Positions 1 through 25,598 of a stretch of 25,598 nt of DNA are shown here, piece by piece. The position numbers and the translations under genes were made by a program. Position 1 is the first letter of the stretch. The number at the start of each line of letters is the position of its first letter. The DNA is from a virus. A model generated the notes under the pieces. The model was not told the DNA's origin. It did not search any database and saw nothing but the letters and a program-made list of their open reading frames with translations. Location of the stretch: IMG/VR virus record IMGVR_UViG_3300047546_001557, positions 1-25,598 of that record, one strand, 5' to 3'.

Positions 1-2
1 AA

Positions 3-533
3 GATTCAAGGGATCCTATTCAATTCAAGAAGTTTGATAAGGTATTCTCGGGTCATTTCCATTCAAGATCGGACAATGGAAATATTTACTACATTGGCAA
101 TCCTTATGAAATCTATTTTAATGATGTGGATGAGGATAGAGGATTTATCGTATTTGATACTGAGACTCTAGAGCACGAATATATTAATAATGCTTACAAA
201 TTGCACTATCAAATTTATTATGAAGATAATGATCCAAAACAACTGAATGAAGAACAATACGAAGATAAGATTGTTAAGGTCATAGTAAGAAGGAAGACAA
301 ACGTAAAGAAATTTGAGCAGTTTATTGATAAGTTGAATAGGGCGAATGTTGCTGAACTTAAAATTATTGAAACTACAGAAATCCCGGATATTGAGAACTT
401 TGAATCATTAGAAGCCGAAGATACTTTTTCCATTTTGAATCGTTATGTTGATGATGCTGAAATTGAACTGGATAAATCTAAAGTTAAGTCTATCATCTCT
501 GATCTTTATAGAACTGCCCTGGAGACCGCCTAA
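3..533 (+). CDS. 47: gp47, recombination endonuclease subunit (SbcD/Mre11-like), C-terminal part
   Basis: The gene enters the window already open; reading from base 3 gives about 176 residues to the stop. The visible part begins just before the segment FSGHFHSRSDNGNIYYIGNP, which matches the end of the calcineurin-like phosphoesterase domain of T4 gp47 (the GHFH histidines are metal ligands in this family). The remaining residues are the acidic, variable cap and C-terminal region. Gp47 pairs with gp46, encoded 260 bases downstream, to form the phage Mre11/Rad50-type complex that resects DNA ends for recombination-dependent replication and degrades host DNA. An internal ATG at 126 is not the true start, because the conserved GHFH block lies upstream of it. 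The catalytic N-terminal motifs are outside the window. Confidence 0.92.
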   Translation, partial: DSRDPIQFKKFDKVFSGHFHSRSDNGNIYYIGNPYEIYFNDVDEDRGFIVFDTETLEHEYINNAYKLHYQIYYEDNDPKQLNEEQYEDKIVKVIVRRKTNVKKFEQFIDKLNRANVAELKIIETTEIPDIENFESLEAEDTFSILNRYVDDAEIELDKSKVKSIISDLYRTALETA

Positions 534-790
534 TGTTCATACTCGCACTTAAAGAAAAACCAGATGGGGCCTACACTGTCATCAATGAAGCCGAGGAGAA
601 AGTGCTATTGATATTTGAAACTCAGGATGATGCGGAGAGGTATGCGATAATGTTAAATGAAAATGACTATCCAAAAGTTAAGGTAGTTTCTTATGAAGAT
701 AATGTTCTGTTAAAGACATGTGAAATGATGGGCCAGCGGTATAGTATTGTTGGTCCTTATGATCTTGTTGTTCCCCCGGATGTGTATTGA
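533..790 (+). CDS. small conserved protein between gp47 and gp46 (possibly DUF3110-like)
   Basis: This 85-aa protein begins on the last base of the gp47 stop codon (TAATG overlap) and ends 6 bases before gp46, so it is translated within the same operon. It has no signal peptide, membrane segment or cysteine motif. The middle, with an ETQDDAERYAIMLNENDYP-type segment, looks like a small alpha/beta fold that tracks a helix after a strand. The pattern resembles the cyanobacterial DUF3110 family, which would fit a cyanophage, but this is from memory of the family and not a search. Its place between the two nuclease subunits suggests an accessory role in recombination, which is inference from position only. 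Confidence 0.75.
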   Translation: MFILALKEKPDGAYTVINEAEEKVLLIFETQDDAERYAIMLNENDYPKVKVVSYEDNVLLKTCEMMGQRYSIVGPYDLVVPPDVY

Positions 791-796
791 TTTAAT

Positions 797-2521
797 ATGA
801 TAACCTTTCATAAAGCTCGGGCCAAGAATTTTTTGGCTATTGGAAATTACTGGATGGAGTATGATCTTAATGCCGATCATATGACCCTGTTACGTGGAAA
901 AAATGGCAGTGGTAAGAGTCAAGTAATTAGCTTACTAACCTTTGCCCTTTACAAGAAAGCCTATAGACCCACAAACATCCCCCAATTGGTTAATGCCGTA
1001 AACAAGAAGGATTGTATTGTTGAAGTAGAATTCTCCATTGGTACTAATCACTGGAAAGTACGCAGGGGAATTTCTCCTAATCTTTTTGAGATTTATAAAA
1101 ATGAGAAGCTATTAGATCAACATTCTTCTGTTATTGAACAACAAAGATGGTTTGAGCAAAATGTTCTCAAGATTAACTACAAAACCTTCTGTAGTATTGT
1201 AGTTATGGGTAGCGGGAATTATGTCCCCTTTATGAGACTGACCGCTTCTGAACGCAGGGAAGTTGTAGAAGAACTTCTTGACATTAAGGTGTTTTCCTCA
1301 ATGAATGTGATTGTCAAAGATCGCATTAAGTCAATCAAGGATGATATTAAACTGCTCACTATAAAGAAGTCATCTTATGAAGATAAGGTTCAAATGCAAC
1401 AGAACTTCATTGATGAGATTGAGAAAAGGGGTAAGGCTAATATTCAGGAGAAACAAGAAAAGATTGATGAATTAACAGAATCGCAAAAACAACTCCAAGT
1501 TGAATTAGATAATTATAATAAAAAGATCGTTATCTTAAATCAACAAGTTGAGGAATATACAAGTGCATCCGAAAATTTGAAGCAGTTAGTTGCCGAAAAA
1601 GCAAAAATTACCCAACAGGTTACAACAATCAAAGAGAACTATCAGTTCTTCGTAAAGCACGATACTTGTCCTACCTGTTCACAGGTTATTGATCCTGATC
1701 TGAGAGCAGCAAAACAAAGTGATTCCAAGGAAAAAACGAAAGAATTAAAAGACATTTATCTTAACTTGAAAGAATCCATTGAAAAGGAGGAAGAAAGAGA
1801 GTCTAATTTTCTTAAATTGTCAAGGGAGATTTCCACTATCAATAATAAGATTTCTCAGAATAACTTAAAAATTGCCCAATCAAATTCTCGTATCAAAGAA
1901 TTGAATGGTGAGATCCAGGTTATCATTTCTCAAATTGAAAACAGGGGACAAGAACACGATAAACTTGAAGCCTTCCAAGCTGAACTTGAAACGATCAATG
2001 AAGAGATTTTTAAGTTAAAGGAGGACATCCATTATTATGATTTTACCTATGGACTTCTGAAGGATGGCGGGGTAAAATCCTCTATCGTCAAAAAATATGT
2101 GCCATTGCTCAATCAACAGATCAACAAGTATCTACAGATGATGGATCTGTATGTGAACTTTAATCTTGATGAAGAATTCAATGAAACTATTACAACTCCT
2201 GTATATGAAAGTTTCTCTTACGGAAACTTCTCTGCCGGTCAGGCTCAGCGTATTGACCTTGCCATTGCTTTTGCCCTGATGAAGATTGCAGAAATCAAAA
2301 ATTCTGCACATGTCAATATCAACTTCTATGACGAAATCCTAGAGAACTCTCTGGACTTTGCTGGTGTTTCTGACTTCTTTAAGATCGTTCGTTATGAACT
2401 GACCAACAAGAATGTCTTTATTATTTCTCACCGTGAGGGCATTGAAGATAAGTTTGATAAAATTATTACGTTTGAGAAGAAAGGACATTTTAGTTATAAA
2501 ACTGAGATTTTTAATAAATAA
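797..2521 (+). CDS. 46: gp46, recombination endonuclease subunit (SbcC/Rad50-like ATPase)
   Basis: This 574-aa SMC-like ATPase has the expected parts in order. Walker A GKNGSGKS lies at residues 34-41. A first coiled-coil arm leads to a CPTC zinc hook at residues 291-294, and a second arm follows. The ABC signature FSAGQ is at 478-482, Walker B is FYDE with D512/E513, and a final FIISH switch histidine is present. Length agrees with T4 gp46 (about 560 aa). It acts with gp47 as the Rad50 half of the end-processing complex that makes 3' single strands for UvsX. The start at 797 is the first ATG after the preceding stop and gives the family-typical beginning. The stop codon TAA overlaps a late-type promoter motif that serves the next gene. 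Confidence 0.97.
   Translation: MITFHKARAKNFLAIGNYWMEYDLNADHMTLLRGKNGSGKSQVISLLTFALYKKAYRPTNIPQLVNAVNKKDCIVEVEFSIGTNHWKVRRGISPNLFEIYKNEKLLDQHSSVIEQQRWFEQNVLKINYKTFCSIVVMGSGNYVPFMRLTASERREVVEELLDIKVFSSMNVIVKDRIKSIKDDIKLLTIKKSSYEDKVQMQQNFIDEIEKRGKANIQEKQEKIDELTESQKQLQVELDNYNKKIVILNQQVEEYTSASENLKQLVAEKAKITQQVTTIKENYQFFVKHDTCPTCSQVIDPDLRAAKQSDSKEKTKELKDIYLNLKESIEKEEERESNFLKLSREISTINNKISQNNLKIAQSNSRIKELNGEIQVIISQIENRGQEHDKLEAFQAELETINEEIFKLKEDIHYYDFTYGLLKDGGVKSSIVKKYVPLLNQQINKYLQMMDLYVNFNLDEEFNETITTPVYESFSYGNFSAGQAQRIDLAIAFALMKIAEIKNSAHVNINFYDEILENSLDFAGVSDFFKIVRYELTNKNVFIISHREGIEDKFDKIITFEKKGHFSYKTEIFNK
2513..2520 (+). promoter_or_regulatory. late promoter motif AATAAATA
   Basis: AATAAATA matches the T4-type late promoter core (NATAAATA) read by the gp55/gp33-modified RNA polymerase. 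It lies over the gp46 stop codon and ends 24 bases before the ATG at 2545, the same distance seen before the genes at 8543 and 22918. Confidence 0.6.
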
Positions 2522-2544
2522 GTTATAGTAATAGAGTAACTTTA

Positions 2545-3405
2545 ATGGATAGTAGGGATGTTATTGGGCTTTATGAAGCTTATCGGTCTGTTTATTACGA
2601 AAACACGGAAATCTATGATTGGGCTTTGGAATTAATTGAAGAAGGCTATGATCTTGATGATTACAGTGACGATGATTTAATTGAGGCTTTTATCTCTGAG
2701 AGAAAAAACAGTGATTCAAAAGGAGTTGCACATAAAGCGGGTATTAATGAGCCAGATGCTTGGGGACCACCTACGCCTTTCGGTCAGGAGGCAACCCGCA
2801 AATCTTTAGCCTCTGGGATCCGAGGTGCTCGCGCCTTACAACAAAAAGGAGTAAGAATAAACAGACACCACAAAAATAAATACCTATCCCATAAAGTACA
2901 TCAAGGCTGGTCTCATGCTGCACAAAACAGCGAAAATCAGACTGACGCTCAAAAGGAACGTAGATCTAAACTTATTAACCCTGATCTTAATAGTTTTAGG
3001 ACTAATCTTTCAAAGAAAGAAAGAGCCAAAGATTTGCCATTTGTAAACAAAGCAGTTGCTGCCGCCAGATCTAAAGGAAAATCTGTTTCTGAAGAATTGG
3101 ATATTTACGATCTAGTTTTAGATCATTTACTTGATGAGGGATTCTGTGATGATGTAGAATCTGCAGAAGTCATTATGGCTAATATGAGCGAAGAGTGGAT
3201 GGATGAAATCGTAGAAGGATTTGTCAGCCCCTACAAAACTCGCCCAACTTATGGAAATCCTCAGGGCACATCTCCTGCGATGAAGGCTCTTAAAAAGAGC
3301 GATGAACTACAAAAAACCGAGCTAGGTTCAGCACGACAGAAAAAACAGACTCGCAGATCCCAACAACTAAATCGCATGTTCCAGGCTGCCCGACAAGGGG
3401 CTTGA
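2545..3405 (+). CDS. unknown protein with acidic helical modules, probably virion- or prohead-associated
   Basis: This 286-aa protein of unknown function starts with a short segment containing LYEAYRSVY and an acidic stretch (EIYDWALELIEEGYDLDD). A basic, low-complexity centre follows (residues about 50-180). Then comes an acidic helical module, ELDIYDLVLDHLLDEGF...SAEVIMANMSEEWMDEIVE (about 188-226), and a basic Lys/Arg/Gln-rich tail. The start segment and the acidic module recur in the protein at 8543, so the two are paralogues. A late promoter precedes it although it sits among replication genes, which points to a structural or packaged protein. A role as a head-internal protein is a guess. 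Its stop codon lies inside the -35 box of the next promoter. Confidence 0.7.
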   Translation: MDSRDVIGLYEAYRSVYYENTEIYDWALELIEEGYDLDDYSDDDLIEAFISERKNSDSKGVAHKAGINEPDAWGPPTPFGQEATRKSLASGIRGARALQQKGVRINRHHKNKYLSHKVHQGWSHAAQNSENQTDAQKERRSKLINPDLNSFRTNLSKKERAKDLPFVNKAVAAARSKGKSVSEELDIYDLVLDHLLDEGFCDDVESAEVIMANMSEEWMDEIVEGFVSPYKTRPTYGNPQGTSPAMKALKKSDELQKTELGSARQKKQTRRSQQLNRMFQAARQGA

Positions 3406-3430
3406 CAACCAGAGTAAAACATGCTATAAT
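3402..3430 (+). promoter_or_regulatory. sigma-70 consensus promoter, extended -10
   Basis: TTGACA (3402-3407), a 17-base spacer and TATAAT (3425-3430) match the bacterial housekeeping consensus fully, with TGC in front of the -10 box. The -35 box overlaps the stop codon of the upstream gene. Start of transcription is expected near 3437, inside the 5' arm of the following hairpin. It should be an early promoter read by unmodified host polymerase. Confidence 0.85.
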
Positions 3431-3462
3431 ACGGTCGTCCACACAAAAGGACGGCCGTTTTT
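3431..3462 (+). terminator. intrinsic terminator overlapping the start of the promoter's transcript
   Basis: A 10-bp stem (3431-3440 with 3449-3458, one G-U pair), an 8-base loop and five T residues form a typical rho-independent terminator for transcripts coming from gp46 and the gene at 2545. RNAs that start at the overlapping promoter near 3437 lack most of the 5' arm and should escape it. Confidence 0.8.
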
Positions 3463-3527
3463 ATTGAAATATAATTTATGATCTAAATACCTTGTCTGTT
3501 GGAACTGCAATTCTCTACAGATAGATT

Positions 3528-3552
3528 AGGTGTTCTTTATGGGCACCTTTTC
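3528..3552 (+). terminator. terminator-like hairpin
   Basis: AGGTGTTC (3528-3535) pairs with GGGCACCT (3541-3548) using two G-U pairs, with a 5-base loop, and is followed by TTTTCTT. It would stop transcripts from the promoter at 3402 before the endonuclease gene, leaving an RNA of about 115 bases without a plausible reading frame. Confidence 0.6.
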
Positions 3553-3555
3553 TTG

Positions 3556-3563
3556 TATAAATA
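3556..3563 (+). promoter_or_regulatory. late promoter motif TATAAATA
   Basis: This is an exact T4 late promoter consensus. It ends 25 bases before the ATG of the endonuclease gene at 3589, the usual distance in this window. Confidence 0.7.
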
Positions 3564-3588
3564 AAACTGCAGTTCCAATAGAATAGCA

Positions 3589-4428
3589 ATGACTAAACAA
3601 AGTCCGCGTATCTATACGTACAAAATTACATTTGAAGAAGTTCCTTATTACTATTACGGAGTCCACAAGGAAAAGAGATTTAATGAAGAATATTGGGGAT
3701 CTCCACATACTAATAAATGGGCTTGGGAGTTTTATACGCCAAAGAAGCAGATACTTGAGTTTTTTGAGTATAGCGATGAAGGCTGGCTAGAAGCTCAAAA
3801 AATAGAAGAGAGGCTTATTAAGCCTTTTTATAATACCGATAAATGGTGCTTAAACGCATGTTGCGGCCTTAAATTTTCCCTTGAACTTTTAAGAAAAAAT
3901 GGAAGAAAACTTTATGAAAGAGGAGAGGGAATGCATTCAATATCTAAAGAAGAAAGACGTGAAATCGCAAGAAAAGTTGGCCAGAAAGCTTATGAGCTTG
4001 GTATTGGAATTCATTCAATGACCAAAGAGGAAAGACAAGAAATTGGAAGAAGAAATGGAAAAAGATGTTATGAACTTGGAATAGGTGTTTGTGGTAGAAG
4101 TAAAGAAGAAATGATAGAGCAAGGAAGAAAAACTGGAAAAAGGATGTATGAAGAAGGTAGAGGTGTCTTTAGCCGCACTAAAGAGGAAATGATTGAGCAA
4201 GGCAGAAGAGCAGGGCAAAAACTTTACGAAGAGGGTAGAGGAATTCACGGAAGGTCTCCTGAACAAAAACGAGAGGATGCAATAAAAGGTGGCAAGGTAG
4301 CGGGGAAAATAACATCGTCACAACAATGGATGTGTACGGTTACTGGACATATTTCTAATGCAGGTGGACTCTACACTTACCAAAGAAACAGAAATATAGA
4401 TACCAATAATAGAATAAGAATTAAATAG
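3589..4428 (+). CDS. free-standing GIY-YIG-type homing endonuclease with tandem DNA-binding repeats
   Basis: This is a 279-aa protein. Residues 7-90 fit a divergent GIY-YIG nuclease domain: RIYTYKI, then YYYYGVH in place of YIG, then a conserved acidic segment KIEERLIKPFYN with the expected Glu and Asn. Residues about 103-237 are five tandem units of roughly 26 residues (pattern G-K-x-Y-E-x-G-x-G-x-x-x-x-S/T-K-E-E-R/M), which look like NUMOD-type DNA-binding repeats. The C-terminal end (QQWMCTVTGHISNAGGLYTY) resembles the tail of phage homing endonucleases. It lies between a terminator and a sigma-70 promoter and has its own late promoter, as expected of a mobile intergenic gene. No Shine-Dalgarno sequence is obvious before the ATG. 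The family call is by motif reading. Confidence 0.8.
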   Translation: MTKQSPRIYTYKITFEEVPYYYYGVHKEKRFNEEYWGSPHTNKWAWEFYTPKKQILEFFEYSDEGWLEAQKIEERLIKPFYNTDKWCLNACCGLKFSLELLRKNGRKLYERGEGMHSISKEERREIARKVGQKAYELGIGIHSMTKEERQEIGRRNGKRCYELGIGVCGRSKEEMIEQGRKTGKRMYEEGRGVFSRTKEEMIEQGRRAGQKLYEEGRGIHGRSPEQKREDAIKGGKVAGKITSSQQWMCTVTGHISNAGGLYTYQRNRNIDTNNRIRIK

Positions 4429-4453
4429 GACAGTTTTGAAATCGTCCCAGCTC

Positions 4454-4482
4454 TTGACAAGCTAGGAGATCCGTGCTATAAT
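4454..4482 (+). promoter_or_regulatory. sigma-70 consensus promoter, extended -10
   Basis: TTGACA (4454-4459), a 17-base spacer ending in TGC, and TATAAT (4477-4482). Transcription should begin near 4489 and run into the gene at 4522 and the clamp gene gp45. A weak TCC/GGA hairpin lies at the expected 5' end. Confidence 0.85.
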
Positions 4483-4521
4483 AAAAATTCCTAACAAGGA
4501 GCCACATTACACTAAATTATT

Positions 4522-4845
4522 ATGAATTCTAATCATCTTTGGAAATATAACGAAGATAAAATCCTTAAAGATCTTGAAGAGTATGTAACAAGTACGTATT
4601 CTGGACATTATTGTGGTGATAGTGAAGAGAACCAAAACATCCAAGCAATTGACTTAATGCAAGCTAAAAATTTAGCTGCTGGATTTTGTCAAGCAAACAT
4701 CCTAAAGTATGGCTCTCGTTATGGAGCCAAAGATGGGCGCAACAAAAGGGACCTACTTAAAGTGATCCATTATGCGATGCTTCTCCTACATTTTGACGGA
4801 CATTATTCCCGCAAAGATAATGGCCTAACCGAATTTTCCCGCTGA
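4522..4845 (+). CDS. DUF3310-like protein upstream of the clamp gene
   Basis: This 107-aa soluble protein follows a strong sigma-70 promoter by 39 bases; a GGAG-type ribosome site lies in the leader at 4498-4501 but is rather distant. Residues 55-95 carry the pattern GFCQANILKYGSRYGAKDG...RDLLKVIHYAMLLL. This is close to the GFxxGNxIKYxxR-Kgg-DLxKaxxY pattern of DUF3310, a small family common in phages and sometimes described as nucleotide-kinase-like on weak grounds. Sixteen bases separate it from gp45, so both are probably early genes on one transcript. Function is not known. The DUF3310 label is by pattern and not by search. Confidence 0.7.
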   Translation: MNSNHLWKYNEDKILKDLEEYVTSTYSGHYCGDSEENQNIQAIDLMQAKNLAAGFCQANILKYGSRYGAKDGRNKRDLLKVIHYAMLLLHFDGHYSRKDNGLTEFSR

Positions 4846-4861
4846 CCTTTACAACTATATT

Positions 4862-5539
4862 ATGAAACTATCACCTGAAACGCTCGCAATTCTGAAGAAC
4901 TTCGCAAGCATCAACGAGTCCATTCTTTTCCGACAGGGGAATAAGATCCGTACTATGAAGTATCCAGCCAAGACCATTCTTGGCGAGGCAGTAGTACCTG
5001 AAACATTCCCTAAAGAGTTTGCTATCTACAATCTCAACCAATTTCTCAACGGATACTCACTTCTGGATAATCCTGAACTGGATTTTTCCGATGAAGAAGA
5101 TCGCTTTGTTCTCCTTAAAGAAGGAAAGCGTAAGATCAAATACTTCTTCTGCAACCCTGAGATGATCAATTCTCCACCGGATAAACCTCTTGTTCTACCA
5201 TCAGAAGATGTGGAATTTAATCTAAGTGCAGAACATCTAGATAAGATCCTCAAGGCTCGCAGCATCTATCAGCTACCCGACCTATCTGTTGTTGGTGATG
5301 GAAGTGAGATTTCTCTAGTTGTTCACGATAAAGAGAATCCTTCATCCAATGAATACACGATTGTTGTCGGTGATACCGGGAATACCTTTACCTTTAATCT
5401 TCGCATTGAAAATATTCTGATCCTTAAGGGGTCCTATGATGTGACGATTTCTAAGTCAAAGATTTCGCGGTTTAATAACACAGCAACCGATCTTGTTTAT
5501 TACCTACCCCTAGAACCTGACTCCAATTTTCAGGAATAA
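4862..5539 (+). CDS. 45: gp45, DNA polymerase sliding clamp
   Basis: This 225-aa protein matches T4 gp45 in length (228 aa) and in position directly before gp44/gp62. It starts with MKLSPETLAILKNFASINESI, the typical first helix and strand of a phage clamp. Two halves with similar strand patterns follow, as expected for one subunit of a trimeric ring. It holds gp43 polymerase on DNA and, in T4, also links replication to late transcription through gp55 and gp33, which is relevant here because late promoters are frequent. The start ATG comes after an AT-rich gap without a clear ribosome site. Confidence 0.93.
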   Translation: MKLSPETLAILKNFASINESILFRQGNKIRTMKYPAKTILGEAVVPETFPKEFAIYNLNQFLNGYSLLDNPELDFSDEEDRFVLLKEGKRKIKYFFCNPEMINSPPDKPLVLPSEDVEFNLSAEHLDKILKARSIYQLPDLSVVGDGSEISLVVHDKENPSSNEYTIVVGDTGNTFTFNLRIENILILKGSYDVTISKSKISRFNNTATDLVYYLPLEPDSNFQE

Positions 5540-5541
5540 TT

Positions 5542-5616
5542 AATTTTCACAAAACTGGAAAATTCAGAAAAGTTGAAAAATTTGCAGTAGTTCTCAAATA
5601 ATCGGAACTACTGCAA
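5542..5616 (+). repeat. two hairpins between gp45 and gp44
   Basis: A 7-bp AT-rich stem (AATTTTC 5542-5548 with GAAAATT 5558-5564) is followed by a perfect 12-bp stem, TTGCAGTAGTTC (5582-5593) with GAACTACTGCAA (5605-5616) and an 11-base loop. No T-run follows, so these are not ordinary terminators. They may be processing or mRNA-stabilising structures upstream of gp44. Confidence 0.65.
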
Positions 5617-5639
5617 TATCCTTATACATTATGTTTCTT

Positions 5640-6581
5640 ATGAGTCAAGACTTTCTATTCTGCGAAAAATATACCCCAAAAACAATGGAGGAAGTCATCC
5701 TCCCAAAGGATCTAAAGAATCTGTTTATTGGCATCCGAGATTCAGGGAAAACTTCCCACATGACCCTTGCCGGCCCGAAGGGCTGCGGAAAAACATCTAC
5801 AATCAAAGCTCTTGCTAAAGAACTGAATGTAGATTTCATGATGATCAATGGATCTAAAGAGCGATCTATTGATACCATCAGGACTACGGTTGAATCTTAT
5901 GCCAGTTCTGTATCAATGTATTCATCAGGAAAGAAGATCCTTCTGATTGATGAGGCAGATAACCTAACTCAAGATGCCCAGAAGGCTTTCCTTGGTGTTA
6001 TTGAGGCAACGCAAAAGAACTGCATTTTTGTTCTCACTTGTAACTATCCGAATCGTATTGATCCGGCAGTTTTGTCTCGCTGCCCTATTATAAACTTTAA
6101 GTTCCCGAAAGAGGAAAAGCCTCAATTACTTGCTGATTTTTATACATCAATTCTTAAGATCCTTGAAGAAAATAAGATCAAGGTAGATGACAAGAAGGTA
6201 GTTGCCAAACTTGTAGCAAAGTACTTCCCTGATTTCCGCAGGACCCTGAACATCCTTCAGCAATATTCTGCATCTGGGGAAATTAATTCAAGTGTCCTGG
6301 CCCAAGTATCGGACATTAAAGTTTCAACTCTTTACAAGGCAATGAAGGAGAAGAACTTCGGTGAAGTACGAAAGTGGGCAATCAACAATCTTGATAATGA
6401 CGCCACCATGGTTCTCCGGTCTGTCTATGATGGCCTTGAAGGAGTCATGAAACCGTACTCTATTCCTGCGGCAATCCTTATCATTCATGAGCACATGGCA
6501 TGTAATGTTATGGATAATGAGGTTAATCTGATTACTTGTTTTATTAAATTGATGATGGAGGACGCAATTGAATGGCTATGA
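5640..6581 (+). CDS. 44: gp44, clamp loader large subunit (AAA+ ATPase)
   Basis: From the ATG at 5640 this is 313 aa, close to T4 gp44 (319 aa). It shows Walker A GPKGCGKT (about 45-52), Walker B LLIDEAD (104-107 for DEAD) and the SRC arginine-finger motif (146-148), then the helical collar domain. It forms the 4:1 gp44/gp62 complex that opens and loads the gp45 ring using ATP. An ATG at 5631 in the same frame adds only MFL; 5640 gives the family-like start MSQDFLFCEKY, so it is preferred, although neither site has a clear ribosome-binding sequence. The end overlaps the next gene. Confidence 0.95.
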   Translation: MSQDFLFCEKYTPKTMEEVILPKDLKNLFIGIRDSGKTSHMTLAGPKGCGKTSTIKALAKELNVDFMMINGSKERSIDTIRTTVESYASSVSMYSSGKKILLIDEADNLTQDAQKAFLGVIEATQKNCIFVLTCNYPNRIDPAVLSRCPIINFKFPKEEKPQLLADFYTSILKILEENKIKVDDKKVVAKLVAKYFPDFRRTLNILQQYSASGEINSSVLAQVSDIKVSTLYKAMKEKNFGEVRKWAINNLDNDATMVLRSVYDGLEGVMKPYSIPAAILIIHEHMACNVMDNEVNLITCFIKLMMEDAIEWL

Positions 6582-6802
6582 ATAATGTAAATCTAGATTT
6601 AGCAGTTGAGATCCACAGTAAAGTCACCACTATTGGTGGAAATGATCTTGATGTTGATAGGCTGACTGATTATCTTGCAATTCTTGCTGAGCAAATTCAA
6701 GATCAACAGGCTACGATCTATCGTCTTGAAGCTAAACTTTCTCGGTGTGAAGATGAGATTTCTGAATTAAACCGGGATAATTATGATTATCAACTGCGAT
6801 GA
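6572..6802 (+). CDS. small coiled-coil protein between gp44 and gp62
   Basis: This 76-aa unknown protein overlaps the end of gp44 by 10 bases. GGAGGA at 6557-6562 lies 9 bases before this ATG and supports it over the ATG at 6578. The second half is a predicted coiled coil (DYLAILAEQIQDQQATIYRL...LSRCEDEISELN). Cyanophages often carry small extra genes at this place in the clamp-loader operon. It could help assemble or regulate the clamp loader, but that rests on location only. Confidence 0.65.
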   Translation: MAMNNVNLDLAVEIHSKVTTIGGNDLDVDRLTDYLAILAEQIQDQQATIYRLEAKLSRCEDEISELNRDNYDYQLR

Positions 6803-7020
6803 CTAATCAAATAATCTTACGCCACGCAAAATCAGACTTTGACTGTCTAATGGTAGCTCAAGGTATGGAGGACGCAGGAGCGACTGTTATTAGTGTATCT
6901 CCATGTTATCCAAATACTGACATGATGAAATTTATGGTCATAGCTAGGTATAATAATGAAGAGACCACTCCAGATAAAATAGATGATCAAATTCACCTTC
7001 AACTTTTTCATGAAGAATGA
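6799..7020 (+). CDS. small unknown protein between gp44 and gp62
   Basis: This 73-aa protein starts in an ATGA overlap with the preceding gene and ends in an ATGA overlap with gp62, so translation is coupled through the operon. It looks like a compact alpha/beta domain with strands IILRHAK and GATVISVSPCY around a helix (FDCLMVAQGMEDAG), reminiscent of small ACT-like or ferredoxin-like folds. It has no catalytic motif and I do not recognise the family. Confidence 0.65.
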   Translation: MTNQIILRHAKSDFDCLMVAQGMEDAGATVISVSPCYPNTDMMKFMVIARYNNEETTPDKIDDQIHLQLFHEE

Positions 7021-7403
7021 AATTAGAACTTAAAGATTGGCTAGATTCTATCTACAATACAAAAGAAGATCTTATGCAGAAGCACCCAGAATGTAAGAAT
7101 CAGTATCCAGCTTTCATTATCAACCGTATGATGGCTGGTCATATTGATTGTATTCTGGCTGCTCAGGAAATGAATAAACACTTTACAATGCCTCCAGAGA
7201 TGCAGTACAAATTTTACCTTAATACAATCAGGAAACAAAAACGCTTTACTCCCTTCATAAAGAAGAGTAAGTTAGATAATGTCCAGTACATTATGGACTA
7301 CTATAATGTCAGTTTGGCAAAAGCAGAAGATTATCTAAAAATTCTTAGTATTGAGGAAGTACAACATATCAAAGATCAACTAAACAAAGGAGGATCTAAA
7401 TAG
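7017..7403 (+). CDS. 62: gp62, clamp loader small subunit
   Basis: At 128 aa it is shorter than T4 gp62 (187 aa) but typical of the cyanophage version. The order gp44 - small genes - gp62 - regA and the segment PAFIINRMMAGHIDCILAAQEMN are characteristic. It has no ATP-binding site, as expected for this non-catalytic subunit that bridges the gp44 tetramer and clamp. It begins in an ATGA overlap with the gene before it. The end codons TCT-AAA-TAG contain a CTAAATA motif, and AGGAGG at 7388-7393 inside the coding sequence serves as a ribosome site for the following short frame. Confidence 0.9.
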   Translation: MKLELKDWLDSIYNTKEDLMQKHPECKNQYPAFIINRMMAGHIDCILAAQEMNKHFTMPPEMQYKFYLNTIRKQKRFTPFIKKSKLDNVQYIMDYYNVSLAKAEDYLKILSIEEVQHIKDQLNKGGSK

Positions 7404-7450
7404 TGAATAGTTATTATAATTTGGATGATTTTTATGAGTGGAAGTGTTGA
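7403..7450 (+). CDS. possible 15-codon leader ORF overlapping the regA start
   Basis: A GTG at 7403-7405 overlaps the gp62 stop codon and is preceded by a strong AGGAGG sequence (7388-7393) at 9 bases. The frame reads MNSYYNLDDFYEWKC and stops at 7448-7450, which is 14 bases past the regA ATG at 7434. RegA itself has no good ribosome site, so this frame may feed ribosomes to regA by termination and re-initiation. There is no direct proof that it is translated. Confidence 0.35.
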   Translation: MNSYYNLDDFYEWKC

Positions 7451-7877
7451 TACTAACTATTTGCCATTTGAACCTGAAAAAATGATGATTGAGGTTCGCC
7501 TGAAGGACCCTGATTCATTTCTTGTTATTACTGAAAGTCTGAGTCGTATTGGTGTTTTGAGTGTGAAAAATAAGACTCTTACTCAGAGCAGCCTGCTTCT
7601 ACATAAGCAAAATCGTTACTATATTTGCAACTTCAAGTACCTGTTTGCTCTTGATGGGAGGGACACTACGATTACTCAAGAAGATGTAGAGCGTAATAAT
7701 ACTATTGCCCGTTTACTAGAAAGTTGGTCACTACTTGAGATTGTCAATCCTGAGATTATGACTAGCTTTGCTCCGCTCAATAAGATCAAGATCCTTACTT
7801 ATAAGGAAAAGATGAGCGGAGAGTATCAACTTAAGACCAAGTATACCATCGGTAAGAAAAAGCGCCCTCAAACATAA
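7434..7877 (+). CDS. regA: RegA translational repressor
   Basis: This 147-aa protein matches T4 RegA (122 aa) over its body: MIEVRLKDPDSFLVITESLSRIG, then a segment with YYICNFKYLFALDGR, then EEDV/ARLLESW and the end KTKYTIGK. A 20-residue N-terminal extension precedes it. RegA binds near the start codons of many early phage mRNAs, including gp45, gp44 and its own, and blocks ribosome entry. An ATG at 7425 in frame is possible; 7434 (MSGSVD) is chosen as the more likely start. Neither has a strong Shine-Dalgarno sequence, fitting coupling to upstream translation or self-repression. It ends the clamp/clamp-loader operon. Confidence 0.92.
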   Translation: MSGSVDTNYLPFEPEKMMIEVRLKDPDSFLVITESLSRIGVLSVKNKTLTQSSLLLHKQNRYYICNFKYLFALDGRDTTITQEDVERNNTIARLLESWSLLEIVNPEIMTSFAPLNKIKILTYKEKMSGEYQLKTKYTIGKKKRPQT

Positions 7878-7893
7878 GTTCGGTAATCAACAC

Positions 7894-7922
7894 TTGCCAT
7901 TTCTTAGACAACGAGATTAAAT
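7894..7922 (+). promoter_or_regulatory. possible sigma-70-like promoter for hsp20
   Basis: TTGCCA (7894-7899), a 17-base spacer and TTAAAT (7917-7922) form a weaker host-type promoter; TTAAATA also resembles the late core. It is the only promoter-like site between regA and hsp20. Confidence 0.35.
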
Positions 7923-7929
7923 AAGAGCA

Positions 7930-7952
7930 TGGATCGCTCATTAGAGGATCCA
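7930..7952 (+). promoter_or_regulatory. hairpin with bulged G in the hsp20 leader
   Basis: TGGATC (7930-7935), a bulged G, CTC, the loop ATTA, GAG and GATCCA (7947-7952) form a 9-bp stem in the leader RNA. CGCTTTTT then precedes the ribosome site AAGGAG (7971-7976). Such leaders can act as RNA thermometers in small heat-shock genes, but this one is only a candidate. Confidence 0.4.
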
Positions 7953-7983
7953 ACTAAACACTCGCTTTTTAAGGAGAAAACAA

Positions 7984-8418
7984 ATGACTAATCTTGCTAC
8001 TTACAATTCTCATGATCTCACCAAGTTCTGGAATGATGTTAGAACACATACCATTGGACTTGATGAATTTTTCAATCGCCTAACAACTCAGCATTACACT
8101 GAGACTAATTATCCTGTTTATAATCTGGTCAAAGAAAAGGGTGGCGCCAATTACCGACTTGAGGTTGCTCTTGCTGGATTTAAGAAAGAAGAGATTTCTG
8201 TAGAAACTCAGGATGGCAAGCTCTTTGTTATCGGTAAAGTAGAAAAAGATGATTCTGTAGAGTATCTACATCGCGGTCTGTCCAAGCGATCATTTACTCG
8301 GGCCTGGACACTCTCAGATGATGTTGAGATTACCGATGTGAGCTTTGATGAAGGTCTACTGATTATTAAGTTCCAGCGGATTGTTCCCGAACATCAGAAG
8401 CTCAAGAAGTGGCTCTAA
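7984..8418 (+). CDS. hsp20: small heat-shock protein (Hsp20/IbpA family)
   Basis: This 144-aa protein has a short N-terminal arm and an alpha-crystallin domain from about residue 45. The domain signatures are YRLEVALAGFKKEEISVETQDGKLFVIG and, near the end, SFDEGLLIIKF. The usual short C-terminal extension follows. It is an ATP-independent holdase chaperone that keeps unfolding proteins soluble. Small Hsp genes are a shared marker of cyanophage T4-like genomes and sit near regA and gp43, as here. AAGGAG lies 7 bases before the ATG. A structured leader RNA precedes it. It may protect phage or host proteins during infection. Confidence 0.95.
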   Translation: MTNLATYNSHDLTKFWNDVRTHTIGLDEFFNRLTTQHYTETNYPVYNLVKEKGGANYRLEVALAGFKKEEISVETQDGKLFVIGKVEKDDSVEYLHRGLSKRSFTRAWTLSDDVEITDVSFDEGLLIIKFQRIVPEHQKLKKWL

Positions 8419-8442
8419 GAATAAATAATTATACTATTGTCG

Positions 8443-8480
8443 CCGCTGTTGCGTCTTTGTCAAAAATCAAAGTCTAGCGG
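8443..8480 (+). repeat. nested inverted repeat after hsp20
   Basis: CCGCT (8443-8447) with AGCGG (8476-8480) enclose CTTTG (8455-8459) with CAAAG (8468-8472). It is a structured 3' region upstream of the main terminator, without a T-run of its own. Confidence 0.4.
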
Positions 8481-8484
8481 ATTT

Positions 8485-8510
8485 AGCCTCCTAGTGATAG
8501 GAGGCTTTTT
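8485..8510 (+). terminator. intrinsic terminator after hsp20
   Basis: AGCCTCCTA (8485-8493) pairs perfectly with TAGGAGGCT (8498-8506) across the loop GTGA, a GNRA-type tetraloop, followed by five T residues. It separates hsp20 from the late gene at 8543. Confidence 0.9.
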
Positions 8511-8518
8511 CATAAATA
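8511..8518 (+). promoter_or_regulatory. late promoter motif CATAAATA
   Basis: CATAAATA directly follows the hsp20 terminator T-run and ends 24 bases before the ATG at 8543. Confidence 0.65.
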
Positions 8519-8542
8519 AGTATAAAAGTTTAGGAAATTTTT

Positions 8543-9271
8543 ATGGATGCTGCAGACATTTTTAATCTATATGAGGCTTATAGATCTGTTTATGAAGATC
8601 AACAGAGCCTGACTGAAGAAGTAGACGTTGAGCTTGATGAAGCTAATAAATATGAACAGAAATTAGGTGGAAAGGGGCTAGAATCTATATTGCGTAGAGG
8701 GGATAGAAATAGAAGATTTTCTGGGGATGAGCCTGATCTAAAGCGTGATGATGAAGTCATGAGAAAGAACCCGAGCTATGTTGCTGGTTATCGTCGCGGG
8801 GGCCAGGGGCCAGGCTCAGAATTGAGGTTTCATCCTAGAATTAAAGCACATAAAGAAAGAAGAGGCGTCAAAACAAGAGGAACTGGGGTTAGAGAAGATC
8901 TAGACATTTATGATCTAGTCCTTGACCACCTACTTGACGAAGGTTTCTGTGATGACGTAGAATCAGCCGAAGTCGTAATGGCCAACATGAGTGAGGAATG
9001 GCTTGATGAGATTCTTGATGAAGAAACAAAGGGAGAGACGCATATGTTTAAGGGGGAAAAGGGATTAAGTCCAGAGGAAAGAAAAGGAGTTCTTCGGTTT
9101 ACAAGAAAACAAGCGAGAAAAAATGAAGACAATCGCACTGCCAGGCAAAAGATTTTAGGTGTTAAGTTATCTGCCATGAGATATCGCAATGAAAGACGTG
9201 GTTATTATGATGAACCTAATGAAACACCCAGAGGGTCTGGACGCGGAGCCGAAAGTCCAACTGATCGCTGA
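8543..9271 (+). CDS. unknown protein, paralogue of the product at 2545, probably virion-associated
   Basis: This 242-aa protein starts with IFNLYEAYRSVYE, carries a basic Arg/Gly-rich middle, then the acidic module LDIYDLVLDHLLDEGF...SAEVVMANMSEEWLDEI at about residues 118-154, and ends in a basic Arg/Asn-rich tail. Start segment and module match the protein at 2545 nearly residue for residue, while the codons differ at many third positions and the linkers do not align. That pattern suggests an old duplication with selection on two short segments only. It has a late promoter and a preceding terminator, so it is probably expressed late as a separate unit. The biochemical role is unknown. Confidence 0.72.
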   Translation: MDAADIFNLYEAYRSVYEDQQSLTEEVDVELDEANKYEQKLGGKGLESILRRGDRNRRFSGDEPDLKRDDEVMRKNPSYVAGYRRGGQGPGSELRFHPRIKAHKERRGVKTRGTGVREDLDIYDLVLDHLLDEGFCDDVESAEVVMANMSEEWLDEILDEETKGETHMFKGEKGLSPEERKGVLRFTRKQARKNEDNRTARQKILGVKLSAMRYRNERRGYYDEPNETPRGSGRGAESPTDR

Positions 9272-9274
9272 CGC

Positions 9275-9303
9275 TTGACACTCCACCAAATCCATGCTAT
9301 AAT
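9275..9303 (+). promoter_or_regulatory. sigma-70 consensus promoter, extended -10
   Basis: TTGACA (9275-9280), a 17-base spacer ending in TGC, and TATAAT (9298-9303). It starts 4 bases after the preceding stop codon. The expected start near 9310 falls inside the 5' arm of the next hairpin. It should drive the two small genes and DNA polymerase. Confidence 0.87.
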
Positions 9304-9304
9304 A

Positions 9305-9329
9305 GGGAGGCCCGCAAAGCCTCCTTTTT
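9305..9329 (+). terminator. intrinsic terminator overlapping the promoter's transcript start
   Basis: GGGAGGC (9305-9311) pairs with GCCTCCT (9319-9325), followed by a T-run to 9329. The next gene's ATG is only 2 bases further on. Upstream transcripts would terminate, whereas RNAs starting near 9310 lack the 5' arm and should read through. Confidence 0.8.
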
Positions 9330-9330
9330 C

Positions 9331-9639
9331 ATGGACCCAAAACTTATTCTATTAAAAACTGGCGATTATATTGTCTCCAAAATACAAGAAGCTTGGCAAG
9401 ATGATAAGTTTCTATTTTATGTTCTAATTGATCCTCGCCTTATCAAGATCACCGGAACTTATACGATTGATGACAAGCAGAACACCAGTGTATCATTATT
9501 CACATGGCCGCAATTTTCAAAAGATACTGAAATAGAACTACATAAAGATAGCGTTCTTACTATTGTTGATAAGCCAACCCAAGAATTAATTGACCTTTAC
9601 AATCAATCCTGTGAAAATACAGCTACTAATCTTTCCTGA
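9331..9639 (+). CDS. small unknown protein, first of a tandem related pair
   Basis: This 102-aa protein begins with MDPKLILLKTGDYIVSKIQEAW, followed by strand-rich sequence and DSVLTIVDKPTQELIDLYNQ. The next gene shows the same layout (a K/L-rich strand, a D-containing turn, a PF/PRLIKI strand, then DKVLTVAEPNPLLRQKYNQ), so the two look like a duplicated small beta-barrel-like domain often found ahead of gp43 in cyanophages. The ATG lies about 21 bases from the expected transcript start, with no ribosome site other than the terminator remnant. Function unknown. Confidence 0.68.
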   Translation: MDPKLILLKTGDYIVSKIQEAWQDDKFLFYVLIDPRLIKITGTYTIDDKQNTSVSLFTWPQFSKDTEIELHKDSVLTIVDKPTQELIDLYNQSCENTATNLS

Positions 9640-9877
9640 TAATACCAAAATTTTAACCCAAGCCCAAGATCTAGAACCTCAAGAAATCGGAGATCCCGAT
9701 TGGCTATTGATTGAGCCTTTTGAAGTGAAAGATAATCTAACTCTTGAGCCGTGGCTGCTACAATACACGACACAGAATAAATTCAAGATCCATTCCGACA
9801 AGGTTCTCACTGTTGCAGAACCTAATCCACTATTAAGACAAAAATATAACCAAATTCTGAAAGGTGAGAATGAGTGA
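9611..9877 (+). CDS. small unknown protein, second of a tandem related pair
   Basis: Read from GTG at 9611 this is 88 aa, beginning MKIQLLIFPDNTKILTQAQDL. The frame is open back to a TTG at 9590, but the GTG start aligns better with the first copy at 9331. It overlaps the preceding gene by 29 bases and gp43 by 8. The pair shares the ending pattern DKVLTVAEPNPLLRQKYNQ. The conserved spot just upstream of the polymerase gene suggests co-regulation with replication, with no stronger evidence. Confidence 0.62.
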   Translation: MKIQLLIFPDNTKILTQAQDLEPQEIGDPDWLLIEPFEVKDNLTLEPWLLQYTTQNKFKIHSDKVLTVAEPNPLLRQKYNQILKGENE

Positions 9878-12374
9878 AAAATGGTATACATCAGTTAAGC
9901 AAATCGGAAACAATATCTATGTAAGGGGGTACGATAACGGAGAGCATTATAAAGATAAGATTGAGTATTATCCTACCTTCTTCGTGAGATCCAAAAATCC
10001 TACCGAATACAAAACTCTTCAAGGACAATACGTTGCTCCAGTAAACCCAGGAACCATCAAAGAGTGTCGTAACTGGTTAGATCAATACAAAGAAGTTGAA
10101 GGATTTGATATTTACGGAAATGAAAATGCGATTTATCAATACATCTCTGATGCCTTTTCCGATGAAATTGAGTTTGACATTAATAAGATCAAACTGGTAA
10201 CGATTGATATTGAGACTACAGCCAATGCTGGTGTTGATGTAGAAGCTGCAAATGAACAGATCGTTCTTATTACGCTCCAGCATTATTCAACCAAAAAAAC
10301 TCTTACTTGGGGAATTAACCCATTTAATGAGCGAATTGAGAACAATACTTATTTTGAGTGTGCCGATGAGGCTGATCTATTAAGGAAGTTTCTTGATTAT
10401 TGGGAATCTGACTACCCTGAGGTAGTGACGGGTTATTATGTTCGTACCTTTGATATTCCCTACATCGTAAAGCGTTGTCAAAAAGTGTTGGGAGAATCAG
10501 AAGCCAAGAGGCTTTCTATCTGGAAAGTAATCCGTGATAAAAAGATCACTAATAGCAACGGCAAAGAAGATCTGACTTATGAACTTTATGGTATTGCTAC
10601 CCTTGACTTTGCAGAGCTTTATAAGAAGTATTCATTCAAGAATCCAGAGAATTATAGATTGGATACTGTTGCCGAAAATGAGTTAGAAGAGAAGAAGTTA
10701 GAGCACACTGAGTACAATACATTTAATGAGTTCCAACAAAAGAATTGGCCACTTTTCGTGCGTTACAATGTGGTTGATGTTCAGCTAGTTGATAAACTTG
10801 AATCTAAACTAAAGTTGATTGAGATGGCAATGACTCTTGCTTATCAGTCAAAAACTAACTATGAAGATGTGTTCCATCAGGTAACAATGTGGGATGCAAT
10901 CATTTATAACTATCTGAAAAAGAAGAATATTGTTATTCCCAAGAAAAAAGTTTCCAATAAAGATCACAAGTTTGGCGGAGCTTATGTAAAGGAACCTATT
11001 CCAAATAAGTATGGTTATACTGTATCATTAGATGCTACAAGTCTGTATCCTCACATTATGATGGGGGTCAATATTAGCCCAGAAACATTAGTTAATGAAC
11101 ATTTTTCTGGTATTGATGTAGATCTTGTTCTTGATAAAAAAGTAGATACCTCTAAGTATTTAAACTATTCTATTGCCCCTAATGGGGCAATGTATCGGAA
11201 GGACATTAAGGGATTCTTGCCAGAGATTATTGAAGAAATGTTTAATAAACGTAAAAGCTTCAAGCAACTAATGTTGGCAGCTAAACAGGAAAATGAAATC
11301 AATCCATCGGAAGAACTAAAGAAAAAAATCTCAAGTTATACAGTAAAAGAACAGGGGTTAAAAGTCTGTCTTAATTCCAGTTATGGTTCTTTTGGGTCTC
11401 CGTATTTCCGTTTCTATGATTTAAGAAATGCAGAGGCAGTAACATATTGGGGAAAACTTGCTATCAGGTGGGCAAGTAATAAACTGAACAGCTACCTTAA
11501 TAATGCTCTTCAGACAACTGACGTTGATTATGTGATTTACATTGATACTGACTCTTTGTTCTTAAATGTTCAACCATTAGTTGATAAGATATTTGAAGGT
11601 AAGGAACCAACAAAAGAACAAGTAGTTAACTTTTTAGATAAACTGTGCTCAACCAAGATACAACAGTATCTCAATCGGGCTTATGATGAATTAGCTGATT
11701 ATATGCACTCATACTCTCAGAAAATTCACATGAAGCGAGAGAAGATTGCCGATTCCTTTATTATTCTTGCTAAGAAGAAATACTTTATCAATGTATGGGA
11801 CAATGAAGGTGTGAGATACAATGAACCAAAACTAACTGTTACTGGTTTAGAGGCAATCAAGTCATCAACACCTAAGTTTTGTAGGACAAAGATTAAAGAG
11901 GCATTTAATCTGTTTATGGGTGGTTCTGAGCAAGATGTTATCACATTCATTGAACAAACCAAAAAAGAGTTCTTCGCCCTGCCACCTGAAGAAGTGTCCT
12001 TCCCCAGAGGGATCTCCGACATGGTAAAATACCGTGATTCTAAAGGAATCTACAAAAAAGATGTATCAGTGCCCATCAATGCCCGTGCTGCCCTGCTCTA
12101 TAATCATTACATCAAACAAAAGAATCTAACAAATAAGTATCCTTTAATTAATAATGGGGAAAAGATCAAGTACTGTTACTTGAAACTACCTAATCCAATT
12201 AAAGAAAACGTCATTGCATTTGTTCAAAAATTTCCAACTGAACTTGGATTGAATGATTATGTAGATTATAATCTTCAGTTTGATAAGACATTCCTTCAAC
12301 CATTAAGACCAATTCTTGACATTATCGGTTGGAGTGAAAAAGAAACCAATACCCTTGATAACTTCTTTTTATGA
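9870..12374 (+). CDS. 43: gp43, DNA polymerase (family B)
   Basis: This 834-aa polymerase has a complete set of family B motifs. The 3'-5' exonuclease shows Exo I DIETT (113-117) and Exo II in TGYYVRTFDIPY. Polymerase motif A is DATSLYPH (388-395), motif B has NSSYGSFG from residue 502, and motif C is YIDTDS with D559 and D561. A KKKYF motif follows. It copies the phage genome together with clamp gp45 and loader gp44/gp62. The ATG at 9870 is preferred over the GTG at 9864 because AAAGG lies just upstream. It overlaps the previous stop and shares ATGATGA with the next gene. It has no intein or intron, although this gene is a frequent target in phages. Confidence 0.97.
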   Translation: MSEKWYTSVKQIGNNIYVRGYDNGEHYKDKIEYYPTFFVRSKNPTEYKTLQGQYVAPVNPGTIKECRNWLDQYKEVEGFDIYGNENAIYQYISDAFSDEIEFDINKIKLVTIDIETTANAGVDVEAANEQIVLITLQHYSTKKTLTWGINPFNERIENNTYFECADEADLLRKFLDYWESDYPEVVTGYYVRTFDIPYIVKRCQKVLGESEAKRLSIWKVIRDKKITNSNGKEDLTYELYGIATLDFAELYKKYSFKNPENYRLDTVAENELEEKKLEHTEYNTFNEFQQKNWPLFVRYNVVDVQLVDKLESKLKLIEMAMTLAYQSKTNYEDVFHQVTMWDAIIYNYLKKKNIVIPKKKVSNKDHKFGGAYVKEPIPNKYGYTVSLDATSLYPHIMMGVNISPETLVNEHFSGIDVDLVLDKKVDTSKYLNYSIAPNGAMYRKDIKGFLPEIIEEMFNKRKSFKQLMLAAKQENEINPSEELKKKISSYTVKEQGLKVCLNSSYGSFGSPYFRFYDLRNAEAVTYWGKLAIRWASNKLNSYLNNALQTTDVDYVIYIDTDSLFLNVQPLVDKIFEGKEPTKEQVVNFLDKLCSTKIQQYLNRAYDELADYMHSYSQKIHMKREKIADSFIILAKKKYFINVWDNEGVRYNEPKLTVTGLEAIKSSTPKFCRTKIKEAFNLFMGGSEQDVITFIEQTKKEFFALPPEEVSFPRGISDMVKYRDSKGIYKKDVSVPINARAALLYNHYIKQKNLTNKYPLINNGEKIKYCYLKLPNPIKENVIAFVQKFPTELGLNDYVDYNLQFDKTFLQPLRPILDIIGWSEKETNTLDNFFL

Positions 12375-12688
12375 TGAACCCAACAATCACAACAGACTTT
12401 GTTGAATGGCAATACCAGCTACAAAAGAACTGTACCTGGCGGGATTATGATTTGTATTTTGATATTCAGGACATTCTCCCATATTTTGAAGGTTTTATGA
12501 CATTTTCGGATCATGTTGACGAAAATGGGGACAAGATTCTTGCAGATTCATATAAATTCAACACTTATGCCCAGTTAGTTGATTATGTAAAATTATTCAA
12601 TGAATCAACCAATTATCTACATTGTGTTTTGAAGCACAAGGTAGAGGATCAATATTGCTTGTGGTTTGCCCACAGATTCAATAAATAA
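12371..12688 (+). CDS. small unknown protein after gp43
   Basis: This 105-aa acidic, aromatic-rich protein starts in an ATGA overlap with the polymerase stop codon, so it is translationally coupled to gp43. It has no membrane segment or metal motif. The pattern WRDYDLYFDIQDILPYFEGF followed by YAQLVDYVKLFNES suggests an alpha/beta domain. A similar small gene sits between gp43 and uvsX in many cyanophages, but no function is known to me. AATAAATA (12680-12687) overlaps its stop codon and could be a late promoter, although uvsX starts 64 bases further on. Confidence 0.65.
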   Translation: MMNPTITTDFVEWQYQLQKNCTWRDYDLYFDIQDILPYFEGFMTFSDHVDENGDKILADSYKFNTYAQLVDYVKLFNESTNYLHCVLKHKVEDQYCLWFAHRFNK

Positions 12689-12751
12689 GCTAAGCTCACC
12701 GTAGTCAAAAGACAATACACAGAGCTATTAACAACTAAAATAATTAAACAC

Positions 12752-13021
12752 ATGGACTTTCTAAAGGATATAGTGTCCCAGATTGGGGGCGACTATGTTT
12801 CTCTGGCTTCAGAGATTGATGAAAAAGAATCGTTTGTAGATACTGGTTCTTGCGTATTCAATGCTCTTGTAAGTGGTAGTATTTTTGGTGGATTCAGCCA
12901 AAATAAAATTACCGCTATTTCAGGAGAGACGAGTACCGGCAAATGTGCTCGGGGTTCGGAGAAGATTACTGTTTATGGTTCTCCCGAAGTAATAGAATCC
13001 CTAAAGAATAGACTAAAATGA
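12752..13021 (+). CDS. uvsX: UvsX recombinase, N-extein plus N-intein fragment
   Basis: This 89-aa product has two parts. Residues 1-64 are the start of UvsX/RecA-like recombinase, ending in the Walker A sequence ISGETSTGK. Residues 65-89 begin with Cys and read as intein block A (C-A-R-G-S-E-K-I-T-V-Y-G), ending at a stop codon 25 residues in. The missing part of UvsX is resumed, in the same frame, at 14381. The product should have no recombinase activity until its intein segment finds the C-terminal fragment encoded at 13985 and the two are spliced. UvsX coats single-stranded DNA and drives strand invasion for T4-type recombination-dependent replication. A stop and ATGA overlap link it to the next gene. 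Confidence 0.9.
   Translation: MDFLKDIVSQIGGDYVSLASEIDEKESFVDTGSCVFNALVSGSIFGGFSQNKITAISGETSTGKCARGSEKITVYGSPEVIESLKNRLK
12944..13018 (+). other. N-intein, 25 residues, of an atypically split intein
   Basis: This segment starts at the Cys codon 12944 right after Walker A lysine and ends at the fragment's stop. It contains only the block A region; ordinary split inteins have roughly 90-100 residues on this side. The Cys is the expected first nucleophile. Confidence 0.88.
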
Positions 13022-13998
13022 GTAATAGGAATAATGAAAACAATCCAAGATATTCTACTTATTGGATAAATCAAGGTTTTTCTCCTGAAGAAGCTGAAAA
13101 TAAAGCAAAATACAAAAGAAGATCTGGATCTCGCCGTTGTATTGAGTATTGGCTTGAACAGGGTTATTCTGAAGCTGAAGGTAGAGAAAGAATAAGATCC
13201 TTACAATCTAAATCTGCTTCTCAACAAGTTGGAAATGTTAGAGGTGAAGAAACTCTACAAAAACAAAGAGAATCTATTTTAAGAAGAAACCAAATAGAAA
13301 CGTGGATTGATGAGTATGGTGAAGAACTTGGCACTGAAAAGTTTTTAGAGTTTAAACAAAAACAAGTAGCTACAGCAAAGAAAGCAAATTCCGCAAGAGT
13401 AAAAAATAATCCTAATACTTTTATTGAAACTTCAGTTAGGAGAGTTGAATACGGGATTGATAAGGGCTATTCTGAACAAGATGCTATTATCATGGTATCT
13501 AAACATCAATCAAGAGGACTAGATTTTTATGTTAGCAAATATGGAGAGACTGAAGGACTAAAACGTTGGACTGATCGCAATAAAAAGTGGTATTCTTCTT
13601 TTTATGAGAGCGGTAAGGATTTAGATGAGATCAATCAAAAGCGGAAAGATAAAGCTCATGTTGGCTATTATACTCAAAAGTCTCACCCTAAAATACCCGA
13701 ACTAAACTTTTATCTTTTGAGATTTATTGATAAAGATGGCGTTTATTTCATAAAGTATGGATTGACAAAGCAAAAATCTATTTCTAAAAGATGGAAAGTA
13801 TATTTGGGATATAAAGTTGAGTTTTTTGAATCTTTTGAGTCCGCATTGGCCATTGAAATAGAAAATGCTTTCAACGTTAGATTTAAAAAATCGTATACTC
13901 CAAAATTAATAAAAACTACTGAGTGTTTTAGATATTCAGACAAAGATTACAAAACAGCCATTACTATTATAGAGGATTTCAAAAATGGAAAGTATTAA
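13018..13998 (+). CDS. GIY-YIG-like homing endonuclease inserted in the break of the split intein gene
   Basis: This 326-aa protein has three related motifs of the form Y-W-x-x-Q/K-G-Y-S-x-x-E/D-A (near residues 15, 43 and 148), likely DNA-binding. A YVSKYGETEGLKRW segment follows. The C-terminal part (about 230-320) fits a GIY-YIG or T5orf172-type nuclease: FYLLRF (231-236), KYGLT (246-250), an Arg in SISKRW and a Glu in ALAIEIEN (E280 or E282). It starts in ATGA with the N fragment and ends 14 bases inside the C fragment. It probably spreads the intein by cutting uvsX alleles that lack it. The base composition looks more AT-rich than uvsX. Classification is by motif reading; a different nuclease fold is possible. 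Confidence 0.75.
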   Translation: MSNRNNENNPRYSTYWINQGFSPEEAENKAKYKRRSGSRRCIEYWLEQGYSEAEGRERIRSLQSKSASQQVGNVRGEETLQKQRESILRRNQIETWIDEYGEELGTEKFLEFKQKQVATAKKANSARVKNNPNTFIETSVRRVEYGIDKGYSEQDAIIMVSKHQSRGLDFYVSKYGETEGLKRWTDRNKKWYSSFYESGKDLDEINQKRKDKAHVGYYTQKSHPKIPELNFYLLRFIDKDGVYFIKYGLTKQKSISKRWKVYLGYKVEFFESFESALAIEIENAFNVRFKKSYTPKLIKTTECFRYSDKDYKTAITIIEDFKNGKY

Positions 13999-14380
13999 TC
14001 TAACCTATAAGCAACTATATGATCTTTACGGAGAAGGTGACCATGAGATTCCTTATTCCGTATTGGATGAACTTTACGTAAAGACCCCGAATGGGAAACT
14101 TACTCGCATTAATGAAGTAGTAACAAAACACGATAATCAAGTTGTGCGCTTAGAGTTTGATGATGATGATTCTTTTGAGTGTTCAACTAAACACTTGTTT
14201 ATGGATTATGAAACCGGCGCAACTGTCAATGCCCTTAATGCTAATGTGATTACTGCTATCAAAGGAAAGAAAACAGTTGTTAATAGGGAGCTTCTTGGGG
14301 TAGAAAATGTCTATGACATTTCTATTGATTCTCCTCACTGGTATATTGCTACCAGTGAATCGGGAATTTTCCACCATAAT
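13985..14380 (+). other. C-intein, 132 residues, of an atypically split intein
   Basis: The segment runs from the fragment's ATG to the Asn codon before Thr 14381. It holds blocks B, F and G. Together with the 25-residue N part it totals 157 residues, a normal mini-intein size without an endonuclease domain. Confidence 0.88.
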
Positions 14381-15238
14381 ACATTCTTTGCCATTGCTGT
14401 AATCAAAAACTTTCTTGATACTAATCCAGAAGGATATTGCCTATACTTTGATACTGAGGCAGCTATTACAAAATCTCTTCTACAGAGTAGAGGAATTGAC
14501 GTATCAAGAGTCATCATTATCAATGTTGTAACGATTGAAGACTTCCGCACAAAGGCACTTAAGGCAGTTGATATCTATCTGAAAACTCCGGTTAAACAAC
14601 GTAAGCCTTGTTTCTTTGTCCTTGATTCACTTGGTATGTTATCAACCAATAAAGAGATTGGTGATGCCCTTGCGGAAAAGGATACCCGAGATATGACTAA
14701 GGCTGCCCTGATTAAGGGAGCATTCCGTATGCTGACTCTTAAGCTAGGTCAAGCAAAAATTCCAATGATCGTGACTAATCACCTTTATGCAAACATTGGT
14801 GGTTATGGTCCAACTAAAGTTCAATCGGGTGGTACTGGACTTCTTTATTCCGCCTCAACAATCATTGAGCTAGCCAAGGCCAAAGAGAAAGATGGTACTG
14901 AGGTTATTGGAAATATCATTCGCGCCCGTACATTTAAGTCTCGCCTATCAAAAGAAAATCAAGAAGTAGAGATTCGTCTATTTTATGATGAGCGTGGCTT
15001 AGACAAGTATTATGGCCTCTTGCAATTGGCGGATGAAGGTGGTATAATCAAGAGAACAGGCAACCGTTACGAAATTCAAGGAAAACTTCTATATGAAAAG
15101 GCAATCCTAAAGGAACCAGAAAAATATTTCACCCAGGATCTACTAGAAAAAATTGATCTTTATGTCCAGATGAAATTTTCTTATGGTCACAGTAAAGGTT
15201 CTTTTGTTGAAGAAAATACTCAGGAGGAATCTGATTGA
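13985..15238 (+). CDS. uvsX: UvsX recombinase, C-intein plus C-extein fragment
   Basis: This 417-aa product has two parts. Residues 1-132 form the C-intein: block B-like DSFECSTKHLF (with the SxxH motif), block F VYDISIDSPHWYIA, and block G GIFHHN with penultimate His and final Asn. Residues 133-417 are the rest of UvsX, starting TFFAIAVIKNFL. Thr is the required +1 nucleophile and also the Walker A threonine. Walker B is FFVLDSLGML, and the DNA-binding and C-terminal regions look complete. Spliced UvsX would be 349 aa (64+285). A GAGGA site at 13972-13976, inside the endonuclease gene, is 8 bases from the ATG. The end overlaps the gp41 start as TTGA. Confidence 0.92.
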   Translation: MESINLTYKQLYDLYGEGDHEIPYSVLDELYVKTPNGKLTRINEVVTKHDNQVVRLEFDDDDSFECSTKHLFMDYETGATVNALNANVITAIKGKKTVVNRELLGVENVYDISIDSPHWYIATSESGIFHHNTFFAIAVIKNFLDTNPEGYCLYFDTEAAITKSLLQSRGIDVSRVIIINVVTIEDFRTKALKAVDIYLKTPVKQRKPCFFVLDSLGMLSTNKEIGDALAEKDTRDMTKAALIKGAFRMLTLKLGQAKIPMIVTNHLYANIGGYGPTKVQSGGTGLLYSASTIIELAKAKEKDGTEVIGNIIRARTFKSRLSKENQEVEIRLFYDERGLDKYYGLLQLADEGGIIKRTGNRYEIQGKLLYEKAILKEPEKYFTQDLLEKIDLYVQMKFSYGHSKGSFVEENTQEESD

Positions 15239-16608
15239 GCAGCACTGAACAGCTAATTCTATCAAACTTAATCAATAATGATGATTATACAAGGAAAGTA
15301 CTTCCTTTTTTGAAAGCAGATTATTTTCAAAATTACAGCGAGAAGATAGTATTTCAAGAAATCATTAGCTTTATTGGGGAGTATAACAAGCTCCCCAATA
15401 AAGATGTTCTTGAAATTGAGATCGGCAATAGAGAAGATCTTAATGAGTCTACATTTAAAGAGTGTTTAGATTTAGCCGCAGGTTTAGATTCGGAGCCAGT
15501 TTCTATTGACTGGCTCTACGATACGACAGAGAAGTGGTGTAGAGATAGGGCGATTTATCTTGCCCTTATGGAATCTATTCAGATCGCTGATGGTAAGAAT
15601 GAAAAGAAAAACAGGGATGCTATTCCTTCAATTCTTGAGGAAGCCCTAGCCGTATCATTTGATAATCACATTGGTCACGATTTCTTAAACGACAGTGAAG
15701 CCCGGTTTGAGTATTATAATAATGTAGAAGCTAAGATTCCGTTTGATATTGAGTATCTCAATAAGATCACAAGAGGTGGAGTAACAAATAAGACCTTGAA
15801 CGTTATTATGTCATTGTCTAATGTTGGTAAATCTCTTATCTTTACTAGCTTTGCGAGTTCATATTTGATGCAAGGGAAAAATGTTCTCTACATTACCCTT
15901 GAGATGGCTGAGGAAGAAATTGCTAAAAGGATTGATGCTAACTGTCTTGATATTAGTATTGACGAAATCCATAAGGTTTCTAAAAACTTTTATAACAGTA
16001 AATTCTCGTCATTTAAAACTAAGACACAAGGCAACCTAATTATCAAAGAGTACCCTACTGCAGGAGCATCTGTAGTTCATTTCAAGTCATTGATTAATGA
16101 GCTACAACTAAAGAAACACTTTAAACCCGATGTTATCATTGTTGACTATCTCGGAATCTGTGCTTCTTCAAGGCTCAAGAAAGGAGCGGCTAATTCTTAT
16201 GAATACGTTGGTGCTATTGCAGAGGAACTCCGGGGATTTGCAAAAGAGGTAGATGTTCCTCTATGGACTGGGGTTCAGGTCAATAGGGAAAATTCTTCCA
16301 ATGCAGACCCATCACTTGCGGCAATTTCTGAATCTGCCAAGATCGGGCACGTATCTGACTTTGTTCTTGCTGTAATTTCAACCGAAGAACTTGAGCAATT
16401 AGGCCAATATTTGTGCAAGCAAGTTAAAAATCGTTACAATAGAAAAGGTAAATTGCTTCGGTTTACTGTTGGAGTTGATTATGAGAAAATGAGACTTTAT
16501 GATGTAGCCCAATCTCAGGACACCAATACTTATTATAACGAAGATGATTTTAAGGACGAAGAATCCAAACCAAACTTTAAAGACAAATTTAAAAACTTTA
16601 CCTATTGA
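15235..16608 (+). CDS. 41: gp41, replicative DNA helicase
   Basis: This 457-aa protein is a DnaB-family helicase. It starts MSSTEQLILSNLINNDDY, has Walker A with SNVGKS (195-200), Walker B in VIIVDYLGIC, and a later QVNREN motif that includes the sensor region. Length fits T4 gp41 (475 aa). It forms the hexamer that unwinds the fork and works with primase gp61, encoded at 23390. The start is a TTG at 15235 overlapping the uvsX stop as TTGA, so it is coupled to uvsX translation. The gp41 Walker A region is a known site for phage split inteins, but here the gene is intact. Confidence 0.95.
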   Translation: MSSTEQLILSNLINNDDYTRKVLPFLKADYFQNYSEKIVFQEIISFIGEYNKLPNKDVLEIEIGNREDLNESTFKECLDLAAGLDSEPVSIDWLYDTTEKWCRDRAIYLALMESIQIADGKNEKKNRDAIPSILEEALAVSFDNHIGHDFLNDSEARFEYYNNVEAKIPFDIEYLNKITRGGVTNKTLNVIMSLSNVGKSLIFTSFASSYLMQGKNVLYITLEMAEEEIAKRIDANCLDISIDEIHKVSKNFYNSKFSSFKTKTQGNLIIKEYPTAGASVVHFKSLINELQLKKHFKPDVIIVDYLGICASSRLKKGAANSYEYVGAIAEELRGFAKEVDVPLWTGVQVNRENSSNADPSLAAISESAKIGHVSDFVLAVISTEELEQLGQYLCKQVKNRYNRKGKLLRFTVGVDYEKMRLYDVAQSQDTNTYYNEDDFKDEESKPNFKDKFKNFTY

Positions 16609-16612
16609 TACT

Positions 16613-17254
16613 ATGATTAATAAAGAACTATTTCAAAAACTGAAGCCAGAAATTTATGCGGATGACCCAAGGTTTATTCCTGTTCCGGCACACCGTAAAG
16701 AAGATGCTGGCGCTGATCTAAGGGCATTTGTTCCGGCGAATGAGTATGAAGTGTCTCAAATTATTCTGGAAGTTATCACGGCACTTCAAAATGATAGGGT
16801 AAAAAATATTTGTATTGATGGTAAAGTAGTAGATCCTGATAGTATTTCTGCTGATACTATTGCTGCTACTGGAGGTTGCGTTAGCTTACTGCCGGGAGAA
16901 ACGAAATTAATCAATTCTGGATTTAAGATTGCTCTCCCTAATGTAGAAGAAATTTATCCATTTCTTCCTGTTTACAAAATTGTTAGCCGTAGTGGACTAT
17001 CCTGCAAACATAAAATATCTGTAACAAATCGTCCTGGCATCGTTGACAAGGGTTATCGTGATTGGATCGCGGTAAGTCTGGAGAATGAAGGACACAGTGC
17101 TCATATCTTTACTCATGGAGCCCGTATTGCTCAAGGTCTTTATGAGTTAGTAATTGATCTAGGAGCATGGGACATTGGAGAGCTACGGGTAAATGAACTA
17201 AGTAGTAGCAACCGTGGTGAAAACGGTTTTGGTAGTACAGGTTTAGGAGGTTGA
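16613..17254 (+). CDS. dut: dUTP diphosphatase (trimeric dUTPase family)
   Basis: From ATG 16613 this is 213 aa. The five dUTPase motifs are present: AGADLRA (32-38), SRSGL (125-129), GIVDKGYRDW (from 142), ARIAQG (from 170) and RGENGFGSTG (201-210). A roughly 50-residue insertion lies between motifs 1 and 2, making it longer than usual (about 140-150 aa). It hydrolyses dUTP to dUMP and PPi, keeping uracil out of phage DNA and supplying dUMP for dTMP synthesis. It fits with ribonucleotide reductase downstream. The frame opens 69 bases earlier, inside gp41, but that part reads as out-of-frame gp41 codons, so the start at 16613 (5 bases after the gp41 stop) is chosen. Confidence 0.9.
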   Translation: MINKELFQKLKPEIYADDPRFIPVPAHRKEDAGADLRAFVPANEYEVSQIILEVITALQNDRVKNICIDGKVVDPDSISADTIAATGGCVSLLPGETKLINSGFKIALPNVEEIYPFLPVYKIVSRSGLSCKHKISVTNRPGIVDKGYRDWIAVSLENEGHSAHIFTHGARIAQGLYELVIDLGAWDIGELRVNELSSSNRGENGFGSTGLGG

Positions 17255-17256
17255 TT

Positions 17257-17421
17257 ATGGCAAAAGTTAAGCTACAACTTGAACAAGATGAAGCACAAGA
17301 TGTACTTGTGCTCTTGGAGAAAGAAGTTGATGGATACAGTCAAGTTCATGTTCCTGAACGAATCTCCCGCTTGCGAACAGTTATTCTAAAATTAAAAACT
17401 CAATCACAAGCCCCGTTATAA
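17257..17421 (+). CDS. small unknown protein ending inside a terminator
   Basis: This 54-aa protein starts MAKVKLQLEQDEAQDVL, with a strong TAGGAGG ribosome site 6 bases before the ATG, inside the end of the dUTPase gene. The pattern (short strand, then helix QDEAQDVLVLLEKEV and a second helix near ERISRLRTVILKLK) resembles very small conserved cyanophage proteins. The stop codon TAA lies in the loop of the following terminator hairpin. No function is recognised. The ribosome site makes translation likely. Confidence 0.72.
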   Translation: MAKVKLQLEQDEAQDVLVLLEKEVDGYSQVHVPERISRLRTVILKLKTQSQAPL

Positions 17422-17433
17422 TGGGGCTTTTTT
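17408..17433 (+). terminator. intrinsic terminator ending the uvsX-gp41-dut operon
   Basis: AAGCCCC (17408-17414) pairs with GGGGCTT (17423-17429) over an 8-base loop, followed by T residues to 17433. The stop codon of the small gene lies in the loop. Confidence 0.9.
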
Positions 17434-17434
17434 A

Positions 17435-17441
17435 CTAAATA
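17435..17441 (+). promoter_or_regulatory. late-type promoter motif CTAAATA
   Basis: CTAAATA directly follows the terminator and precedes a gene of the virion-like group by 18 bases. The same motif recurs upstream of most genes between 17460 and 22918. Confidence 0.5.
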
Positions 17442-17459
17442 CCCATAAAAGGTATAACT

Positions 17460-18074
17460 TTGGATCCTTTAGTTTCATTTCTTGTTGATAATAATTATGC
17501 TGATAATTATGCATCAGCAGAGAAAATTTTAGAGTGTATTAGCGATAATTTTTATAATACTTTAGTAGAACAGATTATTTCAGAAGCAAATACAGCATCA
17601 GAAAGAGCTTCTCAACTTAGAAGGCAGGCAGAAGAAGCAAGACGTAAAGGAGATATGGCAAAGTATGCTCAATTGGCTGCTCAAATGGCTCAGGCACTAA
17701 AAGCCAGTAAGGAGGAAAATAAAAATAATACCCCAGACCCAAGAAAAACTGCAGATTCTAGAACATCTTGGGTGAGCGGAAATCGCCAAACTCCACAATC
17801 TGGAAGAAGAGGAGCACCAGACCCAAGAGAAGGAGCTAGAAACAGAAATATAGAAAGAGCGGCAGATGAACTTATTGGCAATAGTGTACCTAAACCAACT
17901 CATTTAAGCCCAAACAAACCAGCGCACATGCAAGGAAATAATGTATCATGGGCAGCTTCTGGAGATCGCAGAAGCGAAAGAAGAGGTATAACCGGGCAAT
18001 CTAATAGAGAAAGAAGATCCGGCACTACTGGTAGATATGAAAGTCCCAATAGATTTGATGATCGCCCTAAATAA
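17460..18074 (+). CDS. unknown protein with acidic helical N-terminus and basic tail, probably virion-associated
   Basis: This 204-aa protein starts at TTG 17460, just after AAGGT. The N-terminal part (LVSFLVDNNYADNYASAEKIL...LVEQIISEA) has the same L-V-x-x-L-D-x-SAE-x-I-x-S-x-x-I-V-E pattern as the acidic modules of the proteins at 2545 and 8543. A helical Ala/Arg/Gln segment follows (RASQLRRQAEEARRKGDMAKYAQLAAQMAQ, cut short here as a description), then a long basic low-complexity tail with PDPR repeats. Nothing catalytic is visible. A CTAAATA motif precedes it and another overlaps its stop codon. I infer a packaged or prohead protein, with low certainty. Confidence 0.65.
   Translation: MDPLVSFLVDNNYADNYASAEKILECISDNFYNTLVEQIISEANTASERASQLRRQAEEARRKGDMAKYAQLAAQMAQALKASKEENKNNTPDPRKTADSRTSWVSGNRQTPQSGRRGAPDPREGARNRNIERAADELIGNSVPKPTHLSPNKPAHMQGNNVSWAASGDRRSERRGITGQSNRERRSGTTGRYESPNRFDDRPK
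18067..18073 (+). promoter_or_regulatory. late-type promoter motif CTAAATA over a stop codon
   Basis: The motif lies on the last codons of the preceding gene (CCT-AAA-TAA) and ends 19 bases before the ATG at 18093. Confidence 0.4.
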
Positions 18075-18092
18075 AAAATAACGTTTTATAAA

Positions 18093-19280
18093 ATGTTGGA
18101 GTTTTCGGACTTTTTAAATGAAGCTAGAAGTCGGGCAGCTGAGAAGGCTGACCGACTCGCCTTGGTGTCTGACAACCATGGTGGATGGGTAGATCGTAGC
18201 GGGAGAATAGTTGCTCGCACTGTCAATGGAGACCTTGAATTTATCAAAAAGAAGTCTCCTAAAACGGATACTCCAGAACCAAATACAAAAAGGCTTCCTA
18301 AAACAGCCCAATATCAACAGAAAAAACCAGGGAAACCTGCAGAATTACCAGCACCGAAACCACCAAAAGAACAACCTCCTGCCCCTGAAGTAGATAAAGA
18401 TCAATTAAAAAATGTTACTATTGTCTTTACAAGGGCTAATCCCCCAACTGAAGGACATTATAAATTACTTAAACAGGCAAGGGACATTGCAAACGGTCAA
18501 GAATTAAGAGTTTATCCAAGTAGAAAACACGATCCTAAAAAGAATCCACTTGATATAAAAACGAAAGTTCGCTACATGGAACTTTCGTTCCCGGACTTTA
18601 AGCAAGAGATCATAAACGATAAGGACATTATTACGATCTTTGATGCTCTTAGACTTTTACATGATGAAGGATTTACCCAAGTAAACGTCGTAGTCGGGGA
18701 AACCAGAACTTCAGAAGTAGAAAGATTATCATCACAGTATAATGGAGAGTTGTACTCATTTGAACAAATAAATGTGATTCCAGCAAAAGGAACTGATCCA
18801 GATCTTGACAATGATGAACCTAGGTCAGCTTCTGGACTCAGAAAAGCGGCAATGAGAGATGATTTTTATGCTTTCAGAGCGGGCTTATCTAGAAAATTAT
18901 CATTTAAGGATGCCGAGAATTTATTTCATGCAGTTCAAAGGGCGCAGCAAGGTAGAGATGGTTATGATGTAGAACAACCCCAGGATAATGAAAATCTAAG
19001 AGAACTATATTATCAAAAGCAAATTTTTAATGAAGGTGATATTATTGAAAGCGATATCACAGGAATTAAAGGTAAAATTATTAGGCGTGGTCCTAATTAT
19101 GTTATTAGTGTTACCGAAGATAATAAGATGTTCAAATCATGGATAACAGATATTTCGGAATGGACTGATGTATCGGGAGTTCCGGCAGATCAAAGAGAAG
19201 TAGGAACTGATGCCTTGAGAAAATATGTAATGGGGCTAACTAAAACAAAGAAAATAAAGAATTTTGTTAAATCTAAATAG
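18093..19280 (+). CDS. nucleotidyltransferase-domain protein with N- and C-terminal phage modules
   Basis: This 395-aa protein has four parts. Residues 1-53 contain a FLNEARSRAAEKADRL helix and a strand-rich GWVDRSGRIVARTV...LEFIKK segment. Residues 54-100 are a Pro/Lys-rich linker. Residues about 106-280 form a cytidylyltransferase-like Rossmann domain with TEGH (119-122), the (H/T)xGH motif, VVVGETR and a SASGLRK (245-251) motif in place of ISSTxxR. Residues about 314-350 form a small KOW- or Sm-like barrel (GDIIESDITGIKGKIIRRGPN). The domain suggests NMN- or CTP-type nucleotide transfer, substrate unknown. Neighbouring genes look structural, so it may be a virion enzyme. Late-type motifs flank it. 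Confidence 0.75.
   Translation: MLEFSDFLNEARSRAAEKADRLALVSDNHGGWVDRSGRIVARTVNGDLEFIKKKSPKTDTPEPNTKRLPKTAQYQQKKPGKPAELPAPKPPKEQPPAPEVDKDQLKNVTIVFTRANPPTEGHYKLLKQARDIANGQELRVYPSRKHDPKKNPLDIKTKVRYMELSFPDFKQEIINDKDIITIFDALRLLHDEGFTQVNVVVGETRTSEVERLSSQYNGELYSFEQINVIPAKGTDPDLDNDEPRSASGLRKAAMRDDFYAFRAGLSRKLSFKDAENLFHAVQRAQQGRDGYDVEQPQDNENLRELYYQKQIFNEGDIIESDITGIKGKIIRRGPNYVISVTEDNKMFKSWITDISEWTDVSGVPADQREVGTDALRKYVMGLTKTKKIKNFVKSK
19273..19279 (+). promoter_or_regulatory. late-type promoter motif CTAAATA over a stop codon
   Basis: The motif is made by the final codons TCT-AAA-TAG and lies 25 bases before the ATG at 19305, the spacing typical of the window. Confidence 0.5.
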
Positions 19281-19304
19281 TTTATAGACAATAGATAGAT
19301 TTCA

Positions 19305-20819
19305 ATGGCAACTGAAAATACCGTTCGGGCTTTTAATGAAATGAAACAACTCTACATGGAGTCCATGGCACCCGAGGCTCTAGTAGAAACCCATAAAAAA
19401 CTTACTGGCAAACAATATAAACTTGATGTTGAGCCAAAGGGGGGTGATGGGGATATTGACGGTAAAGATCTAGCTGCCCTTCGTCGTAGGGCTAAACTTC
19501 GTAATCTTGGACTAAATGAAGGAGAGAAAAATTCTGAGCCTTCTTTGCAAGTGACATTTGCCAATGCCCTTGCTATTGGGGGTCAACATTATTCAAATTG
19601 GAGAGAAGAGTTTTCTCCTGAACTGATGGAAGAAATTGAAAATACCGCCAAAGATGGAGATAGTAAAGAAATCGGGGTTAATAAAAAAATCAAAAATACA
19701 ATTAAGATTAATCCCACTATGGCCTCTCTACAAGAAGCCCTAGGTGATTATGATTTAGAAGTGCTTTCTTCTATTGAATTGGATGAAGACTATATTTTAG
19801 AAGCCGCTGAAGTAGCCACTGAATATTTCTACGAATCTGGTCTTAATGAAAATGGGGTAGAAGAACTTATTGAGGTTCTAGGAGAACAAAAATTTGTTGA
19901 TTTTGTATTTGATTTAGTTGAAGATTATGAACTCAATGAGGAAAATCTACTTGAATGGCGCCGTGGCCCCGGCGGAACAAAAGTAAGAGGAGATCAAACT
20001 ACTAAAAGCGGGAAGCATTTTAAAGATGTGAAAGGGGGGGCCAAGACTTCAGCCGCCAAAGCAACCCCAGAAGCCAAGGCAAGAAAGGCAGAAAAAGAAG
20101 AAAAATCAACTGGGTCTAAAGTAGGATCTGAACTTTCAAATCTTGCAAATCGCAGTAAAGAATTACGTAGATCTTCTGTAGAAAAAAAGACAGCGGAAGT
20201 TTCTAAGAAACCAGAAAATACCACAAAAACTACAAGTACCAAAAAAGGTATTCTTGATAGAGTAGCAGGCGCCATTCTTAAGGGAGCCGAGCGTCATCAA
20301 AATGCAATGAAAGCTGCCCGCCCACATATCACGAATGCGGCAAAAACCGCAGGCCATGTAGCCGGAACAGTAGCTGGCGCTGGTGCCGCACTTAGGGCAG
20401 TGGGAAAAAGAGCCGAAAATTCCGATGCTGCCAAGAAAGGTCGCAAAGTTGTTGGCGCTCTAGCCAAAGGAGCATGGGAGGGAGCAGGACATTATGCAAA
20501 ACACGATAATGCACCTAGAGCCCTAGGTCATGCCGCAGGTACTGTAGTAAAAAATCTTCGCAAAGAAGAAACTGAAGAACTACAAGAAAAATCAGTAAGT
20601 CAGAAACAACAAAAACTATTTGGTGCTGCCCTTGGCGTAGAACGAGGAAATACTTCTCGCAGTAGTGTATCTAAGAAAGTTCTTGATATTGTTGATACCA
20701 TGCCACAAGGAGAAATTCGTAAATTTGCAAAAACTCCACACAAGGGGCTCCCCAAAAAAGTAAGTGAAGATGTTCAAATGATTGACAAAATTTTAAAGAT
20801 TGTCAGAGAATCTAAATAG
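19305..20819 (+). CDS. large unknown protein, acidic then Lys/Ala/Gly-rich, probably virion-internal
   Basis: This 504-aa protein starts MATENTVRAFNEMKQLYMESM. Residues about 150-220 are strongly acidic helices (EVLSSIELDEDYILEAAEVA and similar). Residues about 225-330 are basic and low in complexity. Residues about 330-430 hold Ala/Gly-rich helices with two related GHxAGTV segments. The end is basic, with DVQMIDKILKIVRESK. No enzymatic motif is visible. Alternating acidic and basic regions and late-type motifs suggest a head or DNA-associated protein, perhaps processed in the prohead as T4 internal proteins are. That is inference. The last codons TCT-AAA-TAG form another CTAAATA. Confidence 0.7.
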   Translation: MATENTVRAFNEMKQLYMESMAPEALVETHKKLTGKQYKLDVEPKGGDGDIDGKDLAALRRRAKLRNLGLNEGEKNSEPSLQVTFANALAIGGQHYSNWREEFSPELMEEIENTAKDGDSKEIGVNKKIKNTIKINPTMASLQEALGDYDLEVLSSIELDEDYILEAAEVATEYFYESGLNENGVEELIEVLGEQKFVDFVFDLVEDYELNEENLLEWRRGPGGTKVRGDQTTKSGKHFKDVKGGAKTSAAKATPEAKARKAEKEEKSTGSKVGSELSNLANRSKELRRSSVEKKTAEVSKKPENTTKTTSTKKGILDRVAGAILKGAERHQNAMKAARPHITNAAKTAGHVAGTVAGAGAALRAVGKRAENSDAAKKGRKVVGALAKGAWEGAGHYAKHDNAPRALGHAAGTVVKNLRKEETEELQEKSVSQKQQKLFGAALGVERGNTSRSSVSKKVLDIVDTMPQGEIRKFAKTPHKGLPKKVSEDVQMIDKILKIVRESK

Positions 20820-20829
20820 TCTATTTTTT

Positions 20830-20836
20830 CTAAATA
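20830..20836 (+). promoter_or_regulatory. late-type promoter motif CTAAATA
   Basis: CTAAATA followed by CTTATAC lies 26 bases before the ATG at 20863. A second copy at 20812-20818 overlaps the previous stop codon. Confidence 0.5.
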
Positions 20837-20862
20837 CTTATACCTAATACCGAGGTAAAAAT

Positions 20863-21027
20863 ATGGCCAAAATCGTAGAACTAGTTAAGCCAATCCTATT
20901 CGCTTTCATCAACTCTCCTGAGGTCAAGAACCTTGTGATTGCTCTGCTTGAAAAGTACGCTGCCCGTACTGATAATAAAATTGATGATACTGTAGTTGAT
21001 ATTGTACGTGACAAATTGTTCAAGTGA
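20863..21027 (+). CDS. small unknown protein (54 aa)
   Basis: The frame reads MAKIVELVKPILFAFINSPE followed by KNLVIALLEKYAARTDNKID and ends DKLFK. It has a late-type motif 26 bases upstream and a GAGG ribosome site at 20852-20855, so expression is likely. It looks like a compact two- or three-helix protein; the first helix is hydrophobic but short and contains Lys and Glu, so it is not a clear membrane segment. It shares a GTGA overlap with the next small gene. I do not know its role; small proteins of this kind are common in cyanophage late regions. Confidence 0.65.
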   Translation: MAKIVELVKPILFAFINSPEVKNLVIALLEKYAARTDNKIDDTVVDIVRDKLFK

Positions 21028-21197
21028 TATTGACTTGCATTGTTGTTAATACAATTGCATCTTACGGAGTATCATTAATTTTTATTTTGTTATTTCTTTT
21101 CTCAGAATGGCTGGGTAGAAATCCAAATATAAAAGAAAATGATGTTTATAGTTTTATCCATAACATCTTAAAAACATCTAATAAAAGAGGGGAGTAA
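21024..21197 (+). CDS. small single-span membrane protein (57 aa)
   Basis: The gene starts at GTG 21024 in a GTGA overlap with the preceding stop. Residues about 2-27 (ILTCIVVNTIASYGVSLIFI and on) form one membrane span, followed by SEWLGRNPNIKEN and a polar tail. TTG 21030 is another possible start. Size and single span would fit a small phage membrane protein, a holin-like role being only one option. The stop codon lies in the tetraloop of the following terminator, so translation runs to the end of the transcript. Confidence 0.65.
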   Translation: MILTCIVVNTIASYGVSLIFILLFLFSEWLGRNPNIKENDVYSFIHNILKTSNKRGE

Positions 21198-21210
21198 TCC
21201 TCTCTTTTTT
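21183..21210 (+). terminator. intrinsic terminator with GTAA loop
   Basis: AAAAGAGGGGA (21183-21193) pairs with TCCTCTCTTTT (21198-21208, one G-U) over GTAA, a GNRA-type tetraloop that also contains the stop codon of the membrane protein gene. T residues continue to 21210. Confidence 0.85.
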
Positions 21211-21216
21211 GATATT

Positions 21217-21223
21217 CTAAATA
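21217..21223 (+). promoter_or_regulatory. late-type promoter motif CTAAATA
   Basis: The motif lies just after the terminator and 33 bases before the ATG at 21257, in an AT-rich gap. Confidence 0.45.
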
Positions 21224-21256
21224 ATAATAAGTAAAAGCATTTAAGAGAAAAACAAG

Positions 21257-22261
21257 ATGGCAATCTGGGGTATTGGTACTGGCACTGAAACTGCCGAGAA
21301 TAACTATAACATTCCGAAACATCTAAGTGAGGCTGATCGGACTAATACACCCCATAACTGCTTTGCAGATCAGCGCGGTTGGGTGTATCGCCGTTATGGC
21401 ACCACTGCTCAATCTGGACTTTCTACTTCTTATTATGATGAGGTTCTGGTTCCAGTTTCTGGACTTAATACCACTGGTATTAGTAGCACTCGCGGCCTTG
21501 GCGTTGCCGATCCCACTGCTATCTTTTTTGAAGATCCAAATCTTGCGTCTCCTATTAGTTTGGAAGCTGGTGGAACATCAGGTATCAAGACTGGCGTAAC
21601 TGGTTATGTAAATCTTGTATTTAATGAAAATGTTTATGTTTCTGCCGGTGCTACCGTAAAGATTAATATCTCCGATCCTCTTGATGTTGCTAAAGCATCT
21701 ATTCTTGGTTATGCTTCTTCCGTTGCTGCTGCTGTTCCTGTTTACAACTTTGTTAATGGCCAGGGCTATACTGAATTTGTAAATTATAATGGGCAGATCA
21801 CCAACCGGGTAGCATTTGGATTTACTGCACCTACTACTCTATATACAGCTAACGTTCCATTTGGGGTCACTACATTATCCTCTCTAGTTGCATCCGGGGC
21901 TTCTATTATTCCAGTTGGCTCTGTTTCTGGTGTAGCAATTGGTTCATCTGTTAGTGTTGGCTCAGCACTATTCAATGCACCTATCGTTTCTGTAGGCTCT
22001 ACTACTGTTACTATTGCTGCGGCATCAACCGTTGCAAGTACGCTCAGTGCAGGAGTTGCAGTTACCTTCTCTACCCGCACTACTGCCGCCAAACTAAGGA
22101 TTGATACGGTAAGGGCATTTGCTGGAGTAATTACTGATTTCTCGGGTGGTGTTGGTGTTACTAGCACTTATACCAGTAATCTTATTCGTAATGTTGGTGG
22201 TGCTGGCTCTACTCCTACTGTAGGTATTGGTACTACTACTCTTACTGTTACTGCCCGATAA
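21257..22261 (+). CDS. probable virion structural protein
   Basis: This 334-aa protein starts MAIWGIGTGTETAENNYNIP, followed by a conserved-looking N-terminal region rich in aromatic and Arg residues (NCFADQRGWVYRRYGTT, SYYDEVLVPVSGL). From about residue 185 it is built of Ser/Thr/Val/Gly-rich beta repeats (ASIIPVGSVSGVAIGSSVSV and similar), the look of a phage decoration, fibre or baseplate-associated protein. The start MAIWG with this N-terminal region is familiar from hypothetical structural proteins of cyanophages. A terminator and a late-type motif precede it. The exact place in the particle cannot be told. Confidence 0.72.
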   Translation: MAIWGIGTGTETAENNYNIPKHLSEADRTNTPHNCFADQRGWVYRRYGTTAQSGLSTSYYDEVLVPVSGLNTTGISSTRGLGVADPTAIFFEDPNLASPISLEAGGTSGIKTGVTGYVNLVFNENVYVSAGATVKINISDPLDVAKASILGYASSVAAAVPVYNFVNGQGYTEFVNYNGQITNRVAFGFTAPTTLYTANVPFGVTTLSSLVASGASIIPVGSVSGVAIGSSVSVGSALFNAPIVSVGSTTVTIAAASTVASTLSAGVAVTFSTRTTAAKLRIDTVRAFAGVITDFSGGVGVTSTYTSNLIRNVGGAGSTPTVGIGTTTLTVTAR

Positions 22262-22267
22262 TTATTG

Positions 22268-22335
22268 AACAAGAGAAAATTTATATTATAGACAATGATT
22301 TTTAATGAATTAAACGATGAAAATTTTCTCTTGTT
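22268..22335 (+). repeat. 15-bp perfect inverted repeat around the start codon of the next gene
   Basis: AACAAGAGAAAATTT (22268-22282) and its exact complement AAATTTTCTCTTGTT (22321-22335) enclose 38 bases that include the ATG at 22295. No T-run follows, so it is not a standard terminator. Confidence 0.85.
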
Positions 22336-22675
22336 TGCAATAAAAAACTATGAGAATCCGCAAGGACTGACTAAAGATGATTTTGAAAAAGATCTTAATC
22401 ATCTTAAATATATCAAACGACTATTAAAGAGGTATAAAAATACTGGTGATTTAAAGATAAATTTAATCTTGAATCACTTTATTATTCTATACAATATCTT
22501 TGGAGACGCAACTACTTCCATGCTTTTTTATAAGCTGGAAAGAGATCTGTGGCCTACAATGAAAACTTTTATAGTGTTTTTAAATAAATTGCCGGATTTC
22601 CCGCATTGTATGATTCACGATATTGAGTTAGATGATTATTGTCTCAACCAATTAAACAGAACAACAGATGACTAA
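22295..22675 (+). CDS. conserved-type unknown protein (126 aa)
   Basis: The protein is mostly helical with basic and aromatic patches: LKYIKRLLKRYKNTGDLKIN, then LNHFIILYNIFGDATTSMLF, then LERDLWPTMKTFIVFLNKLPDF. It resembles a protein I recall from many cyanophage genomes with the same RLLKRYKNTG and LNHxxxLYNxFGDA segments, for which no function is known. The start codon lies in the loop of a 15-bp inverted repeat, and no ribosome site is visible, so translation may depend on RNA structure. The end overlaps the next gene by 8 bases. Confidence 0.75.
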   Translation: MIFNELNDENFLLFAIKNYENPQGLTKDDFEKDLNHLKYIKRLLKRYKNTGDLKINLILNHFIILYNIFGDATTSMLFYKLERDLWPTMKTFIVFLNKLPDFPHCMIHDIELDDYCLNQLNRTTDD

Positions 22676-22862
22676 GATTGATCGGATTATTAAAATCATC
22701 AGAGAAGAAATGGCTGTCGGGGATGGCGGATTTACTGGATCTGCTGATGCTAAAGGCCCTACTGCTGGATATGATCCAACGATTCCTGGTCTCAGAACAA
22801 GATTGGATGGAAATATAGATAAGAGAATTAAAAAATTATATAAAAAATGGCTAAAACATTAA
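22668..22862 (+). CDS. small unknown protein (64 aa)
   Basis: The protein begins with a helical segment, MTKIDRIIKIIREEM, which resembles the C-terminal DKILKIVRESK end of the protein at 20819. A Gly-rich loop (GDGGFTGSADAKGPTAGYDP) and a strongly basic end follow (KRIKKLYKKWLKH). It overlaps the preceding gene by 8 bases, so it is translated with it. The Gly-rich plus basic layout occurs in small cyanophage virion or tail-assembly-associated proteins, but I cannot assign it. Confidence 0.6.
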   Translation: MTKIDRIIKIIREEMAVGDGGFTGSADAKGPTAGYDPTIPGLRTRLDGNIDKRIKKLYKKWLKH

Positions 22863-22885
22863 CAAAATCTTAAGATTTGGGTAGC

Positions 22886-22893
22886 AATAAATA
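22886..22893 (+). promoter_or_regulatory. late promoter motif AATAAATA
   Basis: AATAAATA followed by CTTTTATAC ends 24 bases before the ATG at 22918. Confidence 0.6.
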
Positions 22894-22917
22894 CTTTTAT
22901 ACGTAGCTTCTAATATA

Positions 22918-23349
22918 ATGCCAGAAGAAAATAACTCATTAAAGATTGCCCTTCTAGAGCAACGAATGAACGATTTTTTTAATGTTATCAATAAATTAGA
23001 ATCTGCAATTGAAAAGATCAGCGAAGTTAATACCAATATCATAAAAATGTTGGCCGTCCATGAAGAGAAAATAGGACAAAACGAAAAGAATGAAACCATT
23101 CTTGCAAAAATGGATGCCGATATTAAAATTGATGCTACTAATGACCGAAAAGAAATTCATGACAAATTTGATCAACTAGCAGCAGAAGTTGAAGATCTAA
23201 AGCGATACAAATGGATGAGCGTGGCATTCGGTATGGTAGCAGCCCTTGTAGTTGCCGGTGGGTTTCAGCTTGCAAGTAGCTGGGATGTTAAAATTAATTC
23301 CGATCAGCCAACTTATCCACAGCCACACCCCTTGACAGCCCGCCCCTGA
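22918..23349 (+). CDS. coiled-coil protein with one C-terminal membrane span (XhlA-like)
   Basis: This 143-aa protein has a long amphipathic coiled coil (about residues 5-96) with regular hydrophobic positions, then a membrane span of about residues 98-119 (WMSVAFGMVAALVVAGGF). A polar, Pro-rich tail follows. That layout resembles haemolysin XhlA-type accessory proteins of phage lysis cassettes and other tail-anchored coiled coils, so a part in lysis or membrane association is possible. No endolysin gene is nearby in this window. It has its own late promoter. Its last codons contain the -35 box of the primase promoter. Confidence 0.65.
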   Translation: MPEENNSLKIALLEQRMNDFFNVINKLESAIEKISEVNTNIIKMLAVHEEKIGQNEKNETILAKMDADIKIDATNDRKEIHDKFDQLAAEVEDLKRYKWMSVAFGMVAALVVAGGFQLASSWDVKINSDQPTYPQPHPLTARP

Positions 23350-23360
23350 CGTGCTATAAT
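23332..23360 (+). promoter_or_regulatory. sigma-70 consensus promoter, extended -10
   Basis: TTGACA (23332-23337) lies inside the end of the preceding gene, with a 17-base spacer ending in TGC and TATAAT (23355-23360). GTCC/GGAC at 23365-23384 could form a weak 5' hairpin. It should drive primase gp61 and nrdA early. Confidence 0.85.
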
Positions 23361-23389
23361 GATCGTCCCGTGTAACAACAGGACAATGG

Positions 23390-24364
23390 ATGGACATTAT
23401 AGATGAACAATACATCAGGTTACTTGAACCAAAATTAGAAAAATTAGTAAAGAAAAGCGATAAGGTCTACAATTGCCGATGCCCACTATGCGGGGACTCA
23501 CAACGCAACAAAACCAAGGCCAGGGGATATTTCTATCAAGTAAAGAACAACACAAATTATAAGTGTCATAATTGTTCTGTCACGACAACATTTGCAAAAT
23601 TTCTTAAGCAATTAGATTCTTCTTTGTATAGACAGTATTGTTTAGAGAAATATTCGTCTAAACAAACAAAACAAAAAGTATTAGAAGAACCCGAACCAAT
23701 ACTATCACAACCAGTATTTAGGGAAAAATTAAACCTCCCAAGGGCATCGGAAAATAAGATAGCAAAACAATATCTATTAAATCGTAGAATAGATCCTGAC
23801 AACTTTTACTATACGGAAAAGTTTAAAGAATGGTGTAATACGGTAAAGCCGAACTCTTTCAGCGATAAGTCTTTAAAATATGATGAACCAAGAATCATAA
23901 TTCCATTATATTACGATAAAAAATTGATAGGGATCCAAGGAAGAAGTATTTTTCCTAACGAGATTAAATACATTACCATTATGTTTTCTGAGGATGTTCC
24001 TAAGATTTATGGCTACGACAATGTTAACCGATCTAAGGAAGTCTATGTTTTAGAAGGACCATTTGATTCTACTTTTGTCCCCAATTCTATTGCAATGTGT
24101 GGGGCGGATGTTAATTTATTAGAGCTTAATATTAAGTCCCCAGTTTATGTTTATGATAACGAGCCGAGAAATAAGGACATTCACCAAAGAATGTTAAAAG
24201 TCATTAATAAAGGAGAATCCATAGTAATCTGGCCTTCCTACATCAAAGAAAAAGATGTGAATCAGATGATAATGTCGGATCTCAATGTTGCTGACATTAT
24301 CAAAAATAATACCTTTTCAGGACTACAAGCAAAACTACAACTTACTTTTTGGAAGAAAAAATGA
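23390..24364 (+). CDS. 61: gp61, DNA primase
   Basis: This 324-aa protein has a zinc-binding module near the start, with CPLC (C31, C34) and CHNC (C59, C62). A Toprim-like domain follows, recognised by VYVLEGPFDSTFVPNSIAMCG, where the Glu is the usual catalytic residue, and by VYVYDNEPRNKD. Length matches T4 gp61 (342 aa). It makes RNA primers on the lagging strand in the primosome with helicase gp41. A strong sigma-70 promoter lies 29 bases upstream. The last codons overlap nrdA in ATGA, so both are made from one transcript. Confidence 0.93.
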   Translation: MDIIDEQYIRLLEPKLEKLVKKSDKVYNCRCPLCGDSQRNKTKARGYFYQVKNNTNYKCHNCSVTTTFAKFLKQLDSSLYRQYCLEKYSSKQTKQKVLEEPEPILSQPVFREKLNLPRASENKIAKQYLLNRRIDPDNFYYTEKFKEWCNTVKPNSFSDKSLKYDEPRIIIPLYYDKKLIGIQGRSIFPNEIKYITIMFSEDVPKIYGYDNVNRSKEVYVLEGPFDSTFVPNSIAMCGADVNLLELNIKSPVYVYDNEPRNKDIHQRMLKVINKGESIVIWPSYIKEKDVNQMIMSDLNVADIIKNNTFSGLQAKLQLTFWKKK

Positions 24365-25598
24365 GCGACAAGATCAGCGTAAAAAAGCGCAATGGTAGTA
24401 TTGAACCATTGCAATTAGAAAAGATTCACCGTATGGTTTCGGAAGCCTGTGACGGCATTTCTGGGGTTAGTGTGTCTCAGGTGGAAATGTCTAGCGGCAT
24501 TCAGTTCTATGATGGTATCACGACTGAAGACATTCAAGAGATTCTTATTAAATCTGCTGCTGATTTGATCTCTCTTGACCATCCTGGGTATCAGTATGTT
24601 GCAGCCCGGTTACTACTGTTTTCTCTACGCAAGAAACTTTATGGTGGTCGGATTGATTTACCTACTCTTAAAGATCAGATCAAGAAGGGGATTGAATTGG
24701 GTGTTTATGATCCTGCCATTCTTCAAAATTATAATTCAGAAGAACTGGAAAAGCTCAATGGTTACATTGATCATGATAGGGACCTAAATTTTACATATGC
24801 AGGACTTAAGCAAGTTATTGATAAGTATCTGGTTCAAGATAGAGCAGATAAACGAGTACATGAAACTCCACAGTTTATGTACATGCTAATTGCTATGACA
24901 CTCTTTGCTGCTTACCCCAAAGATACTCGTCTATCTTATGTAAAGCGGTATTATGATGCGAGCAGTAAGCATAAAATTAATATTCCTACTCCTATTATGG
25001 CTGGAGTTAGAACTAAGAAAAAGCAGGGAGCAAGCTGCACTTTGATTGAAGCAGATGATGATCTAGAGAGCATTATTGCTTCTGGTGGGGCTATCATGAA
25101 GTATGTTGCCGATAAGGCTGGTATTGGTCTTAATGTTGGTAGACTTCGGGCTCTTGGCTCTAAGATTCGTGGCGGAGAAACTATTTCAACTGGCCTTATT
25201 CCATATCTTCGGTATTTTCAGGGTGCTCTTGAAGCAGTTCACCAAGGCGGACTAAGAAAGGGTAGTATGACGGTATTTGTGCCTTTGTGGCATAAAGAGA
25301 TTGAACAAGTCATTGTTATGAAGAATAACAAGGGTAATGAAGAAACTCGCGCCCGTAATATTGACTATGCCATTGGTATGTCAAAAATCTTTTATGAGCG
25401 GTTTATTCAAAATGGGGTAATTAGTCTATTTTGTCCTAATGATGTTCCTGGTCTTTTTGATGCTTTTGGTTTTCCCGAGTTTGATGATCTTTATGTGAAG
25501 TATGAAAATGATCCCACTATTGACAAAAAACAAGTAGGTGCCCAGGAACTTATTATTAAACTACTTAATGAGCGCAGTGAAACTGGTCGCATTTACAT
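24361..25598 (+). CDS. nrdA: ribonucleotide reductase class Ia, large subunit, N-terminal part
   Basis: The frame is open from the ATG at 24361 to the window end (412 codons). Residues 1-90 fit a short ATP-cone (VKKRNGSIEPLQLEKIHRMV). The catalytic domain follows with GASCTLIE, where C226 matches the redox-active Cys225 of E. coli NrdA, then AGIGLNVGRLRALGSKIRGG and SLFCPNDVPGL. The finger-loop catalytic Cys and C-terminal tail are outside the window. It reduces ribonucleoside diphosphates to deoxy forms with NrdB, supplying dNTPs for phage DNA together with the dUTPase at 16613. It starts in an ATGA overlap with gp61. Confidence 0.96.
   Translation, partial: MSDKISVKKRNGSIEPLQLEKIHRMVSEACDGISGVSVSQVEMSSGIQFYDGITTEDIQEILIKSAADLISLDHPGYQYVAARLLLFSLRKKLYGGRIDLPTLKDQIKKGIELGVYDPAILQNYNSEELEKLNGYIDHDRDLNFTYAGLKQVIDKYLVQDRADKRVHETPQFMYMLIAMTLFAAYPKDTRLSYVKRYYDASSKHKINIPTPIMAGVRTKKKQGASCTLIEADDDLESIIASGGAIMKYVADKAGIGLNVGRLRALGSKIRGGETISTGLIPYLRYFQGALEAVHQGGLRKGSMTVFVPLWHKEIEQVIVMKNNKGNEETRARNIDYAIGMSKIFYERFIQNGVISLFCPNDVPGLFDAFGFPEFDDLYVKYENDPTIDKKQVGAQELIIKLLNERSETGRIY

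Follow-up and report, generated by a model that had tools for sequence, protein, structure and literature searches.

What does a strong promoter do to a terminator that it overlaps? In the DNA analysed here, which we call the window and which is the entire 25.6-kb virus record, a perfect consensus promoter runs directly into a terminator hairpin. A preliminary description of the sequence proposed that initiation removes the 5' arm of this hairpin, so that RNA from upstream should stop and RNA begun locally should pass, and that the design is used twice. The question is whether this arrangement exceeds chance and what it could do for the phage. We consider it probable that each of the two sites is a promoter-terminator composite of the same kind as the "promoter early stem-loops" (PeSLs) of T4-type phages, and that it serves as one-way punctuation and as a homology patch for gene exchange.

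Results

Two promoter-terminator composites in a T4-like cyanophage

The window encodes a gp46-like subunit, a clamp loader, RegA, a family B DNA polymerase and UvsX, which places it among the T4-type phages. Its source is a T4-like freshwater cyanophage, kin to the Kyanoviridae. The closest annotated kin is Synechococcus phage B23, and the host is therefore probably a freshwater cyanobacterium. The genes flanking the composites (gp46-like, DUF3310, clamp and clamp loader) belong to replication and recombination. A scan of the window against Rfam gave no match and a tRNA scan found no tRNA. The features considered below are as follows.

2545..3405, + strand: ORF upstream of site 1, 286 aa, with a phrog_3708 segment; its stop codon TGA (3403-3405) lies inside the -35 hexamer
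3402..3430, + strand: site 1 promoter, TTGACA (3402-3407), 17-bp spacer and TG-extended TATAAT (3425-3430), 12/12 consensus
3402..3481, + strand: shared element of about 80 bp, where homology to contigs L235 and L239 begins or ends
3431..3458, + strand: site 1 terminator hairpin, 10 pairs including one G-U, with the expected start (3437) in its 5' arm
3459..3465, + strand: site 1 T run, TTTTATT
4454..4482, + strand: third perfect promoter, 5' of the DUF3310 gene, without a terminator
4522..4845, + strand: DUF3310 gene; in relatives a composite lies directly 5' of it
8543..9271, + strand: ORF upstream of site 2, 242 aa, paralogue of ORF 2545-3405
9275..9303, + strand: site 2 promoter of the same class, -35 at 9275-9280 and -10 at 9298-9303, 12/12 consensus with TG extension
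9304..9329, + strand: site 2 terminator hairpin and T run, arms 9304-9311 and 9319-9326, then TTT; expected start 9310
9331..9639, + strand: gene 3' of site 2 (ORF9331), 102 aa, DUF6561; its start codon lies 2 nt past the composite

The promoter of site 1, TTGACAACCAGAGTAAAACATGCTATAAT, is a perfect extended -10 sigma70 promoter, and the hairpin starts at the base directly after the -10 without a gap. The 5' arm is ACGGTCGTCC (3431-3440), the loop ACACAAAA (3441-3448) and the 3' arm GGACGGCCGT (3449-3458). This confirmed the reported anatomy, in which a start near 3437 falls inside the 5' arm of the 10-bp stem; given the usual distance from -10 to start, the local RNA would indeed lose six bases of the arm, 3431-3436.

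At site 2 the stem-loop is AGGGAGGC-CCGCAAA-GCCTCCTT, followed by TTT, and its stem is unlike that of site 1. The design thus recurs as the preliminary description had it, but "independently" was too strong a word. The ORFs upstream of the two sites are paralogous (58 aa at 69% identity plus a common N-terminus), and the site 2 promoter of contig L239 shows an 87% match over 39 bp to site 1 of the window even though the stems differ; the two sites are therefore not fully independent.

The two paralogous ORFs, each beside a composite, share the N-terminal LYEAYRSVY and a VYDLVLDHLLDEGFCDDVESAEVIMANMSEEWMDEI-like block, with little in common between these parts. At 8485-8506, 5' of ORF 8543, lies a plain terminator (AGCCTCC...GGAGGCT-TTTT) whose stem is identical in bases to that of the site 2 hairpin.

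The overlap exceeds chance expectation

The window holds four perfect promoters of this class, each of them on the + strand; a control search of the window with the reversed promoter pattern found none. No terminator follows the perfect promoters at 4454 and 23332, and the overlap is therefore not a by-product of the promoter sequence. Given the 8 strong + strand terminators in the window, the probability that at least two of four promoters are abutted at +1..+4 is about 1e-5; it is about 1.4e-3 if promoters and terminators are both confined to the 8% of intergenic DNA. Among 229 promoters of the class, which was all sequence compared at that stage, only sites 1 and 2 had an abutting U-tailed hairpin. 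Generic consensus promoters of viral contigs had no terminator abutting them, and strong phage promoters therefore do not share the design in general.

Initiation is predicted to remove the base of the hairpin

Folding energies agreed with the proposed effect of initiation on the hairpin. The energy changed from -17.8 kcal/mol for the full site 1 hairpin to -5.6 kcal/mol if RNA starts at +7 (3437), and from -11.8 to 0.0 kcal/mol at site 2 with a +7 start at 9310. For the hairpins of relatives, surveyed with offsets restricted to +1..+5, the median was -14.3 kcal/mol in full and -2.2 kcal/mol when started at +7, and the register is conserved in these kin. The actual start position matters, because at site 1 the hairpin would retain -11.1 kcal/mol with a start at +4 and -7.8 kcal/mol with one at +5.

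Where only part of an arm is lost, unpaired bases still separate what is left of the stem from the U run, and such a gap hinders intrinsic termination. We propose that the intrinsic terminator of the upstream gene overlies the point at which a strong host-sigma70 promoter starts transcription of the downstream gene, and that initiation at this promoter would cut the hairpin. RNA from upstream would carry the complete hairpin next to the U run and stop. RNA begun about 7 nt past the -10 would be without the base of the 5' arm, could not close the stem at the U run and would read through. The short element would double as a homology patch at which phages swap neighbouring genes while the regulation of both sides stays unbroken. 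Counting against the mechanism, many composites of the DUF3310 family have short T runs, for example CCCTTTATT. The efficiency of termination is also uncertain, because ribosomes terminating at the nearby stop codon of the upstream gene may hinder folding of the hairpin.

The element had further been thought to isolate early and late units. We set this idea aside because both flanks consist of replication genes; the only exact TATAAATA late motif of the window lies downstream, at 3556.

Just 5' of a homing-endonuclease-like ORF at 3589, a long inverted repeat at 3495-3585 (TTGGAACTGCA...TGCAGTTCCAA) surrounds a smaller terminator-like hairpin (3528-3548) and also encloses this late-type motif, the only exact copy in the window. 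The region resembles T4 genes in which a ribosome site is hidden in early RNA and exposed by a late promoter.

Composites precede DUF3310 genes in relatives

Most of 80 relatives of the DUF3310 gene have a composite just 5' of the gene, typically TTGACC-N14-TGATATAAT-T-GGGGAAGG...CCTTCCC-TTTAT. The one in B23 reads TTGACA...TGCTACAAT-ATTGGTTCTCC-ctgcaa-GGAGAGCCGAT-TTTTT, and the isolates DSL-LC03, S-SRM01, S-CREM1 and S-H38 also have a composite before DUF3310/gp45 genes. By reading, no clear composite was seen at the DUF3310-type gene of the marine phages S-PM2, metaG-MbCM1, S-CAM8, P-TIM68, ACG-2014f and S-SZBM1. A search by sequence for relatives of ORF9331 in viral contigs and phages found none; B23 has a positional counterpart, gene 0301, with a weaker composite 5' of it. 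Scans of the collection for further copies of the site 1 element returned only contigs already in the set. In the annotated isolates of the DUF3310 family the upstream gene is CobS-like; at 72/76 family loci the TGA of the upstream gene shares bases with the TG that extends the -10. Because the upstream stop codon is inside the promoter, the hairpin stands at the place expected for the upstream gene's own terminator.

At many DUF3310-family loci (L138, L168, L188 and similar) the loop of the composite holds a possible ribosome site and an ATG (AAGGTAAAAATG), which at some of them shares the reading frame of the downstream gene.

Hairpin register is narrow and stems vary

We scanned the 65 unique promoters of the DUF3310-gene set with hairpin position unrestricted. 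A hairpin was detected at 48 promoters (17/65 had none), and it started at +1..+4 after the -10 in 47/48 cases, which are not independent events since much of the set shares ancestry. The same scan of generic viral promoters found a hairpin in 4/62 and a start at +1..+4 in 0/62. Sequences 3' of the promoters, chosen on the promoter alone, folded at -13.0, compared with -3.9 after shuffling that kept base content but not dinucleotides, and -10.6 for arm-swapped chimeras. Folding of arm-swapped sequences replaced the counting of pairs, as the family alignment was ungapped and, with loops of variable length, the 3' arms did not line up in it.

The stems differ between the two window sites, B23, S-CREM1, S-H38 and the DUF3310 family. 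Within the family survey at offsets +1..+5, loops ranged from 4 to 11 nt and 59/435 stem pairs were G-U. The T-rich tail is on one strand, with a mean of 5.2 T in 8. Between near-identical flanks the stem goes from GGGG..CCCC (L163) through GGGG..CCTC (L164) to GAGG..CCTC (L162), and to judge from these sequences the series is a compensatory stem change with a G-U intermediate.

These data bear on three other explanations. If terminator and promoter abut simply because intergenic space is short, the exact overlap would bring no benefit. The genome is compact and upstream stop codons lie inside the promoter, as this explanation expects, and in the other cyanophage contigs L218 and L220 the hairpin before the orthologue of ORF9331 covers the -35, with the T run forming the promoter spacer. 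The exact register is therefore not essential, since the terminator there overlaps the promoter in another register. However, plain compaction does not predict the narrow register of the DUF3310 set (47/48 at +1..+4) while stems and loops vary. Common descent could explain part of this narrowness, and we regard compaction alone as unlikely, though as the most serious of the three. The alternative register of L218 and L220 lies at about 1440-1530 (L220 on the reverse strand), 5' of a gene resembling ORF9331.

It is very improbable that the inverted repeat is mainly a DNA operator, bound over the start site by a dimeric repressor, and not mainly an RNA signal. The start site is a classic position for operators and the arms are symmetric, but the variable loop length, the G-U pairs, the one-stranded T-rich tail and the different stem sequences within the same genome speak against it. 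We give equally little weight to a hairpin that stays in the local transcript and shields its 5' end or controls translation. A start at 3437 would leave a 4-bp GTCC/GGAC stem at site 1, and at the 23332 promoter there is likewise a small 5' hairpin, one that lacks a T run. Against this, a +7 start leaves no hairpin at site 2 and little in the family (median residue -2.2), and a start 5' of the arm is unlikely given the promoter geometry. A promoter-terminator composite with one-way action remains our preferred reading.

Gene content changes at the element

Contigs L235 (IMG/VR 3300008448_001803) and L239 (3300008107_000224) are 99.7% identical over 2.5 kb rightward from the first base of the promoter, and unrelated to the left of it. 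The window has the left gene and the element in common with L235; with L239 it shares at site 1 only the 80-bp element. Inside the element, the window is identical to L235 for the first 40 bp and to L239 for the following 40 bp, so that the apparent crossover falls there. To the right, L235 and L239 have one DUF3310-like gene; in its place the window carries a homing-endonuclease-like ORF, a further promoter and a DUF3310 gene that differs from theirs. Between the window and L239, which are separate contigs, both the gene to the left and the block to the right of this shared element differ. At site 2, homology of the window to L238 and L239 resumes at 9273, beside the -35, and the hairpins differ. 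These mosaic breaks suggest that relatives exchange gene modules at the composite element; the contigs that show the mosaics come from metagenomes, and they could be chimeric assemblies in which the shared element misled the assembler.

Discussion

Promoter-plus-stem-loop cassettes of T4-type phages are called PeSLs and tied to gene shuffling in PMC4503421, which names as sources two papers in Genome Biol Evol, one by Arbiol et al. in 2010 (2:140) and one by Comeau et al. in 2014 (6:1611). In line with that account, both window sites join a strong sigma70-like promoter, early as judged from its sequence, to a stem-loop overlapping the start region in a T4-type phage, and they stand at joints of changing gene content, as seen in the breaks between the window, L235 and L239 (with chimeric assembly possible).

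The composites differ from the promoters of phage RB49 in layout. A fixed-rule scan of 61 TTGAC-type promoters of RB49 placed hairpins in the spacer at 12, across the -10 at 9 and at +1..+6 at 2, against about 2% or less per hairpin class at random positions; we take these scanned hairpins to be the published PeSLs. In the window and its relatives the hairpin nearly always starts 1-4 nt after the -10 and has a regular T-rich tail, unlike in RB49, and because the register differs we limit our claim to a PeSL-like variant. GC-rich hairpins that sit within the spacer or span the -10 occur at no fewer than 21 RB49 promoters (L282-L290); they are often near-identical (TTGACAGGGGATCGGTGATCCCCTATAAT) and mostly have no T run.

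Density differs as well. In T4-type phages, PeSL cassettes are expected to be dense in hyperplastic regions, and high density is the T4 pattern (PMC4503421), unlike the two composites in 25.6 kb of replication genes here and the two found in the 243 kb of B23. S-PM2 resembles the window as a T4-like cyanophage with a host-like early promoter and stem-loops, but its promoter (5322-5350) and stem-loops (11369-11391 and 16829-16854) lie in separate places (PMC4503421). The haloarchaeal tailed virus HGTV-1, compared by description, has a promoter-like box and an inverted repeat before many ORFs, which its authors likened to PeSLs; unlike in the window, the promoter is archaeal and TATA-like, and the account demonstrates no termination (PMC3950731).

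Such joints in T4-like phages are already known, and what is new is a distinct, widely conserved layout and register. By their sequences, the window composites and PeSLs probably work alike, set apart by the register, the regular T-rich tail and the low density. A more specific reading is plausible, but we hold it with somewhat less than even confidence: in the Kyanoviridae and their freshwater kin, a conserved promoter-terminator bisected by its start site may have been retained at the DUF3310/gp45 operon and at ORF9331 because its action is one-way, and exchange inside the 80 bp may let neighbouring gene blocks be replaced.

For a compact genome, such an element would let one stretch of bases hold the stop of one gene and the start of the next without merging the two units. 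It would also give T4-like cyanophages a concrete recombination joint, a role for which PeSLs were judged unlikely as an explanation of gene gain in S-PM2 in earlier work (PMC4503421).
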